Shown: one piece after another, positions 1 to 64,000 of the stretch | Position numbering within the stretch: the stretch's first letter is position 1 | Layout: each line of letters opens with the position of its first letter | NCBI RefSeq assembly: GCF_030158815.1 | Contig: NZ_BPFZ01000013.1 | Coordinates: 1 to 64,000, forward strand | Source of the DNA: Candidatus Phycosocius spiralis | GTDB taxonomy: Bacteria > Pseudomonadota > Alphaproteobacteria > Caulobacterales > Aquidulcibacteraceae | Length of the DNA: 64,000 bases | Reading direction: 5' to 3' | The notes under the pieces: generated by a model | What the model was told of the DNA's origin: nothing | What the model saw: only the letters and a program-made list of their open reading frames with translations | Database searches by the model: none | Made by a program: the position numbers and the translations under genes

Positions 1-84
1 TTGTGGGTTAGATAGCTTCACTTCATGGTCAAGACATAGCAGCCCATAGCAACCCATGTCCCTCTCAGTGGGACTATCGACCTA

Positions 85-137
85 TTCCAAGTCCTTGATC
101 TAAAGCCTGCCCGATGACCCTAAGTCTACGCACCCCC
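85..137. repeat. 53-bp direct repeat, copy 1
   Basis: This segment recurs at 254-306 with only three mismatches (C/T, G/A and C/T at repeat positions 16, 25 and 36). Start-to-start distance is 169 bp. Both copies begin TTCCAAGTCC and end in a C-rich run. In one frame both encode the same ten-residue tail (F-Q-V-L-D-L-K-P-A/T-R, then stop). Copy 1 has no usable start codon upstream in that frame. No transposase or terminal repeats are visible, so the origin is unknown. Confidence 0.85.
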
Positions 138-157
138 CCCAAGGAGGGTGATCATTC

Positions 158-286
158 ATGGTGATCTCGCTAAGACAGCCTTTACGCCATGCTCTGCCTG
201 TGCAGGCATCATCGGGCACGGCTTCAAGGCAAGCAAAGCGCGCCCTTGAACCGTTCCAAGTCCTTGATTTAAAGCCTACCCGATGA
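158..286 (+). CDS. Possible 42-aa peptide ending in repeat copy 2 (doubtful)
   Basis: An ATG at 158 opens 42 codons that stop inside repeat copy 2. It is preceded by a strong Shine-Dalgarno run, AAGGAGG at 141-147, 10 nt before the ATG. A C-run just upstream (131-140) could pair with GGGTG and mask the ribosome site. The product is basic (many Arg, Lys, Gln), with no signal peptide or membrane segment, and I do not recognise it. A 6-bp inverted repeat (TGCCTG/CAGGCA) lies inside. It could equally be part of a non-coding repeat family that happens to be open. Confidence 0.25.
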   Translation: MVISLRQPLRHALPVQASSGTASRQAKRALEPFQVLDLKPTR

Positions 287-306
287 CCTTAAGTCTACGC
301 ACCCCC
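254..306. repeat. 53-bp direct repeat, copy 2
   Basis: Second copy of the 85-137 element, three mismatches in 53 bases. Downstream the two copies diverge after the C-rich run. The rest of 307-549 shows no gene, only A+T-rich sequence downstream of the siroheme-synthase gene on the minus strand. Confidence 0.85.
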
Positions 307-549
307 ACCTCTGGCACGACCTATCGCAAGCGAATGATTATCGACACTCTCTTGCAGGACTGGTGTAGATATTAGAATAAGGGATGCCTTCATAACGCAA
401 TCGGCGTGCAATTGGTGTGCAATTAGGAATATCCAACTAATTTTTGGCAATCTCAGCCGGTGACGTCAGTCTAAAGGACACGAGCGAGGCCAAAGCGGCC
501 CAACGATGGGTGCACCTCAAAAGGCGAACAGACTCTCCTTATAAATAGC

Positions 550-1173
550 TCAGATCAGGGGCTGGGTCAGTTTTTTGTTGGTGCCGCAAGCAAAATTCAC
601 GCAAACTGCATCGCTTTTGCCAAATCGCGTTTCAAGGGTGGTCAAGGCTGCATTTCGTAGCTCAGCTAAGCTGGCATTCACCATTTTTTGGCTCTGTCGG
701 GCCAAAGCCAATTCATCAAGCACATCACACCAAGGCTCAGGGAATACGGCAGCCAGACGCTCACGCACATAAGAGGCCGCAGCTGGACTAGCCCCACCCG
801 TACCGGCACTCAAGACCAGCCTCCCACGTTGAACAATAGCTGGGGTATGAAAGTCACATAGGTCAAGAACATCTTCGGTATTTAACAAAACCTTTTTGGC
901 GCGTGCTGCGATACCAAGAGCTGAAGCGGCACCATCTGTGAGATCGGCGATCCATAAAAGATTTAAGCTGTCTAAATCCTGGTCATTGGGTAAACGTTTC
1001 AGGAGGGCGGTCCCAGCGAGGAGATGTAATGCATCACTGGGCGCATCGGAAAAAACCACAGGTGTGGCCCCCAGATTTCGTAGCCACGCCAGCCGCCTTA
1101 AAGCAAGGTCACCGCGCCCAGCTAAGCCAATGCTGATTTTACTTGGGTCTAGATGGATTGGGATCATGGTCAT
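550..1173 (-). CDS. Siroheme synthase N-terminal-type domain protein (precorrin-2 dehydrogenase/ferrochelatase)
   Basis: About 207 residues. The N-terminus has a Rossmann dinucleotide-binding pattern (G-L-A-G-R-G near residues 16-21) followed by a strand/helix pattern with N-L-G-A-T-P-V-V-F, as in the NAD-binding half of CysG/Met8. Known role of the family: NAD-dependent oxidation of precorrin-2 and iron insertion to make siroheme, the cofactor of sulfite and nitrite reductases. There is no uroporphyrinogen methyltransferase domain, so this is the stand-alone form. ATG at 1173 or 1167 is preferred over an upstream in-frame start at 1263, because homology-like sequence begins there and AAGAG lies just upstream. 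No cysteine-synthesis genes are beside it. It is divergent from the VIT transporter. Confidence 0.7.
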   Translation of the reverse strand: MTMIPIHLDPSKISIGLAGRGDLALRRLAWLRNLGATPVVFSDAPSDALHLLAGTALLKRLPNDQDLDSLNLLWIADLTDGAASALGIAARAKKVLLNTEDVLDLCDFHTPAIVQRGRLVLSAGTGGASPAAASYVRERLAAVFPEPWCDVLDELALARQSQKMVNASLAELRNAALTTLETRFGKSDAVCVNFACGTNKKLTQPLI

Positions 1174-1335
1174 ATGCTCTTGGGTTTGTAGGTTGAGAGG
1201 TTCAATTTTCTCAGTTTGGATATGGTCAAGAATGACTGGATCAAGCCCTCCATTAACGTGCAACGGTCTCGACAGTCACCACAAAAAGGCGCATTGGGCG
1301 CAAGAAAACCAATAATTGCAAGATTAGGCGAATTG

Positions 1336-2037
1336 ATGTCGAAATTCCAAAGCCATATTGAGGGTCATGCGATTTCCCGCATCGGTTGGCTTCGAGCTGC
1401 GGTTCTTGGGGCCAATGATGGTATTGTATCGACTGCCAGTTTGATTGTTGGCGTGGCTGCGGCTTCTGCCACCCATGAGTCGATATTGTTGACGGGTGGT
1501 GCGGGCTTAATTGCTGGGGCAATGTCGATGGCGGCGGGAGAATATGTATCGGTGAGTTCGCAAGCCGATAGTGAGGCTGCTGATATCAGCCGAGAACAGC
1601 AGGAATTACTCGAAACGCCTGATCTTGAGCTTAAAGAATTGGCAGGCATTTACCGCAGCCGTGGATTAACTCCAAAGCTTGCAGAAGAAGTTGCTATTCA
1701 ATTGACGGCGCATAATGCTTTGGCCGCCCATACACGCGATGAACTGGGAATTAGTGAGCATAACACCGCCAAGCCGATCCAAGCAGCTTTGACTTCTGCA
1801 GCGACCTTTAGTGTGGGTGCGGCCTTGCCGCTTTTTACCGCCATGGTTGCACCAACCCATGCAATCATACCCTTGGTCAGTGTTGGCGCTCTTGTGTTTT
1901 TAGCGATTTTAGGTGGTGTTGGAGCCACAACTGGTGGGGCAAAGCCAGTGCGGGCTATCCTTCGGGTGACGTTCTGGGGCGCTTTGGCCATGGGGTTAAC
2001 AGCTGCCATTGGCCACATAATGGGGGCTACGATCTAG
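1336..2037 (+). CDS. VIT1/CCC1 family Fe/Mn transporter
   Basis: About 233 residues, an integral membrane protein of the vacuolar iron transporter family. The N-terminus carries the family hallmark: an H-x-E-G-H-like start, then a first helix reading L-G-A-N-D-G-I-V-S-T. The second helix has the M-A-A-G-E-Y-V-S-V-S-S-Q motif. A charged cytoplasmic segment rich in Glu and His follows (metal-binding in the family), then three hydrophobic helices to the C-terminus. The family exports or sequesters Fe2+/Mn2+. The start at 1336 is chosen because conserved sequence begins there and AGGCG precedes it; an upstream in-frame start at 1216 would overlap the divergent gene's promoter region. Confidence 0.88.
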   Translation: MSKFQSHIEGHAISRIGWLRAAVLGANDGIVSTASLIVGVAAASATHESILLTGGAGLIAGAMSMAAGEYVSVSSQADSEAADISREQQELLETPDLELKELAGIYRSRGLTPKLAEEVAIQLTAHNALAAHTRDELGISEHNTAKPIQAALTSAATFSVGAALPLFTAMVAPTHAIIPLVSVGALVFLAILGGVGATTGGAKPVRAILRVTFWGALAMGLTAAIGHIMGATI

Positions 2038-2154
2038 CCTTGCGCCAAGCCCAGGGATCACTGCGTCACTCTTTTCAAAATTCATGGGTCAACCGCAAGC
2101 AAGGCGTGGGAAGTTGGTCTTGCCATTTAAGGCATGCCTAGACTAATTGGGATA

Positions 2155-2979
2155 ATGACACTGAAACTTGCTATAGCGGGAGCTTGCGGGCGCATGGGCC
2201 GCGCCCTGCTTGAGGCTGCCTATGGCGATCCGCGTTTTGCCATTTCCGGCGGAACCCAGCGTCTAGGTTCTAATGAGCTTGGCATGGATTTGGGTGTCTT
2301 ATGTGGTCAGGCACCACTTGGACGGTGCACCAGCTCTGAAGTTGCTGAGGCAGCGGACCAAGCCGACATATGGTTGGATTTTACAACTCCTTCTGCCTTT
2401 ATTGCGGCTGTGCCTGCTCTTCGGGCGTCTTCCATTCGGACGATCATTTTAGGAACAACTGGCTTTGATGGTACCCAAGAGCGTGAGATCGAAGAGGTAG
2501 CTACGCGGTTTTCTGTGGTGCGCAGTGGAAATTTCTCATTTGGAGTCACTGTATTGGTGGGCTTAGTCCAGCAAGCAGCAGCTCGGTTGGGCACGGACTT
2601 TGATATCGAAATCTTAGAAACCCATCACCGCCATAAGCTGGACGCCCCATCTGGCACCGCATTGATGCTGGGGCAGGCCGCCGCAACCGGTCGTGGAGTC
2701 GACCATGGCAAAGTTGCGACTGGGCACTCGACGTCGCTTGGCGCTCTAAGGCCCCCAAATGCCCCACGTCAAACCGGTGATATAGGCTATGCCAGTCGCA
2801 GAGCAGGGGGCATTATGGGTGAGCATGAAGTGATGTTCGCAAGCGATACCGAAACGATTCGTCTAAGCCATACTGCTATTAATCGGTCGCTATTTGCTAA
2901 GGGTGCGCTGGTAGCAGCGTTTTGGGCAAAAGATCAGCCCCCAGGGCTCTATTCTATGTCCGATGTTTTGAACCTTTAG
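2155..2979 (+). CDS. dapB: 4-hydroxy-tetrahydrodipicolinate reductase
   Basis: About 274 residues, the normal DapB length. It reduces the dehydration product of hydroxytetrahydrodipicolinate with NAD(P)H in the lysine/meso-diaminopimelate pathway (cytoplasm). Visible motifs: the N-terminal nucleotide-binding loop G-A-C-G-R-M-G-R, then L-D-F-T-T-P and G-T-T-G-F, and the catalytic signature E-T-H-H-R-H-K-L-D-A-P-S-G-T-A with the paired histidines and lysine. The C-terminal segment R-S-L-F-A-K-G-A-L is typical. ATG at 2155 fits the family start better than the upstream codon at 2134. Neighbours are unrelated metabolic genes. Confidence 0.97.
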   Translation: MTLKLAIAGACGRMGRALLEAAYGDPRFAISGGTQRLGSNELGMDLGVLCGQAPLGRCTSSEVAEAADQADIWLDFTTPSAFIAAVPALRASSIRTIILGTTGFDGTQEREIEEVATRFSVVRSGNFSFGVTVLVGLVQQAAARLGTDFDIEILETHHRHKLDAPSGTALMLGQAAATGRGVDHGKVATGHSTSLGALRPPNAPRQTGDIGYASRRAGGIMGEHEVMFASDTETIRLSHTAINRSLFAKGALVAAFWAKDQPPGLYSMSDVLNL

Positions 2980-3175
2980 GGGTCTTGCGCCATTTAGGCA
3001 TAGTGGATGGTCAACCAAGAAGGGAATGACGAATTGTCTTGTCTTTAGTGCATTCGCCTTGCCACCACGTCCCGCCATCAGAACTCAAAACAGCCAAACC
3101 AATGCTGATCAATAAGTGCTTGCCAGCCCATGACAGAATTTGCCTTTGGCCTGCAGCCCATGGCAAGATTGAGCT

Positions 3176-3676
3176 ATGCGCTTTTTCCTTCGCCCCGCCA
3201 CACGTGATGATGCTCCTGCCATTATGGCGATTTATGCCCACCATGTGCTTACAGGGACTGGGACATTTGAGTTAGAGGCCCCTGACATGGGTGAGATTGA
3301 AGCCCGCATGGACAAAATCGCACAGCGCCAATGTCCATGGCTGGTTGCTTATGACGGGCAAAACCAAGTTGTTGGCTATGCTTATGCTGGAGCATTTCGA
3401 GAGCGTCCAGCCTATGATCACACGGTTGAGGATTCGATTTATGTCGCCCCAGAAGCGGTCGGTTATGGAATTGGTCGCGCCTTATTGGTTGAGCTTATGG
3501 CCCAATGCAGCAAGGCTGGGTTCAGCCAAATGCTGGCGGTGATCGGTGACAGTGCCAACCATGCCTCGATCGGCCTGCATCGAAGCTTAGGGTTTAGCGA
3601 TGTTGGAATCTTACGTGATGTGGGTCAAAAATTTGGTCGGTTGCTTGATGTGGTGATCCTGCAAAAAAGTCTGTGA
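3176..3676 (+). CDS. GNAT-family N-acetyltransferase (phosphinothricin acetyltransferase/MnaT-like)
   Basis: 166 residues, a single GNAT fold. The opening R-P-A-T-R-D-D-A-P-A-I and the segment T-G-T-G-T-F-E-L match the PAT/YncA subgroup, whose members acetylate methionine-derived or herbicide amino acids with acetyl-CoA. The acetyl-CoA loop reads V-G-Y-G-I-G-R-A-L (about residues 96-104), followed by A-V-I-G-D-S-A-N-H-A-S and H-R-S-L-G-F. The true substrate cannot be read from sequence. It lies between dapB and nrdB with its own start, and nothing ties it to lysine synthesis. Confidence 0.85.
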   Translation: MRFFLRPATRDDAPAIMAIYAHHVLTGTGTFELEAPDMGEIEARMDKIAQRQCPWLVAYDGQNQVVGYAYAGAFRERPAYDHTVEDSIYVAPEAVGYGIGRALLVELMAQCSKAGFSQMLAVIGDSANHASIGLHRSLGFSDVGILRDVGQKFGRLLDVVILQKSL

Positions 3677-3725
3677 ACAAGTCAGTAAAATTGAGATCGC
3701 CTGGTTACGCTCTTGTGCAATGTTG

Positions 3726-3740
3726 TTAAGCTGGCTTTAA
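3726..3740 (+). promoter_or_regulatory. Putative CtrA-type site (TTAA-N7-TTAA) upstream of nrdB
   Basis: The exact spacing TTAA-N7-TTAA is present 63-77 bp before the nrdB start. This is the known full CtrA consensus in Caulobacter-group bacteria. The same bases also form an imperfect stem (GTTAAGC/GCTTTAAC), so a hairpin ending the upstream acetyltransferase transcript is an alternative. Confidence 0.4.
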
Positions 3741-3749
3741 CAATGTCTA

Positions 3750-3798
3750 CATCTATATATAGGTGACCTGACGATAGCACACACACGATATAGGGGTA
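3750..3798 (+). promoter_or_regulatory. Putative NrdR-box pair upstream of nrdB
   Basis: The first box (3750-3765) contains CTATATATAG, matching the C-w-A-t-A-T-a-T-w-G core of NrdR boxes. The second (3783-3798) is ACACGATATAGGGG-like, with a weaker 3' half. Start-to-start distance is 33 bp, about three helical turns, as expected for cooperative NrdR binding (typical spacing is 31-32). Known role: ATP/dATP-sensing repression of ribonucleotide reductase genes. The second box is poor, so this is only a moderate call. Confidence 0.45.
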
Positions 3799-3802
3799 AG
3801 TT

Positions 3803-4846
3803 ATGACTTTCGGCGATCATGGAACAGGCGTTGGACTGGTGACACCCTCCCATAGTTATAAGCCATTCCGCTATCCTTGGGCCTATGAGTTTTGGAAGCG
3901 TCAGCAGCAAGTCCATTGGCTGCCAGAAGAAGTACCTTTGGGTGAGGATTGTAAGGATTGGGCGACGCGCTTGAATGATAATGAGCGCAATCTTCTGACT
4001 CAGATTTTTCGCTTTTTCACCCAATCGGATGTGGAAGTTAATGATAATTATATGGAGCGCTATGCGCGGGTTTTTAAGCCCACCGAAATCAAGATGATGC
4101 TCTCAGCCTTCTCAAATATTGAAACAGTGCACATTGCCGCTTATGCGCTGCTGCTTGAAACCATTGGCATGCCTGATTCGGAGTTCTCCGCCTTCATGGA
4201 TTATGAGGCGATGCGCGACAAGCACACCTATATGCAGGATTTTGGTGTTAATACCGAAGAAGACGTGTTGCGCACCTTGGCCATGTTTGGTGGCTTTACC
4301 GAAGGCCTGCAATTATTTGCTTCATTCGCCATGCTGATGAATTTCCCACGTTTCAATAAGATGAAGGGCATGGGGCAGATTGTCTCGTGGTCGGTGCGCG
4401 ATGAAAGTTTACATTGTGAAGGCATGGTCAAGCTATTCCATACCTATGCCCGCGAAACTGGCAAATTGTCAGCCTCAGTCAAGGATGACATAGTGGATTG
4501 CTGTAAAAACGTGGTGAAGTTGGAAGACAAATTCATCGATTTGGCGTTTGAAATGGGCCCCGTTCAAGGCATGGTTTCTGAAGATATTAAGGCCTACATT
4601 CGCTATATCGCCGACTGGCGGTTAACCCAGTTAGAGCTACCGATAGTCTATGGCGTAACCGAACATCCTCTGCCCTGGCTAAGCCCAATGCTAAACGGGG
4701 TAGAGCACGCCAATTTTTTTGAAGCCCGCGCTACCGAATATTCAAAAGGGGCTACTAAGGGTGATTGGCATGGCGAAGATGGAGTATGGTCGATGTTTGA
4801 CCGCATGCTCAAAAAGCGACAGGTAGAGACTGCCCCTTCAGCTTAA
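3803..4846 (+). CDS. nrdB: Ribonucleoside-diphosphate reductase class I, beta subunit
   Basis: 347 residues, the small radical-bearing subunit of aerobic ribonucleotide reductase. Metal ligands and radical tyrosine are visible: Glu, His and Tyr in I-E-T-V-H-I-A-A-Y, with spacing as E115/H118/Y122 of E. coli; Glu in T-E-G-L-Q-L-F; and Glu/His in R-D-E-S-L-H-C. These acidic and histidine residues bind the di-iron site, and the tyrosine indicates the classical Ia type. The partner nrdA is not within the window, so the two subunits are unlinked here. The upstream region carries possible NrdR and CtrA sites, which would fit coupling of dNTP supply to the cell cycle. Confidence 0.96.
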   Translation: MTFGDHGTGVGLVTPSHSYKPFRYPWAYEFWKRQQQVHWLPEEVPLGEDCKDWATRLNDNERNLLTQIFRFFTQSDVEVNDNYMERYARVFKPTEIKMMLSAFSNIETVHIAAYALLLETIGMPDSEFSAFMDYEAMRDKHTYMQDFGVNTEEDVLRTLAMFGGFTEGLQLFASFAMLMNFPRFNKMKGMGQIVSWSVRDESLHCEGMVKLFHTYARETGKLSASVKDDIVDCCKNVVKLEDKFIDLAFEMGPVQGMVSEDIKAYIRYIADWRLTQLELPIVYGVTEHPLPWLSPMLNGVEHANFFEARATEYSKGATKGDWHGEDGVWSMFDRMLKKRQVETAPSA

Positions 4847-4855
4847 GCAAGTACC

Positions 4856-4881
4856 ATTCATGCCGTCATGGAGGCATGAAT
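4856..4881 (+). terminator. 9-bp stem-loop after nrdB
   Basis: A perfect inverted repeat, ATTCATGCC/GGCATGAAT with an 8-nt loop, begins 10 nt after the nrdB stop. No T-run follows, so it may stabilise the 3' end or assist termination rather than act as a classical intrinsic terminator. Confidence 0.5.
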
Positions 4882-4990
4882 TGCCTAGATGTGTTTGGGC
4901 CTGGTTGCCAAAACCGCCAAATTGATTGCAATGCTCGCTCAAGAGAATGGCATGCATTTTGAAACAGGGATATCGAAAAGGATATTCCGC

Positions 4991-5209
4991 ATGCGACTAG
5001 ATTTTTTACCTGTTGATAGCCTTGCCCGCTTTGCATGGGCTTTAGCCGACACCCATGGAGATTCAGCTTTAGCCATAGCCGACCGCACGATTAACGAATT
5101 GGAGATTGAAGGTTCTTTGTTAGTAGCAGACGCTTGGCGTGGCCTACGTTCTATGCTGGAAGATATACTGGAAGGCCGGATCGGTCGCGACAGCTTGACG
5201 ATACATTAG
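4991..5209 (+). CDS. Small hypothetical protein (DUF6961-like pattern)
   Basis: 72 residues from ATG 4991, which has AAAAGGA about 9 nt upstream; the frame is open from 4889. The protein is acidic and helical, with A-W-A-L-A-D-T-H-G-D-S-A-L-A-I-A-D-R in the first half and a second amphipathic helix. The W-A-x(3)-x-T-H-G-x(5)-I-A-x-R pattern resembles the short DUF6961-type proteins common in sphingomonads and relatives, of unknown function. No signal peptide or membrane segment. It may be transcribed alone or as read-through from nrdB. Confidence 0.55.
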   Translation: MRLDFLPVDSLARFAWALADTHGDSALAIADRTINELEIEGSLLVADAWRGLRSMLEDILEGRIGRDSLTIH

Positions 5210-5283
5210 CGCATCTGAAGCGCAACAGACACATTCCCCCAAGGCCTTCTTATCCCGCCACCACATCCAGAGGCAGCTTGAGT

Positions 5284-6087
5284 TCAAGAGCCCGATGTTA
5301 AGGCCAATAAGACAGCGGCACTTGAAGGACGACCAGCATAGCCGCGCCCTGGAACAACACCAATGGTCAAAATTCCTGCTTGCCAGGTTACACTTGGGCG
5401 GTCCAGGCTTGGTTGAATGCGTATCCGCTTGACCTGCCGTTCGGGGTGACCAAAAAATCCTCGCGGTGCTCGTGACATGGCTTGAGCTGCCCGCTCTAAG
5501 GCCTCATGAACCAATCCGGGTGCTAGACCTCTTGTTGCTTCAACTCGTATGGTCCGGTTTGAAAATTTATCAAACCAACCTAATGCCTTTTCAAGTGTTG
5601 CCTTTAACGACCCTGCGCTGTGCAAGGGTGCAGGAAGACTTCTGACCCGGCCCATACTGGCGGCCAGCCCGCCGCCGTTTCCAAGCGGACCATAGATGGT
5701 AACACCACCAAAAGCGGTGATGCGCACCATGACTTCCCCAATGTCATTGCGCAAAAATTCATCACCTCTGGGACCCCATTGCGAGGTGAGGGCCCAAACC
5801 TCTGGATCGCCGTCAAATTGCAGCAAAACAACCCGTGGCTGAGACCTGTCCAAAATGAAGCGCTGATTATCGGGACCAGCAGAAAATGACACCGCTTGGG
5901 GTGCTGCAGCGTTAGGGTCGCTAAACATTTGGGCAAAAATAGGTGGTATCTCGCGCTTAGTTGGCTGCGCTAGACAAGGGCTTGCCGCCCACAAGAGCCC
6001 AAGCAGCATACCCAGACTTAAATGTCGTGTTGCGCTGACCTGTGGGGTGCGCCAATAGCACAAGATAGCACGAATGCGTTGAACCAT
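5284..6087 (-). CDS. Secreted DUF4908-like protein
   Basis: 267 residues. A signal peptide is visible: an Arg-rich start, a hydrophobic core L-S-L-G-M-L-L-G-L-L-W and a cleavage-like S-P-C-L-A-Q near residue 41. The mature part contains R-F-I-L-D-R-S, F-D-G-D-P-E-V-W-A-L and G-P-R-G-D-E-F-L-R-N-D-I-G, which I associate with the alphaproteobacterial DUF4908 family; function unknown. The cysteine before the cleavage site does not form a clear lipobox. It lies just downstream of cenR on the same strand, 162 bp apart, suggesting a periplasmic or envelope role. Confidence 0.6.
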   Translation of the reverse strand: MVQRIRAILCYWRTPQVSATRHLSLGMLLGLLWAASPCLAQPTKREIPPIFAQMFSDPNAAAPQAVSFSAGPDNQRFILDRSQPRVVLLQFDGDPEVWALTSQWGPRGDEFLRNDIGEVMVRITAFGGVTIYGPLGNGGGLAASMGRVRSLPAPLHSAGSLKATLEKALGWFDKFSNRTIRVEATRGLAPGLVHEALERAAQAMSRAPRGFFGHPERQVKRIRIQPSLDRPSVTWQAGILTIGVVPGRGYAGRPSSAAVLLALTSGS

Positions 6088-6249
6088 GAAACCCGATTAC
6101 ACCTAGATTCCGGCAATATAGAGACAAGATTGTCGCATTCCTGCGCATCAGGCCTTTTTCTAGTCTCGCGCCGCCGAAACGCCAAAGCACAAGCTTTTGC
6201 AATACAGCAATGCTCAAAAAAAAGATCGCACGATGGGCTCTTACCCGGC

Positions 6250-6936
6250 CTAGGGCTCTAGGCGGTATCCGCCACCTTCGGTGATCAATAAACCGTTGCG
6301 GGAGGCAGCTGATTCAATCTTTTGCCGCAACCTATAGACATGGGTCTCAAGTGTATGGGTGGTTACCCCAGAACTATAACCCCAAACCTCACGCAATAAC
6401 TCCTCGCGTGGCACAGCTTTGGAGCCAGAACGATAGAGATAGCGCAAAATCGACGCCTCTTTGTCGGTGAGGCGAATACGATTACCGGCCGTGTCGGTTA
6501 AAGTACGATTGGCAGGCTTGAAATCATAAGGGCCAATTTTAAGGGTTGCGACATCGGTTTGATCGTGGCTGCGCAGATGGGCGCGCACCCGCGCCAGCAA
6601 AACGGCAAAGCGAAAAGGCTTGGTGACATAATCATTCGCCCCCGCATCTAAGCCTAGGACAGTGTCTGAATCTGTTGATTGCCCGGTCAGCATGATGATT
6701 GGCCCGGCAAAGCCGCCCGTACGGATCGCTTTACACGCTTCGCGGCCATCGAGGTCCGGCAGATCAATATCTAGAATGATCAAGTCGGGCCCCTTGGTGC
6801 GTGCCGCTGCAACGCCATTGGCGGCATCTTGGGCCATTAAGGTGTCAAATTCCCCGGTGAGCTCAAATTGCTCCGCGAGCGTGGTTCTCAGATCGGCGTC
6901 GTCGTCGACGAGAAGAAGGGTGCGTTTGCGTGACAT
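6250..6936 (-). CDS. cenR: CenR-like OmpR-family response regulator
   Basis: 228 residues. The receiver domain has the acidic pair at residues 11-13, phospho-acceptor Asp56 (L-I-I-L-D-I-D-L-P), Thr84 and Lys106 (Y-V-T-K-P-F). The C-terminal winged helix carries T-D-K-E-A-S-I-L-R-Y-L-Y, V-W-G-Y-S-S-G-V-T-T-H-T-L-E-T-H-V-Y-R-L-R-Q-K-I and the final G-G-G-Y-R-L. The G-V-T-T-H-T-L-E-T-H stretch and overall wording match CenR of Caulobacter, an essential regulator of envelope integrity paired with kinase CenK. No kinase is adjacent here. It is divergent from an L,D-transpeptidase gene, an envelope-related neighbour. Confidence 0.85.
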   Translation of the reverse strand: MSRKRTLLLVDDDADLRTTLAEQFELTGEFDTLMAQDAANGVAAARTKGPDLIILDIDLPDLDGREACKAIRTGGFAGPIIMLTGQSTDSDTVLGLDAGANDYVTKPFRFAVLLARVRAHLRSHDQTDVATLKIGPYDFKPANRTLTDTAGNRIRLTDKEASILRYLYRSGSKAVPREELLREVWGYSSGVTTHTLETHVYRLRQKIESAASRNGLLITEGGGYRLEP

Positions 6937-7011
6937 ACATACTACATGGATGTACCTCTATGCCTGTTACAAGGGGTCAAGTAATCACAGAATCTTGATG
7001 TGGGAAAAATA

Positions 7012-7518
7012 ATGCAGGTTTTTGCAGCTTCGGCATCGGGTTGGATGACTTTTGGCGATCAAAAGTGGCGCTGTGCGATCGGTAAGGGCGGCGTTAAGCC
7101 AGCAGAAGATAAAAGTGAGGGCGATGGAGCGAGCCCTATGGGCCAATGGCCGATCCGGCGGGTTTTATGGCGCCTAGATCGCGGCCCGCGACCATTGTGC
7201 GCATTTCCCACTACCCCAATAAATCCCGATGATGGTTGGTGTGACGCGCCAGAGGATTGTTCTTACAATCTGCCTATCACCCATCCTTATACGGCCAGCG
7301 CTGAGCGTCTTTGGCGTGAAGATGGCCTCTATGATATCATCGCGATCTTGGGCTATAATGATGATCCGATCGTCGCGGGCAAAGGTTCGGCCATCTTTAT
7401 GCATTGCGCATCTTTAGATTATCGGCCCACTGAAGGCTGTGTCGCTTTGTCCCACGATGATTTGCGGGTGGTTTTGTCTTTGGCGCGCCAAGGTGACGTT
7501 GTAGCCTTCACTCAATAG
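7012..7518 (+). CDS. L,D-transpeptidase catalytic (YkuD-type) protein
   Basis: 168 residues from ATG 7012 (a GTG at 7000 is the alternative). The catalytic motif is present as I-F-M-H (His131) and P-T-E-G-C-V-A-L (nucleophile Cys143), the YkuD signature. Such enzymes make 3-3 peptidoglycan crosslinks or attach proteins to peptidoglycan. No signal peptide is visible, which is typical of the short alphaproteobacterial group with this architecture; export or a different substrate remains open. It is transcribed away from cenR, whose regulon concerns the envelope. Confidence 0.85.
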   Translation: MQVFAASASGWMTFGDQKWRCAIGKGGVKPAEDKSEGDGASPMGQWPIRRVLWRLDRGPRPLCAFPTTPINPDDGWCDAPEDCSYNLPITHPYTASAERLWREDGLYDIIAILGYNDDPIVAGKGSAIFMHCASLDYRPTEGCVALSHDDLRVVLSLARQGDVVAFTQ

Positions 7519-7598
7519 GGTGATGACAGTCATGGATTGTGCGATGTTGCCCAATTGCTCTTGCACAAAGGCGCTGTTTGGCGTTTTAGGCTAGGATC

Positions 7599-9014
7599 AT
7601 GCATGAAGAAGCCATTACAATTCACATAGATCCAGTCGTCTCAGCGCCCAAGATCGCGCCTACCGATAGTGCACTGCCTACTAAGGCTTTGTTTATTCAG
7701 ACCTATGGCTGTCAGATGAATGTCTATGACAGCGAACGCATGGCCGATCTATTACGCCCGCTGGGCTACCGCGCTACCGACAAGCCCGATCAAGCCGATT
7801 TGGTTGTGCTTAACACCTGCCACATCCGCGAAAAAGCCACTGAAAAAGTCTATTCAGAAATTGGTCGCCTCAAAGCTCATAAGGACAGGCTCGCGTTGGT
7901 CGGCAAAAAAATGACGATCGCGATTGCAGGCTGCGTCGCTCAAGCCCAAGGCGAAGAGATTATGCGTCGCGCGCCATGCGTTGATCTCGTCGTTGGCCCG
8001 CAGGCCTATCACAAGTTACCCGAACTAATCGCCCAAGCTGCACGAACCACTGGTGAGCGCCTTGATACCCGATTTGAAGCGGTTGAGAAATTTGATGCTT
8101 TGCCCAGCAAGCGGACACCCGATGGCCCAACCGCCTTTTTGTCTATTCAAGAAGGGTGCGATAAATTTTGCACCTTCTGTGTCGTGCCGTACACGCGTGG
8201 CGCAGAGTTTTCCCGTGGTGTTGACTCCATCCTCCTCGAAGCTGAAGGATTGGCGCGCCAAGGCGTGCGCGAACTCACGCTTTTGGGGCAGAATGTGAAT
8301 GCTTATCATGGCCAAACGGGTCATAAGACTTGGTCATTGGCCCAGCTTGTAAGGGCTTTGGCTAAGATCGATGGGATTGAGAGAATCCGCTATACCACCT
8401 CCCACCCCAGCGATATGAGCGACGACCTCATCGAAGCCCATGGCGAAGTGCCTGAATTAATGCCTTATCTACATCTGCCGGTACAGACAGGTTCCAATAA
8501 GATTCTCAAGGCCATGAACCGTAAGCATAGCGTGGAAACCTATCTTGAAACCATTGCCGCGATGCGCAAGGCCCGCCCCGATATCGCCTTGGCCTCGGAT
8601 TTTATTGTTGGCTTTCCCGGCGAGACCGAGCAGGATTTTGAAGATACGATGGAGCTGGTCCGCTCCGTGGGTTATGCGGGTGCTTATAGTTTTAAATATT
8701 CCAGACGGCCTGGAACCCCCGCTTCTGATTTGCCCGAGCAAGTGCCCAGTGACGTGGCTGACAATAGGCTACAGCGCTTGCAGGCCTTAATTTTGGAACA
8801 ACAACGCGCCTTCAACGAAACTAAAGTGGGTCAAAGTTTTGATGTGTTATTTACCGGACCTGGACGTAATGCCGGTCAAATTCTTGGTCGCAGCCCTTGG
8901 CTACAATCGGTGCATGCGCAAGGCCCGCACTCGTTAATTGGAGGCTTGCACCGTGTGCGTATCATTGGGCAAATGTCCAATTCCCTCACAGGCGTGTTGG
9001 TTGATGCTATATGA
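7599..9014 (+). CDS. miaB: tRNA (N6-isopentenyl adenosine(37)-C2)-methylthiotransferase
   Basis: 471 residues. A radical-SAM methylthiotransferase that adds the 2-methylthio group to i6A37 of tRNAs reading UNN codons. The N-terminal MTTase domain has Cys38 (T-Y-G-C-Q-M-N), Cys74 (N-T-C-H-I-R) and Cys112 (G-C-V-A-Q) for the second [4Fe-4S] cluster. The radical-SAM CxxxCxxC is at 187/191/194 (E-G-C-D-K-F-C-T-F-C). A TRAM domain closes the C-terminus. AGGCTAGGA precedes the ATG. The stop overlaps the next start as ATGA, opening the operon miaB-phoH/ybeY-corC-lnt. Confidence 0.97.
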   Translation: MHEEAITIHIDPVVSAPKIAPTDSALPTKALFIQTYGCQMNVYDSERMADLLRPLGYRATDKPDQADLVVLNTCHIREKATEKVYSEIGRLKAHKDRLALVGKKMTIAIAGCVAQAQGEEIMRRAPCVDLVVGPQAYHKLPELIAQAARTTGERLDTRFEAVEKFDALPSKRTPDGPTAFLSIQEGCDKFCTFCVVPYTRGAEFSRGVDSILLEAEGLARQGVRELTLLGQNVNAYHGQTGHKTWSLAQLVRALAKIDGIERIRYTTSHPSDMSDDLIEAHGEVPELMPYLHLPVQTGSNKILKAMNRKHSVETYLETIAAMRKARPDIALASDFIVGFPGETEQDFEDTMELVRSVGYAGAYSFKYSRRPGTPASDLPEQVPSDVADNRLQRLQALILEQQRAFNETKVGQSFDVLFTGPGRNAGQILGRSPWLQSVHAQGPHSLIGGLHRVRIIGQMSNSLTGVLVDAI

Positions 9015-10510
9015 GCAAAGGTCTCACCACCACGCAATGTCGTCTCCCGCTTGACTATCCATCCTTGGCACCCTTGGTGGCAGGACCCGCGCATCGAAAT
9101 TTAGCGATGGTTGAAGATGCTTTTAACGTCAGTGTCACCGCCCAAGGTGGTGATATCGTCATCAAGGGGGCTGATCCTCGTTCCCTCAGCCAAGCCCGCG
9201 ATGCGGTGTTGGCGATGATTGAGCGTGCCGAAGGTGGTGATGAATTGGGTCTGGCCGATGTACGTTCCAGCATCGCTTTTGTCCGGGGGGGCAGTGCTGC
9301 TCATGGGCAAACGGTTGCTCTTTCGCTGCCTGGACGCCGGGCCGTCATAAAACCACGTACCCCAATGCAGGCGCAATATCTTCAGGCTTTGGCCAGTGGC
9401 ACCCATGAACTGGTGTTTGGTGTCGGCCCAGCTGGGACGGGCAAAACCTTTATGGCGGTCGCTGTGGGCGTTTCTATGTTGTTGGACGGGCGTGTCTCAC
9501 GCGTGGTTGTCACCCGTCCGGCGGTAGAAGCAGGTGAACAGCTTGGTTTTTTGCCTGGCGATCTTGAAGAAAAAATAGACCCTTATTTGCAGCCAATCTG
9601 GGATGCATTTAAGGCGGTGTTAAGTGCCGCCGAGTTGGAGCGGCGCAAAGCCAATGGGGAAATTGAAGTGGCACCCTTGGCCTTCATGCGGGGCCGCACC
9701 CTATCTGACGCTTTTGTTATTGTGGATGAAGCCCAAAACACGACTAGGATGCAAATGAAAATGCTGCTTACCCGCTTAGGGGAGGGATCACGCATGGTGG
9801 TTAATGGTGATCCCAGTCAGACGGATCTGCCGCGCCGCAGTAAGTCAGGGCTTGGACATGCGCTCCATCTGTTACGCCGGCTAGAAGGTGCGTGTCAGAT
9901 TTATTTTTCCAGCGAGGATGTTGTGCGCCATCCTTTGGTTGGTCGGATCGTTGAAGCTTATGAAGAAGAAGACCTAAAGGAAAAGTCTGAAATGGCGCGA
10001 GACGGGGATCGGAGAAGGTTGAAAACTTTGGCCAATAGCCTATTCCATGTTGAGGTTGAGATCGACCATGCGGGTTGGGAAGATGTTTTTGGGCCTAAAC
10101 CTTATGCCTATTTGGAAAAAATAGCTGTAGCAGCAGCAGCTTTTGTTGAAGCAGAAGGGGAGTATTTCACGCTCTTACTTACCAATGATGCCCATAGTCG
10201 CGAGCTGAATGCGCGCTGGCGTCAAAAGGATCAGCCTACCAATGTGCTTGCTTTCCCAGCACCACAATTACCCAATACACCTCATGCAAATCTAGGCGAT
10301 GTGGCTTTAGCCTATGAGACCTGTGAACGTGAAGCAGGTGAGCAGAAAAAATCCGTCAAAGATCATGCTACACATTTAGTGTTACATGGCCTATTACATT
10401 TGTTAGGTTATGATCATGCGTCTGAAGATGCAGCAGTAGAAATGGAAGGATTAGAGCGGGAGATACTGGCAAGTCTTGGAATTGCAGACCCCTATCATGA
10501 CGATGACTGA
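9011..10510 (+). CDS. PhoH-family ATPase fused to YbeY endoribonuclease (single ORF)
   Basis: 499 residues in one uninterrupted frame. Residues 1 to about 325 are PhoH/YbeZ: Walker A G-V-G-P-A-G-T-G-K-T at 137-146 and Walker B F-V-I-V-D-E at 235-240. Residues about 345-495 are YbeY, the metal-dependent RNase of 16S rRNA maturation and ribosome quality control, with the zinc motif H-G-L-L-H-L-L-G-Y-D-H (His459, 463, 469). Relatives normally carry two adjacent genes. An in-frame ATG at 9992 (Met328) with AAAGGA 10 nt upstream could still produce YbeY alone. The start overlaps miaB (ATGA), and corC starts inside the 3' end. Confidence 0.93.
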   Translation: MSKGLTTTQCRLPLDYPSLAPLVAGPAHRNLAMVEDAFNVSVTAQGGDIVIKGADPRSLSQARDAVLAMIERAEGGDELGLADVRSSIAFVRGGSAAHGQTVALSLPGRRAVIKPRTPMQAQYLQALASGTHELVFGVGPAGTGKTFMAVAVGVSMLLDGRVSRVVVTRPAVEAGEQLGFLPGDLEEKIDPYLQPIWDAFKAVLSAAELERRKANGEIEVAPLAFMRGRTLSDAFVIVDEAQNTTRMQMKMLLTRLGEGSRMVVNGDPSQTDLPRRSKSGLGHALHLLRRLEGACQIYFSSEDVVRHPLVGRIVEAYEEEDLKEKSEMARDGDRRRLKTLANSLFHVEVEIDHAGWEDVFGPKPYAYLEKIAVAAAAFVEAEGEYFTLLLTNDAHSRELNARWRQKDQPTNVLAFPAPQLPNTPHANLGDVALAYETCEREAGEQKKSVKDHATHLVLHGLLHLLGYDHASEDAAVEMEGLEREILASLGIADPYHDDD

Positions 10511-11435
10511 CGACCCATCCAGTAGCCAATCTCGGCCTAAATCCAGCTTGTGGAAGCGTTGGGTACAAAAACTTCGCCGTCAAGAAGCGGCTGCGGGCTT
10601 AGACCCTGCCCAACTTCTACGTGAGCGCGCGCAATCGGGTGAAACGATTGAGCGAACCCAAAAGGACATGATCGTCAAAGCTGCCAGTTTTGACCGGCTT
10701 TCGGTGCGTGATGTGATGGTACCAAGAGCTGATATCACGGCGGTGGATTTGGAAATGACACTGGGCCAAGTGGCAAGGATGTTTGAAGAACACCAACATT
10801 CGCGCATGCCTGTCTATGCTGAAAATCTCGACACCCCTGTTGGCTTTATTCATGTAAAAGACATTTTGTCACTTTTAATTCCCGATGCGGATGGTATCGC
10901 TAAAGCCAAGCTTGACGAATTGGTGTTGTCACGCTTGAAGCGAGATCTGCTTTATGTACCAATTTCGATGAAACTACCCAATCTTTTGCTACAAATGCGG
11001 GCCAAGCGGTGTCATATGGCTTTGGTGATCGACGAATATGGCGGCACCGATGGGTTGGTTACAATTGAGGATTTGGTAGAAGAAATCATTGGCGACATTG
11101 ATGATGAGCATGATGACCTCAATCAGGATTTAATTGTTGAAACCGGTAACGGTGTTTGGGAAGCCGACGCCAGAGTTGAATTGGACGATTTTTCAGCCCG
11201 CGCCGGCGTCGATTTCGCCTTAGAAGATATGGAAGATGATATTGATACTTTGGGCGGGCTGGTATTTGCCTTGGCTGGAAGGGTGCCGCCGCGTGGGGAG
11301 ATATTACACCATCCGACCGGATATGATTTTGAGGTGATTGATGCTGATCCGCGCCGAATTAAGCGGGTTCGGGTTCGTTCAGCTAAAGCTGTAGCACATG
11401 GGGGCATTGATCCAATACAGGCTGGTTCCCTGTGA
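10497..11435 (+). CDS. CorC/TlyC-like protein: CBS pair plus CorC_HlyC domain
   Basis: About 312 residues; starts at ATG 10497 or 10503, inside the end of ybeY. A basic N-terminus precedes a tandem CBS pair (R-D-V-M-V-P-R-A-D-I and the C-H-M-A-L-V-I-D-E-Y-G-G-T-D-G-L-V-T-I-E-D-L-V-E-E-I motif), then the C-terminal CorC/HlyC domain (D-T-L-G-G-L-V, P-x-R-G-E). There are no transmembrane helices, so this is the soluble CorC form linked to Mg2+/Co2+ efflux. The position between ybeY and lnt is conserved in many proteobacteria. Confidence 0.93.
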   Translation: MTMTDDPSSSQSRPKSSLWKRWVQKLRRQEAAAGLDPAQLLRERAQSGETIERTQKDMIVKAASFDRLSVRDVMVPRADITAVDLEMTLGQVARMFEEHQHSRMPVYAENLDTPVGFIHVKDILSLLIPDADGIAKAKLDELVLSRLKRDLLYVPISMKLPNLLLQMRAKRCHMALVIDEYGGTDGLVTIEDLVEEIIGDIDDEHDDLNQDLIVETGNGVWEADARVELDDFSARAGVDFALEDMEDDIDTLGGLVFALAGRVPPRGEILHHPTGYDFEVIDADPRRIKRVRVRSAKAVAHGGIDPIQAGSL

Positions 11436-13060
11436 AGGAAACCGATTGTAAGCCTAGCCTAGTGGCCAGTCGTGAAATGGCTGGGCCGAGGTGGATCTTA
11501 CACATTGTTGTTTGGAATAGCACTCTTGGTCCACCTCTAAGTGGACTCCTTTCTCTTGGGCTTGGAGCTATTGCAGTTCTAGGTCAGGCACCTTTTCACC
11601 TATGGCCCATTTTTGGATTTGCCATGATGGGACTGGTTGTGATGATGGATGGCGCGAGCCTTCAAAAGCGCCGTTTTGCTTCGGCCTTTTGGCGGGGTTG
11701 GGCATTTGGTTTTGGCTATTTTTTGGCCGGCATGTTTTGGATCGGCAATGCATTTCTAGTCGATGCTGAGAAGTTTGCCATGATAATGCCGCTGGCGGTT
11801 ACAGCCCTGCCCGCTGCTATGGGGATTTATTGGGGGCTTGCGGGGGGTGTTGCGATGCTGGCTTGGCGCGCTGGGGCAACACGGCTTATGCTGTTTGGGA
11901 CTTGCATCGCTTTGACTGAGTACGCGCGCAGCCATTTATTCACGGGCTTGCCGTGGAATTTGCCAGCCTATATTTGGACGCCTGGGGGGGTGTGGAGCCA
12001 GTTGGCCGCTCTGATCGGCCCTTACGGACTGACTTTGGTGACTTGTGTGCTGTTAACAGCGCCCTTGTGTCTATCAAGCCCTACAGCACGTTCGCGAAGG
12101 TTTGGACAAATTGGGTGCGCAATCGGCGTAGCTATTGCGATCTATGCATATGGATTTGAACGCCTGTTGACTGCTGGGGGAGTCGATCCGATGGCGGGTA
12201 AAGGGCCGATCATCGCCGCAGGTCAGGCAGGATTTTCGCAAAAAGAAGTCTGGGACCCGGCCAATAGTGTCCGTGTTGCGCAAACCTATTTGAACCTTTT
12301 GGATGCACCTGAGGCGCAAAAGGCCGATATAGTGGTGTGGCCTGAAGCCGCTTTTCCTTTTTTATTGTTGGAGGAGCCCTTAGTTTTAAATCAGATTCAA
12401 GAAAAACTCAGGCACCGCACTTTGGTGGTTGGCTCTGTTCGGCGAGAAACCGCCAATGAAAAATCAACTTATTTCAATAGCCTTTTGGTTTTTGATGTGG
12501 AAAGTGGTGGCCTTACGACCCGCTCCATCTATGATAAATTTCACTTGGTTCCTTTTGGCGAATATCTCCCCCTAAGAACCGTGTTTAGCGCCTTGGGTAT
12601 CGCCAGTTTGGTGGCTTATGATGGTGAGATGACCCCTGGGCCAGCCCCGGCACTATTGAACGTGCCCAAAGCACACTTTGCTGATCCGCGGATCTGCTAT
12701 GAGATTATTTTCCCTTTGTTCAATATGCGGGCAAAGGGCAAGGCTCGGTGGATCCTTAATGTCTCGATCGATGCATGGTATGGGGATATACTTGGCCCCG
12801 ATCAACATTTTGCCCAAGCCCGTTATCGCGCAATTGAGACAGGAATGCCATTGGTGCGGGCTGCAAGTGGGGGGTGGTCTGCTATTGTGGATCGCTTTGG
12901 TCGCACGGTTGCGCAACATAGGTCAGGGGCGGGCTATGCGATTGCTAAGTTGCCTGACTATGGTTCACTTACACCATATGCGCGATTTGGTGATGGTTTA
13001 TTTTTCGTTATGGCATTTGCTTTGTTAAGCATTTCATTGTGGCGCCATAATCGTTATTGA
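11432..13060 (+). CDS. lnt: Apolipoprotein N-acyltransferase
   Basis: 542 residues, GTG start overlapping the corC stop (GTGA). Multiple N-terminal membrane helices are followed by a carbon-nitrogen hydrolase (nitrilase-fold) domain. The catalytic triad is visible: Glu305 (W-P-E-A-A), Lys369 (Y-D-K-F-H-L-V-P-F-G-E-Y-L-P) and Cys422 (R-I-C-Y-E-I-I-F). It transfers the third acyl chain to the N-terminal cysteine of lipoproteins in the inner membrane, needed for Lol sorting. The N-terminus is longer than usual by about 25 residues, so a later start is possible. Confidence 0.96.
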   Translation: MKETDCKPSLVASREMAGPRWILHIVVWNSTLGPPLSGLLSLGLGAIAVLGQAPFHLWPIFGFAMMGLVVMMDGASLQKRRFASAFWRGWAFGFGYFLAGMFWIGNAFLVDAEKFAMIMPLAVTALPAAMGIYWGLAGGVAMLAWRAGATRLMLFGTCIALTEYARSHLFTGLPWNLPAYIWTPGGVWSQLAALIGPYGLTLVTCVLLTAPLCLSSPTARSRRFGQIGCAIGVAIAIYAYGFERLLTAGGVDPMAGKGPIIAAGQAGFSQKEVWDPANSVRVAQTYLNLLDAPEAQKADIVVWPEAAFPFLLLEEPLVLNQIQEKLRHRTLVVGSVRRETANEKSTYFNSLLVFDVESGGLTTRSIYDKFHLVPFGEYLPLRTVFSALGIASLVAYDGEMTPGPAPALLNVPKAHFADPRICYEIIFPLFNMRAKGKARWILNVSIDAWYGDILGPDQHFAQARYRAIETGMPLVRAASGGWSAIVDRFGRTVAQHRSGAGYAIAKLPDYGSLTPYARFGDGLFFVMAFALLSISLWRHNRY

Positions 13061-13107
13061 TGTATAGTTTGTTTATTGAATGAGTGGTTGAAATAGGATC
13101 CAAAGCT

Positions 13108-13515
13108 ATGATTAATCATCGTCGATCCACTTCCGTGGATGCTTATGTTGGCCGGCGGCTAAAGCAACGTCGGGAAGATTTAGAATTAAGTCAGGAAAAA
13201 TTATCTGAATTGCTTGGGCTTTCCTTCCAGCAAGTCCAAAAGTACGAACGAGGCCTTAATCGGGTTGGTGCTAGTCGCCTTTTTCAATTATGTGGAATTT
13301 TAAACGTCGAACCTTCTTTCTTTTTTGATGGTTTAACAGCAGAGCGTGCCGAAGGTGTCGCCGAAAGCCAGTCCGATGCCACGACCCTATCAACGGCATC
13401 CTTATTGGCTGCACCTGGTGCTTTAGAGCTTTTAGCCGATTACGCGCGCTTGAAGTCAGCTGGCCAACGCAAGAAGGTGCTTGAACTGATCAAAATATTG
13501 GCTGACGATGTTTGA
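13108..13515 (+). CDS. XRE-family helix-turn-helix regulator
   Basis: 135 residues from ATG 13108, with AGGA 9 nt upstream; a GTG at 13084 is in frame. The N-terminal HTH_3 domain reads Y-V-G-R-R-L-K-Q-R-R, S-Q-E-K-L-S-E-L-L-G-L-S-F-Q-Q-V-Q-K-Y-E-R-G-L-N-R. A short C-terminal helical part rich in Ala/Leu follows. Proteins of this exact type sit between lnt and metK in related alphaproteobacteria. Here no metK follows. Targets unknown. Confidence 0.9.
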   Translation: MINHRRSTSVDAYVGRRLKQRREDLELSQEKLSELLGLSFQQVQKYERGLNRVGASRLFQLCGILNVEPSFFFDGLTAERAEGVAESQSDATTLSTASLLAAPGALELLADYARLKSAGQRKKVLELIKILADDV

Positions 13516-13843
13516 TGAGATTGCGCGGCTTTCCCATGTTAGGTGCCGTCTCACCAGTTTTGGGGACCAATACCTTCGTATTCATCAGATACAAAGCCTG
13601 TTTTGGTGCGCCTTAGATCGCTCAATAGCGTTTTGACGATCGGCAGGCATTTAATCAACTCAATCAAGCTTTCTTTTCAATCCTTTGGGGACTAATTTGC
13701 CCTAGCCTGACGATTTGACTGAATTGAAAGGGGCTGAGCTGGTCCAAGGCATGCCAGAAAACGAAGATTTGCATCGGTGTTCAAGAAATGAGCGACAAGA
13801 ATTACTTCTTGCTGCGCTATTCTAAAGCAAGGCATAAGCGGGC
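13516..13843. other. Non-coding gap where metK is expected
   Basis: 328 bp with no convincing ORF, hairpin terminator or recognisable riboswitch on either strand. In related alphaproteobacteria I would expect metK, often with a SAM-sensing leader, between the XRE gene and trmB (inference from known synteny). No metK remnant could be read. Confidence 0.5.
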
Positions 13844-14560
13844 ATGTCGAATCGTGAGTTTTCAGCGCCAAAACCATTTGGCCCGCTTAGATCCTTTGGC
13901 CGGGTTCGCGGCCGTGCCTTGTCGCGACGACAACAGTATTTGTTTGAAACCTTGTATCTAACTCTTTCGATACCTTCAGAACCGGTTGGCATGCTTGATC
14001 CCCTTGTATGGAAGCCTGATGCAAGCCAAGTGATTTTTGAAATCGGTTTTGGCGGTGGTGAACATTTGGTGGGCCAAGCCAAATTGAACCAAGATCGCCT
14101 CTATTTGGGCGCGGAACCATTTCAGGAAGGCGTCGCCAAAGCGCTGGTGGGGATACAAGAGTTTGCTCTCACCAATGTGCGCCTTTTAGCATCTGATGCC
14201 CGGCCAATACTGAAGAAACTTAAGCCTGCAAGTCTTGACCTTTTGGTGATCTTGTTTCCTGACCCATGGCACAAGTCGCGCCATACCAAGCGTCGCCTGA
14301 TACAAGATGACTTCCTCCAAGATGCGTATCGTGCCTTAAAGCTCGGTGGTGAGTTAAGGTTTGCGACCGATTGGTCAGCCTATGCCGCTTGGACATTAGC
14401 CAAAATGATACAGCATAGCGGCTTTGACTGGTTGGCTGAGGCCCCCAGTGATTGGAGAGAACCGCCAAAAGATCACATCACCACCCGGTATGAAACTAAG
14501 GGTTTGGGGGATTGTCGCCCTATTTTCCTGCGATTCATCACCCGCCCGTCGCAGAGGTGA
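13844..14560 (+). CDS. trmB: tRNA (guanine-N7-)-methyltransferase
   Basis: 238 residues, class-I SAM-dependent methyltransferase making m7G46 in tRNA. The SAM-binding loop reads F-E-I-G-F-G-G-G-E-H. Downstream are the family motifs F-P-D-P-W-H-K-S-R-H-x-K-R-R-L and R-F-A-T-D-W-x-x-Y. The N-terminal R-S-F-G-R-V-R-G-R is typical of alphaproteobacterial TrmB. Its 3' end overlaps the convergent ABC ATPase gene by 23 bp. Confidence 0.96.
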   Translation: MSNREFSAPKPFGPLRSFGRVRGRALSRRQQYLFETLYLTLSIPSEPVGMLDPLVWKPDASQVIFEIGFGGGEHLVGQAKLNQDRLYLGAEPFQEGVAKALVGIQEFALTNVRLLASDARPILKKLKPASLDLLVILFPDPWHKSRHTKRRLIQDDFLQDAYRALKLGGELRFATDWSAYAAWTLAKMIQHSGFDWLAEAPSDWREPPKDHITTRYETKGLGDCRPIFLRFITRPSQR

Positions 14561-15485
14561 GGGCCACAAACACATCTTCCAGATTGGGCTCTTCAATCCT
14601 CAAGTCCTTAATGCGTACACCGACCTCAACTGCTTTGGCCAGTAAGTTGGCTACGCTATCGTCCTTGGGTCGATAATGAATGGCCAATGTGCCATCGGTC
14701 CGAAGCGCCGCCTCTAGTTCTGATAATCCAACGGGGATTTGACCCAATGGATCCATTGGCGTGATCACCACGGCCTTTTTGTCCAAACGGCGAAGAAGGG
14801 TGGGGGTCGGCTCACAGGCAATTAAACGCCCCTGATTGATGATAGCAATCGTATCGCATAATTCTTGGGCCTCTTCTAAATAATGGGTTGTTAGCACTAT
14901 TGTGACGCCGTGTTCCTTGTTTAACGTGGTGATATAGTCCCACAAGCTTCGACGCAGTTCCACGTCCACCCCGGCAGTGGGTTCATCTAGAATTACCACC
15001 GGAGGCGTGTGGACTAAAGCCTTTGCGATCAATAATCGCCGTTTCATGCCACCTGACAAAAGACGTGAATAAGTATCGCGTTTATCGGCCAGGCCAACAG
15101 CCTCCAAAAGCTCCATCGTGCGGCGTTCTTTTGCTGGTACACCATAAAAACCGGCTTGTAGTTCGAGGGTTTCATAAGGGGTAAAAAAGGCATCAAAACT
15201 GATTTCTTGCGGCACGATCCCGATTGCAGCTTTTGCGTTGCGATGGTCAATATCAATATCGATGTCCCAAATCTGTACCTTGCCAGCGGTTTTAACCACC
15301 AGACCTGCCAAGATATTGATAAAGGTCGATTTACCCGCACCATTTGGGCCTAAAAGCCCGAAGATAGATCCTTTTGGAATAGACAGATCAAGGCCATTGA
15401 GTGCTTGCTTTTCCGGCGCTTTACCGCTGGCTGCATAGGTTTTTACCAGCCCCTGGGCTTCAATCGCAAAAGAGGGTTTAGACAT
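14538..15485 (-). CDS. ABC transporter ATP-binding protein (YadG-like)
   Basis: About 315 residues from ATG 15485 (an upstream in-frame start at 15497 is less likely). All ATPase motifs are present: Walker A G-P-N-G-A-G-K-S-T, signature L-S-G-G-M-K-R-R-L, Walker B V-V-I-L-D-E-P-T-A-G-V-D and the switch T-T-H-Y-L-E-E-A. A roughly 80-residue C-terminal extension ending in E-P-N-L-E-D-V-F is typical of drug/lipid/polysaccharide export ATPases of the YadG type. No permease gene (YadH-like) is adjacent, so the partner must lie elsewhere; the substrate is unknown. Tail-to-tail overlap with trmB. Confidence 0.88.
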   Translation of the reverse strand: MSKPSFAIEAQGLVKTYAASGKAPEKQALNGLDLSIPKGSIFGLLGPNGAGKSTFINILAGLVVKTAGKVQIWDIDIDIDHRNAKAAIGIVPQEISFDAFFTPYETLELQAGFYGVPAKERRTMELLEAVGLADKRDTYSRLLSGGMKRRLLIAKALVHTPPVVILDEPTAGVDVELRRSLWDYITTLNKEHGVTIVLTTHYLEEAQELCDTIAIINQGRLIACEPTPTLLRRLDKKAVVITPMDPLGQIPVGLSELEAALRTDGTLAIHYRPKDDSVANLLAKAVEVGVRIKDLRIEEPNLEDVFVALTSATGG

Positions 15486-15652
15486 GATTTCTCGCAAAAG
15501 CCTAATACATTGAAAAGAATCAATACCAGTTATACAGACCCCAAAATGGTGTCTATAGAGTTTCTGGTTGCCAAGATTGACGCAAAGGCCAAGAAAGCTT
15601 TAACAAAAAGTGGATGTTGCCTTAGCACATCTTGGAGCTAGAGAAACAGCTT

Positions 15653-15841
15653 ATGTCTAAACCCAAACCCGCCCAATTTCCCATCCCTATCGAAACCATG
15701 TATGTCCAAAGTCACCGCATCGCTTGTGACGGTGGTGAGGGTGCTTTAGGCCACCCAAAGGTCTGGTACGAAATGGGCGACGACGGGAAGGTTGAATGCC
15801 TTTATTGCGGACGGATCTACGTCCATCAATCAGCTCATTAA
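15653..15841 (+). CDS. zf-CHCC zinc-finger protein (NDUFS6-like)
   Basis: 62 residues. The pattern is I-A-C-D-G-G-E-G-A-L-G-H-P-x-V-W-Y followed by C-L-Y-C-G-R: one Cys, one His and a C-x2-C pair, the zf-CHCC fold shared with the 13-kDa accessory subunit of mitochondrial complex I. Short bacterial homologues are widespread in alphaproteobacteria and probably bind Zn2+; a complex I role in bacteria is an inference. ATG 15653 is preferred over an upstream start at 15632 because GGAG lies upstream and the shorter form matches the usual length. Confidence 0.88.
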   Translation: MSKPKPAQFPIPIETMYVQSHRIACDGGEGALGHPKVWYEMGDDGKVECLYCGRIYVHQSAH

Positions 15842-15958
15842 AACTTTACCCGAATCCATTGGCGCTCAAGCTTGGGAACCTATCCCTTGTTGGAACCCCA
15901 TTATGATCCAGCGTTCCTTAATCAGGTATGGTTTCAATATTGATGCTGGTTTACGTCT

Positions 15959-18160
15959 TCATGCTTTGCCGACGCACCATAGCGCGAAAGCGTGGCTATC
16001 GGCCACTTCTTTAAGGCGATCAAATCGACCTGAAGCTCCACCATGACCAGCCGACATGTTAACATTGAGTAAAAAAGGTCCCGCATCTGGGCTGAATTCG
16101 CGCAATTTAGCTACCCATTTGGTGGGCTCCCAATAGGTGACCTGGCTGTCTGATAGGGCGGTTTGGGCAAAGAGTGGTGGGTAAGGTTTTTTACCAACTT
16201 GGTCGTAAGGACTATAGGCCATCATATAATCATAGGCCGCTTTGGAAGTAATCGGATTGCCCCATTCAGTCCATTCGGGTGGCGTCAGGGGTAATTCACC
16301 ATCCGATATGGTGTTAATCACATCCACAAACGCCACGCCACCAATCACTCCGGCAAAAAGCTCTGGTCGTTGGTTCATCACCGCACCGACCAGAAGCCCA
16401 CCAGCCGAGCGCCCTTCGATCACGATTTTCTTGGGGTCAACAAATTTCTGTTCGGCCAAGGCTTCCGCCGCACGCGCAAAGTCTGAGAACGTGTTTTGCT
16501 TTTTCATAAGCTTGCCATCGAGATACCATTGATAGCCACGGTCCTGGCCACCTCGGATATGGGCAATGCAATAGACCATACCCCGATCGACGAGAGGTAA
16601 GCGATTGGTGGAAAAACTTGCGGGCATCGAAATACCATAGGAGCCATAACCATAAAGCAAACATGGCGCGGATCCATCAATCGGGGTGTCCTTATGGTAT
16701 AAAATAGTTAGTGGAATCGACGCGCCATCACGGGCCATCGCTGTTGTGCGGCGCACAACATAATTGTCCTTATCATGACCTGAAGGGATTTCTTGGGTCT
16801 TAAGTAGGACTTTGACCTTGGTATTAAGATCATAATCCCACGTCTCGGTTGGTGTTGAGGGTGAGTTATAGGTAAAGCGCAATTTTGTTGTATGCCATTC
16901 AAATCCCCGCAAGACTGAAAGATCATAAGCCTCTTCTTGAAATTCGATTTGATACTCTTGGTTCGTCACCATGTTGCGCACCGTCAGTCGGGGCAGCGCA
17001 TCAATGGCTTCTTCGCGGACCATATGGCCACTGTAGAGGTTGACATTTTCAATGAAGCGGCCCGCAACATGGGGGATAAAATCACGCCAGTTTTTGGCAT
17101 CGGTTGCGCCAATTGGGGTTTTGGCCACCTTAAAATCAACCGCGCCATCCGCATTGGTGCGAATATAAAAATGCTTGCCATGATGATCAGGGGAATATTC
17201 CACGCCTTTGCGATAAGGGGTAAATGGCTTAGGACTTGCCGTGGGTGTGGTGAGTGACAAGATCAATACGTCTGAGCTTTCACTCTCGGAGCGATAAATG
17301 ATCAAATACTCAGCCGAGGATGTCTTTCCAATGCCCATTTGAAACGCTGGGTCTTTTTCTTCAAAGATCATCACATCTCGCTTAGGATCATCACCAACGA
17401 CATGGCGCATGACTTTGGTTGCCCGAAAATTATCATCTAAAAGCGTATAAAAACAGGTCTTTCCATCTTTGGCCCAGACAAGCCCAGCAGACGCACCCTC
17501 TATTTTATAGGGTAAGTCGACGCCAGTTTCCGTTACGCGAAAGCGCAATGTTACCTTATTGCCGCCCTCATAATCGACAAAATAGGCGAGAAGGTCATGG
17601 TTTGGACTTTGCTCCCAATCTTGCAGGCGCCAGAATTTTTCCCCTTGTGATTCCTTATCCCCGTCGATCAGGATGTTGTCTTTCCCAGTTGGCTCACCGC
17701 TTATAGGATCAACGGCTTTGCGGTATACGATAGGATATTGGCCGCCTGTACGAAAGCGGGTAGCATAGGCCCAAGCGCCATCGCGCGCTGGAATACTTGA
17801 ATCATCCTGTTTGATCTTGGCCTTTAATTCTTCAAAGAGATCGGCGCGTAACTTAGCTGTGGGCTCCAAAAGAACGGCGTTTGTATAGGCATTTTCAGCC
17901 TCTAAATGGCTACGAATTTCCGCGCTAATTTTAGAGGGATCGTCAATCACCTCTTGCCAATTAGGATCACGCAACCAATGGTAATAATCCGTACGGGTAT
18001 GGCCATGCTGGGTGATTTCATGGGCAATTTTTTTAGCAATTGGGCCTTGTGGTGCGCCGCGACGTGGGTTCATCGTTTGAGCCTTTACGGGTAAAGCAGA
18101 AAGGGCGGTCATGGCTGCACCTGCAAGCAGAATGTTACGCCGGTCAATTGATTGTCGCAT
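15959..18160 (-). CDS. S9 family oligopeptidase B-like peptidase, Tat-exported
   Basis: About 733 residues. The N-terminus has a twin-arginine type signal (D-R-R-N-I-L-L-A-G-A-A, hydrophobic core, V-K-A-Q cleavage) so export is likely. A seven-bladed propeller domain occupies about residues 40-450. The C-terminal alpha/beta hydrolase domain has L-L-Y-G-Y-G-S-Y-G, the nucleophile elbow E-G-R-S-A-G-G-L-L and a late G-H-G-G histidine motif. These are hallmarks of protease II (oligopeptidase B), which cleaves short peptides after Arg/Lys. E. coli PtrB is cytoplasmic; the Tat-exported form is common in this clade. It is divergent from oxyR. Confidence 0.9.
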   Translation of the reverse strand: MRQSIDRRNILLAGAAMTALSALPVKAQTMNPRRGAPQGPIAKKIAHEITQHGHTRTDYYHWLRDPNWQEVIDDPSKISAEIRSHLEAENAYTNAVLLEPTAKLRADLFEELKAKIKQDDSSIPARDGAWAYATRFRTGGQYPIVYRKAVDPISGEPTGKDNILIDGDKESQGEKFWRLQDWEQSPNHDLLAYFVDYEGGNKVTLRFRVTETGVDLPYKIEGASAGLVWAKDGKTCFYTLLDDNFRATKVMRHVVGDDPKRDVMIFEEKDPAFQMGIGKTSSAEYLIIYRSESESSDVLILSLTTPTASPKPFTPYRKGVEYSPDHHGKHFYIRTNADGAVDFKVAKTPIGATDAKNWRDFIPHVAGRFIENVNLYSGHMVREEAIDALPRLTVRNMVTNQEYQIEFQEEAYDLSVLRGFEWHTTKLRFTYNSPSTPTETWDYDLNTKVKVLLKTQEIPSGHDKDNYVVRRTTAMARDGASIPLTILYHKDTPIDGSAPCLLYGYGSYGISMPASFSTNRLPLVDRGMVYCIAHIRGGQDRGYQWYLDGKLMKKQNTFSDFARAAEALAEQKFVDPKKIVIEGRSAGGLLVGAVMNQRPELFAGVIGGVAFVDVINTISDGELPLTPPEWTEWGNPITSKAAYDYMMAYSPYDQVGKKPYPPLFAQTALSDSQVTYWEPTKWVAKLREFSPDAGPFLLNVNMSAGHGGASGRFDRLKEVADSHAFALWCVGKA

Positions 18161-18311
18161 GATTTTCCCCATTATTATGTTATGAGAGGGCGAATTGGCC
18201 CCTGTTCATTCCTTTTGTCTGGCCACCCAGAATGTCTTCTTGTCTAGCTGCATGTCTATCCATGATCTTCGATGCGTGATTGGGGGAAGGACGTCAAGTT
18301 GCAACTTTGTC

Positions 18312-18335
18312 ATGATGTAGAGCCTGTTACATCAT
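18312..18335. promoter_or_regulatory. Perfect 8-8-8 inverted repeat in the opdB-like/oxyR intergenic region
   Basis: Arms ATGATGTA and TACATCAT are perfectly complementary around an 8-bp centre. It lies 88 bp before oxyR and about 150 bp before the divergent peptidase gene. It does not match the classical OxyR site spacing (ATAG-N7-CTAT), but LysR-type regulators often bind dyads in their own divergent promoter. No ORF covers it. Confidence 0.5.
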
Positions 18336-18423
18336 TTCAAAAACCTAGCCCCATCTTGGTAGGTCAAGGATCAAGCGCAAACACCATGATGACAGCCTTG
18401 CTGATTGGGTGATATCTTTATGA

Positions 18424-19308
18424 ATGCCTCAACCTACGCTGCGCCAATTATCGTTTTTGATCGCAATAGCCGATCATGGATCTTATGTGACCGCCGCACA
18501 GCATGCCCTGGTTACCCAGCCTTCGCTATCTGCTGCTATCAAGCAATTAGAGGCGATTTTGGGTGTAATCCTGATTGAGCGTGGACGTGGCGGGGCTACT
18601 TTAACACCAGCTGGGGAGATCGCAGCGGCGCGCGCGCGCGCTATTTTGTCTTCTGTAGACGATTTAGGCGAGGCCATTCGCGGCACATCAGAACCCTTAA
18701 CCGGGCCTTTTCGTTTAGGTGTAATCCCAACCATAGCGCCCTTTTTATTGCCCAAAGTTCTGCCACCAATCAAAATGGCCTATCCTGAGCTCAAGCTTTA
18801 TTTACGCGAAGATTTAACCAGCCGTTTGGTTGATGGCCTGCGGGCCCATACTTTGGATGCTGCTTTGATCGCTTTACCCTATGAAGCTTCAAGCATCACC
18901 ACCATGGCTTTATTGGAGGATGAATTTTTGTTCGTCGGTCCCCATGATCATCCACTTTCTAGCAAAGCACAGCTCACAATCAGTGACTTAGAGGGAGAGC
19001 AGGTATTATTGTTAGAAGATGGGCATTGCCTGCGCGATCATGCCATTGGGGTGTGCGGGGCGATTCGGCCGGGGCTGGCGGAAGTGCGCGCAACCTCTTT
19101 GTTTACTTTGGTGCATATGGCAGCTGGGGGCTTGGGTATATCCTTACTTCCAAAACTTGCAGCCGATGCTGGTTTGGCTGTTGAAGGGCTAACCGTGAGG
19201 GCCTTTGATCCCCCTGTGATTGGCCGTCAAGTCGGCCTTGCTTGGCGACGCACCAGCGGGCGCGTGCATGAGATTAAGCTTTTGGCGAGGCTTTTGATGC
19301 CCTCATGA
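18424..19308 (+). CDS. oxyR: Hydrogen-peroxide-sensing LysR regulator OxyR
   Basis: 294 residues. The N-terminal winged HTH (Q-L-S-F-L-I-A-I-A-D-H-G-S, Q-P-S-L-S-A-A-I-K-Q-L-E) is followed by a periplasmic-binding-like sensor domain. The redox pair is clear: E-D-G-H-C-L-R-D-H-A-I-G-V-C with Cys202 and Cys211, nine apart, as C199/C208 of E. coli OxyR. It senses H2O2 by disulfide formation and controls catalase and related genes. No catalase or ahp gene is adjacent. The 3' end overlaps the sterol-desaturase-family gene (ATGA), suggesting co-transcription. Confidence 0.94.
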   Translation: MPQPTLRQLSFLIAIADHGSYVTAAQHALVTQPSLSAAIKQLEAILGVILIERGRGGATLTPAGEIAAARARAILSSVDDLGEAIRGTSEPLTGPFRLGVIPTIAPFLLPKVLPPIKMAYPELKLYLREDLTSRLVDGLRAHTLDAALIALPYEASSITTMALLEDEFLFVGPHDHPLSSKAQLTISDLEGEQVLLLEDGHCLRDHAIGVCGAIRPGLAEVRATSLFTLVHMAAGGLGISLLPKLAADAGLAVEGLTVRAFDPPVIGRQVGLAWRRTSGRVHEIKLLARLLMPS

Positions 19309-20099
19309 CAGACGCCACCTTCCGACTATGCTTCACCTTTGGCTTTTGGATGTTATTGTTTGGTCTAGAGTGGCTTCGTCCGGCCCGTCAATCACATTTA
19401 ACATCCCTACGTATGGTACGCCATTTCAGCTTAGGACTAAGCGGTGCTTTACTATGCCGTTTGGTGCTGGTAGGGGGGTTGACCAGCGTCGCAGCTTGGG
19501 CAGAATCGGCTGAGATTGGCATATTCAACACGGTTGGTCTATATTCAAGCGGTGGGCTTACCGGGCTGGCGGTCTTGATCATTTGCTTTTTGCTGTTGGA
19601 TTTTTCGGTCTGGGCACAGCATGTGCTGACCCATAAACTGCCATTTCTTTGGCGCTTCCATCGGGTACATCATAGTGATATTGCGATGGATGTCACCACC
19701 GCATTGCGGTTTCATCCAGGTGAAATTCTGTTTTCCTTAGCCTATAAGTCAGCCATCATCCTAGCCTTAGGGGCACCACCTATCGTGGCGCTTGCCTTTG
19801 AAGTGACTTTAGGGGCAGGCGCTTTATTCACGCACGCCAATGTCAAAATACCTACCAGACTGGACGATGTTTTGCGCTTACTGGTGGTGACACCAGCCAT
19901 GCATTTAATTCACCATAGTCAAGACCCCCGCAATACGCATTCAAACTACGGCTTTAGTTTTTCAATCTGGGATCGTTTGTTTCGCACCTATCGCCCACCA
20001 CCAGACTCTTCAGCACCATTGGAATTGATCGGACTGGAACATTGGCGGGAGGCACCAGACCAATCCCTGCGTGCGCTTTTGGTCAACCCTCTGCAATGA
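19305..20099 (+). CDS. Sterol desaturase/fatty acid hydroxylase family membrane protein
   Basis: 264 residues with about four membrane helices and the histidine clusters of the di-iron membrane hydroxylases: H-V-L-T-H, H-R-V-H-H-S and H-L-I-H-H-S-Q with a later T-H-S-N-Y-G. Members hydroxylate or desaturate lipids, sterols or carotenoids using O2. The substrate cannot be deduced. The overlap with oxyR (ATGA) hints at peroxide-linked expression, although this is inference. Confidence 0.88.
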   Translation: MTDATFRLCFTFGFWMLLFGLEWLRPARQSHLTSLRMVRHFSLGLSGALLCRLVLVGGLTSVAAWAESAEIGIFNTVGLYSSGGLTGLAVLIICFLLLDFSVWAQHVLTHKLPFLWRFHRVHHSDIAMDVTTALRFHPGEILFSLAYKSAIILALGAPPIVALAFEVTLGAGALFTHANVKIPTRLDDVLRLLVVTPAMHLIHHSQDPRNTHSNYGFSFSIWDRLFRTYRPPPDSSAPLELIGLEHWREAPDQSLRALLVNPLQ

Positions 20100-20107
20100 G
20101 GCGGGTA

Positions 20108-21022
20108 TCAGGTAGGCCATTTAGCCGCTGTCAGATCAGGGTTTGCCCAGCCGCGCCGGGCGCAGGCGGCTAACACTGTGTTGTGTAACAGGCAGGCAAT
20201 CGTCATTGGGCCAACGCCACCGGGAACTGGGGTGATAGCGCCAGCCACCTCCAACGCTTCTTCGTAGGCCACATCGCCAACAAGACGGGCAGCACCTTGC
20301 CCTTTTCTTGGATCGGCGACTTTGTTGATCCCAACATCGATGACGGTCGCCCCGGGCTTTATCCAACTGGCCTTAACCATTTCAGGGCAACCAACGGCAG
20401 GCACCAATATGTCAGCACTTTTACATACATCTGCCAAGTTCTTGGTGCGCGAATGGGCGAGCGTAACCGTACAATCTTGTGCAAGAAACAAAAGACCCGC
20501 GGGCTTGCCGACCAAGATTGAACGACCAATCACCACAACATGGCTACCGCTTAAGTCACCCAAACTATGTTTGGCCAAGATAACACACCCGGTTGGCGTA
20601 CAAGGGCGTAATCCGGGGCGGCCAAGCAATAAACGCCCAGCCGACACTTCGGTTAGGCCATCCACATCTTTAGCAGGGTCAATGCAGGCAATGACAGCAT
20701 CGCTATTAAGCCCCGCTGGCAAAGGCAATTGCACCAATATGCCGTCAACGTCTGGATCGCGCGACAGCGCCTTAACCTGATCCTCCAGTGCCGATTGAGA
20801 GATCGTAGCGGGTAGTTTAATCTCAATTGAGCGCATACCAACTGCCAGAGTGCGGCGCGTCTTATTGCGCACATAGACTTGGCTGGCGGGATCCTCTCCC
20901 ACTAAAACAACATATAAACAAGGGGCGACATCATAGGCCTTGACCAAGTTTGCCACAGCATGCTCGAGGGTTTGTTCTAAGGCCGCACTCATTGCCTTTC
21001 CGTCAATCATTCGCGCAACCAT
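20108..21022 (-). CDS. folD: Methylenetetrahydrofolate dehydrogenase/cyclohydrolase
   Basis: 304 residues, bifunctional one-carbon enzyme using NADP+. Tyr50 and Lys54 (Q-V-Y-V-R-N-K) occupy the catalytic positions known from E. coli FolD. Further signatures are [17 protein letters not shown], the nucleotide-binding [12 protein letters not shown] and [11 protein letters not shown] 21022 or the internal Met5 could initiate. Its 3' end nearly abuts the convergent desaturase gene. The next gene upstream on the same strand is yggT. Confidence 0.97.
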
Positions 21023-21094
21023 ATGTGAACCTTATGCGAAATGGATATTCATGGCGGGCCAATCAGCGCGCTGAAAAGCCGTGCTAATGCCAGA

Positions 21095-21382
21095 TCAAAA
21101 TGGTATGAGAGGGACCGCGAAATTTTGCACCATTTGAATGCCCAAAATCAACACCACAGGCGATAAATCCACGCCTCCTAAATTGGGCAAAATCTTACGT
21201 ATGGGATTAAGCAAGGGGGTCGTTAAGCGATCACAGGTATCATAAATGGTTGCGACTAGACGATTACGTAAATTGATAACATCAAATGCGACCAGCCAGC
21301 TAAATACAGCACTTGCGATCACAATCCAGAGGTACAGACTTAGAACGGTGCTGAAAAGCCATTCAACTGGACCAATTGTCAT
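21095..21382 (-). CDS. YggT family membrane protein
   Basis: 95 residues with two hydrophobic helices and the family signatures L-N-P-I-R-K-I-L-P-N and D-L-S-P-V-V-L-I-L. YggT proteins are small inner-membrane proteins, implicated in osmotic tolerance and, in Gram-positives and plants, in division or thylakoid functions; the molecular role is not settled. It is transcribed in the same direction as folD, separated by 72 bp. Confidence 0.92.
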   Translation of the reverse strand: MTIGPVEWLFSTVLSLYLWIVIASAVFSWLVAFDVINLRNRLVATIYDTCDRLTTPLLNPIRKILPNLGGVDLSPVVLILGIQMVQNFAVPLIPF

Positions 21383-21476
21383 ATGTGCTATCCTTCATAC
21401 GGCCTTGATGGCACGTCCTGAAGCGAAGGTGGGGGAAACGCCGGGTCGGTTCAAGGGGCGCGCTGTTGAAAATCAT

Positions 21477-21525
21477 GAAAACCGACCTCTCAACGATGAG
21501 AAGGTCAGGTAAGGTTTCGGTTTTC
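21477..21525. promoter_or_regulatory. 9-bp inverted repeat upstream of a small membrane-protein gene
   Basis: GAAAACCGA (21477-21485) and TCGGTTTTC (21517-21525) are perfect complements flanking a 31-bp interior that itself holds TCTCA-ACGA-TGAGA. It lies between divergent yggT and the 21630 gene. It could be a transcript hairpin or an operator; no match to a known site. Confidence 0.4.
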
Positions 21526-21629
21526 TTGACGGGTCAGGTAAAAATTGGTCAAAATATCGGCTTAGGGTTTAAACGATCAGCAATTGAATAGGCCTATGAA
21601 TTAATTTGATTTATGGGAAATCCTTGATC

Positions 21630-21947
21630 ATGTTGATCCAAAAAACGCGTCGTAAAAATCCCACCAAAATGCGCGCTGCCTCAATGCCCTCTCAGGGCAA
21701 TAATGCCGATGCAGGCCAGTCGAGTGAAACCATGCTGGTGACGGCACACAATGCCGAACTATTGGCCCAAGCCGAACCCTCTCCGGTACAGCGTATTCAA
21801 GATCGGCTGGAACAGGAATTTACGGCACAAGATCAACAGGGCGACTTGCCGTTGAAAGATCTTCGACCTTTAGGATTTGCGGCTGCGATCATCATTTCCT
21901 TGATTGCTTGGACCTTGATTGTGCAACTGGTTCGATGGATCATTTAA
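21630..21947 (+). CDS. Hypothetical protein with single C-terminal membrane anchor
   Basis: 105 residues from ATG 21630 (GGGAAA about 10 nt upstream; an in-frame TTG at 21606 exists). The N-terminus is basic and low-complexity (K-T-R-R-K-N-P). A short acidic amphipathic helix follows (Q-R-I-Q-D-R-L-E-Q-E-F), then one strong hydrophobic segment (A-A-A-I-I-I-S-L-I-A-W-T-L-I-V) ending in R-W-I-I. This suggests a tail-anchored inner-membrane protein with its bulk in the cytoplasm. I do not recognise the family. It converges on the MFS transporter gene. Confidence 0.6.
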   Translation: MLIQKTRRKNPTKMRAASMPSQGNNADAGQSSETMLVTAHNAELLAQAEPSPVQRIQDRLEQEFTAQDQQGDLPLKDLRPLGFAAAIIISLIAWTLIVQLVRWII

Positions 21948-21966
21948 TTCACTTTAGGGTCGAATT

Positions 21967-23310
21967 TCATAAAGGTTTGCCACTACCGGGGCCACGACGG
22001 ACGACCAATAAGGTAATCGCCAAAGCAATGGCCAAGAAGAAAGATGCCGCAAGAAAAGGTGCGCCTGGTAAATCAATGCCTAAATCTATGCCACCAGGCC
22101 ATTGCATACTGATACCCATCGCGAATAGGCTTGTGTAAAGATTTGGAGCAAAAATGCCCATCATCGCCATTAATGAGGCTAGGCCCCCTTGTAATTGACC
22201 TTGGGCATCCGCCGAAACCCGCTGCGTCATCAAGCTTTGGATAGAGGGATTGAACAAAGCCCACATGGTCATCACCGGCATGGAAGCCCAAAACAAAATT
22301 GGCGTGGGTGCTAAACCATAAAGCGCAAAACCAGTCATGCCAAAAAGCAGCGCGATCATTAAAGAGCGTCGCTCTCCCAAGCGTCCAACTACCCGTTGCA
22401 CAATGAATAATTGCGCTAAAATCATCAGGGTGGAAGATACAGCCATTGTTGCACCCGTCTCGATGGTGCTGAAATGGTAGCGATGCTCAGCATATAGCAC
22501 AAAGGCAGATGGGAACACGTTTTGTGCCAATGCAAATAAACCATAAACCGGAATGAGGGCATATAAATAAGGCTGCCCTTTGAAAACGGCCAAAGCGCCA
22601 ACTGGATTGGCTTTGCCCCAATTAAACACAGTTCGATTCTCAAGCTTGTGGGATTCAGGCAAAACAAAAAAGCCGTAAGCTGCGTTGATGAAGCATAAAA
22701 AGCCCGCCACTATCAGGGGAAGGCGCACATCAATGGCTCCCAACAGGCCGCCCATCGCTGGCCCAAAAGTAAAGCCCACACCAAAGGCCGCGCCTAACAT
22801 ACCAAACGCTTTCGCCCGCTCTGCCGGGAGTGTGACATCAGCAACATAAGCGTTGGCCGCTGAAATATTACCTGCCGTCGCCCCCGATATCACCCGCGCT
22901 GCCAAAAAGGCTAAAAAGGTTGGGGCCCAGGCGCTTGCGAAATACGATAGGCCCAGTCCAAGGCAGGAAACGAGAATGACGGGCCTGCGTCCAAATTGAT
23001 CCGACATAGCCCCTAAAACTGGCGACATAAAAAATTGTAATAAAGCCCATAAGGTCATCGATAAGCCAAAGGCGTGCGCCGCACTTGTCACATCGGTGAA
23101 ATAAGATTCAACCAGACGTGGCATGATGGGCACAATCATTCCTATGGCCAACATATCCAACACCACGGTGGCGATGATAAAAATCATGGCACCGGTTTTG
23201 GCGGGCGACACATCTGTGGCCGATTTTGCGATTTGGTCTGTCAAAATGGCCCCAACGCGCGTGCAAAAAGACGAATAGGCCACCCATACCCTGCGCTTTC
23301 GTCCCTGCAC
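21967..23310 (-). CDS. MFS transporter, TetA/TCR-like drug exporter family
   Basis: Up to 447 residues and 12 predicted membrane helices. Motif A between helices 2 and 3 reads G-A-M-S-D-Q-F-G-R-R-P-V. The first helix (D-M-L-A-I-G-M-I-V-P-I-M-P) and R-V-I-S-G-A-T-A-G-N-I are typical of the tetracycline-resistance branch of drug:H+ antiporters. Actual substrate unknown; chromosomal homologues are often annotated as Tet-like without conferring resistance. The start is uncertain: the frame opens with GTG 23310, and a TTG near 23244 is also reasonable. Divergent from the transglycosylase gene. Confidence 0.85.
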   Translation of the reverse strand: MQGRKRRVWVAYSSFCTRVGAILTDQIAKSATDVSPAKTGAMIFIIATVVLDMLAIGMIVPIMPRLVESYFTDVTSAAHAFGLSMTLWALLQFFMSPVLGAMSDQFGRRPVILVSCLGLGLSYFASAWAPTFLAFLAARVISGATAGNISAANAYVADVTLPAERAKAFGMLGAAFGVGFTFGPAMGGLLGAIDVRLPLIVAGFLCFINAAYGFFVLPESHKLENRTVFNWGKANPVGALAVFKGQPYLYALIPVYGLFALAQNVFPSAFVLYAEHRYHFSTIETGATMAVSSTLMILAQLFIVQRVVGRLGERRSLMIALLFGMTGFALYGLAPTPILFWASMPVMTMWALFNPSIQSLMTQRVSADAQGQLQGGLASLMAMMGIFAPNLYTSLFAMGISMQWPGGIDLGIDLPGAPFLAASFFLAIALAITLLVVRRGPGSGKPL

Positions 23311-23424
23311 AGCCCAAGGTGCAGGCCTAAGTATGTTTATTCAAGAGATTGCTCACAAGACCTCCACACAATTTCACCTTTGTGTTCATTGCCCAGCCTG
23401 CCACATCATTCTAAACTCACTTCT

Positions 23425-24798
23425 ATGGTCGCACGATCCCTTTGCCTCGCAGCTATGGCTGTTGTAACTGCCAGCCTTGCTGGTGCCCAAGTACCCTTAT
23501 CTTATGTGCCCCCAGCGTTTTTGACTTCGGGCACGCCTGAGTTTGATGCGTGGCGCACAGCCTTTGCATCCAAAGCGGTTTTGGTCGGAAACAAGGCACC
23601 CACTATCGTTGAAGCGACTTTGGCCAATATCAGCCCAAATCCTGATGTGAAAAGACTTAATGAAAGCCAGCCAGAATTTGTTCGTCCGATCTGGTCCTAT
23701 ATGACCAGTGCTGTGTCGCTAAGCCGGATTGAAGTCGGTCGGATTGAATTTGAAAAACGTAAAGAAGCCTTGAAGATAAGCACAGCGCAATCGGGAGTTC
23801 CATTGGAATTTGCGATTGCGATTTGGGGTGTTGAAAGTAGCTATGGGGCTAATAAGGGCGATTTGGATGTGGTGCGTTCACTGGCAACCCTAGCTTATAC
23901 CGGCAGACGCACGGGCTTGGGCGAAGCCGAACTCTTAGCGGTATTTGATATTTTAGCGCGGGGTGAAGCAACCCGTGCCGACTTGGTGGGTTCTTGGGCC
24001 GGGGCCATGGGGCACACCCAATTTATGCCAAGCTCATTCTTAGATCGCGCGGTCGATGGCGATGGCGATGGTAAGCGCGATATCTGGTCCAATCCCATTG
24101 ATGCCTTGGCGTCAACGCAAAACTATCTTACCCGCGCCGGGTGGCGAAGCGACGAAAAATGGGGCAGTGAGGTCACAGTGCCGCCGCAATTTGACTGGAA
24201 TTTGCTGGATGGGGTGATGCGACCTTTGTCCTTTTGGCGTGGTTTGGGAATTGAATTGGCCACGACGATATCCACGCCAAATGAAGCTGGCGGGGCTATA
24301 AGGGTACCTGAGTCTGATAACTGGCAGGTTAGACTTTTGGCACCCGCTGGCGTGCGCGGCGCGATTTTTTTGGTGGGTACGAATTATAATGCGATACGCG
24401 CATACAATGCAGCGGATGCTTATGCCTTATCGGTCGCATTATTGGGCGATCAAATTGCCGGGCGTGGCACCCTTCCAACCACTTGGCCACTCGATAATCC
24501 CCCACTTGGCCGAACTGGAACGACCGAGATTCAAACCCTTTTACTGGGCTCAGGCTTTGATGTTGGCATTGCCGATGGCCAGGCTGGCCCGCGTACCCGC
24601 GCGGCGTTGCAAGCCTATCAAAAGGCTAAGGGCTTAGCGCCAGACGGTTATGTTTCGGTACAAGCCCTTGAAATGGTTCGGGCCGAGGTAAACGCCAATA
24701 CCATAGGAAAAGCGGAACCAAGCAAGCTCAACCCGCCGCCACCTTCTGCAATGGATCCTAACTATAAAGGCCCACCGCCGGTTAAAGTGACGTGGTGA
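23425..24798 (+). CDS. MltB-type lytic murein transglycosylase with peptidoglycan-binding domain
   Basis: About 457 residues from ATG 23425, where a signal peptide begins (C-L-A-A-M-A-V-V-T-A-S-L-A-G-A-Q). The open frame extends upstream to 23074 but runs through the divergent MFS gene, so the earlier start is rejected. The catalytic region reads I-W-G-V-E-S-S-Y-G (catalytic Glu), followed by G-A-M-G-H-T-Q-F-M-P-S-S-F. The C-terminus is a PG_binding_1 domain (T-E-I-Q-T-L-L-L-G-S-G-F-D-V-G, D-G-Q-A-G-P-R-T-R-A-A-L). It cleaves glycan strands to 1,6-anhydroMurNAc in the periplasm. Confidence 0.93.
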   Translation: MVARSLCLAAMAVVTASLAGAQVPLSYVPPAFLTSGTPEFDAWRTAFASKAVLVGNKAPTIVEATLANISPNPDVKRLNESQPEFVRPIWSYMTSAVSLSRIEVGRIEFEKRKEALKISTAQSGVPLEFAIAIWGVESSYGANKGDLDVVRSLATLAYTGRRTGLGEAELLAVFDILARGEATRADLVGSWAGAMGHTQFMPSSFLDRAVDGDGDGKRDIWSNPIDALASTQNYLTRAGWRSDEKWGSEVTVPPQFDWNLLDGVMRPLSFWRGLGIELATTISTPNEAGGAIRVPESDNWQVRLLAPAGVRGAIFLVGTNYNAIRAYNAADAYALSVALLGDQIAGRGTLPTTWPLDNPPLGRTGTTEIQTLLLGSGFDVGIADGQAGPRTRAALQAYQKAKGLAPDGYVSVQALEMVRAEVNANTIGKAEPSKLNPPPPSAMDPNYKGPPPVKVTW

Positions 24799-24919
24799 GG
24801 CCAAGATGGGTCTGTTTTTGAGAGGCGCTTCGCCATTAAGGTTCTAGACACGTTGTTGGTGCCCACTCTGGCACGAAACCGCGTATCGATGATGACCGGG
24901 CGTTTTGTCGCGTCAAAGC

Positions 24920-24953
24920 AAAATAAAAGCGGCGACACAGCTCCAGTGCCGCC
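24920..24953 (-). terminator. Intrinsic terminator of ahcY
   Basis: On the minus strand an 8-bp stem (GGCGGCAC/GTGTCGCC, one G-U pair) with a 7-nt loop is followed by GCTTTTATTTTG. It begins about 60 nt after the ahcY stop and is correctly oriented for that gene. A 98-codon minus-strand ORF spanning it is therefore probably a chance ORF. Confidence 0.75.
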
Positions 24954-25011
24954 GACCTGCAATTCCACGATGGTCCCTCGATCCGTGCCAAGCCAGTGGT
25001 TGGATATGGGA

Positions 25012-26403
25012 TCAATAGCGATAGGTGTTTGGCTTAAAAGGGCCAGTTTCAGGCACACTGATATAATCAGACTGTGCTTTTGTTAATTTCGTGAGTTTTG
25101 CGCCAACCTTAGCCAAGTGAAGCATCGCGACCTTTTCGTCCAGATGCTTGGGTAGCACATAGACTTGGTTTTTATACTTATCGCGGTTGGTGTGCAATTC
25201 GATCTGGGCGAGGGTTTGGTTGGTGAAAGATGCCGACATCACGAAGCTGGGGTGACCCGTGCCATTGCCCAAATTGACCAAGCGGCCTTCTGACAACACG
25301 ATGATGCGCTTGCCGTCTGGGAACTCAACTTCATCGACTTGCGGCTTCACATTGTGCCATTTGTAATTGCGAAGGGCCGCAACTTGAATTTCGCTGTCAA
25401 AGTGGCCAATGTTGCACACAATCGCACGGTCTTTCATTACCCGCATATGTTCCAAAGTCAGCACGTCCAGATTACCCGTAGCAGTGACAAAGATATCGGC
25501 GCGCGGTGCAGCGTCTTCCATCGTGACCACTTCATAGCCTTCCATAGCCGCTTGCAGGGCGCAGATGGGGTCAATCTCAGAGATCATTACGCGACAGCCC
25601 GCATTGCGCAAAGACGCTGCTGAACCTTTGCCGACATCGCCAAAGCCCGCAACCATGGCAACTTTACCGGCCATCATAACGTCAGTGCCGCGACGGATTC
25701 CATCGACTAGGGATTCCTTACAGCCATAGAGGTTATCAAACTTCGATTTGGTGACGCTGTCGTTCACATTGATGCCGGGGAATGGCAATTCGCCGCGCTC
25801 TGCCATTTGATAGAGCCGATGCACGCCTGTTGTGGTTTCTTCCGAAACGCCCTTAATCGCGTCACGAATGGCCGAATAGAAGCCTGGTTTCTCGACGAGA
25901 TAGCGCTTCACCACCGTATAAAGCGCTTCTTCTTCTTCATTGTGTGGGTTGTTCAAAATGCTGGGATCTTTTTCAGCCTTTGGGCCCAAGACGCACAATA
26001 AGGTTGCGTCACCACCATCGTCTAAGATCAGGTTTGGATAACCACCATCGGACCATTCAAAAATCTTGTGCACATAGTCCCAATATTCCAGAAGCGTTTC
26101 GCCCTTAACCGCAAAAACTGGAACCCCCGCTGCAGCAATCGCCGCAGCTGCTTGATCTTGGGTCGAATAGATATTGCACGAAGCCCAGCGCACATCGGCA
26201 CCTAGAGCGGTCAGGGTTTCAATCAAAACCCCAGTCTGGATCGTCATGTGTAAGCACCCAGCGATGCGGGCACCTTTCAAAACTTGTGCAGGGCCAAATT
26301 CGGCACGGGTCGCCATCAAGCCTGGCATTTCAGTTTCAGCAATCGCCAATTCCTTACGGCCCCAGTCGGCCAAGCCAATGTCGGCTATGATATAGTCAGT
26401 CAT
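25012..26403 (-). CDS. ahcY: Adenosylhomocysteinase (SAH hydrolase)
   Basis: About 463 residues from ATG 26403; an upstream in-frame start at 26520 would lie inside the promoter region. It hydrolyses S-adenosylhomocysteine to adenosine and homocysteine, regenerating the methyl cycle. Motifs: [24 protein letters not shown], the NAD-binding [10 protein letters not shown] and the C-terminal K-x-D-x-Y-x-Y variant ending K-P-N-T-Y-R-Y. The upstream 120 bp hold a perfect dyad and a structured leader, suggesting control by methyl-cycle intermediates. GAGG lies 9 nt before the start. Confidence 0.97.
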
Positions 26404-26420
26404 GAAAATCCTCGAAAATC

Positions 26421-26465
26421 GAAGCCTGTGCCCGCGATGCTCGCGCACAAAGCTTATTGGGCTTC
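26421..26465 (-). ncRNA. Structured 5' leader of ahcY (candidate cis-regulatory RNA)
   Basis: On the minus strand GAAGCC and GGCTTC close a 45-nt element. Inside, TGTGC-GCGA and TCGC-GG-GCACA form a 9-bp bulged hairpin with a GCA loop, and an asymmetric 10-nt internal loop (CAATAAGCTT) lies on the 5' side. The start codon is 17 nt downstream. It does not match the SAH, SAM-II or SAM/SAH riboswitch consensus that I know. A -10-like hexamer near 26462-26467 may overlap the 5' strand, which would argue against the outer stem being transcribed. Confidence 0.35.
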
Positions 26466-26495
26466 TAACCAAGGGCCGCAAAATGTCAAGTAAAG

Positions 26496-26515
26496 ATATA
26501 AACATGTCTTTATAT
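26496..26515. promoter_or_regulatory. Perfect dyad operator upstream of ahcY (SahR-like candidate)
   Basis: ATATAAA and TTTATAT, 7-bp perfect arms with a 6-bp spacer, lie just upstream of a TTGACA hexamer on the minus strand (26484-26489). ArsR-family SAH-responsive regulators (SahR) in proteobacteria are known to bind A/T-rich dyads upstream of ahcY. The match of dyad class and target gene supports that reading, but no regulator gene is in the window. Confidence 0.5.
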
Positions 26516-26615
26516 GACACACACTTGACGCAGGACAGGGGGTGGGAGACGGGTCAGCTACAGTCTTAAGCCTTGTTTTTCGCGCGTTGTTAGATTAGAT
26601 CGCACCTCCCAACCG

Positions 26616-26704
26616 ATCGCCCGGCGAAACGGCATGCCGTGGCGATTCATTCAGCTGACTTGACCTCTTTTTGAAATCAAGTCCGTGCATCAAGCACAGG
26701 AGAG
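26616..26704 (+). promoter_or_regulatory. Multi-hairpin leader before rpmI
   Basis: Three stems precede the rpmI ribosome site. ATCGCC/GGCGAT (26616-26621 with 26641-26646) encloses the palindrome CGGCATGCCG. GACTTGA/TCAAGTC lies at 26657-26663 and 26677-26683. A small GTGC/GCAC hairpin touches the Shine-Dalgarno GGAGAG. In other bacteria L20 represses its own mRNA through leader structures; that role here is inference. Confidence 0.4.
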
Positions 26705-26708
26705 CAAA

Positions 26709-26909
26709 ATGCCGAAACTGAAGACCAAAAGCGGTGTTAAAAAGCGCTTTAAAATAACCGCGACCGGCAAAGTCCTGCATGGCGCAGTGGGTAAGCGGCA
26801 CCGTTTGATATCCCATAATTCAAAATATATCCGTCAAAACCGTGGAACCGATGTGCTCGCGAAAGGCGATGCTATTCGTGTGAAACTTTGGACGCCTTAC
26901 GGGCTTTAA
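26709..26909 (+). CDS. rpmI: 50S ribosomal protein L35
   Basis: 66 residues, very basic, with the full family pattern: [24 protein letters not shown] and a C-terminal [13 protein letters not shown] 26709 has GGAGAG about 5 nt upstream; the in-frame codon at 26685 is rejected because L35 begins M-P-K. It is followed by rplT 11 bp later. infC, often upstream in other bacteria, is not in this position. Confidence 0.98.
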
Positions 26910-26920
26910 GGATATAGACA

Positions 26921-27283
26921 ATGGCACGTATTAAAGCAGGGCAACAAACCCGCGCCCGCCGCAAAAACATCCTTGCAGCCGCCAAAGGCTTTCAAGGTCG
27001 TCGGAAGAACACTATACGCACGGCAACCGCCGCCATCTGGCGCGCTGGTCAATATGCCTATCGTGACCGCAAAGCCAAGAAGCGCAACTTTCGCGCCTTG
27101 TGGATCCAGCGTATCAACGCGGCAGCGCGCACCCATGACTTGACCTATTCGGTCTTTATCAACGGGCTCTTGAAAGCAGGCGTACAAGTGGACCGTAAAG
27201 TTCTCAGCGACATCGCGATCCGCGAACCCGCTGCCTTTGCCGCTGTGGTCGAAAAAGCCAAAGCTGCACTCGCCGTGAAATAG
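26921..27283 (+). CDS. rplT: 50S ribosomal protein L20
   Basis: 120 residues, basic, the normal length. N-terminal [18 protein letters not shown] is the 23S rRNA-binding extension, followed by [23 protein letters not shown] and the G-L-x-K-A-G-V-x-V-D-R-K core. It binds 23S rRNA early in 50S assembly. A strong terminator follows at 27371, so the rpmI-rplT transcript ends before the hydrolase gene. Confidence 0.98.
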
Positions 27284-27370
27284 TCGCTCAAGCGCGTTTT
27301 GATCCAACAGATCAAAGTTGTGCGTTAATCAAAATGCAAGCAACGCAAGCGCGATTGACAGGAATTGAAA

Positions 27371-27403
27371 ACGGCCCTGAGGTATCTCAGGGTCGTTTTT
27401 GTT
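27371..27403 (+). terminator. Intrinsic terminator after rplT
   Basis: A 10-bp stem (CGGCCCTGAG/CTCAGGGTCG, one G-U pair) with a 4-nt loop is followed by a TTTTTG run. It lies 88 nt after the rplT stop on the plus strand. Confidence 0.85.
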
Positions 27404-27443
27404 TGCAACCCCACCATCACTTTTACCCTCAAGGGACAAGCAC

Positions 27444-28349
27444 ATGCCTACCATTCAAGCCAATGGTATTGAGCTTTATTATGAAGAGCGCGGGCACGGT
27501 TCCGGGGTACCCTTGCTATTGATCATGGGGCTGGGACGGCAACTAATCGCTTGGCCCGAAGATTTCATGGCAGAGCTCGTGGCGGCGGGTCATCGGGTGA
27601 TTTTGTTTGATAATCGCGATGTTGGCCTTTCAACTCATTTTCATCAGGCCAAAACGGCAAGCCTCTTGCGTGCCCTTGCTGGCCTTACTTTCGGATTGGG
27701 CTTTCAGACTGCCTACCATTTAAAGGACATGGCCGACGATGCGGTTGCTCTTTTAGACCATTTGGGCATTGCGTCTGCCCATATGGTCGGGGTTTCCATG
27801 GGTGGGATGATTGCCCAAAACATTGCGATCCATCACCCCACACGCCTGCGCAGTTTAGTTTCGGTTATGTCCACCAGTGGCGCACGTGGATTGCCCGGTG
27901 CCCCTGCGCGTTTGCGCCGCCAGCTTGTCAAACGGCCCGGCGGAACACCCAGTCGAGAGCGCGCGATTGAAACCGCGCGCCGGACACTGGAGTTAATTTC
28001 GTACCCCGATCCTCTGCGACCCAAGGATGCCTTTATCAACCACGCCACCGCCGCTTATGAGCGGGCCTATGACCCCAAAGGGTCTCTGCGCCAATTGATT
28101 GCGGTATTAGCGGATTCCAAGCGGCCACATCGCTTAGGCTCAATCCGCACACCAACCCTTGTCATCCATGGCAAGTATGATGAACTGGTGCCCATTGCAT
28201 GTGGCGTCGATACGGCGCGGCGTATACCAGGAGCCAGGCTCGAGATCATCGATGAAATGGCGCATGATCTTCCACCTTCTAAAACCCAGTTTATCGCCAA
28301 GCTGATCACCGATCATGCCAAGCGTGTTGAGGAGAGCAAACAAGCTTAG
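27444..28349 (+). CDS. Alpha/beta hydrolase
   Basis: 301 residues from ATG 27444 (AAGGGACA upstream). An alpha/beta hydrolase fold with oxyanion region L-L-I-M-G-L-G, the nucleophile elbow G-V-S-M-G-G-M (catalytic Ser), the acid in H-G-K-Y-D-E-L-V-P and the late His in E-M-A-H-D-L-P. This is the esterase/haloperoxidase-like subgroup, whose members hydrolyse diverse esters or lactones; no specific substrate can be assigned. It sits between rplT and pheS, an uncommon insertion into a translation gene neighbourhood, after a terminator and so with its own promoter. Confidence 0.88.
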   Translation: MPTIQANGIELYYEERGHGSGVPLLLIMGLGRQLIAWPEDFMAELVAAGHRVILFDNRDVGLSTHFHQAKTASLLRALAGLTFGLGFQTAYHLKDMADDAVALLDHLGIASAHMVGVSMGGMIAQNIAIHHPTRLRSLVSVMSTSGARGLPGAPARLRRQLVKRPGGTPSRERAIETARRTLELISYPDPLRPKDAFINHATAAYERAYDPKGSLRQLIAVLADSKRPHRLGSIRTPTLVIHGKYDELVPIACGVDTARRIPGARLEIIDEMAHDLPPSKTQFIAKLITDHAKRVEESKQA

Positions 28350-28422
28350 GGGTCAGAGGTTTCAGTCATTCATCTGCGCCACCCCCCTCCCATTTGGGCC
28401 CCCAATCCGCTAGGACCATGGC

Positions 28423-29496
28423 ATGACTGATATTGCTGCCCTCACCCGCGAACTTTTTGCTCAATTGGACGCTGCTTGCGATGAAGCCGCAGTAGAACAG
28501 GTGCGCTTGAACGCGCTTGGCAAAAAGGGCTCTGTCTCTGAGCTCTTGAAGGGCATGGGCGCGATGAGCCCTAAAGAGCGCCAGACCTTTGGGCCGCTGA
28601 TCCATGGGCTAAAACAAAGCATAAGCGACGCGATCGCCGCCAAGAAAGACTTGCTTGCTGAAGCCACCCTCAATGCCCGCCTACTCGCCGAGCGTGTGGA
28701 TGTGACATTACCGAGCCGGCCAGAGCAGCGGGGCCGCATCCATCCCATTATGCAAGTGTTTGAGGAGGTGCAGACCATTTTTGCCGACATGGGATTTTCA
28801 ATTGCCGAAGGTCCCGATGTTGAAGATGATTTTCATAATTTCACGGCGCTGAATTTCCCGCCAAAACATCCCGCGCGGGATATGCACGACACTTTCTTTT
28901 TTGAGGAAAAGGAAGATGGCTCGCGTATGTTGCTGCGCACCCATACAAGCCCCGTGCAAGTGCGCACCATGTTGAGCGAAAAGCCGCCCATTCGGATTGT
29001 AGCGCCCGGTAGGACTTATCGTTGCGATTCAGACCAGACCCACACGCCGATGTTTCATCAGATTGAAGGCTTGGTGATCGAAAATGGTGTGCATATGGGC
29101 CATCTCAAGGGCGTGTTGATGGAATTCATACGCGCTTTCTTTGAACTAGATGACATTGATGTTCGGCTTCGGCCCCACCATTTTCCTTTTACCGAACCAT
29201 CCGCTGAAATGGATGTACGCTGTGATCGATCAGGCGGTGCGCTCAAGATCGGAACAGGGGCAGATTGGTTGGAAATTTTAGGCTGCGGTATGGTGCATCC
29301 AAATGTGTTACGTGCCTGTGGCATGGATCCAGATGTGCATCAAGGTTTTGCCTTTGGCATGGGCATCGATCGTTTAGCCATGCTGAAATATGGCATTCCT
29401 GACCTTCGCGACATGTTTACATCTGATGTGCGCTGGTTGAAGCATTATGGTTTTGAGCCCATGGTGCAGCCCAATTTAGCAACGGGGCTGAGTTGA
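28423..29496 (+). CDS. pheS: Phenylalanyl-tRNA synthetase alpha subunit
   Basis: 357 residues, class II aminoacyl-tRNA synthetase catalytic subunit. An N-terminal coiled coil (residues 1-90) precedes the catalytic core with F-T-A-L-N-F-P-x-x-H-P-A-R-D, motif 2 [12 protein letters not shown] and motif 3 [13 protein letters not shown]. It works as an alpha2-beta2 enzyme with PheT, which is not adjacent; dut follows instead. AGGA lies upstream of ATG 28423. Confidence 0.97.
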
Positions 29497-29534
29497 GTTT
29501 TCACGCCTAGCGTCTTTAGGGCCAAGTTCTTATC

Positions 29535-30047
29535 ATGCAAACCCCATCGTCAGCACAAACAGAAAATGCCAGTCATGGCACTAACGTGCCAATAAGGCCC
29601 TTAGTGGCCATCAAAAAGCTCGACCATTTTGGCGATCTGCCCTTGCCGGCCTATGAGACCGCTCAGTCTGCGGGGATGGATTTGCGCGCCGCACTCGCCA
29701 TTGGTGCCTCTATCGATCTTTTACCTGGCAGCAGGGCGCTCATTCCAACCGGGCTATCGATAGCGCTCCCACCGGGCTATGAGGCCCAAATACGGCCCCG
29801 CTCTGGACTGGCGATAAAGCACGCCATCACTTGTCTCAATAGCCCCGGCACCATTGACGCAGACTATCGCGGCGAAGTGGGTGTCATTTTGATCAACCAC
29901 GGTGAGGAGGCTTTCAGAATCGCACGTGGCGACCGCATAGCGCAAATGGTCATTGCACCCATCACGCAAATTGACTGGGCCGTTCACGACGTCTTGGACG
30001 AAACGGCGCGGGGATCGGGTGGATTTGGCTCAACAGGTAAAGACTGA
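29535..30047 (+). CDS. dut: Deoxyuridine 5'-triphosphate nucleotidohydrolase (dUTPase)
   Basis: 170 residues, including an approximately 20-residue N-terminal extension. The trimeric dUTPase motifs are in order: [34 protein letters not shown] and the C-terminal arm [10 protein letters not shown]. It hydrolyses dUTP to dUMP, keeping uracil out of DNA. The downstream KamA gene begins inside its 3' end, so the two are probably co-transcribed and translationally linked. Confidence 0.97.
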
Positions 30048-31104
30048 TTTGTCGGGCACCTTTCCCGCATCATCCACAAACCTGACCACCCTTGCCCAGC
30101 TGCAAGATGCAGGCCTATTGGCGCAAGATTTGGACCCTACCTTAACCCAAGTAGCTCAACGCTACGCGATCGGGCTTACCCCGCACATGGCTAATTTGAT
30201 CGATCGGTCGAATGCAGCTGATCCGATTGGTGCCCAATTCATCCCGTCGCCAAAAGAGCTTCACACCCTAGAAGTGGAAATTCTCGATCCTATCGATGAT
30301 GCGGGCTTCTCACCCTTGCCGGGTCTGGTGCACCGCTACTCGGATCGGGTTTTGTTGAAGGTCGTCTCAGTTTGCCCGGTCTATTGTCGATTTTGCTTTC
30401 GGCGCGAAATGGTGGGTCCTGGTGGTCCTAACCTAACACGAGCAGACCTTGCTGCCGCCATTGCCTATATTGCGGCCCACCCAGAGATTTTCGAAGTTAT
30501 CTTAACCGGCGGCGATCCATTCATGCTGTCACCACGCCGCGTGGGGGAGCTAACCCAAGCTTTGGCAGCGATTGAGCACGTTAAAATTGTGCGCTGGCAT
30601 ACGCGCGTACCCATTGTGGACCCGGACCGGGTAACGCCTGCCTTTATTGAAACCCTAAAAGCGCCAGAGATTGCAACTTGGGTGGCGATCCATGCCAATC
30701 ATGCCCAAGAATTTTCTAAGGAGGCCCAATCATGTGTTCGTTCGTTGGCAGATGCCGGCATCGCTTTGGTAAGCCAGAGCGTCTTACTCAAAGGCATCAA
30801 TGATAATCTTGAGGCGCTACAAGACCTCATGAGGATGTTTTTTGGGCTGGGGATCAAACCTTATTATCTCCATCACCCTGATCTGGCTCCAGGCACTTCG
30901 CATTTTCGTTTACCGATTAAAAAGGGCCAAGCCTTGATGCGCGCTTTACGCAAAACCATGAGTGGCTTGGCCCAACCGACCTATGTTTTAGATATACCAG
31001 GTGGGGCGTTTAAAGCGCCGCTCGAAACACCCCATGTGCGCGAGGCGTCCACCGGCCTACAATTACTAGACGGCAAGGGTGTTTGGCACGATTATAAGGG
31101 TTGA
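30019..31104 (+). CDS. KamA-family radical SAM protein (lysine 2,3-aminomutase/EpmB-like)
   Basis: About 361 residues from GTG 30019, which overlaps dut by 29 bp; a later TTG at 30049 is possible. The [4Fe-4S] motif C-P-V-Y-C-R-F-C (Cys119, 123, 126) and R-R-E follow the typical P-G-L-V-H-R-Y-x-D-R-V-L-L-K. Later G-G-D-P and the PLP-binding-type C-terminal D-I-P-G-G motif are present. The family includes lysine 2,3-aminomutase and EpmB, which makes beta-lysine for EF-P modification. EF-P and epmA are not in the window, so the exact role is open. Confidence 0.85.
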
Positions 31105-31120
31105 AAGCCATGCTAAAGCG

Positions 31121-32467
31121 ATGAAGACAGCCTCAAAAGATCAGGAAATTATTGCCGCCGCACTGGCCTTGAATGCACCCTTTGTAGGGCGTTTGCGGTC
31201 TAGGACTTTGGTCAGTTCGCGCTGGTTTGCTCTGATTGGTCAATTCATTACGGTTTTGGTTGTCCATTTTGGTTTTGGGTTTGAATTGCCCCTTATGGCC
31301 TGCTTATTGGCGATTGGGGCCAATTCAGCTTTGAACCTTGTGATTACAATTGGCATTGCCCCGCAGCGTTTGGTGCGACAATGGGAGGCGGCCGCCCAAT
31401 TGACGATTGATACGCTGCAATTAGCCTTCTTATTGTTTTTAACTGGAGGGATTCAAAACCCATTTTGTCTACTTCTTATCGCCCCCGCTACGATTGCAGC
31501 CTCTATCTTGCGGCCGCTTTGGACGCTAAGCATTCTCGCCATCACCATTGTTTGTGTGGCGTTTTTGGCGGTCTATTCTTACCCTTTGCCCTGGCGGCCT
31601 GCCGGCAGCTTTAGCGTCCCTTTACTCTATCAGGTTTCAGCCGCTTTTGGCATTATTGTCGGGCTGTTGTTTACCGCAGGCTATGCATGGCGTGTCTCGG
31701 TCGAGGAAAGCCGTCTGGCGGATGCCTTGATCGCAACCCAAGAGGTGTTAGCGCGCGAACAACGCTTGGCTGCTTTGGGTGGTTTGGCGGCTGCAGCCGC
31801 CCATGAGCTTGGAACCCCATTGGCTACCATTCAAGTGACGGCCAAGGAAATGCTGCGGTCCTTGCCCCAAGCCAGCCCCGATTTAGAAGACGCCCAACTG
31901 ATCCTTACCCAAGCCCAAAGATGTCGTGAAATCCTGCGCAACTTGACCGATCATAGACATGAACCAGATCTAGTTACGGATATGGTTCCTTTGGGGCAAT
32001 TATTGGAAGAAGTGACCCAGCGGCATCCAGACTTAGGTCACAAGGCTTTACTTTTTGATATTGAGGGCCCCGAGGGTAAGAATGAGCTGCTCGTCAGACG
32101 ATCCCCGTCTATCCTCTATGGCATGGGCAATATGTTTGAAAATGCGATTCATTATGCAAACCAAGCTGTAACAGTCGCTGCCAGCTGGAATCAGCAACAT
32201 GTCAAAGTTACAATCATGGACGATGGCCCAGGTTTTGATGAAGCCATTCTGGATCGACTGGGGGAGCCTTATGTTACAACCAACCTAGCCGCAGGTTCAG
32301 TCGCGCCGCATAGAGAAGGTATGGGGCTGGGCTTTTTCATTGCCAAAACCTTGCTTGAACGCTCAGGTGCAACAATTAGCTTCTGGAATCATGAAGGTGC
32401 TAAAAAAGGGGCCGTGGTGGAGATACATTGGCCCTATTCGGCCATTGCAGCCAAATCCTTTGCATAG
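31121..32467 (+). CDS. regB: RegB/PrrB/ActS redox-sensing histidine kinase
   Basis: About 448 residues. Six N-terminal membrane helices include the quinone-sensing motif G-G-I-Q-N-P-F (109-115). The H-box is A-A-A-H-E-L-G-T-P-L-A-T-I with His228, and the redox cysteine Cys268 lies in Q-R-C-R-E-I-L. These positions match His225 and Cys265 of Rhodobacter RegB. The ATPase domain has N-A-I, D-D-G-P-G-F and G-M-G-L-G-F-F-I-A-K. It represses or activates respiratory, photosynthetic or CO2/N2 fixation genes via RegA according to redox state. The start at 31121 has a weak ribosome site. No senC lies between it and regA. Confidence 0.93.
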   Translation: MKTASKDQEIIAAALALNAPFVGRLRSRTLVSSRWFALIGQFITVLVVHFGFGFELPLMACLLAIGANSALNLVITIGIAPQRLVRQWEAAAQLTIDTLQLAFLLFLTGGIQNPFCLLLIAPATIAASILRPLWTLSILAITIVCVAFLAVYSYPLPWRPAGSFSVPLLYQVSAAFGIIVGLLFTAGYAWRVSVEESRLADALIATQEVLAREQRLAALGGLAAAAAHELGTPLATIQVTAKEMLRSLPQASPDLEDAQLILTQAQRCREILRNLTDHRHEPDLVTDMVPLGQLLEEVTQRHPDLGHKALLFDIEGPEGKNELLVRRSPSILYGMGNMFENAIHYANQAVTVAASWNQQHVKVTIMDDGPGFDEAILDRLGEPYVTTNLAAGSVAPHREGMGLGFFIAKTLLERSGATISFWNHEGAKKGAVVEIHWPYSAIAAKSFA

Positions 32468-32547
32468 CGCGCACCACTTTAGCACAAAGGATCTATCATC
32501 ATATTCAGGCGTGTGATCTGGCCAAAGAAGGGAGACGAAAAGGCATA

Positions 32548-33102
32548 ATGTTACTTGACACCATTGTTTCTGCGCTCGTCGATCGCTCTTTATTATTGCT
32601 GGATGATGATGGCCCTTTGCGCAACCGATTGGCACGTGCGCTTGCAAGTCGTGGCTTTGAGGTCAAGACCGCAGCTGGGGTTGAAGAAGCGATGGCGATC
32701 ACGCGCACGCAGCCACCTGCTTTTGCTGTCTTGGACCTGCGGCTAGAAGATGGCTCCGGCTTAACACTTGTTGAAGAATTGCATCTGGCCCGCCCCGATG
32801 CGCGCGTCGTAATGCTAACGGGCTATGGCAACATCGCCAGTGCGGTTGCCGCCGTTAAGGCTGGTGCGATTGATTATTTATCCAAGCCTGCCGACGCCGA
32901 TGATGTTGTCAAGGCATTGCTGGCGCAAAGCGATCATTTGCCAGATCCCCCCGCCAACCCGATGAGTGCCGACCGCGTGCGTTGGGAGCATATACAGCGT
33001 GTTTTTGAGTTATGCGGGCATAATGTGTCAGAGACGGCGCGGCGCCTGAATATGCACCGTCGTACCCTGCAACGTATTTTGGCCAAACGCGCGCCACGCT
33101 AG
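32548..33102 (+). CDS. regA: RegA/PrrA/ActR global redox response regulator
   Basis: 184 residues from ATG 32548 (AAAAGGC upstream; an in-frame start at 32428 would overlap the kinase gene). The receiver domain has phospho-acceptor Asp63 (A-V-L-D-L-R-L-E-D-G-S-G), the same number as in Rhodobacter RegA, and the Lys of Y-L-S-K-P. The C-terminal Fis-type helix-turn-helix reads S-E-T-A-R-R-L-N-M-H-R-R-T-L-Q-R-I-L, close to invariant in this family. It lies 80 bp after its kinase gene and is the cognate regulator. Confidence 0.95.
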   Translation: MLLDTIVSALVDRSLLLLDDDGPLRNRLARALASRGFEVKTAAGVEEAMAITRTQPPAFAVLDLRLEDGSGLTLVEELHLARPDARVVMLTGYGNIASAVAAVKAGAIDYLSKPADADDVVKALLAQSDHLPDPPANPMSADRVRWEHIQRVFELCGHNVSETARRLNMHRRTLQRILAKRAPR

Positions 33103-33135
33103 AGCTTAACTCATCCAGATTGAATCGAACCCTCT

Positions 33136-34622
33136 ATGCCAAAAGCCTCGCAAACCCAGTTAAAGACACACAAACTCGAACATGTCGATATGCTGATCTT
33201 TGGCGCTGGAATTTCTGGGATTAGTGGTGCTTATCATCTCAAAACCTGATGTCCCCACAAGAGCTTTGCCATCCTTGAAGGCCGGTCTTCCATAGGGGGC
33301 ACGTGGGACTTATTCCGTTACCCGGGCTTTCGTTCGGACTAGGACATGTATTAAGTATGGTTTTATTTTAAGCCTTTGGCGCAGGCCAAAGCGATAGCCG
33401 ATAGCCCATCCATTGTAAGCTATGTTCTTGAAACAGCTCAGGAATTGGCGCTCTTTAACCAGCTGCGCCTTAACCTTGTTGCCATAGCGGTTTCGTGGAA
33501 CTTGGTGACTTGCTTGTGGACTGTGAGATGTCACATCGGGCAAGATCTGGATAAGCATCAGATAAACTGCGCCTTTTTATACATGTGCAGCGCCTATAAA
33601 ATTATCACGAAGCCCATCAGCCAGAGTTCACGGGTCATGACTGCTTTAAAGGCGCGATCATCCATCGGCAAATCTGGCATGAAAACTTTGACTATGGCGA
33701 TCAAAAAGGCATTGTGATCGGTAGTGGGGCAACAGCGATTGCCTTGGTCCCCGCGATGGCGAAGGAAGCCGCCAAAGTCACCATGCTTCAACGCTCCCCC
33801 TCCTATGTGGTGTCGCGACCTGGGGAAGATGACTCAGCCAATTGGCTACGACCCTTTTACCTGAAAAACTGGTCAAATTTTTCATTCGCTGGCGCAATAT
33901 CCTATTTTAATTGTATTTCTTAAGATGGCACGCACCTATCCAGCCGCGATCAAAAAGCGCCTTCTGGCCATGTCGGCCGATCAATTGTCTATTGATTTTG
34001 ATCTCGGAAAACATTTAACACCAGACTATAACCCATGGGATCAACGTCTGTGTCTGGTTCCAGACAGCGATTTATTCTAGGCTATTATATCGGGCAAGGC
34101 GGACGTTATAACCGATCAGATCAGCCATTTTGACGAAACAGGGATCGCCTTACAATCGGGGCCCACCTGGAGGCTGATGTGAATGTGACTGCGACTGGGC
34201 TTAAGCTTCAAGTGCTATGGGAGGTGGATTTTGAGGTCGATTTCTCCAAGACCTTTTCCTACAAGGGCATCATGTATAGCGGGGTGCACAATTTGGCGTC
34301 GGCCTTTGGCTATACCAATGCGTCTTGGACGCTAAGGGCTGATTTGACAGCGGAATATATTTGCCGCCTGTTGAGCCATATGGATCAAACTGGACAAACG
34401 AAGTGTAAGCCCAAAATTGGGGCCATAGCGCCAACCCTCACCCCTTGGCTCGCTTTTCGTTTGGGCTATGTTACGCGCGCCATGGCGTCCTTTCCAAAGC
34501 AAGGCGATGTCGCGTCCTGGAATGTGCATCAAAACTACATGTTGGACCGTTTGGCCTTCCGGTTTGGCACATTAGACGATCAGATTATGCGTTTTTCCAA
34601 GCCGCCCAGATTTAAAGTCTGA
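33136..34622 (+). pseudogene. Decayed flavin-containing (Baeyer-Villiger type) monooxygenase
   Basis: The segment reads as a monooxygenase of about 495 residues broken by stops and frameshifts. The start retains the FAD motif G-A-G-I-S-G and [11 protein letters not shown]. In-frame stops are TGA at 33247, TAG at 33340 and TAA at 33352. The middle retains the NADPH motif V-I-G-S-G-A-T-A (near 33719) in another frame, then P-D-Y-N-P-W-D-Q-R-L-C-L-V-P-D-S-D-L-F, broken again by TAG at 34078. The C-terminal third (34179-34622) is still open, with T-F-S-Y-K-G-I-M-Y-S-G-V and A-F-G-Y-T-N-A-S-W-T-L. Intact relatives oxidise ketones to esters. Confidence 0.93.
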
Positions 34623-35851
34623 TGGCCGAAGCTTCCCAATTGCCGATCATCATCATTGGCGCTGGCCCCAGCGGCCTATTTGCCTCGGATTTCCTCGCTT
34701 CCAAGGGGCATAGGGTCGTTGTTTTTGAGGCGATGACTTCTGTTGGACGCAAGTTCTTAATGGCAGGACGCGGCGGCTTGAACCTAACCCATAGTGAAGA
34801 GCTTGGGGTTTTTAAAACCCGTTATGGAGCCGCCAGCACATGGACCGGCCAGTGGCTCGATCAGTTTACACCAGCAGATCTGCAAGCATGGGCAAACGGC
34901 CTCGATCAAGAGCTTTTTGTTGGCTCAAGTGGGCGAATTTTTCCTAAAGCGTTTAAAGCCTCGCCTTTATTGCGCGCGTGGTTGCGCCGATTAGAAACCC
35001 TAGAGGTCAAAATAATAACCGGCGCGCGCTGGATTGGATTTTCAAAAGCAGGCGAAGTTCAAATTCGCGATCGGGATGGCAACGTCACGAGCCATGCGTC
35101 ACGTGCGACCTTGTTGGCCTTGGGTGGCGCGTCCTGGCCGAAACTCGGATCGGATGGGGTTTGGACGACGATCCTCGCACCAATGGGCGTTGAGATTACC
35201 CCACTTCAGGCCAGCAATTGCGGTATTCATCTGGGTTGGAACGCATATGTTTCAGGCCAATTTGGCGGGGCAATACTCAAAAATGTGGCAATAAGCTGTG
35301 GGCATACCAAGGCCAGAGGCGATGTGGTGATCACGCAAATGGGGCTAGAGGGCGGCCCAATTTATGCATTGTCTGGGTGGCTCCGCGAAGTGCTGGCAGC
35401 TGGGCCTTGTAGCATCGAGATTGATTTACGCCCCGATCAATCGCCTGAAGCCTTGGCCACTAAATTGGTGAGGGCAAAAGCGGGCCAATCCTTGTCTACC
35501 GCTTTAAAAAGTCACTTACGCATGACCAGCCCCGCTATCGCCCTAATGCGCGAAGCCACCCAAAACAAACTACCCAATTCAGCTATGGGTTTAGCGCGCT
35601 TAATCAAAACCTTGCCCTTGAAGGTTACCGGCTTGGCAGGTTTAGAGCGAGCGATTTCGACCGCTGGGGGCGTCGCCCAGGCCAGTGTCGATCACCACCT
35701 TATGCTGAAGAAAGTGCCGGGGGTTTTTGTGGCAGGCGAAATGCTCGACTGGGATGCCCCAACGGGCGGGTATCTTTTGCAAGCGTGCTTTTCGAGTGCT
35801 GCTTTGGCCGCCAAGGGCATTGACGACTGGATCGTAAAAAGTGCTTCTTAG
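34622..35851 (+). CDS. NAD(P)/FAD-dependent oxidoreductase (HI0933/TIGR03862-like flavoprotein)
   Basis: 409 residues. The N-terminal FAD-binding motif I-I-G-A-G-P-S-G-L-F-A-S is followed by the family hallmark G-R-K-F-L-M-A-G-R-G-G-L-N-L-T-H-S. The C-terminal part has S-T-A-G-G-V and G-E-M-L-D-W-D-A-P-T-G-G-Y-L-L-Q, the second FAD contact. This matches the BaiN/HI0933-type flavoproteins; the physiological reaction is not established. The ATG overlaps the stop of the dead monooxygenase (TGATG), so translation was probably coupled to that gene. Confidence 0.9.
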   Translation: MAEASQLPIIIIGAGPSGLFASDFLASKGHRVVVFEAMTSVGRKFLMAGRGGLNLTHSEELGVFKTRYGAASTWTGQWLDQFTPADLQAWANGLDQELFVGSSGRIFPKAFKASPLLRAWLRRLETLEVKIITGARWIGFSKAGEVQIRDRDGNVTSHASRATLLALGGASWPKLGSDGVWTTILAPMGVEITPLQASNCGIHLGWNAYVSGQFGGAILKNVAISCGHTKARGDVVITQMGLEGGPIYALSGWLREVLAAGPCSIEIDLRPDQSPEALATKLVRAKAGQSLSTALKSHLRMTSPAIALMREATQNKLPNSAMGLARLIKTLPLKVTGLAGLERAISTAGGVAQASVDHHLMLKKVPGVFVAGEMLDWDAPTGGYLLQACFSSAALAAKGIDDWIVKSAS

Positions 35852-35883
35852 GGCCGCACGATCCATCACAAGGTAGGCCGACA

Positions 35884-36285
35884 ATGCAATATTGGTTGCT
35901 TAAAAGCGAGCCCGATCAGTTTTCCTTTGATCAACAAGTCAAATGCGGGCCTAAAGGCGAAGCTTGGACCGGTGTTCGTAACCACCAAGCCAAAAACTAT
36001 CTCAAAGCAATGGCAAAGGGCGATTTGGCCTTGTTTTACCACACAGGCGATGAGCGCCAGATTGTGGGCGTCGTTGAAATCATCAAGCCCGCCTACCCTG
36101 ACCCCACCGATCCAACTTGGGTGGCGGTCGATGTTGCTGCGGTGAAGACTTTGAACAAGCCCATCGGGCTTGGGGCCATCAAAGCAGACCCAAGATTGGC
36201 CGATCTTGCCTTGGTTAAGGCACCACGCCTATCGGTTCAGCCCGTCAGTGCAGATCACTGGGAAATCCTGATGGCTTACAGGTGA
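35884..36285 (+). CDS. EVE domain-containing protein
   Basis: 133 residues forming one EVE domain, a PUA-like fold that binds modified bases. Visible landmarks: Y-W-L-L-K-S-E-P at the N-terminus, W-x-G-V-R-N-H-Q-A-K-N-Y-L (ligand pocket), G-D-L-A-L-F-Y-H-T and a C-terminal S-x-x-H-W. Stand-alone EVE proteins are common in proteobacteria and are thought to recognise modified DNA or RNA bases. No restriction genes are adjacent. It overlaps the convergent GtrA gene by 10 bp. Confidence 0.94.
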   Translation: MQYWLLKSEPDQFSFDQQVKCGPKGEAWTGVRNHQAKNYLKAMAKGDLALFYHTGDERQIVGVVEIIKPAYPDPTDPTWVAVDVAAVKTLNKPIGLGAIKADPRLADLALVKAPRLSVQPVSADHWEILMAYR

Positions 36286-36644
36286 GGTTTGGCCGCCTTA
36301 AATATCCGACCATAGCTAAGAAAATTCAGGACCGCCGCAAGGCCCGTTCCGGCCATCATAGCCAGTAAAACCGGGGCGTGGAGCCAAAGTGCACCCACAA
36401 ATACGCCATAATTAACCCCCAGCGCCAATAGACTGGCGACCACATAGGCCAAAAATTCACGCCAAGAAGGCGGGCCAGCGGCCACAAATGTTGCCATCCG
36501 ATTGAGGAGATAGGTGAAACCTAATACAGCACACAAAGAAACAACCCGACAGACATACACATTGAAGCCAAGATGAAGCAGTCCAAAGACCAGAGCGGCG
36601 TCTAAACCAAAGCCCAGCCCGCCCACGATTATGAATCGCATCAT
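36276..36644 (-). CDS. GtrA-like membrane protein
   Basis: About 122 residues from the ATG pair at 36644/36641, which has AAGGGAAAA upstream; this equals typical GtrA length. An upstream in-frame start at 36734 would add 30 residues. Four membrane helices, with F-I-I-V-G-G-L-G-F-G-L-D-A in helix 1 and N-R-M-A-T-F between helices 2 and 3, are the family pattern. GtrA proteins are proposed flippases of polyprenyl-phosphate-linked sugars. The divergent neighbour is a GT-C-like membrane protein, which supports a shared lipid-linked sugar role. Confidence 0.88.
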   Translation of the reverse strand: MMRFIIVGGLGFGLDAALVFGLLHLGFNVYVCRVVSLCAVLGFTYLLNRMATFVAAGPPSWREFLAYVVASLLALGVNYGVFVGALWLHAPVLLAMMAGTGLAAVLNFLSYGRIFKAAKPHL

Positions 36645-36777
36645 TTTTCCCTTCAACAGATGTGGTAACGGATTTTGAAAAGACTTCACCTTGCATAATC
36701 CCTTCCACTGCGATGGCTTTAAATGTCCCTGCACGCCATTGCATGAAATTTATCCAAATCCTTGGTAATCAAATTCG

Positions 36778-38562
36778 ATGTCCGCGAACAGCCCAGCCAA
36801 TCCAAAGTATCCTACCCTAAATCCAATGAGGGTTGAGCTTTTGCTGCGTCTTATTTTGGTTGGTGGCTTTGCCTTAGCGGCTTTTCATTTTTTGCCACCC
36901 TATTGGGCCAAGGTTTCGGTTTGGAACCTCGTAGATAATGATGATGCGATGCGCATCCTCCAAGTGCGTGACTGGCTGGCGGGGCAGGCTTGGTTTGACG
37001 TGTCCCAACATCGCTTAACAGCCCATCCGGTCAGTAATATCCATTGGTCCCGTATTGCCGATTTGCCCCTTGCCGCTACCATGGTGGTAGCCCAAGCGTT
37101 CGTCGGTCCCACCCTCGGCGAGAAGATAGCGGTCTTTTTGACGCCCGTTTGGCTGGGTGTGGTTTATCTGATCATCGCGACGCGCGCAGCCATGGCCCTT
37201 GGTGGGCAAAAGGCGCTGATCCCTGCGATACTTTTGATCAGCTGTGGCTCCGCAGCCATCTTCTATTTTCAACCCGGGCGGGTCGATCATCATGGCCTCC
37301 AGCTGATCTTTGTCGCAACCGCACTTTGGAGTCTGTTCGCGGGTAGCCATCGCATGGCCGCTTTATGCGGCATAGCAATCGCGCTTGGCATTGCAGTTGG
37401 GCTTGAAGCCCTGCCGCTGCAATTGGTACTGATTGCATGGGTGACCGTACGGTGGGGACTGCGTGGGCAGGATGTGGCGAAAGAGACGCGCTGGTTTGGC
37501 TTAGGCCTTGCTATCACTTTGGCGATTGCTTTCGTGGCGACAGTTCCCGTGACCGCGTGGTCGGCCCCCATCAATGACGCGATAGGCCGCGGGCACGTCG
37601 TCCTTGGTTTTGTCGGAGGTAGCCTGCTGGCGCTTGTGACCCTTTTGCCAAGGTCTGGCTTGACGAAGCGGTGGGTGTTGCTAGCGCTCATTGGTGGAAT
37701 CGTCGGTGGCGGGCTTTACTTTTTTCCTGAGCTGATTGTGCCGCCTTATGCGCAGATTGACCCTTTATTGACGAGGCTTTGGCTCCATAATGTGGCCGAA
37801 ACGGCACCCTTGATCCGCGCCAAACATAGTATCAGCTTTGCATTTGCGCTCTTCCCATGCTTGGCCTCTCTCGCAAGTATTGCAGCGCTTATCTGGGCAA
37901 AAGGGTTAGAGCGGGATCGGTGGGTCTTGGCCGCCTTGACCCTCTTTGTTGCAACCGCCTTAGCCTTGTTTTGGCAGAGCCGAACCGCAGGGCTCGCGAT
38001 GACGGCGTCGGGCATCATGTCGGCCGCTTTGATTGGCAAACTCATCAGCCACGCCAAACTCAAACAGGCCTTACTGGTTGCATTGGTGCTCAACCCAATT
38101 ATCCCGGGCTTTGTTGGTGCTAAGATTGGTGAACTTTACGAGCCAAAGAGTACGCGGGTTAAAACCGGCGGGGGTGCGGGCTGTTATACGCAGCGCGCCT
38201 TTATGGCCCTTAGCAATGCGAAGCCTGGGCTGGTTCTAGCCCCGATTGATATGGGCGCGCGTTTGTTGCTGACCACCAATCATAGGGTTCTCGCGGCCCC
38301 TTACCACCGCAATAATGTTGGTAATCTAGCCGCCTATCGCCTCTTTATGGCCAAGCCCGTAGCGGCAGGGCGACAAGTGCGCGCCATGGGAATTGATTAT
38401 GTTGCGATTTGTGCGCGTTCAGCAGAGAATAACATTTTATCGCGCGAAGCACCCGATGGCCTGATGGCCGCCCTTAGATCTGGCAAGCCACCAGCCTGGT
38501 TAGAGCCCATTCCCCAGACTAAAGGGTCTGACGTACAAGCTTTTATCGTCAAAGGCAGCTAA
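36778..38562 (+). CDS. Polytopic membrane protein, GT-C/STT3-like glycosyltransferase candidate
   Basis: 594 residues with a dozen or so hydrophobic helices. The first large loop has D-N-D-D-A-M-R-I-L-Q-V-R-D-W-L and, further on, N-I-H-W-S-R-I-A-D-L-P; a second loop has P-G-R-V-D-H-H-G-L-Q. Acidic D-D in the first external loop plus an H-W-S-R and D-H-H pattern are seen in GT-C enzymes that use polyprenyl-phosphate sugars (STT3/PglB relatives). The C-terminus is a soluble domain of about 130 residues with G-G-G-A-G-C-Y-T. The exact acceptor and sugar are unknown. It is divergent from gtrA. Confidence 0.65.
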   Translation: MSANSPANPKYPTLNPMRVELLLRLILVGGFALAAFHFLPPYWAKVSVWNLVDNDDAMRILQVRDWLAGQAWFDVSQHRLTAHPVSNIHWSRIADLPLAATMVVAQAFVGPTLGEKIAVFLTPVWLGVVYLIIATRAAMALGGQKALIPAILLISCGSAAIFYFQPGRVDHHGLQLIFVATALWSLFAGSHRMAALCGIAIALGIAVGLEALPLQLVLIAWVTVRWGLRGQDVAKETRWFGLGLAITLAIAFVATVPVTAWSAPINDAIGRGHVVLGFVGGSLLALVTLLPRSGLTKRWVLLALIGGIVGGGLYFFPELIVPPYAQIDPLLTRLWLHNVAETAPLIRAKHSISFAFALFPCLASLASIAALIWAKGLERDRWVLAALTLFVATALALFWQSRTAGLAMTASGIMSAALIGKLISHAKLKQALLVALVLNPIIPGFVGAKIGELYEPKSTRVKTGGGAGCYTQRAFMALSNAKPGLVLAPIDMGARLLLTTNHRVLAAPYHRNNVGNLAAYRLFMAKPVAAGRQVRAMGIDYVAICARSAENNILSREAPDGLMAALRSGKPPAWLEPIPQTKGSDVQAFIVKGS

Positions 38563-38626
38563 ACTACCCTATGGCTGAGTGACTTGGTGACCGCGCTCCC
38601 ATAATTTTGAACCCTTGGAGGGGTAA

Positions 38627-39628
38627 GTGTCGAAACGATTGAAAGGACCAGCCCGTCATACCGCGCCCGGTGTTGGTGCCGCTTGGATTGAGAACAAAGC
38701 TGTCTTTGTATTTGGCGATGGCCTGATCAGATTGGGTGAGAAAGAGGTTTATCCCCACCAAGGCGGTATTCTGGCCATGACGGGTGACCCGCTACGCAAT
38801 GCAATCCTAACCAGCGGCGACGATGGTAAGGTGATACGGGTCGATGGCGAGGGCGATACACAGGTGATTTTTGACGCGCCGCGAATATGGCTTGATGCGA
38901 TCGAGCTTCATCCAGAAACAGGTAGAATTGCCGTTGCTGTTGGCAAGCAAGTTGCCTTGATTGAGCTTGGTGGAGAGGTGGCGACCCTGACACCACCTAA
39001 AGGTCCAACCGCTTTTGCGTTCAATGAAGAAGGAACCGAGCTTGCGGTTGCCCACAGTGGCGGCATCAGCCTGTTTGATACGAGAGCCAAGGAGTTGGTA
39101 CAGGAAATTCCATGTGGCGGCGGACCAATTTCAGTGGCCTATAGCGTCCAAAATGCATTTTTGTTCGTGGGGCTGTCAGAACCCGCACTCGCCGGATGGC
39201 GGTTGCGAGACGGCAAAGCCTTTAAAATGGGAGGTTATCCTGCCAAACCGCGTCAGCTATATGTGCTAGAAGATGGCGGCATAGTGCTAACTTCCGGCGG
39301 CCCCGCCCTTTTAGCGTGGCCCATTTTGGGCGATCGTGGTCCTATGGGACAACAAGCCGGCGTTTACCGGCCAAGATTGGGACTGGTCACAGCGGTGGTA
39401 GGCATTGGCCATCAAGCCCTTGTCGGGTGGTCGGATGGGGGCGTGGATCAAGTGGATTTGTTTTCTGGCCAGTTTAAGCATCTTTGTGGCACCAGACCTC
39501 GTCGGGAATTGGTCGATGATCCAAGGAAACTGCGGCGCGGGGTGATTTCGCTCGCGCTCCATCCATCTGGCAAGCAATTTGGCTGGGTCACCGAGGATGG
39601 TGCCCATGGGCACCTATGGCTTACTTAG
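38627..39628 (+). CDS. WD40-like beta-propeller protein
   Basis: 333 residues, GTG start with GGAGG 6 nt upstream. Sequence is strand-rich and repetitive: H-Q-G-G-I-L-A-M, T-S-G-D-D-G-K-V, A-F-N-E-E-G-T-E-L-A-V-A-H-S-G-G-I-S-L-F-D-T and V-I-S-L-A-L-H-P-S-G-K-Q-F-G. About six or seven blades can be counted. No signal peptide and no membrane helix, so a cytoplasmic scaffold is likely. The partner is unknown. It is separated by 64 bp from the membrane-protein gene and could be co-transcribed with it. Confidence 0.8.
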   Translation: MSKRLKGPARHTAPGVGAAWIENKAVFVFGDGLIRLGEKEVYPHQGGILAMTGDPLRNAILTSGDDGKVIRVDGEGDTQVIFDAPRIWLDAIELHPETGRIAVAVGKQVALIELGGEVATLTPPKGPTAFAFNEEGTELAVAHSGGISLFDTRAKELVQEIPCGGGPISVAYSVQNAFLFVGLSEPALAGWRLRDGKAFKMGGYPAKPRQLYVLEDGGIVLTSGGPALLAWPILGDRGPMGQQAGVYRPRLGLVTAVVGIGHQALVGWSDGGVDQVDLFSGQFKHLCGTRPRRELVDDPRKLRRGVISLALHPSGKQFGWVTEDGAHGHLWLT

Positions 39629-39829
39629 CTATAGGTCAAACTGCATGAGGTTTGTTTCCTGGAGAAAACACATTGTATATATGCCATAAGTTCTTGCACT
39701 GGCCTATAAGCTGTTCGACTTATTGCCCAAAGGGAAGGCGCACCTTGGGCCTTTAAGGTAATTGTTTGCACACTTCGGGGCGCCATAGGCCCAAACCGAT
39801 AAAGACACCACACTTTTGGGTCATGGATA

Positions 39830-39846
39830 AGCGCTGATATGGCGCT
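39830..39846. promoter_or_regulatory. LacI-type-like palindromes before zwf
   Basis: The segment contains AAGCGCTG and GGCGCT in inverted arrangement (arms AGCGC/GCGCT), and another AGCGCT lies directly before the zwf start. Central CG palindromes are typical of LacI-family operators, and sugar operons in alphaproteobacteria are often controlled by such repressors. No repressor gene is adjacent. The rest of 39629-39896 shows no ORF. Confidence 0.25.
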
Positions 39847-39896
39847 GTATTTTCTGCCAAACACGACTATTCTTCTTATTCTGTTGGAGCGCTTAG

Positions 39897-41363
39897 ATGG
39901 CTGAATTCGTCCCCGTACCGAGTTTTGATCTGGTTGTTTTTGGGGCATCGGGCGATCTTGCGATGCGCAAACTATTCCCATCGCTGTTTCACCGTTTTAA
40001 GGATGGCCAAATCCCAAGAGACAGTCGGATCGTAGGCGTTGCGCGTCAGGGCTTTACACGCGATGCATTTCGTGCCTCTGTCAGTGAGGGCTTTGCGACC
40101 TTAGCCAAGGGTGATCCAACCGATCCTACTTATCAGGCTTTTTTAGGTTTGATTGATTATGTAGCACTTGATGCAACCAAAGCGGATGACGCTTGGCCTC
40201 TATTGGTGCAAGCCTTAGCGGGCGGCGAAGATAAGGTTCGGGTGTTTTATCTATCAACGCCACCATCGGTTTTTGGTGGGATTTGTGCCCGTCTACGCGA
40301 AGCGGGTTTGGTTTCAGCGGCGTCACGGGTTGTCCTTGAAAAGCCATTGGGCCGCGATCTTGCTTCCGCGAAAGCCATTAATGATGCGGTGGCGGATGTG
40401 TTCTCAGAGGATCGTGTCTATCGAATTGATCATTATCTGGGTAAAGAGACAGTTCAAAATCTATTGGTGTTACGCTTTGCTAATGCTTTGTTCGAGCCGG
40501 TTTGGTCGCGGGCATCGATCGATCACGTCCAAATCACGGTCGCTGAAACGATTGGGGTCGGCAGCCGTGGCGATTATTATGACAAATCAGGCGCGATGCG
40601 CGATATGGTGCAAAACCACTTGCTGCAACTCTTATGTCTGGTCGCCATGGAGCCACCCAATTCCGTGGATGCCGATGCGATACGGACAGAGAAAATCAAA
40701 GTACTTCAAGCGCTTGTGCCGATCGGCCCTAAAGATATTGAAAGCCATACTGTGCGGGGTCAGTATAAAGCAGGCTTAGTGGATGGTGAAGCAGTTAAAG
40801 CCTATTTTGATGATTTAGGGCCTGGGCGCACCAGTTCAACGGAAACCTATGTGGCGCTTAAGGTTGAGATTGCCAATTGGCGTTGGGCTGGGGTGCCGTT
40901 TTATTTGCGCACCGGTAAGCGTTTGCCTTCCAGGCGCTCAGAGATTGTGGTGACATTCCGCCCGCCGCCCCACAGCCTGTTTGGCAAGGATGCCTCACCC
41001 AACCAATTGGTAATGCGTCTTCAACCTGATGAAGGCATGGAGATGTGGTTGCAAATCAAGGAACCGGGCCCGGGTGGGTTGCGTGTCAAATCTGTGCCGC
41101 TTGATCTTTCCTATGACACGGCATTCACTTTGCGTTATCCTGATGCCTATGAGCGCCTGTTGATGGATGTGGTGCGCGGCAATCTTTCGCTCTTTATGCG
41201 CAAAGATGAAGTGGAATCGGCTTGGGCTTGGGTAGATCAAGTGATTGGCGCTTGGGAAGCGTCAGATGCCAGTCCACACCACTATGCATCTGGAAGTGAC
41301 GGGCCGTTACAAGCAGCTTTGCTTTTGGACCGCGATGGTCGTCATTGGCGCAGCCTTGTGTGA
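39897..41363 (+). CDS. zwf: Glucose-6-phosphate 1-dehydrogenase
   Basis: 488 residues, normal length. NADP-binding motif F-G-A-S-G-D-L-A near residue 15, the active-site signature R-I-D-H-Y-L-G-K-E-T-V-Q-N with the catalytic His/Lys region, and P-F-Y-L-R-T-G-K-R-L. It oxidises glucose 6-phosphate to 6-phosphogluconolactone, entry to the Entner-Doudoroff and pentose-phosphate routes. First gene of the catabolic operon; its stop overlaps an alternative pgl start (GTGTGA). Confidence 0.98.
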   Translation: MAEFVPVPSFDLVVFGASGDLAMRKLFPSLFHRFKDGQIPRDSRIVGVARQGFTRDAFRASVSEGFATLAKGDPTDPTYQAFLGLIDYVALDATKADDAWPLLVQALAGGEDKVRVFYLSTPPSVFGGICARLREAGLVSAASRVVLEKPLGRDLASAKAINDAVADVFSEDRVYRIDHYLGKETVQNLLVLRFANALFEPVWSRASIDHVQITVAETIGVGSRGDYYDKSGAMRDMVQNHLLQLLCLVAMEPPNSVDADAIRTEKIKVLQALVPIGPKDIESHTVRGQYKAGLVDGEAVKAYFDDLGPGRTSSTETYVALKVEIANWRWAGVPFYLRTGKRLPSRRSEIVVTFRPPPHSLFGKDASPNQLVMRLQPDEGMEMWLQIKEPGPGGLRVKSVPLDLSYDTAFTLRYPDAYERLLMDVVRGNLSLFMRKDEVESAWAWVDQVIGAWEASDASPHHYASGSDGPLQAALLLDRDGRHWRSLV

Positions 41364-41368
41364 CAGAC

Positions 41369-42076
41369 ATGGCCTTGCCCTTCCCGCTGTTTGCTTTTGA
41401 AAGCCGCCAAGAAGCCAATGAAGCGCTGGCGGATGCCTTGGCGGCAAGTGTTATGCTATCCCATGAGCAAGGTAGGCGGGCACGGATCGCTTTATCGGGG
41501 GGATCAAGCCCTGAGCCTGCCTATCGACTTTTTGCGGGCATGGATTTGGATTGGTCACATGTCGATATTGCCTTAGTCGATGACCGGTGGGTTGAGTTGA
41601 GTGATCCTGGCTCCAATCAAGCTATGCTTTTACGCGCTTTTGAGGCAGCTACAGGGGTTACGATTTTTGGTATGAAGCGGGCAACGAAGACGGCACGAGA
41701 ATCTGAAGGTATGCTAGATCCACCCTATGCGTCGCTACGTCCGTTTGATGCTGTAGTTTTAGGTATGGGACCTGATGGGCATAGTGCATCGTGGTTTCCT
41801 AAATCGCCAGATTTACAAAGGTGCCTTGATCCAAAAGCCCAAGCGACTGTTTTAGGGGTAGATGCAAGCCCCGCCCCCATTGCCGCCCCTTATTTTGACC
41901 GCATGACCATAACGCTACCGGTTGTTGCCGAAGCGCACCTGGTTATGTTGCTAATCTTTGGGGCCGAAAAAAAGCAAATTCTAACCCGTGCCCTGCATGC
42001 GCCGATTGCTATCGCGCCCATTCGCGCAGCAATTGAAGCGGGTGGAAACCATTTTGTGGCCCTTTGGGCGAACTGA
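41369..42076 (+). CDS. pgl: 6-phosphogluconolactonase
   Basis: 235 residues from ATG 41369; GTG 41360, overlapping the zwf stop, is an equally possible start. DevB/SOL family: A-L-S-G-G-S-S-P near the N-terminus, L-V-D-D-R-W-V (D-E-R-W variant) and the V-L-G-M-G-P-D-G-H-S-A-S-W-F-P motif. It hydrolyses the lactone to 6-phosphogluconate. Located between zwf and edd, exactly in pathway order. Confidence 0.96.
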   Translation: MALPFPLFAFESRQEANEALADALAASVMLSHEQGRRARIALSGGSSPEPAYRLFAGMDLDWSHVDIALVDDRWVELSDPGSNQAMLLRAFEAATGVTIFGMKRATKTARESEGMLDPPYASLRPFDAVVLGMGPDGHSASWFPKSPDLQRCLDPKAQATVLGVDASPAPIAAPYFDRMTITLPVVAEAHLVMLLIFGAEKKQILTRALHAPIAIAPIRAAIEAGGNHFVALWAN

Positions 42077-42091
42077 TTGAAAGAAATAACG

Positions 42092-43987
42092 ATGTCTGCG
42101 CCGCTTCATCCCACCATCGCCCAGGTTACCGCCCGTATCCAAGCGCGTTCGAAAGCCCGAAGACAGCGTTATTTGGACCTGATTGAAACCCGCCGATCAG
42201 GCGACCCAGCGCGGGCCCGTTTGGCTGCTGCCAATCAGGCGCATGGCTTTGCGGCTTGTCCGTTACAAGACAAGGAAATGCTCAAATCAGGCCGATGGGC
42301 CAATATTGGCATTGTGACCGCCTATAATGATATGCTCTCCGCGCATCAGCCTTTAGCTACCTATCCTGAAATCATCAAAAAGGCCGCTAGAAAGTTTGGC
42401 GCCACCGCCCAAGTTGCCGGTGGGGTGCCAGCCATGTGCGACGGCATTACCCAAGGCTTTGAAGGCATGGAATTGTCGCTGTTTTCGCGCGACACCATTG
42501 CGATGAGCACGGCGATTGCCTTGTCGCATGATACGTTTGATGCGGTCATTTATCTGGGTGTGTGCGATAAGATTGTTCCAGGCCTCTTGATCGGCGCCTT
42601 GCGTCACGGTTGGCTCCCATCGATTTTCTGCCCAGCAGGACCTATGCCGTCTGGCTTACCAAACCCAGAAAAAGCCCGTATTCGCCAGTTATTTGCCGAA
42701 GGCAAAGTCGGGCGCGATGCTTTGTTGGAGGCCGAATCCCAAAGCTATCATAGCCCGGGCACTTGTACGTTTTACGGCACCGCCAATTCAAACCAGATGC
42801 TGATGGAGATTATGGGCCTGCATGTGCCGGGCTCAGCCTTCATCAACCCCAATACGCCTTTGCGCACGGCCTTGGTGGAAAATAGTGCGCTTCGCGCCAG
42901 TCAGATCACGCAACTCACAGATCACTACACACCCATTGGGCATGTCGTGGATGCGCGCAGCATAGTCAATGCCATTGTTGGCCTGTGCGCAACCGGGGGA
43001 TCGACCAATCAAATGATCCATATTCCAGCCATCGCGCGGGCGGCCGGCCTGATTGTGGATTGGGACGATTTCAATGATATTTCTTCCGTGACCCCCCTTC
43101 TTTGTAAGGTTTATCCCAATGGGGTTGCCGACGTGAATCATTTCCATGCTGCCGGTGGCATGGGCTATCTGATCCGTGTCCTGTTGGACGCGGGGCTTGT
43201 GCATGGCGATGTCATCACGATTGCTGGGAAAGGCGGTCTAACAGCCTATACCCAAGAGCCGTATTTATCCGACGCTGGTCTAAAATGGCGTGACGCCCCA
43301 ACCACTACCGGAGATGATGCCGTGATAGCGTCAATCGAAAAGCCATTTTCATCCGATGGTGGATTACGGGTACTCAAAGGCAATTTGGGTCGGGCTTGTG
43401 TCAAAGTCTCAGCTGTAAAACCAGAGCACCGCGTAGTAGAAGCCCCAGCACGGGTGTTTAAGGACCAAGCCAGCCTCCACAAAGCCTTTAATGCGGGGGA
43501 ATTGGACCGCGATGTCGTGGTGGTTGTGCGTGGGCAAGGACCACGCGCTACCGGCATGCCAGAACTACATAAGCTAACCCCACCTTTGGGAGTGATCCTG
43601 GATCGAGGGTTTAAAGTCGCCTTGGTTACAGATGGGCGGATGTCTGGGGCCTCAGGCAAGGTATTGGCCGCTATTCATGTCAGCCCTGAAGCCAAAGCAG
43701 GTGGCTTAATTGGAAAAATTCAAAACGGTGACCTTATTCGGGTCGATGCAGAGCATGGGATCTTGGATGCGCTTGTGCCTGAAGCTATCTGGCAAAAGCG
43801 CCCCTTGGATACCACTGTTGTTTCTGGCGTCAACCGCGGCTTTGGCCGGGAGCTATTTTCTGTATTTCGTGATGGAGTGAGCCATGCCGAAGCAGGGGCT
43901 TTGCCCTTTGGCGATATGGATCCTGATGATCCTCCACATGAACCGGTTCAAGATCAAAGCGCGCAAGCCGCTGAGGCTGACGCATGA
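42092..43987 (+). CDS. edd: 6-phosphogluconate dehydratase
   Basis: About 631 residues, IlvD/Edd family Fe-S dehydratase. Conserved segments: [36 protein letters not shown] and [14 protein letters not shown], which include cluster cysteines. It dehydrates 6-phosphogluconate to KDPG, the first committed Entner-Doudoroff step. ATG 42092 is preferred over TTG 42077. It ends ATGA with glk. Confidence 0.97.
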
Positions 43988-44976
43988 GTCATAGAGATAT
44001 TCTTGTAGGCGATGTAGGCGGCACCAATGCGCGCTTAGCGATTGCACGCCTTAAAGGGTACAATCAGGTGGAGCTTTTGGAGGTCGCGCGCCTACCGGTT
44101 TTATCCTTTCCCACCTTTAATCATGCGATTGAGGCCTGGAAGAATGAAGGGCGCACATTACCCGCTGCAGCCGTTTTTGCCTTAGCAGGCCCAACAGGTG
44201 CCGATGAAGTGCATCTAACCAATTCAGATTGGGTTGTTTCTGCTTCAAGCACAAAGTCGCGCTTTGGCTTTGAAAGCGTGACCTTGGTGAATGATTTTGC
44301 CGCCCAGGCCCGCGCGGTAGCGATCAATGCGCCCGATGCCTTTGAGGTCTTGATCGAGGGTAACGCGCGGCCGGATGCACCTATGGTAGTTCTAGGACCA
44401 GGGACCGGCCTTGGTATGGCGCTTTTGGTGCCGAGCCATGATGATTGGCAGGTTTTGTCCACAGAAGGTGGCCACCAAGCCTATGCCCCAGTTTCCCCGC
44501 GCGAGCGTGAAATTCTAGCTGTTATCGCCCAAGAATTACCCTATGTAAGTTTTGAACACATCGTCTCGGGACCTGGACTGGATCACTTATACACAACCAT
44601 AGCGGCCTTAACTGGTCGTGCTGTTCGGATTTCTGGTGGGAATGAAATCGGGCCCTCTGCCATTGCAGGCGATGATCCAAGTGCCGTTGAGGCCGTTGAA
44701 ATTTTAATCCAATCTCTGGCGACATTTGCTGGCAATGCCATTCTTTCAACTGGCGCTTTAGGTGGATGTGTAATCGCGGGTGGCGTGACAGAAGCTTTAG
44801 CGCCATTTTTACGAACCAACGCTTTTAAAGACCGGTTTTTTAACAAAGGGGCCATGAGTTCTTATTTGAAGGGTGTACCGGTCTTTCGTGCCCGCAATCC
44901 TTTTGCCGCTTTGGAAGGTGCAGCCTTTTTTGCGCCTAAGTCGATAAACAAAACAAATGACAGGAATGGATCATGA
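43984..44976 (+). CDS. glk: Glucokinase (bacterial GlkA type)
   Basis: 330 residues. The ATP-binding start [10 protein letters not shown], the L-V-N-D-F-A-A-Q-A segment with the catalytic Asp, G-P-G-T-G-L-G-M-A and the family motif E-G-G-H-Q-A-Y-A-P identify E. coli-type glucokinase rather than ROK. It phosphorylates free cytoplasmic glucose, implying uptake by a non-PTS transporter. Starts by ATGA overlap with edd and ends by ATGA overlap with eda. Confidence 0.96.
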
Positions 44977-45602
44977 CAAGTTTTGCAACCCAATTGAGAG
45001 CGGCACCCTTGATCCCAGTTCTCACCATTGATGATTTATCCGTTGCTGAATCATTGGTATTGGCACTTCAGGCTGGGGGCTTGAAGAATGTGGAAGTGAC
45101 CCTGCGCACGCCTGTGGCCCTAGAAGCTATCGCCCTGATGAAAGCGGCTGCTCCAGATTTGCTGATTGGTGCGGGAACGGTATTGAGTGAAGGTGATGTT
45201 GAGGCCTGTTTTAAAGTAGGTGCTGACTTCATTGTTACGCCAGGAACAAGCCCAAGATTGCGTGTCGCACTCCTTCAAGCCGATGCAAATGTCATGGTTG
45301 GCGTTGCCACAGCCACAGAAGTCATGAGCCGTTTGGAAGAGGGATTTGGCGTGTTGAAATTCTTCCCAGCAGAGCAATCAGGTGGTGCGGCGGCGCTGAA
45401 GTCCTTTGCGGGTCCCCTGCCTGATGCCCGTTTTTGCCCTACGGGGGGGGTGACGGCCGATAAGATAGAAGCTTATCTCGCCCTACCAAATGTTGTTGCA
45501 GTTGGGGGTACTTGGATCGCGACACCTGAACTGATCGCGGCGCGGGACTTTCCTTCAATAGAAGCTAATGCCCGCAAGGCTGCTGGATATTCAAAGTCAT
45601 GA
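44973..45602 (+). CDS. eda: 2-keto-3-deoxy-6-phosphogluconate aldolase
   Basis: 209 residues, class I aldolase of KDPG/KHG type. The catalytic Glu is in V-E-V-T-L-R-T and the Schiff-base Lys in V-L-K-F-F-P-A-E; G-A-G-T-V and F-C-P-T-G-G-V-T-A-D are also present. It splits KDPG into pyruvate and glyceraldehyde 3-phosphate. Overlaps glk and pyk by ATGA. Confidence 0.97.
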   Translation: MTSFATQLRAAPLIPVLTIDDLSVAESLVLALQAGGLKNVEVTLRTPVALEAIALMKAAAPDLLIGAGTVLSEGDVEACFKVGADFIVTPGTSPRLRVALLQADANVMVGVATATEVMSRLEEGFGVLKFFPAEQSGGAAALKSFAGPLPDARFCPTGGVTADKIEAYLALPNVVAVGGTWIATPELIAARDFPSIEANARKAAGYSKS

Positions 45603-47014
45603 TCCGCAATCGCCGTACACGGATCGTCGCCACCTTGGGCCCGGCCAGTCGCTCGCCCGATATGACATTGGCATTAGCCCAAGCCGGGGTCGATGTATTT
45701 CGCATGAATTTCAGCCATGGCAGCCATGAAGACCATGCAGAAGCCTATGCCAGTGTGCGCGCCGCCGAAAAAGCCATGGGACGGCCAATAGGCATTCTGG
45801 CGGACTTGCAGGGGCCAAAGCTGCGGCTGGGTACGTTCGCGGAAGGCAAAGTGAGTCTTGTTAAGGGTGCGCATTTTCGCTTGGACCGCGATCCAACGCC
45901 AGGAGACATCAACCGGGCGTGCATGCCACATCCAGAGATTTTCGCCGCCCTTAAAGTCGGAGACGATTTGTTGATTGATGATGGGCGCGTGCGTCTGCGT
46001 GTGGTTGAGCATGGGGATGATTGGGCAAAAACTGAAGTCGTTCAGCCTGGCCCAGTTTCCGACCGCAAAGGCGTTAATGTCCCAACTGCGGTTTTGCCGA
46101 TTTCGGCAATGACGCCAAAGGACCGCAAAGACCTATTGTTTGCTCTGAACTTGGGTGTCGATTGGGTCGCGCTTTCTTTCGTTCAGAGGCCAGAGGACAT
46201 GGCAGAGCTACGAAAATTGGTGAATGGGAAAGCTGCATGTCTCGCCAAGATTGAAAAGCCCGCTGCTTTAGACAGCTTAGCAGCAATCCTTGATTATTGT
46301 GATGGCGTGATGGTGGCACGCGGGGATTTAGGGGTAGAGTTGGCCCCAGAAGATGTTCCAGTGGCGCAAAAGATGATCCTACGTATGGCGCGCGAACGTG
46401 GCGTTCCCACCATCGTTGCCACCCAAATGCTCGAAAGTATGATTGCTGCGGCGGCTCCAACCCGCGCCGAAGCCAGCGATGTTGCTAATGCGGTTTATGA
46501 GGGCACCGATGCACTCATGCTTTCCGCAGAAACCGCCGCTGGCCAATTCCCTCTGGAGGCTGTTGCCGTCATGAGCCGGATTGCCGAACGGGTCGAAGCC
46601 GATCCCCGCTGGCCGGGCTTGATGGATGCTGAGCATGCTAATCCAGAAAGTGCGGTACCTGATGCCGTGTCGGCTGCAGCCAGAACCGCTGCCAATGCCT
46701 CTAAAGCTGCCTGCCTTGTCGCCTTTACAGCAACTGGGACAACGGCCTTACGTGTCGCACGTGAGCGCCCCTTGCAGCCTGTTTTGGTGCTCACGCCAGA
46801 CATTCGAAGTGCCCGAAAATTGGCCCTTGTGTGGGGATTAGAGGCGCGGGTGACCAAAGATCCAAAAGATGTCGAGGATATGGCAAGCGTAGCAGCGTCT
46901 ATGTCGTCCAAAGTTGGGACGGCAAGGCCAGGTGACCGTATTGTTATCGTTGCGGGTTTACCCTTTGGTACTAAGGGAGGCACCAATCTATTACGCATCG
47001 CCCGGGCCACTTAG
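45599..47014 (+). CDS. pyk: Pyruvate kinase
   Basis: 471 residues. N-terminal R-T-R-I-V-A-T-L-G-P-A-S, R-M-N-F-S-H-G, D-L-Q-G-P-K-L-R, the catalytic-Lys signature C-L-A-K-I-E-K-P and M-V-A-R-G-D-L-G-V-E are all present, with the C-terminal regulatory domain. It makes pyruvate and ATP from phosphoenolpyruvate. Its position directly behind eda joins lower glycolysis to the Entner-Doudoroff genes, and ATGA coupling suggests fixed stoichiometry. Confidence 0.97.
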   Translation: MIRNRRTRIVATLGPASRSPDMTLALAQAGVDVFRMNFSHGSHEDHAEAYASVRAAEKAMGRPIGILADLQGPKLRLGTFAEGKVSLVKGAHFRLDRDPTPGDINRACMPHPEIFAALKVGDDLLIDDGRVRLRVVEHGDDWAKTEVVQPGPVSDRKGVNVPTAVLPISAMTPKDRKDLLFALNLGVDWVALSFVQRPEDMAELRKLVNGKAACLAKIEKPAALDSLAAILDYCDGVMVARGDLGVELAPEDVPVAQKMILRMARERGVPTIVATQMLESMIAAAAPTRAEASDVANAVYEGTDALMLSAETAAGQFPLEAVAVMSRIAERVEADPRWPGLMDAEHANPESAVPDAVSAAARTAANASKAACLVAFTATGTTALRVARERPLQPVLVLTPDIRSARKLALVWGLEARVTKDPKDVEDMASVAASMSSKVGTARPGDRIVIVAGLPFGTKGGTNLLRIARAT

Positions 47015-47022
47015 ACCTACCC

Positions 47023-47931
47023 ATGACAGTCCATAGTATAAGCCTCTCAGCCCATGGCTTTGAACTTGAAGTTGCACCGGAGGCTGGCGGCGGAATAGCG
47101 GGCTTGAGCTGGTATGGCTATCCTTTGTTGCGACCTGCAATCGAAGGTGCGGTTGCATCAGCTGACCCGCTTGGCCTGTCCTGCTTCCCGATGACCCCTT
47201 ATGTCAGCCGAATTGTCGATGGCGTCTTCACTTGGGGGGGCGTTAGGACGGCCATACCCCCCAATATGGCGGGCGGGTCACATCCCTTGCACGGCATTGG
47301 CTGGCGTAACCCTTGGCGCGTACTAGCGCACAGCGACAGTTTTCTTGAGATTGAATTGCATCATTTTGGCGATATCTCTTGGCCTTGGGCATTTATAACC
47401 CGTCAGCTGTTTCATCTGTTGCCCGATGCGTTCGAGTTGACACTTAGTGTGGAAAGTTTGGACCCACGCCCATTCCCTGCCTCTTTGGGGCCACACCCTT
47501 ATTTTGTATCCGATGCAGCCACACTTCAGATTTGTGCCGAAAGCTTGTGGGAAACCACTGGTGAGGCGTTACCCAGCCACACAGCTCGCCCACCCGCGAT
47601 CGACCAGTTGTATCGATCGGTCAAAGTTACAGAGCTTGATCTGGACCATTGTTTTGAAGGGTGGAATGGGAGGGCGCAGATCGACTGGCCAAGTCACGGC
47701 TTGATCTTAGAGGCTAATCTATGGGTCGATGAGACCCCCTCGCCGTGCACAAGGCTGCAACTTTATACCCCTCCTAGGGCAGGTTTTTTTTGTCTTGAGC
47801 CTGTTACCGCGCGTGCAGTGGCCTTCACCACTTCCAACCCAAAAGAATTGGGGGTCATAGAGTTAGAGCAGCAAAAGCTTAGTATTGTCACAAGAATAGT
47901 GCCATTCATGAAGGTGGGTCCAACGACTTAG
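47023..47931 (+). CDS. Aldose 1-epimerase family protein
   Basis: 302 residues of the galactose mutarotase-like fold. Markers: H-P-L-H-G-I-G-W (active-site His), L-G-P-H-P-Y-F with the second His, and a C-terminal catalytic Glu in F-C-L-E-P-V-T. It likely interconverts alpha and beta anomers of glucose or a glucose phosphate, feeding glk or zwf with the right anomer. Last gene of the operon, 8 bp after pyk. Confidence 0.88.
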   Translation: MTVHSISLSAHGFELEVAPEAGGGIAGLSWYGYPLLRPAIEGAVASADPLGLSCFPMTPYVSRIVDGVFTWGGVRTAIPPNMAGGSHPLHGIGWRNPWRVLAHSDSFLEIELHHFGDISWPWAFITRQLFHLLPDAFELTLSVESLDPRPFPASLGPHPYFVSDAATLQICAESLWETTGEALPSHTARPPAIDQLYRSVKVTELDLDHCFEGWNGRAQIDWPSHGLILEANLWVDETPSPCTRLQLYTPPRAGFFCLEPVTARAVAFTTSNPKELGVIELEQQKLSIVTRIVPFMKVGPTT

Positions 47932-48145
47932 ACCACCATGGATCGGGTTAACAGACTTAAGTAACTGATCGAAAAAAGCACGTGAAAGATTAGATCAAAT
48001 CCTAAGGCATGGTGAGATGAGCTGCAAACACGGGTGAAGTCCTAACGCTTTGGAGGGCGCGACCAATAAGAATATGGCTAACACACATAAACGCACTAGA
48101 CTTTTGCCTAAAATTAGGGCGCTATAGGGGTCCCAATAGCAACTG

Positions 48146-48235
48146 AAAGGAGGTGATCCTATGTCTCATTGTCTGCGCCTAAGTGAAGTACGTATCAGGA
48201 TCACGTCGGAAGTGGGTGCATAAAGCGTCTCCTTT
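48146..48235 (+). ncRNA. Candidate SD-sequestering RNA element with leader ORF
   Basis: A 15-nt segment at 48146-48160 is complementary to the 16S 3' end and serves as the Shine-Dalgarno site for ATG 48161. Its two parts pair exactly with later segments: GTGATCCT (48153-48160) with AGGATCAC (48197-48204), and AAAGGAG (48146-48152) with CTCCTTT (48229-48235). The pairings are nested and could form at once, hiding the ribosome site. Such an arrangement suggests a switchable leader or a ribosome-contacting RNA; the partner and signal are unknown. Confidence 0.45.
48161..48223 (+). CDS. 20-aa leader peptide candidate
   Basis: ATG 48161 to TAA 48221. It is preceded at an ideal 7-nt spacing by AGGAGG within a longer stretch that matches the reverse complement of the 16S rRNA 3' tail. 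The peptide begins M-S-H-C-L-R-L-S-E-V-R-I and ends in E-V-G-A, with no run of one amino acid that would suggest attenuation by a charged tRNA. The ORF lies entirely within the loop of the predicted structure. No downstream gene follows closely; hrcA starts 238 bp later. Confidence 0.4.
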   Translation: MSHCLRLSEVRIRITSEVGA

Positions 48236-48270
48236 ACACAAGGAATGGACCCTTCACTGGTTTGGCAATG

Positions 48271-48300
48271 GAAAGGTCGCTGGGCAACTGGCGACCTTTC
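48271..48300 (+). ncRNA. 10-bp perfect hairpin following the leader ORF
   Basis: GAAAGGTCGC and GCGACCTTTC pair perfectly around the 10-nt loop TGGGCAACTG. No T-run follows on either strand, so it is not a plain intrinsic terminator. It may be the 3' stabilising stem of the small transcript beginning near 48140, or a protein-binding hairpin. The remaining parts of 47932-48461 show no convincing gene. Confidence 0.5.
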
Positions 48301-48376
48301 GTATGCAGTGCTTGCGTGAGGCGATTGGATTATCAAAAGAGAAAAACTTTTATTTATGCTTGAATTACCAATTTAG

Positions 48377-48407
48377 AACTTGCAAACTAACACCCTTAAG
48401 GCCTATT
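48377..48407 (+). promoter_or_regulatory. Weak RpoH-like promoter before hrcA
   Basis: CTTG and a CCTATTC block about 19 bp apart resemble the alphaproteobacterial heat-shock sigma-32 promoter (CTTG-N17/18-CYTATNT), with spacing slightly long. A perfect 10-bp palindrome TTAGCGCTAA lies further down at 48440-48449. No complete CIRCE element was found, although HrcA normally binds one. Confidence 0.25.
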
Positions 48408-48461
48408 CTATCAAGATTGAAAATTGCGACGTGCTTGACTTAGCGCTAAACACCTTTGATC

Positions 48462-49547
48462 ATGCAGACACCGCCCCATTTGACGACCCTCGCAGATCTT
48501 GATGCTCGTGCCCGTGAAATATTTCGCGACATTGTCGAAGCATATCTTGAATCGGGTGAGCCGGTGGGGTCGCGAACCTTGTCTAAGCGCGGCATTGGAC
48601 TATCCCCAGCCTCAATCCGCAATACCATGGCGGATTTGGCCGGGCTTGGTTTATTGGATGCACCTCATCTAAGTGCCGGTCGTACACCAACCCATACGGG
48701 GCTTCGCCTCTTTGTGGATGGCCTATTAGAAATTGGCGATTTAGGCAGCGAGGAAAAGGCCGAAATTGATTCTAGGCTCGCGGCTGCGGGATCGGACCTG
48801 TCGAGCGCGCTTTCAGAAGCGTCGCTTTTGTTATCTGGATTGGCAGGCGGGGCAGGGCTTGTCACCACACCAACACGTGAAAGCCCTGTCAAACATGTTG
48901 AGTTTGTGCTGGTAGGTCCAGGACAAATCCTTGTGGTGCTGGTTTTTGATGATGGGCAAGTTGAAAATCGCTTGGTCCAAATGCCAGTTGGTTTGACCCA
49001 ATCCCAGCTTCAAGAAAGCACAAACTTCCTCAATTTCCGTTTGAAAGGCCGCACCTTAACCGATGCATTATCGCAGGCCATAGAAGATGCGCGTCATGCA
49101 CAAGCCACCCTAGACGGGGTTGCGGCCAGCCTGATTGAAGCAGGTTTTGCCGAATGGTCAGGCGACGATCCGATGGCTGGTCGAAAACTAATTGTGCGTG
49201 GGCGTGCTAATCTACTGGCCAATAGCCAAGTGGTGGGCGATTTAGAGAGGGTGCGGATACTGTTTGATGATTTGGAGCGCAAACGCGATCTGATACATGT
49301 ACTCGATGCAGCACGGGATGCAGCTGCGGTTAAATTGTTTATTGGTGCAGAAAACCCCTTGTTCTCGATGTCGGGTTCGGCTCTTGTCGCCGCCCCTTAT
49401 AAGGATAGTCAAAGACGTGTGCTTGGCGCACTGGGTGTAATTGGACCAACCCGCTTGAATTATGCCCGCGTCATACCAATGGTAGATTATACAGCAAAGG
49501 TCGTAGGCCGCTTAATTGAGCGACGAGGCTTAAACTTGACGAAATGA
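48462..49547 (+). CDS. hrcA: Heat-inducible transcription repressor HrcA
   Basis: About 361 residues. The N-terminal winged helix has [26 protein letters not shown] and [12 protein letters not shown]. The central/C-terminal region has F-I-G-A-E-N-P and [20 protein letters not shown]. It represses groESL or dnaK through CIRCE elements and is activated by GroEL. The ATG at 48462 lacks a visible Shine-Dalgarno sequence. Followed by grpE after 10 bp, the usual hrcA-grpE pair. Confidence 0.96.
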
Positions 49548-49557
49548 GTGATCAAAA

Positions 49558-50238
49558 ATGACGACTAAGACAGGGGCACACCCGCCCCAAGACGATCTAA
49601 ATCAGACTCAAAACACTTCTCATGATGTACCTCTTGAAACCGATGGGGATGAGGTTAATGGGCAAGATGCCTTCGATATGGCCCGTGAGCTCTTAGGTGA
49701 GGATACAAGCCCCGAGGACATGGGCGCGTTGCTGATTGCAAAATTGCAAGCTGCCCAAGCTGAAATTGAGGCGCTCAAGGACGCAAGCTTGCGCGCTATG
49801 GCGGAAACAGAAAATATTCGCCGCCGCTCCGAGCGCGAAAAACAGGAAGCGAGGCTTTATGCCATTGATAAGTTTGCGCGCGATCTGTTACCAGTCGCTG
49901 ACAATTTAGGTCGCGCGTTGAGCACTGCGCCTGAAGCATTTAAAGGCGATGCGGCTTTTGATGGCTTTACCACGGGTATAGATATGACCCAGCGCGAATT
50001 AATGACGGTGTTTGAGCGTCATGGGCTGGTACGTGTTGGCGCTAAAGGTGATAAATTTGACCCAAGCGTGCACCAAGCCGTCGCCCAAATACCTGCTGAT
50101 ATCCCAGCTGGGGAAGTCGCTGACGTGTTTCAGGCGGGCTATGTATTGGCAGGGCGGACGCTGCGTGCTGCCATGGTCGCGGTTTCATCCGGACAGCCCG
50201 CAGAAGCCTTAACCGAAACCAAACCGTCGCCTGAATAA
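49558..50238 (+). CDS. grpE: Nucleotide exchange factor GrpE
   Basis: 226 residues. An acidic, poorly ordered N-terminus of about 70 residues precedes a long coiled coil (A-Q-A-E-I-E-A-L-K-D). The core has A-E-T-E-N-I-R-R-R-S-E-R-E, F-A-R-D-L-L-P-V-A-D-N-L and the C-terminal beta domain with F-D-P-S-V-H-Q-A-V, G-Y-V-L-A-G-R-T-L-R-A-A-M-V-A-V-S. It releases ADP from DnaK. Co-transcribed with hrcA; a small terminator follows. Confidence 0.97.
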   Translation: MTTKTGAHPPQDDLNQTQNTSHDVPLETDGDEVNGQDAFDMARELLGEDTSPEDMGALLIAKLQAAQAEIEALKDASLRAMAETENIRRRSEREKQEARLYAIDKFARDLLPVADNLGRALSTAPEAFKGDAAFDGFTTGIDMTQRELMTVFERHGLVRVGAKGDKFDPSVHQAVAQIPADIPAGEVADVFQAGYVLAGRTLRAAMVAVSSGQPAEALTETKPSPE

Positions 50239-50272
50239 GGCAAGCGGTTGCAGAGCAAACCTCTTCCTGCGG

Positions 50273-50293
50273 CAATCTATTGAGATTGTTTTA
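50273..50293 (+). terminator. Short intrinsic terminator after grpE
   Basis: A 6-bp stem CAATCT/AGATTG with loop ATTG is followed by TTTTAT, 34 nt after the grpE stop. The stem is A/T-rich, so termination may be partial. Confidence 0.45.
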
Positions 50294-50304
50294 TCAGGAG
50301 GGGT

Positions 50305-51174
50305 TCACTTAACATGATTGGCACGAAACCAAGACAGCATTGCGGCCCACCCGCTTTGTGCCGCTTCTTGGTTATACTGGGGACGATAGTCGGCGTGGAA
50401 ACCATGTTGGGTCCCTGGATAGATGATCAATTGACTGGTGCGATTGCCCGCTTGTTTCAATTTGGTCTGCATGGCTTCCACGCTGGTTAAAGGAATACCG
50501 CTATCATGTTCTGCATAAAGACCTAAAACCGGGCTGTTCAGATCGCCTGCGATCTCTATAGGCCATTTGCGCATATCGGTTGAGCCTTCCCGCGCTTCAA
50601 GGCGCCCATACCAAGCAACACCCGCTTTCAGGCGGTTTGTATAGGCGCAAGCCATCCAGACGACTGAGCCACCCCAACAAAAGCCTGTTATGCCCAATGC
50701 ATCTTTGTTGACAAAGAATTGGGTATCCAGCCACTTAATGGTCGCCTCAATATCCCCCATCACTTGGGCATTAGTGGCCTTGTTTACAATTGGCATGATA
50801 TGGGCAAAATCGGTGAGCGGGGCTGGATCGCCTGCGCGTAAGAATAAAGCTGGTGCAATCGCGACATAGCCTTCCTGCGCAAGGCGGCGACACACATCGC
50901 GAATATAATCATGCAAACCAAAAATTTCGTGCACAACCAAAACCACTGGCCGCTGCCCCGCTGCAGCTGGGCGTGCAATGAAAGCTTGTAGTTCAAAGCC
51001 CTGCGAGGGGTAAGACACCATCCCAGTAATCAAATTGTTGCTTGAAGTTGTGATCGCCTGAGCATGCACCGGGCATATTGCAGCGGCGTAACCGGCAAAT
51101 CCAGCCAAGGCTCCAACGCTACGGCGCGATAGGGTTAGTGTGGGGTCTGGGCCGTCTGGGCGTGTGAGATTCAT
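50305..51174 (-). CDS. Dienelactone hydrolase family protein, Tat-exported
   Basis: About 289 residues from Met at 51174; the frame opens at 51204. The N-terminus has a twin-arginine signal (L-S-R-R-S-V-G-A-L-A-G-F, core, H-A-Q). The hydrolase domain has V-V-L-V-V-H-E-I-F-G-L, the Cys nucleophile in G-F-C-W-G-G, the Asp in Y-A-E-H-D-S-G-I-P and His in P-G-T-Q-H-G-F, the DLH triad. It likely hydrolyses lactones or esters in the periplasm; the natural substrate is unknown. Confidence 0.9.
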   Translation of the reverse strand: MNLTRPDGPDPTLTLSRRSVGALAGFAGYAAAICPVHAQAITTSSNNLITGMVSYPSQGFELQAFIARPAAAGQRPVVLVVHEIFGLHDYIRDVCRRLAQEGYVAIAPALFLRAGDPAPLTDFAHIMPIVNKATNAQVMGDIEATIKWLDTQFFVNKDALGITGFCWGGSVVWMACAYTNRLKAGVAWYGRLEAREGSTDMRKWPIEIAGDLNSPVLGLYAEHDSGIPLTSVEAMQTKLKQAGNRTSQLIIYPGTQHGFHADYRPQYNQEAAQSGWAAMLSWFRANHVK

Positions 51175-51358
51175 GGTTATACCTCTTAACGTCATCAATC
51201 CCACCCAACTCGCTAGGCGTCAACTCAAGGACACCCCCTTTCATTGCATATTAGCATGTACCATGTAGAACGAAATCTACAGCATAGTCGCAACCGCTAG
51301 CTTGATCTCATCAACAAAAGCGTGTCGGAAAGAGCTAATGAACGAGGAGTCAGCACGC

Positions 51359-51949
51359 ATGTTTCGTATGGACGAGGAAGAGGAATCCAAAGCCGGCAAC
51401 CCAGCCCCAGCTATTGTTGAAAAGGCGCTTTTTGACAGCCGGACTATTTTATTGACCGGCGGGGTGGATGATAAATTGGCCCAACGCGTGTGTGAGCGGT
51501 TGCTGGCGCTATCTGGTGAGTCTGACCGCCCGATCTTGCTCATCGTCTCCTCGCCAGGCGGCCATGTCGAAAGCGGTGATATGATCCATGATATGATCAA
51601 ATTTGTGTCTGCCCCGGTCAATGTGCTCGGTACGGGTTGGGTCGCTTCAGCCGGCGCATTGATTTATGCTGCCGCACAGCGTGAACGGCGGTTCTGTTTG
51701 CCCAATACCCGCTTCTTGTTGCATGAACCCCGCGGCGGTGTCGGCGGCATGGTTTCTGATATAGAAATTCAGGCGCGTGAAATTATTCGGATGCGTGAGC
51801 GTCTCAATGCGATTTTTGCGGCAGCAACTGGCCAGCCAATTGAGAAAATCAAGGCCGATACTGATCGCGATTATTGGATGAGTTCCGAAGAAGCCGTTGC
51901 CTACGGACTAGTCGGGAAAATTGTGCATAAGCGAAGCGAGATTGGCTAA
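51359..51949 (+). CDS. ClpP-like serine protease subunit
   Basis: 196 residues from ATG 51359, which has GAGGAG 9 nt upstream; the frame is open from 51302. Catalytic residues align in order: Ser98 (V-A-S-A-G-A), His122 (L-L-H-E-P-R-G-G) and Asp171 (D-R-D-Y-W-M-S). The spacing equals that of E. coli ClpP. The N-terminus is acidic instead of the hydrophobic loop of ClpP1, so this is probably a second ClpP paralogue. No clpX or trigger factor gene is adjacent. Its stop overlaps rimM. Confidence 0.85.
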   Translation: MFRMDEEEESKAGNPAPAIVEKALFDSRTILLTGGVDDKLAQRVCERLLALSGESDRPILLIVSSPGGHVESGDMIHDMIKFVSAPVNVLGTGWVASAGALIYAAAQRERRFCLPNTRFLLHEPRGGVGGMVSDIEIQAREIIRMRERLNAIFAAATGQPIEKIKADTDRDYWMSSEEAVAYGLVGKIVHKRSEIG

Positions 51950-52520
51950 AGACTTGATTTTGGTGGGTGCTATCGCCGGCGCTTTTGGAGTGCACGGCGA
52001 AGTCAGGTTGCGCAGCTTTACAGAAAAGCCTGAAGCGATGATCAATTATGCACCGTTTTATGATCAAGTGGGAAATTGTGTCCTAACTCCACGTGCTTGG
52101 CACCCGATCAAGGATGGCGTGGTGGTTTCAGCGCCTGAAATTGCTACCCGCGAAGCGGCCATGGCAATGCGCAACACACCATTATTTGTCCCCCGTTCCA
52201 GGCTGCCTGAGGTGGAAGAGGACGAGTTTTATCATGTTGATTTGATTGGCTTACGGCTTGAGGATATGGCTGGGGCTGATCTAGGTCGTGTCAAGGCAGT
52301 TGTAACCGGCCCCCAAGATCTCCTTGAAATTGAAGCCACGCCAGGTGCCAAAACAAGTTGGTTCTTACCCTTTACCAAAGCCCTAGTACCAAGGGTGGAA
52401 TTAGCCAATCAAAAGCTAATTGTGGAGGTGCCACTAGGTCTGATCCCCATGATCGGGGGTCTGATTGATCAACCAGATGGTGGCAAAACCAAACCACACA
52501 ACACAATAAAGGAAACCTAA
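51942..52520 (+). CDS. rimM: Ribosome maturation factor RimM
   Basis: About 192 residues from TTG 51942, overlapping the clpP-like stop; TTG 51921 and TTG 51954 are alternatives. The N-terminus [19 protein letters not shown] is the RimM domain, and F-Y-H-V-D-L-I-G-L leads to the PRC-barrel domain ending L-I-P. RimM assists 30S head assembly around S19. It is usually in rpsP-rimM-trmD-rplS; here it stands beside clpP-like and rph genes instead. Confidence 0.94.
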
Positions 52521-52521
52521 T

Positions 52522-53241
52522 ATGCAACGCCCTTCAGGTCGCAGGCCCGACCAATTGCGCGACATCAGCCTTGAAGCCGGTGCTTCCCTCTATGCGGAAG
52601 GCTCTTGCTTAGCGAAATTCGGCAATACCCATGTTTTGGTGACAGCTTCTCTAGAAGAAAATCTGCCCAGTTGGATGCGCGGTCAAAAGCGTGGGTGGGT
52701 GACGGCTGAATATGGTATGCTGCCGCGGGCAACCCACACGCGGGGCCGCCGGGAAGCGGCATCAGGTAAGCAATCTGGTCGTACGCAAGAGATACAGCGC
52801 TTGATTGGCCGCGGCATGCGCTCGGTTGTTGATTTGACGGCATTGGGGGAACGCCAAATTACACTGGATTGCGATGTCATCCAAGCCGATGGTGGGACAC
52901 GCACTGCCGCCTTAACTGGGGCATGGGTAGCTTTGAAACAGGCTTGCCTTGTTCTCCAAGCTGAAGGTCTGATCACCCAAAATCCATTGAAAGCCCAAGT
53001 TGCGGCCGTATCTTGCGGAATTTATCAAGATACACCCGTTCTAGATCTTGATTATCAAGAAGATTCCAGCGCACAGGCCGATGCCAATTTTGTCTTGGCA
53101 CAGGGCTTGGGTTTGGTTGAAGTTCAAGCCACAGGGGAAGAGCGCCCCATCAGCGAGGATGAACTGTTAAGCCTGCTTTCCTTGGCCCAAAAAGGGTGTG
53201 AGAGGTTGTTTGCAGCGCAGCGCGCTGCATTGGGTCTTTAG
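52522..53241 (+). CDS. rph: Ribonuclease PH
   Basis: 239 residues. [11 protein letters not shown] at the N-terminus, [25 protein letters not shown] and the [14 protein letters not shown] motif are full family signatures. The phosphorolytic 3'-exonuclease trims tRNA precursors. AAAGGAAAC lies just before ATG, directly after rimM. A full-length protein, so active. Confidence 0.98.
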
Positions 53242-53396
53242 TAAGTGGTACCCTTAGGCCTAACTTGAATGGGTGGGTGAGTAGGGGTGATCTGAATCAA
53301 CCCAATTCTTGTATGGTTTTACCACAAACTACTTCATGGTGTTCAATCATACTATGCGAAAACAAACGGCTCTTTGAATGAAGTAAAACGGCGAGT

Positions 53397-55304
53397 TCAC
53401 CCAGTATCTTTAAATGTCTCTTGGCCGATTGGATCGTCCTTAAGAGTTTGCTCGATAGTGGCAAACAAAACTTCGGGGCGAATGGGCTTGGCAACATGGG
53501 CATCCATACCTGCAGCTAAGCATTCTTGTACATGATGGGTCATGGCATTGGCGGTTAGCGCAATGATGGGCGTGCGCGGGCGATTTTGTTCAATTTCCAA
53601 GGCCCGAATTTTACGAGTGGCATCAGGCCCCGACATGATCGGCATTTGAACATCCATCAAGATAAAGTCAAAAAACCCCCGATTCCATAGATCAACGGCA
53701 ACCTGCCCATTTTCTGCAAACACAGGTTCAATGCCAACTTGTCCTAACAACATTTGTAAAACAAGGCGATTATGGGCGTTATCTTCCGCTGCAAGGACCC
53801 GCAGTTGCGGGCTATCAGACCGCTCTAGTTCGGACGTATCTGCAAAATGACTGGCCGAGCTACATTCGGGTGCATTGCCTTTGGCCAGATTAACCTCAAA
53901 CCGAAAGGTAGAGCCGCGCCCTACTTGGCTGTCAAGATAGATCTGCCCACCAACCATCTCAGCGAGTTCTTTACAAATCGCAAGTCCTAAGCCCGTGCCC
54001 CCGAATTTGCGGTTGGTGCTGGTTTCAGCTTGGCTGAAGCGCTGGAATAGGCGCTGTTGCACATCTGGGGCGATACCGATGCCGGTATCTGTAACACTGA
54101 AAGACACGTCGTAGCGATCAGAGCCAACCAATTTGGCGCGTAGTTCCACCATGACACTGCCCTGCTGGGTAAATTTAATCGCATTAGAAATCAGATTAAA
54201 AAAGATTTGTTTGATCCGCGTTGGATCACCCTTGCACCAGATGTTTGAACCCTCCCCGCCATGCACCGCAAAGCTGATACCCTTTTGATGGGCACGCGGG
54301 GTAAACATGGCTTCGGTCGAGCGAATGATTTCGCGGAGACTAAAGTCAACCGATTCCAACTCCAACTTCCCAGCCTCAATTTTGGCCAAATCCAAGACAT
54401 CGTTCAACAAGACGAGCAAAGTATCACCACTATCTTGAATCACCCTCAGCATGCGTGCTTGTGCCTCATCCAATTGTGTTCGCGATAGCGCGTAAGCCAT
54501 GCCTAAGACGCCATTCATTGGTGTCCGGATTTCGTGGCTCATTTGCGCTAAAAAGGCGGATTTGGCCCGGTCAGCGGCTTCAGCTGCAGTTTTTGCGGCT
54601 TCAAGGTCGCGGGTTCGTTCTTCGATCCGCGCTTCAAGTGTCGTCGCGTGGCGGGCTAAGGAATCACGGGCCTCAGATAAGGCTTGTGCTTGATCTTTGA
54701 ACAGGCTGGCAACTCTAGCCCAGCACAAGCCTGCGCCGATCATACAAACAAATAATGTAACTAAACCAACACTTAACAGCAAAAACGCTGTTTCAATCTC
54801 TATCTTTAGGCCGGCCGCTATTTCACGTCGCGCTTTTTCCATTTGCCGGGCTTTACGAGTACCTGCCAGGGCATAGGATTTGGAGTGCAGCAAACTTTTG
54901 GCATCCTCCCGCCGGCCAGCAGCCGCCAATAAAACAGCAGAATCCTCAATGCTGCCCATTTCTCGGGTTACTTCATAAATCGTCGCAAAGGATGCTTTTT
55001 TTGCGGATTTTGGAGCCATTTGAATGGCCCTTTCAATCAATTCTTCCCGTGGGCCATTTAGCACAATAAAACGGTCACGATCCTCTTGGCGGCCCATTTG
55101 GGCGTAGTCGTCAGCTGCCTCTGTCACGCGCTGGTCAATCCAAATCGCCTCACTCCAGCGGCGCTCAAACTTCGCAAGATTATCGGCCTGGTGGGACAAA
55201 TGCCGTACAGCCGATAAAGCAATAACGGCACCAAAAAGTGTGCCCACGACCGAAAGGAGTAATGATGACCAGAGCCAAGAGCGGACGTTGTGCAGCTTCA
55301 ACAT
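53397..55304 (-). CDS. Hybrid sensor histidine kinase/response regulator
   Basis: About 635 residues from ATG 55304 (TTG 55322 in frame). An N-terminal membrane helix and a second near residue 185 bracket a periplasmic domain of about 140 residues, likely helical. A coiled coil follows (R-I-E-E-R-T-R-D-L-E). HisKA carries F-L-A-Q-M-S-H-E-I-R-T-P-M-N-G, the ATPase domain N-L-I-S-N-A-I-K-F, D-T-G-I-G-I and G-T-G-L-G-L-A-I, and a C-terminal receiver has F-I-L-M-D-V-Q-M-P with the phospho-Asp. No cognate regulator is adjacent; signal unknown. Confidence 0.92.
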   Translation of the reverse strand: MLKLHNVRSWLWSSLLLSVVGTLFGAVIALSAVRHLSHQADNLAKFERRWSEAIWIDQRVTEAADDYAQMGRQEDRDRFIVLNGPREELIERAIQMAPKSAKKASFATIYEVTREMGSIEDSAVLLAAAGRREDAKSLLHSKSYALAGTRKARQMEKARREIAAGLKIEIETAFLLLSVGLVTLFVCMIGAGLCWARVASLFKDQAQALSEARDSLARHATTLEARIEERTRDLEAAKTAAEAADRAKSAFLAQMSHEIRTPMNGVLGMAYALSRTQLDEAQARMLRVIQDSGDTLLVLLNDVLDLAKIEAGKLELESVDFSLREIIRSTEAMFTPRAHQKGISFAVHGGEGSNIWCKGDPTRIKQIFFNLISNAIKFTQQGSVMVELRAKLVGSDRYDVSFSVTDTGIGIAPDVQQRLFQRFSQAETSTNRKFGGTGLGLAICKELAEMVGGQIYLDSQVGRGSTFRFEVNLAKGNAPECSSASHFADTSELERSDSPQLRVLAAEDNAHNRLVLQMLLGQVGIEPVFAENGQVAVDLWNRGFFDFILMDVQMPIMSGPDATRKIRALEIEQNRPRTPIIALTANAMTHHVQECLAAGMDAHVAKPIRPEVLFATIEQTLKDDPIGQETFKDTG

Positions 55305-55374
55305 AAGCCCAACTAGCGCCAAACCCTCAAAATGGGGTTAACGCGCCCCATCTGATTAAGGCGAAGCTTTTGGA

Positions 55375-56238
55375 TTACATATGCTTTCTTATGGGTAACA
55401 AATCAGGAAATTTGGCGGGTTCTTTTGCGGCTTTTGCCCTAAATGCTTCTGCCATGTGGGTGGGGCTAAACATGCCTGCTTGCCAAGTTGCAATATAATC
55501 CAATCCGTCTTGGATTGAGTGATCCCGTGCGTAATTGATCATGACTTTGGAGCCTGTGACCGCTAATGGCGCTTTGGCGGCTATCTCGCGCGCTGTTTCT
55601 AACACATGTGCGACCAAGGCTTCATGGCTGTCAAAAATATCATTGATCAAGCCAATTTCTTTGGCCTTCTCTGCCGATAGGCGACGGCCAGTATAAGCGA
55701 GTTCGCGCATCCAACCCTCTGGGATCAGTTTACACAAGCGCGGAAATGTTCCCACATCAGCCGTCATACCAAGGTTAATTTCTTGGATACAAAAAAAGGC
55801 GTCATGAGAGGCCCAGCGTATATCACAAGCACTGATCATATCGACAGCCCCACCAATACAGCCGCCTTGGACGGCTACAAGAACCGGGATACGCGCTTGA
55901 TCCAGACATGAGAAAGTAGTTTGTAAATGCAAGACATGGTGGCGGAAATGTTCGCTGCGCGTTTCGCGATCCGCCTCGCCCTGAGGGAAAAAACCTGCGT
56001 CATCTCCTAAGACGCTTAAATCCATGCCTGCGCAAAAATGTTGCCCAGTCGAAGTGATGGCAATGACCCGCGCACGGGCATGATCATTAATGTCTTGGAT
56101 GATCGCGGGAAGTTCATTCCAAAACGCCCGCGTCATTGAATTAAACGCTTCGGGGCGCTTTAAAACAATATGGGCAATATGATCCGTGATAGTGACATCA
56201 AAACATGTTGGGTTGGACGACAAAGGGTTATCATACAT
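55375..56238 (-). CDS. Crotonase family, delta(3,5)-delta(2,4)-dienoyl-CoA isomerase-like
   Basis: About 287 residues from ATG 56238 (the frame opens at 56367). The crotonase fold has A-G-M-D-L for the oxyanion hole and Q-G-G-C-I-G-G-A. The acidic catalytic residues of the mammalian dienoyl-CoA isomerase are all retained: Asp in C-D-I-R-W, Glu in I-Q-E-I-N-L-G and Asp in T-A-D-V-G-T. That, rather than the two Glu of hydratases, suggests it shifts 3,5-dienoyl-CoA to 2,4-dienoyl-CoA during unsaturated fatty acid oxidation. Stands alone, divergent from the DUF4197 gene. Confidence 0.85.
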   Translation of the reverse strand: MYDNPLSSNPTCFDVTITDHIAHIVLKRPEAFNSMTRAFWNELPAIIQDINDHARARVIAITSTGQHFCAGMDLSVLGDDAGFFPQGEADRETRSEHFRHHVLHLQTTFSCLDQARIPVLVAVQGGCIGGAVDMISACDIRWASHDAFFCIQEINLGMTADVGTFPRLCKLIPEGWMRELAYTGRRLSAEKAKEIGLINDIFDSHEALVAHVLETAREIAAKAPLAVTGSKVMINYARDHSIQDGLDYIATWQAGMFSPTHMAEAFRAKAAKEPAKFPDLLPIRKHM

Positions 56239-56469
56239 GGCTGGGGCATCCTTCTTTGATTTCTGCTTGACGCATGAAACCATGTCTCGTTCATCATTCA
56301 CGTTCCTCTGGTCCGTTTTTGCGCTTAAAATCAAGTTAAACCCAAAGGTGACTTCATTTGAGTGCACAAGAGGTGAAACCCTTTATGATTTGATCTATCT
56401 TGTGCCTCAATTATGGCCAAGATCAAGTGATTGTTAGCCCCGCGCGTATGCTCTTGAAAGGAAGCCTGG

Positions 56470-57351
56470 ATGAACTATAAAATTGAGTCGCACCGTCGAA
56501 ACTTAATCCTGGCCTTTTGTGCTGTCGCGATAGGGTTTGCCGAAAAGGCAAAGGCCCAAAGTGCCAATCAAATGCTTGATGAATTGGCAAATGTCGCCGC
56601 GGCCAAGCGTGCCGGACTGCCAACGATTTTACACCAAATTGATCAGGCCGCGCCTGTTGTTTCTACACCCGCTCAAGGTGAAGACCCTATTCGCTTGGCA
56701 ATAATCGAGGGGGTGCGCCAGACAGGTACACGACTGGGTAAGCCTGATGGCTTTTGGGGTGATGCCCGTGTTCGTATTCTATTGCCTGCACCCCTTGATC
56801 ATTTGCAAGCACGGCTTCAGCCATTGCGGATGGGAAGCTCATTGGTTCGTATGCAGATTTCACTCAACCGCGTCGCAGAATCTTTGATGCCAAAGGCACA
56901 AAGCTTTCTGATCACTGCCTTAAGTGATTTACCGGCAGAAACGACCTTCGCACTCTTGCACAAGGAACAATCGACGCCGATCGAGGTGATTTTAAGCGAT
57001 CTGCGGCTTGATTTCATAGCAGCACTTAAACCCACTATGGCAGAAATGTTTGAAACTTCAGGGACAGGGGCTTTACTAGACCGGATTGAAAGCCGTTATG
57101 GTGAAGAAATCAAAACATCTGGGGGGTGGTCTGGGCTAAGGGCCTATTCTTCAGCTTCGCTTGGCAATACGAGGCCATTTTTATCTGCGGAGAAAATGAT
57201 AGAACACCCTGCCCCTGCACAGGGTTCCCAACAACAAGGTGTGATGTCAACCAAGCAACTGCATGATCAAATGATTACCTATATACTCGATAAAGCTTGG
57301 GGTTCTATTCTTCTTTATCTGGAAGAGGCCCTACGACCGAGTCCAGCTTAA
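56470..57351 (+). CDS. DUF4197 domain protein
   Basis: 293 residues. A signal-peptide-like start (L-I-L-A-F-C-A-V-A-I-G-F, cleavage near K-A-K-A-Q) suggests secretion. The mature region has I-E-G-V-R-Q-T-G-T-R-L-G-K-P-D-G-F, V-R-I-L-L-P-x-P-L, L-R-M-G and the M-Q-I-S-L-N-R-V-A-E-S-L-M-P-K-A family core. Function is unknown. The downstream hydrolase gene begins about 50 bp after the stop and may share the transcript. Confidence 0.82.
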   Translation: MNYKIESHRRNLILAFCAVAIGFAEKAKAQSANQMLDELANVAAAKRAGLPTILHQIDQAAPVVSTPAQGEDPIRLAIIEGVRQTGTRLGKPDGFWGDARVRILLPAPLDHLQARLQPLRMGSSLVRMQISLNRVAESLMPKAQSFLITALSDLPAETTFALLHKEQSTPIEVILSDLRLDFIAALKPTMAEMFETSGTGALLDRIESRYGEEIKTSGGWSGLRAYSSASLGNTRPFLSAEKMIEHPAPAQGSQQQGVMSTKQLHDQMITYILDKAWGSILLYLEEALRPSPA

Positions 57352-57404
57352 GTCAGCCGGCAGGTTTGCCGGGCAGGGTGATCGGGGAACACGTGACGGA
57401 TTTG

Positions 57405-58289
57405 ATGGAGTATCGGGTGTCGGTTGACCTAACCGACGGCACCATGGCGGGTTTGGTTTGGGCCCCAGCATCGCTAAAAGACACCCCGCCAAAGCTGGTT
57501 TTCCTGCATGCCAATGGCTTTTGCGCCAGCACTTATCGTGCCTTGTTGAGCGATGTCGCTCTAAAATCAGGGTGCGTCATTGCAGCTTATGATCTGCGGG
57601 GACATGGACGTACGACCTTGCCTGCTGACCCGAAAAACCAGGATAATTGGCATGGCTTTGCCCGCGATATAAGGGCCTTGATTGCAAAGATCGCGCCCGA
57701 AGGTGTGCTTTTGGCAGGGCATTCAATGGGTGGCACATCGGCGCTATTGGTTTGTGCCAAGAATAACGGTCTAATCAAGGGTCTTTGCTTGTTTGACCCG
57801 GTTTTAATGCCACCCCTTTTTTATACCACGCTACATATTCCAGGCATGGTTTCATGGTTGAAACAGAACTTTCCCTTGGCCAAAGCTGCAGCGCGTCGAC
57901 GTACCGACTTTAGCGACCGAAACGATGCAGTTACTGCTTATGCTGTTCGAGGCACATTTAAATCTTGGCCGCGTCTTACTCTGGCAGACTATTGTGAGGA
58001 TGGATTTAAGGATGTAGGTGATGGGGTGACCTTATCGTGCCGCCCTGCCTTTGAAGCGGCCTGTTTTGCTGGCCAACGCCATAACCCGCTTGGTGCCCTC
58101 AAACGCTTGACCATTCCCACATTAATCGTACGTGCCTCGCAAAATTCCACCACACATGCAAGCCTATTGCCGTTTTTGGCGCGCTGTGGGGTTCAGGTAG
58201 AGACATTGCCCGATACCAATCATTTCTTGCCAATGCTTGCACATGACGCTTGCGCCAGAATTGTGGTAGATCTTATCCATTCGGCCTGA
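57405..58289 (+). CDS. Alpha/beta hydrolase
   Basis: About 294 residues; GTG 57393, with GGGGAA upstream, is an alternative start, and the frame is open from 57297 inside the DUF4197 gene. The fold has L-V-F-L-H-A-N-G-F-C-A, A-Y-D-L-R-G-H-G-R-T, the nucleophile elbow L-A-G-H-S-M-G-G-T and a final His in P-D-T-N-H-F-L-P. General esterase/lipase-type hydrolase, substrate unknown. Convergent with the thioesterase gene and overlapping its end by 17 bp. Confidence 0.86.
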   Translation: MEYRVSVDLTDGTMAGLVWAPASLKDTPPKLVFLHANGFCASTYRALLSDVALKSGCVIAAYDLRGHGRTTLPADPKNQDNWHGFARDIRALIAKIAPEGVLLAGHSMGGTSALLVCAKNNGLIKGLCLFDPVLMPPLFYTTLHIPGMVSWLKQNFPLAKAAARRRTDFSDRNDAVTAYAVRGTFKSWPRLTLADYCEDGFKDVGDGVTLSCRPAFEAACFAGQRHNPLGALKRLTIPTLIVRASQNSTTHASLLPFLARCGVQVETLPDTNHFLPMLAHDACARIVVDLIHSA

Positions 58290-59202
58290 TTATGACCTGT
58301 TCCATCAATGCACGAACTTTTGGTGGATTAGACACTATTTTTCGCGCCACCAAATCAAAAGTGACTGCCACAGCTTCACACACCGACCAGATTTGACCTG
58401 TAACTGGGTGGAGTAGTACGTGCTTTAAAGTCAGAGTTTTCTCTCCGATTTTGGCAAGGCCAGAATGCAGGGCGATAAAATCGCCAGGTCTGGGCCACGC
58501 AAGATAATCCAACCGATATTCAAGAACTGCCGCACCGGTTTGACGTGGACTATCTTCTTCTGCTGCTAATTCAGCATTGATCTGATCGCGCCACGCCATC
58601 ATCAAATTAGGCACGCCATTAGAAACCAAGGCCATCATGCCTTCGGGATAGAGCCGATCAAACACATCCACATCTTGTGGGCGCACTGTGGCTAGGCCGA
58701 CTTGGCGAAACCCGCTTGCACTCAATTCCTTAACGTCAATTGCTTCAACGGGGCCATCAAACGCCACCGACCGTGGCTTACCATGCGGAGGCACTGCGAC
58801 GAGCAAGGCGCTGGCCAAAGAATGTGTGCGGGAAGGCCAAGGAAAAATCCTACCGGTTGAGGCTTCCACATGGAAGAGCTTGGTCTGAAAAGTTGCGCCA
58901 ATCACGCCACTAACACTATGCACAATCTCACCATAAAGCGTGATGTGCGCCTCTGTGATCTCAATCACCCCCGCACGAAAAAATAATGGCGTACCGGCAT
59001 GGGCTTCTTTCAAAAATCGAATATGTTGGCTGACAGGCAACCAAGTGGCGCTGGCTTCGCGCGCAAAAGCACGTTCAAGCCCCAGATCTGTGGCCAATAA
59101 CATCAGGCCATCATAGGCGCGGCGAACCCAAAAGCGCACATTCATGTGCCCCATTTCATCGCATTCCCAGGTTTCAACACTGCCGCGCCAATAATCCCGC
59201 AT
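58273..59202 (-). CDS. Double hot-dog acyl-CoA/ACP thioesterase-like protein
   Basis: About 309 residues from ATG 59202. Two hot-dog domains: the first with E-T-W-E-C-D-E-M-G-H-M-N-V-R-F-W, a typical 4HBT catalytic Asp/Glu region, and the second with L-E-Y-R-L-D-Y-L-A-W-P-R-P-G-D. Tandem hot-dog proteins include acyl-ACP and 3-hydroxyacyl-CoA thioesterases. It starts 4 nt after the zur stop, so the two are probably one transcript, an unusual partner for a zinc regulator. Confidence 0.8.
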   Translation of the reverse strand: MRDYWRGSVETWECDEMGHMNVRFWVRRAYDGLMLLATDLGLERAFAREASATWLPVSQHIRFLKEAHAGTPLFFRAGVIEITEAHITLYGEIVHSVSGVIGATFQTKLFHVEASTGRIFPWPSRTHSLASALLVAVPPHGKPRSVAFDGPVEAIDVKELSASGFRQVGLATVRPQDVDVFDRLYPEGMMALVSNGVPNLMMAWRDQINAELAAEEDSPRQTGAAVLEYRLDYLAWPRPGDFIALHSGLAKIGEKTLTLKHVLLHPVTGQIWSVCEAVAVTFDLVARKIVSNPPKVRALMEQVIIRPNG

Positions 59203-59206
59203 GAAG

Positions 59207-59641
59207 CTATGCCGCCTGCGCACAGGGCGCGCATTGCCCACGCCCCTCAACGACTATACTTTCAACTTGAAAGCCTTGCGCTTGCGCTGCATTTTCCAGC
59301 ACTTTGGCAACATTGGGATATGCGACTTCTGTCACTTTCAAGCAGCTATTACACACAAAAAGTGCAACCGGCTGGGTGTGGCCGCTATGGCAGCAGGCCA
59401 CAAAGGTAGCATCTTGCTCTATACGATGCACCAAGCCCAATTGGCACAAAAACTCCAACGCACGATAAACGGTTGGTGGCTTGAAAGGATGGCCATCTGC
59501 ACCAGCCTGACTGATCAGATCATACGCTTTCATAGGGATTTTTGACGCAGCCAGCAATTCCAAAACCCGCCTACGAGGGGGTGTAAAGGTTACGCCAGTG
59601 CGCAAACATAGGGCTTCTGCTTCGCGAATGAGTGCATGCAT
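59207..59641 (-). CDS. zur: Zinc uptake regulator, Fur family
   Basis: About 144 residues from ATG 59641, with GGAGG 5 nt upstream; TTG 59656 and ATG 59653 lie just before it in frame. The N-terminal Fur winged helix has R-R-R-V-L-E-L-L-A-A-S-K-I-P-M-K-A-Y-D and P-P-T-V-Y-R-A-L-E-F-L. Structural zinc ligands are C-N-S-C and the C-terminal C-A-P-C, with H-S-G-H-T-Q-P-V-A-L-F typical of Zur. It represses zinc uptake genes when zinc is plentiful. The divergent neighbour is a ZnuD-like receptor, and a perfect dyad lies between them. Confidence 0.9.
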   Translation of the reverse strand: MHALIREAEALCLRTGVTFTPPRRRVLELLAASKIPMKAYDLISQAGADGHPFKPPTVYRALEFLCQLGLVHRIEQDATFVACCHSGHTQPVALFVCNSCLKVTEVAYPNVAKVLENAAQAQGFQVESIVVEGRGQCAPCAQAA

Positions 59642-59742
59642 CGCCGCCTCCATCAAATAAGACCATTTCCAACTTCATGCCTCAGTTTTGACTGTAAGGA
59701 AAATGGGCAGCACACTTGTCGAGGGAGTATTCATCCATTAGC

Positions 59743-59759
59743 ATGTTATAAGATAACAT
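59743..59759. promoter_or_regulatory. Putative Zur box between zur and znuD-like gene
   Basis: ATGTTAT-AAG-ATAACAT is a perfect 7-3-7 dyad 15-31 bp before the receptor start, in the position of an operator. It fits the A/T-rich dyads with TGTTAT half-sites bound by alphaproteobacterial Zur proteins, and the flanking genes are the regulator and an uptake receptor. Confidence 0.75.
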
Positions 59760-59774
59760 AACAGGTATATCAAT

Positions 59775-61745
59775 ATGTCCGTTTCCGCCCTCTACCTCGC
59801 AGCCTTATTGGCCCAACCAAGCCCGCAAACTTTAGATCCCCAGATCAATCAAGCCCCAATTGAAACCATAATTGTCACGGCAAATTCTTTATCAGACCCG
59901 TCAGATGCGATCAGCCAAGGGGTAGCGATTATTCCGCGTGCACAGGCGCTGCAAGCGTCGATCAGTGGCGGTATTGGAGAGACTTTGTCCAGCATACCTG
60001 GTGTGCGCTCCACCTTTTATGGCAGCAATGCCTCGCGGCCAATTTTGCGCGGTCTTGGTGAAGATCGCATTCGCTTGGTAGTGAACGGATTAACTGGCAT
60101 CGATGCCTCTGTGATTTCGCCCGATCACGCACCGGCTGTGGATGGATTGGAAGCCCAATCCATTGAGGTTCTCAAAGGCCCAGCGGCTCTACGCTATGGC
60201 GGCAATGCGGTTGGTGGGGTGATTAATATTGTGGATGGCCGCTTGCCCACAAGCTTGCCAGAAAAGCCCATGACCGGGGAGATTTTCTTAGGCGGCTCAA
60301 CGGCTGAGAATGCAGGTAGTGCCACCTTCAAATGGGTTGCAACCGCTGGTCAAAATGTATTTCGCGTGGATGGGTTTGACCGCCAGAGCCAAGATTATAA
60401 CATTCCTGGCTTTGCTCAGACCGCTAGCCTGCGCGCGCTGACGGGCGATACAACCCGCGGCACCGCCTTTAATACCCGCGGCGACATTTGGGCTTTGGGG
60501 TTTAGTGCTGGGCATATCACCGACAAATATAGCCTCAGTGCGAGCACTCGAACCACTAAATCCAATTATGGCATTCCTGGCGAGGAGGCATTTATCAGTC
60601 TGGATCAAACCCGTTATGATTTCCAAGCCAAGATCATGGATATTGGGCCTATTGAGACATTAACGTTGAGCGCCACATCGGGCGATTATACCCATGCCGA
60701 GATCGAATTTGATGGTGCTGTCGGCACGGTGTTTACCAATCAAGGCTATGAGGCCCGCGTAGAAGCCCGCCACCGCCCGATGGGAGCTTTGGATGGATTG
60801 ATCGGTCTGCATTATGGCACCAATGACTTTGCAGCTTCTGGCGATGAAGCCTTTATCAAGCCTGTGACCATCGAGACTATTGGCGCGTTTTGGGTTGAGC
60901 GCTATCAGCAAGACTCTTGGGGCGCTGAAGCGGGTGCCCGCTTTGAACAACGCAGCTATGGTGGGGAAGCAGGCCAGCGTGACTTTGATTTAGGCAGCTT
61001 TTCAGCCAGTGGCTTTATAAAACCAGCCGACGGGCTGCGCCTTTCATTGAACCTCGCTTATACCCAGCGCGCGCCCACGGAAGTTGAGCTTTTTGCCGAT
61101 GGGCCCCATGCCGCCACCCAAGCCTTTGAGATTGGCGATCCAAACTTAAAGACAGAGACAGCCACCAGTGGCGAGGCCATCGCGCGCTGGCAAGCCAAAG
61201 ACATGACCTTGGACGTAACCCTTTGGCGCACTCAATTTGACGGCTTTGTCTCCTTTGCGCCAATAGGGCTTATCGAAGATGATTTGCCGGTCTTTCAAGT
61301 CACCCAAGACGATGCCACTTTATATGGTGGGGAAATTCAAGCGACATTTGCTTTGGCCAAGGCAGGGGCCTGGGCTTTGACCAGCGATATTGGTTTGGAT
61401 AGCGTACATGGAAGCTATGATGCAGGTGGGCCTATCGCCCGCATGCCCCCTGCCATGTTGACACTTGGTTTAGAAGCAACCCATCCGCGCATGAGTATCC
61501 GGGGTGAAGTTCAAGCGCTTGCCAAGCAAACCCGCACCGCAGCCTTTGAAACGCAAACGGCTGGAGCCAACAGCGTGAATGTCCGCTGGACATGGCGTCC
61601 CATTGAGACCGCAGACAAGATAGAACTGGTGCTTGAAGGCCGCAATCTAACCGATGAGACGATCCGGGAGCACACGTCTTTCTTAAAAGATGATCTGCCC
61701 AAGCCCGGCCGCTCCGTCCGTGTCAGTTTGAGAGGCATTTTCTAG
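59775..61745 (+). CDS. ZnuD-like TonB-dependent receptor (zinc uptake)
   Basis: 656 residues. A short signal peptide, then a plug domain with V-T-A-N-S-L (TonB-box region), R-P-I-L-R-G-L-G-E-D-R-I-R and the plug end V-L-K-G-P-A-A-L-R-Y-G-G-N-A-V-G-G-V-I-N-I-V. The barrel ends in a terminal Phe. The segment A-P-T-E-V-E-L-F-A-D-G-P-H-A-A-T-Q-A-F-E resembles the ZnuD family. It likely transports zinc across the outer membrane; divergence from zur supports this. Confidence 0.87.
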   Translation: MSVSALYLAALLAQPSPQTLDPQINQAPIETIIVTANSLSDPSDAISQGVAIIPRAQALQASISGGIGETLSSIPGVRSTFYGSNASRPILRGLGEDRIRLVVNGLTGIDASVISPDHAPAVDGLEAQSIEVLKGPAALRYGGNAVGGVINIVDGRLPTSLPEKPMTGEIFLGGSTAENAGSATFKWVATAGQNVFRVDGFDRQSQDYNIPGFAQTASLRALTGDTTRGTAFNTRGDIWALGFSAGHITDKYSLSASTRTTKSNYGIPGEEAFISLDQTRYDFQAKIMDIGPIETLTLSATSGDYTHAEIEFDGAVGTVFTNQGYEARVEARHRPMGALDGLIGLHYGTNDFAASGDEAFIKPVTIETIGAFWVERYQQDSWGAEAGARFEQRSYGGEAGQRDFDLGSFSASGFIKPADGLRLSLNLAYTQRAPTEVELFADGPHAATQAFEIGDPNLKTETATSGEAIARWQAKDMTLDVTLWRTQFDGFVSFAPIGLIEDDLPVFQVTQDDATLYGGEIQATFALAKAGAWALTSDIGLDSVHGSYDAGGPIARMPPAMLTLGLEATHPRMSIRGEVQALAKQTRTAAFETQTAGANSVNVRWTWRPIETADKIELVLEGRNLTDETIREHTSFLKDDLPKPGRSVRVSLRGIF

Positions 61746-61775
61746 CCCCTCAAACTGATACTTGTGTGTGAAAGC

Positions 61776-64000
61776 TTAGTATTTGAACCGCACGCCGATC
61801 ATGTAGCGTGGACCGAAGGTTTCATATTCAATCGGATAAAGTTCGGTATCGGCAAAGCGACGGCCCGGATGATCGGCGAGGTTGACGCCATCAAAAGTCA
61901 GCTCAAGATTGTCATTGAGCTCATAGCGGACGGCCATGGAAAGGCTTTCTGAATCATTCCAGTAGATGTCGCCATTTCCGTCAGGCACGACGACGCCATT
62001 GACGACAGCGTAAGCTCCCACCGATTGCAGCCACTTGGTACGATACTGATAGGCAATGCGCGCCGAGATTCCGTATTTTTCATACGTAATGCCGAAATTT
62101 CCGACAAAATCAGACGCACCTGGCAGATCGACTTTGCGTAAGGGGACGCCGCCAATGGCAGGAACATTGATCTCGGATTGATTGAAGTTCGCTGAAAATC
62201 GAATACCGAACCCTTCCATCCAATCAGGAGCCTGCGCAGCATGAGCATAGTCTTCTAAAGTATGATTAAAAACCAGCTCCAATCCGTATATAAAACCATC
62301 TCCACCATTTCTGATGGTCGTGAAATTATAGCCTGAACGATCACGGTCTGGCGTATTGAGGACCGTACTCCCAAACGTAGCTGTTTGGGTGAACAACGCC
62401 TCAGAAATGTCCTTGTAATAAAGGCCAATGGTGAAGAAGCCCTGCGACTTCATATACCATTCAAAATAGGCATCCGCTCCCACCGATTTTTCAGGCTTGG
62501 CATTGGGGTTGCCCCCAGTGATGAGGCCAGGCGCATCGTCGATCGAGAAGTTTGCAGCCAAATCATCGAAGTCCGGACGCGCGGCACCTGTGTTGACACT
62601 CAGGCGCAGTTTCTTTTCCTCGGACAAATCATAATTGATATGCACGCTTGGGTAAACGAGCGTGTCTTCGCTCTTCAATTCAGTAAGCACCCGTTTGCCA
62701 CCAATAATGGGGAGGGCTTTGGACGTATTTTCTGTCCGCTCAAGCCGAACGCCCGCAACGACGTTACCCCAATCCTGACGGATCGTTGCCATACCATAGC
62801 CGGCAAGAATATCTTCGCTAACTTCATAATATTCGCCAGAGCCATCTTGATAAGAGCCGATCTTGCGGTCTTTCAGGCTTTGCATCAGGTCGCGTACTTT
62901 ATCGCCCGAATAATAGCGGAATGTGTAGCCGAGGGCATATTTGCCCTTAAACGGTGTATCAATCGCAAAATCGCTATAGGTCGGCGCGGTAACACCTGCG
63001 GCTGTGAAATCCTCCAAGCGGGTGCGATATTGGCTAAGCCGACGCTTCTTTTCGCGTGTGGTATAGAGCCCGCCGAGTTTAAAATTTGTTTCCGCCCCAA
63101 ATAAAGTCGCCTCTCGGCTCGCGTCAAACTTACCGGTCCAAGCCGAGGTGATATCCCCGCCCTTGGCATCAACAATGTCGACAAAGTTCATGGGGAAAGC
63201 TTCAACATCACTGACCGCGCTACCCTTAGAGCGCACGCCCCCTGTCACGTTGGTGCGATAGAGCCGCACGGTGTTGTTGGCGACATTGGTAAAATCGTAA
63301 TCCACAGTTGGGCGATCTGTTACTGTCGTTGGACTGCGAAAGCTCGGCGTACCCTCTAAATCCTGACCATCTTCGGTCTCTGTAAAGTTCACCCGCCAAT
63401 TGAGATCCCAGCCAAACCTTTTGTGTTGACCACCGATGGTGTTGGTCAGGATATATTCCTTGATGTCGCCGGTACGGAAATTCCAGTTCATCTGGACGCC
63501 ATAAACCGTGCCTTTATTGGGGACATTGCCGGTACAGATATCATTGACGCCACTGGTGGTGATCGGTGCTGGCGTGGTTGGGCAAGGTGTTGCAGGCGTG
63601 TTTGTTGCGCCATTATCCAAGCGGAAGATGTAATTATTGCGCAATTCAATGTCGGTAAACTGGCTATAAACCGATTGGAAAAACAAATTGTCTAGGTCAG
63701 TGGGATTCCAGTCGGCGCGCACGGAGCCAGAGATATTGCCCCGGGTGAGGCGGTAGGGCTTGTTCTCATGTTCACGCGCCCAGCGCCGGGTTTCAGAGCC
63801 TGGCCTGCGATCAATGCCTGACGTGGTGCTGCCAGGGCGCAGATAGGGGTCAGTCTCCCAATTATCGGTCACCATTTCGCGCTCATAGAATGAGGCCTGC
63901 GCCAATAGACCCAATTTGCCGTCAAAAAAACGATCAGCCACAACAAGCGACGCGTCGATCTCACGGCCACCGCCAAGCTCAACCTGCCCAAGCGAAAGGC
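61776..64000 (-). CDS. TonB-dependent receptor, partial (N-terminus beyond window)
   Basis: The frame is open through the window edge, so the N-terminus, plug start and signal peptide lie outside. About 741 residues are visible, a large beta-barrel with plug remnant and the C-terminal Y-M-I-G-V-R-F-K-Y aromatic end needed for outer-membrane insertion. The C-terminal segment N-L-E-L-T-F-D-G-V-N-L-A-D-H-P is typical of receptors of the Caulobacter/Xanthomonas carbohydrate-related group (TonB-Xanth-Caul type). The substrate is unknown. Convergent with the ZnuD-like gene, 30 bp apart. Confidence 0.9.
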   Translation of the reverse strand, partial: LSLGQVELGGGREIDASLVVADRFFDGKLGLLAQASFYEREMVTDNWETDPYLRPGSTTSGIDRRPGSETRRWAREHENKPYRLTRGNISGSVRADWNPTDLDNLFFQSVYSQFTDIELRNNYIFRLDNGATNTPATPCPTTPAPITTSGVNDICTGNVPNKGTVYGVQMNWNFRTGDIKEYILTNTIGGQHKRFGWDLNWRVNFTETEDGQDLEGTPSFRSPTTVTDRPTVDYDFTNVANNTVRLYRTNVTGGVRSKGSAVSDVEAFPMNFVDIVDAKGGDITSAWTGKFDASREATLFGAETNFKLGGLYTTREKKRRLSQYRTRLEDFTAAGVTAPTYSDFAIDTPFKGKYALGYTFRYYSGDKVRDLMQSLKDRKIGSYQDGSGEYYEVSEDILAGYGMATIRQDWGNVVAGVRLERTENTSKALPIIGGKRVLTELKSEDTLVYPSVHINYDLSEEKKLRLSVNTGAARPDFDDLAANFSIDDAPGLITGGNPNAKPEKSVGADAYFEWYMKSQGFFTIGLYYKDISEALFTQTATFGSTVLNTPDRDRSGYNFTTIRNGGDGFIYGLELVFNHTLEDYAHAAQAPDWMEGFGIRFSANFNQSEINVPAIGGVPLRKVDLPGASDFVGNFGITYEKYGISARIAYQYRTKWLQSVGAYAVVNGVVVPDGNGDIYWNDSESLSMAVRYELNDNLELTFDGVNLADHPGRRFADTELYPIEYETFGPRYMIGVRFKY

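Follow-up and report, generated by a model that had tools for sequence, protein, structure and literature searches.

In the 64,000-nucleotide stretch of DNA analyzed in the present study (the window), an element at 48130-48300 of the forward strand, flanked by an aldose 1-epimerase gene on one side and by hrcA-grpE on the other, is best read as a free-standing small RNA gene. Sequence comparisons identify it with near certainty as a relative of the Rfam family RF01867 (CC2171), which we take from Rfam to be a Caulobacter sRNA of unknown function. The hrcA gene is co-directional and lies approximately 160 bp downstream of the RNA, and the window contains no tRNA or tmRNA gene. The features of the element are listed in Table 1.

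Table 1. Positions of the features of the small RNA gene in the window.
Feature	Position	Strand	Basis and remarks
Putative promoter region, CTAGAC ... CTATAG	48096..48127	+	Position conserved in genus (upstream comparison); weak
Whole small RNA	48130..48300	+	RF01867 match 48137-48298; same-genus copies ~77% identical
Full-length Shine-Dalgarno (SD) sequence, GAAAGGAGGTGATCC	48145..48159	+	Sequence; complementary to alphaproteobacterial 16S 3' tail; conserved class-wide
SD side of SD:anti-SD pairing, GTGATCCT	48153..48160	+	8 bp with 48197-48204
20-codon ORF, MSHCLRLSEVRIRITSEVGA	48161..48223 including stop	+	ATG 48161-48163, TAA 48221-48223; frame conserved in relatives; peptide selection undetected
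P1 5' arm, CATTGTC (codons 3 to 5)	48167..48173	+	Covarying helix
Possible P1 extension, 5' arm, AGTGAAG	48182..48188	+	7 bp with 48252-48258; statistically weak
Anti-SD in ORF, AGGATCAC, 16S-tail mimic	48197..48204	+	Duplex -17.2 kcal/mol versus -9.1 shuffled
CTCCTTT, 7-bp partner of 48146-48152 (AAAGGAG)	48229..48235	+	Found in the sequence; retained inconsistently among same-genus relatives
Possible P1 extension, 3' arm, CTTCACT	48252..48258	+	7 bp with 48182-48188; statistically weak
P1 3' arm, GGCAATG, abutting hairpin	48264..48270	+	Covarying helix
Terminator-type hairpin, 13 pairs, GCAA loop, without T-rich tail	48271..48300	+	Arms 48271-48283 with 48288-48300; fold; covarying in relatives

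A scan of the whole window against Rfam at the gathering threshold returned no match. In a permissive scan of 47900-48500, positions 48137-48298 matched the RF01867 model over its full length (model 1-159) with E=4.1e-11 and 56.8 bits, which does not reach the family's gathering cut-off of 75 bits; the element is filed as a relative of RF01867 because it is linked to the family through members that pass the cut-off. The conserved 5' block of the family, GAAAGGAGGUGAUCC, and its start region (Rfam alignment and the invariant columns of our alignment A1) are present in the window element, as are the RF01867 helix CAUUGUC/GACAAUG, found as P1, and the terminal hairpin that follows it. Our own model R1 matched 48137-48313, a score that is not independent evidence because the R1 training set contains the window sequence.

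The conserved block, together with the promoter-like upstream region of relatives, was used to estimate the 5' end of the RNA; a sigma-70 scan made no call at the putative promoter, and the folding z-score of the element was -2.2. The element is presumably transcribed in the source species. A family member in Mesorhizobium huakuii has been detected as an RNA-seq product (PMC5596092), and this table row and a table entry on Rfam 15 were the only mentions of CC2171 found in the open-access literature. Rfam treats the family as a non-coding sRNA, and neither an ORF nor a ribosome-related role for CC2171 was found there. Although the family is known, the full-length SD sequence, the ORF, and the pairing features described below appear to be unreported in the open-access literature.

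Ribosome-binding site and pairings

A 15-nt match to the 16S 3' tail ahead of the ATG at 48161 had been recognized in an earlier, sequence-only reading of this DNA; the match holds, with its position corrected from 48146-48160 to 48145-48159. Complementarity was judged against the 16S tail CTGGATCACCTCCTTTCT, found exactly on the rrn copies of alphaproteobacterial plasmids. An exact 15-mer is expected by chance approximately 0.0001 times per 64 kb and 0.005 times per 2.5-Mb genome, and AAAGGAGGTGATCC occurs once in the source genome sequence. The predicted SD:16S duplex reaches -29.2 kcal/mol, versus a best value of -19.1 and a median of -10.95 for 60 other ORFs in the window. A very strong SD sequence may simply mean high translation.

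When 385 genomes of the class were scanned for AAAGGAGGTGATCC followed by any start codon, blind to later codons, 44 matched, with at most one match per genome, and nearly all of the matches listed were of this element type; the reversed SD pattern yielded no match in the same 385 genomes. Members found with the covariance model carry small variants, mostly GGTGGTCC, in which pairing with the 16S tail is kept through a G-U pair. The named loci were mostly picked by the SD pattern and the invariance of this sequence among them is partly built in, a bias that is reduced, not removed, by the R1 search, the covariance-found members, and the codon-blind scan.

The best-supported pairing is P1, which was absent from the sequence-only reading. 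The six bases from codon 3 have an exact downstream mate in 103 of 134 loci, versus 3.8 expected with shuffled targets, and this mate mostly sits immediately 5' of the terminal hairpin. The two arms vary together, as CATTGT/ACAATG, CATGGT/ACCATG, CATCGT/ACGATG, and CATAGT/ACTATG, and in divergent members as CATGAAT/ATTCATG, ATGAGATT/AATCTCAT, and CGAGATC/GATCTCG. In alignment A1, P1 and the hairpin together gave 97 double-change cells versus 27.9 after shuffling, a signal that was lost on sliding the partners and to which the hairpin contributes much; of the seven P1 pairs, three covary and four are invariant, and the rest of the evidence for P1 covariation comes from the sphingomonad and divergent members used for comparison. 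An extension of P1 (P1b), which reached p<=0.05 in 25 of 74 non-sphingomonad members but lacked significance in the window, is suggestive only.

Regarding the terminal hairpin, its presence had been noted correctly and its length underestimated, at 10 bp. It is followed by GTATGC in the window versus a T-rich tail in the eight same-genus relatives, and a terminator scan called no forward terminator at this position; most members have a strong, T-tailed hairpin.

Two exact blocks, of 8 and 7 bp, by which the SD sequence could pair with downstream segments had been proposed, and both are present in the sequence. The 7-bp AAAGGAG/CTCCTTT block was set aside, being inconsistently retained in the eight same-genus genomes, across which the 8-bp block persists in altered form. 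The pairing of the 8-bp block with the ORF is stronger in the window than the mean of dinucleotide shuffles (p about 0.01; Table 1), and an element resembling the 16S tail (CTGGATC..CCTC and variants) lies inside the ORF of non-sphingomonad members. Pairing at p<=0.05 against such shuffles was found in 48% of 73 non-sphingomonads and in 16% of 45 sphingomonads; sequestration of the ribosome-binding site is thus above chance in the former and weak in Sphingomonadales. Since the SD:anti-SD pairing crosses P1, the two together would form a pseudoknot.

Conservation in relatives had been set beforehand as one test of the proposed RNA element. Both structure and frame were found to be conserved, and the element thus came through this test, although mainly owing to P1, a pairing that had not been named. 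These results support an RNA element in which the ribosome-binding site takes part in the pairings.

Reading frame and what it may encode

The 20-codon ORF opened by the ATG at 48161 was confirmed by the sequence check. Among 129 loci, frame 0 contains no stop codon before codon 14; it terminates at codon 18 in almost all sphingomonads and at codons 19-33 in almost all others, and the two other frames have stops anywhere from codon 2 on. The distance from the start to an internal TGG element varies and is a multiple of three in 54 of 60 cases; insertions and deletions thus keep to the frame, an indication of real translation. Purifying selection on the peptide was undetected both by pN/pS, which was 1.02 from codon 6 onward and may also be close to 1 due to RNA-level constraint on all codon positions or to few informative sites, and by the counts of changes at codon positions 1, 2, and 3 (122, 122, and 104). 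Our central inference from these sequence comparisons is translation without a selected product, with ribosome binding and translation being kept and the peptide sequence not; the importance of the RNA probably lies in its binding and translation by ribosomes and not in the peptide produced.

An ordinary small mRNA, the structure of which only tunes the level of a peptide of 20-30 aa whose start (MSHC or MSHG) is functional, would account for the conserved frame and the strong SD sequence, as well as for the first four residues that are common within subfamilies and for the longer ORF resembling a signal peptide in some Azospirillum-type members. We consider this explanation unlikely, as the codons beyond codon 5 change equally at all three positions with the pN/pS value given above, and the shared start overlaps an arm of P1, with divergent members changing those residues along with P1.

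A similarly low probability is assigned to a classical base-pairing sRNA, perhaps Hfq-bound, the seed of which would be the SD-like stretch or a loop and the translation of which would be incidental or counter-regulatory, as in dual-function sRNAs. The description of the Caulobacter RNA as an sRNA in its Rfam name, the free-standing gene with its own hairpin, and the dual-function sRNAs known in Sinorhizobium meliloti (PMC10117765) are in accordance with this; however, in essentially all members the purine-rich stretch is spaced from a start codon as an SD sequence would be, with a conserved frame next to it, and the P1 arms vary freely in sequence and thus do not constitute a conserved seed.

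Relatives and their gene neighborhoods

Eight same-genus genomes carry a copy, and a pattern scan of a species-genome collection gave at least 120 matches; among the matches listed, all titles that name a group refer to Alphaproteobacteria, with at least five orders represented. Assigned from genus names, these orders are presumably Sphingomonadales, Hyphomicrobiales, Rhodospirillales with Acetobacteraceae, Azospirillum relatives, and Caulobacterales. Exact copies never exceed one per genome. The Rfam cut-off is exceeded by members from Brevundimonas, Bosea, Rhizobium, Methylobacterium, and others, whereas all four clearly sphingomonad loci scanned are missed by the RF01867 model at this cut-off. 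Model R1 matched 105 of the 385 class genomes at E<=0.01, some weakly, and short weak matches (approximately 40 nt) were not counted as convincing because a match to the SD sequence alone can come from antisense 16S. The relatives share a common plan of a full-length SD sequence, a start codon, P1 from codons 3-5 to the segment before the terminator, and an ORF that is mostly 18-26 codons long.

In the same genus, a convergent GNAT gene comes next, with an apparent lysK after it, and ilvE-, rnr-, or lysK-like genes are nearby in other lineages (named by eye from translations). No neighbor is conserved class-wide, clusters being found only within lineages, and a cis role is thus unlikely in general. 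The sequence-only reading had considered a leader role and guessed at a link to the heat-shock repressor gene; neither was borne out, since no downstream gene is common to the lineages and the RNA of relatives adjoins unrelated genes, and the hrcA link was rejected as a general role on the basis of synteny.

A cis-acting attenuator or leader, in which translation or a shortage of ribosomes alters termination at the hairpin and hence the expression of the downstream gene, here hrcA, is therefore improbable. The co-directional hrcA, the tailless hairpin, and the precedent of a translation-sensing leader with a paired ribosome-binding site in S. meliloti (PMC12218461) speak for it, but the next gene in the same genus is convergent and unrelated, downstream genes differ between lineages, and the hairpin of most members is strong and T-tailed. 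In the source species, the loss of the T-rich tail might permit read-through into hrcA. An origin by chance or as a remnant of antisense 16S DNA, suggested by an SD sequence that is an antisense copy of the 16S end, is refuted by the likeness stopping at the SD sequence, the class-wide conservation of the remainder with P1 mates and covariation, the codon-blind scan, and the low number of such 15-mers expected per genome.

A proposed mechanism and known systems

The reading that we prefer, at a probability of approximately one half, is a ribosome-gated mini-mRNA of the RF01867 family with a ribosome-related output. The free RNA would be closed, with P1 holding codons 3-5 against the 3' end, next to the hairpin, and the SD sequence paired with the mimic of the 16S tail within the ORF. 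A 30S subunit would compete through the 15-bp SD:anti-SD duplex, and its binding, followed by the translation of approximately 20 codons, would open both pairings until the RNA refolds; selection would act on ribosome binding and translation, not on the peptide. As its most likely output, the RNA may report on or absorb free 30S subunits engaged in initiation, and ribosome occupancy may alter its stability or its 3' part; conceivable outputs are thus 30S titration, RNA stability, or the release of a pairing region. Family membership, P1, the conserved frame, and the lack of detectable selection on the peptide are shown by comparison, and we infer translation itself, the switch, and its output. 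Sensing or titration of 30S subunits would fit the anatomy of the element. A more specific version is more doubtful: a widespread free-standing RNA, the sole conserved job of which is to be bound and translated, may serve as a dedicated probe or sponge of free 30S subunits, its P1/anti-SD lock closing when ribosomes are scarce and its peptide being disposable.

Regarding the switch logic, the closest experimentally studied analogue is the duf1127_1 uORF leader of S. meliloti, in which the ribosome-binding site pairs with codons near the start of a short ORF and the RNA sequence matters rather than the peptide; a role as a sensor of translation status and of ribosome availability has been proposed for this RNA, which is a 279-nt cis leader acting through Rho-dependent attenuation without an intrinsic terminator (PMC12218461). 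The comparison concerns how the element may work, not membership, and we claim no relationship in sequence. Pairing of the ribosome-binding site with codons of a short ORF was found in the window, whereas a conserved, regulated downstream gene was not found for the family of the window element.

If the titration model holds, the closest analogue is SprF1 of Staphylococcus aureus, which binds ribosomes by a purine-rich 5' sequence and dampens initiation (PMC8938821). This again is a likeness of action, resting here on predicted duplex energy, and not of membership; SprF1 is a type I antitoxin unrelated by sequence, for which a translated ORF or P1 is undescribed. The dual-function sRNA rnTrpL/peTrpL of S. 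meliloti is also a small transcript with a translated short ORF (PMC10117765), but has a functional peptide and a leaderless ORF, whereas the peptide of the window element is unconserved and its SD sequence is maximal.

In Caulobacter crescentus, most start codons lack an SD site (PMC4117421). If the proposed reading is correct, a class-wide, single-copy RNA with a 15-nt SD sequence and a translated, unselected peptide would serve as a dedicated connection between the supply of ribosomes and the cell, and RF01867, a family of unknown function, gains a concrete, testable hypothesis. The window element shares with RF01867 the SD block, P1, the terminal hairpin, and a full-length model match, but differs in its score and from a family entry that is non-coding and the model of which misses the sphingomonad loci tested; these findings suggest that the family should be broadened to take in the Sphingomonadales and the divergent members, and that it should cease to be regarded as simply non-coding.

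Several variant forms were observed among the relatives. The Sphingomonadales form, missed at the RF01867 cut-off, has CATGGTTCAGC with GCTGACCATG and an 18-codon MSHGSA ORF (L022, L031, L043, L100, and other sphingomonad loci), and some sphingomonad loci carry a hairpin within a longer 5' leader. Three of them (L031, L064, and L043) have a common, uncharacterized, co-directional lipoprotein-like gene upstream of the element, and a divergent tlyA-like rRNA methyltransferase gene is near some (named by eye). Azospirillum-type members (L062, L089, L101, L183, and L191) have the same full SD sequence and an ORF of 55-59 codons resembling a secretion signal peptide (MSHGASPVVAALFGLAALLTAGIANA...), which may have acquired a product. 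In a divergent subfamily (L011, L169, L178, L187, L188, L202, and L216), the ORFs follow an MSSE...EQP pattern near the end and share a GGAGCAGCC-like stretch.
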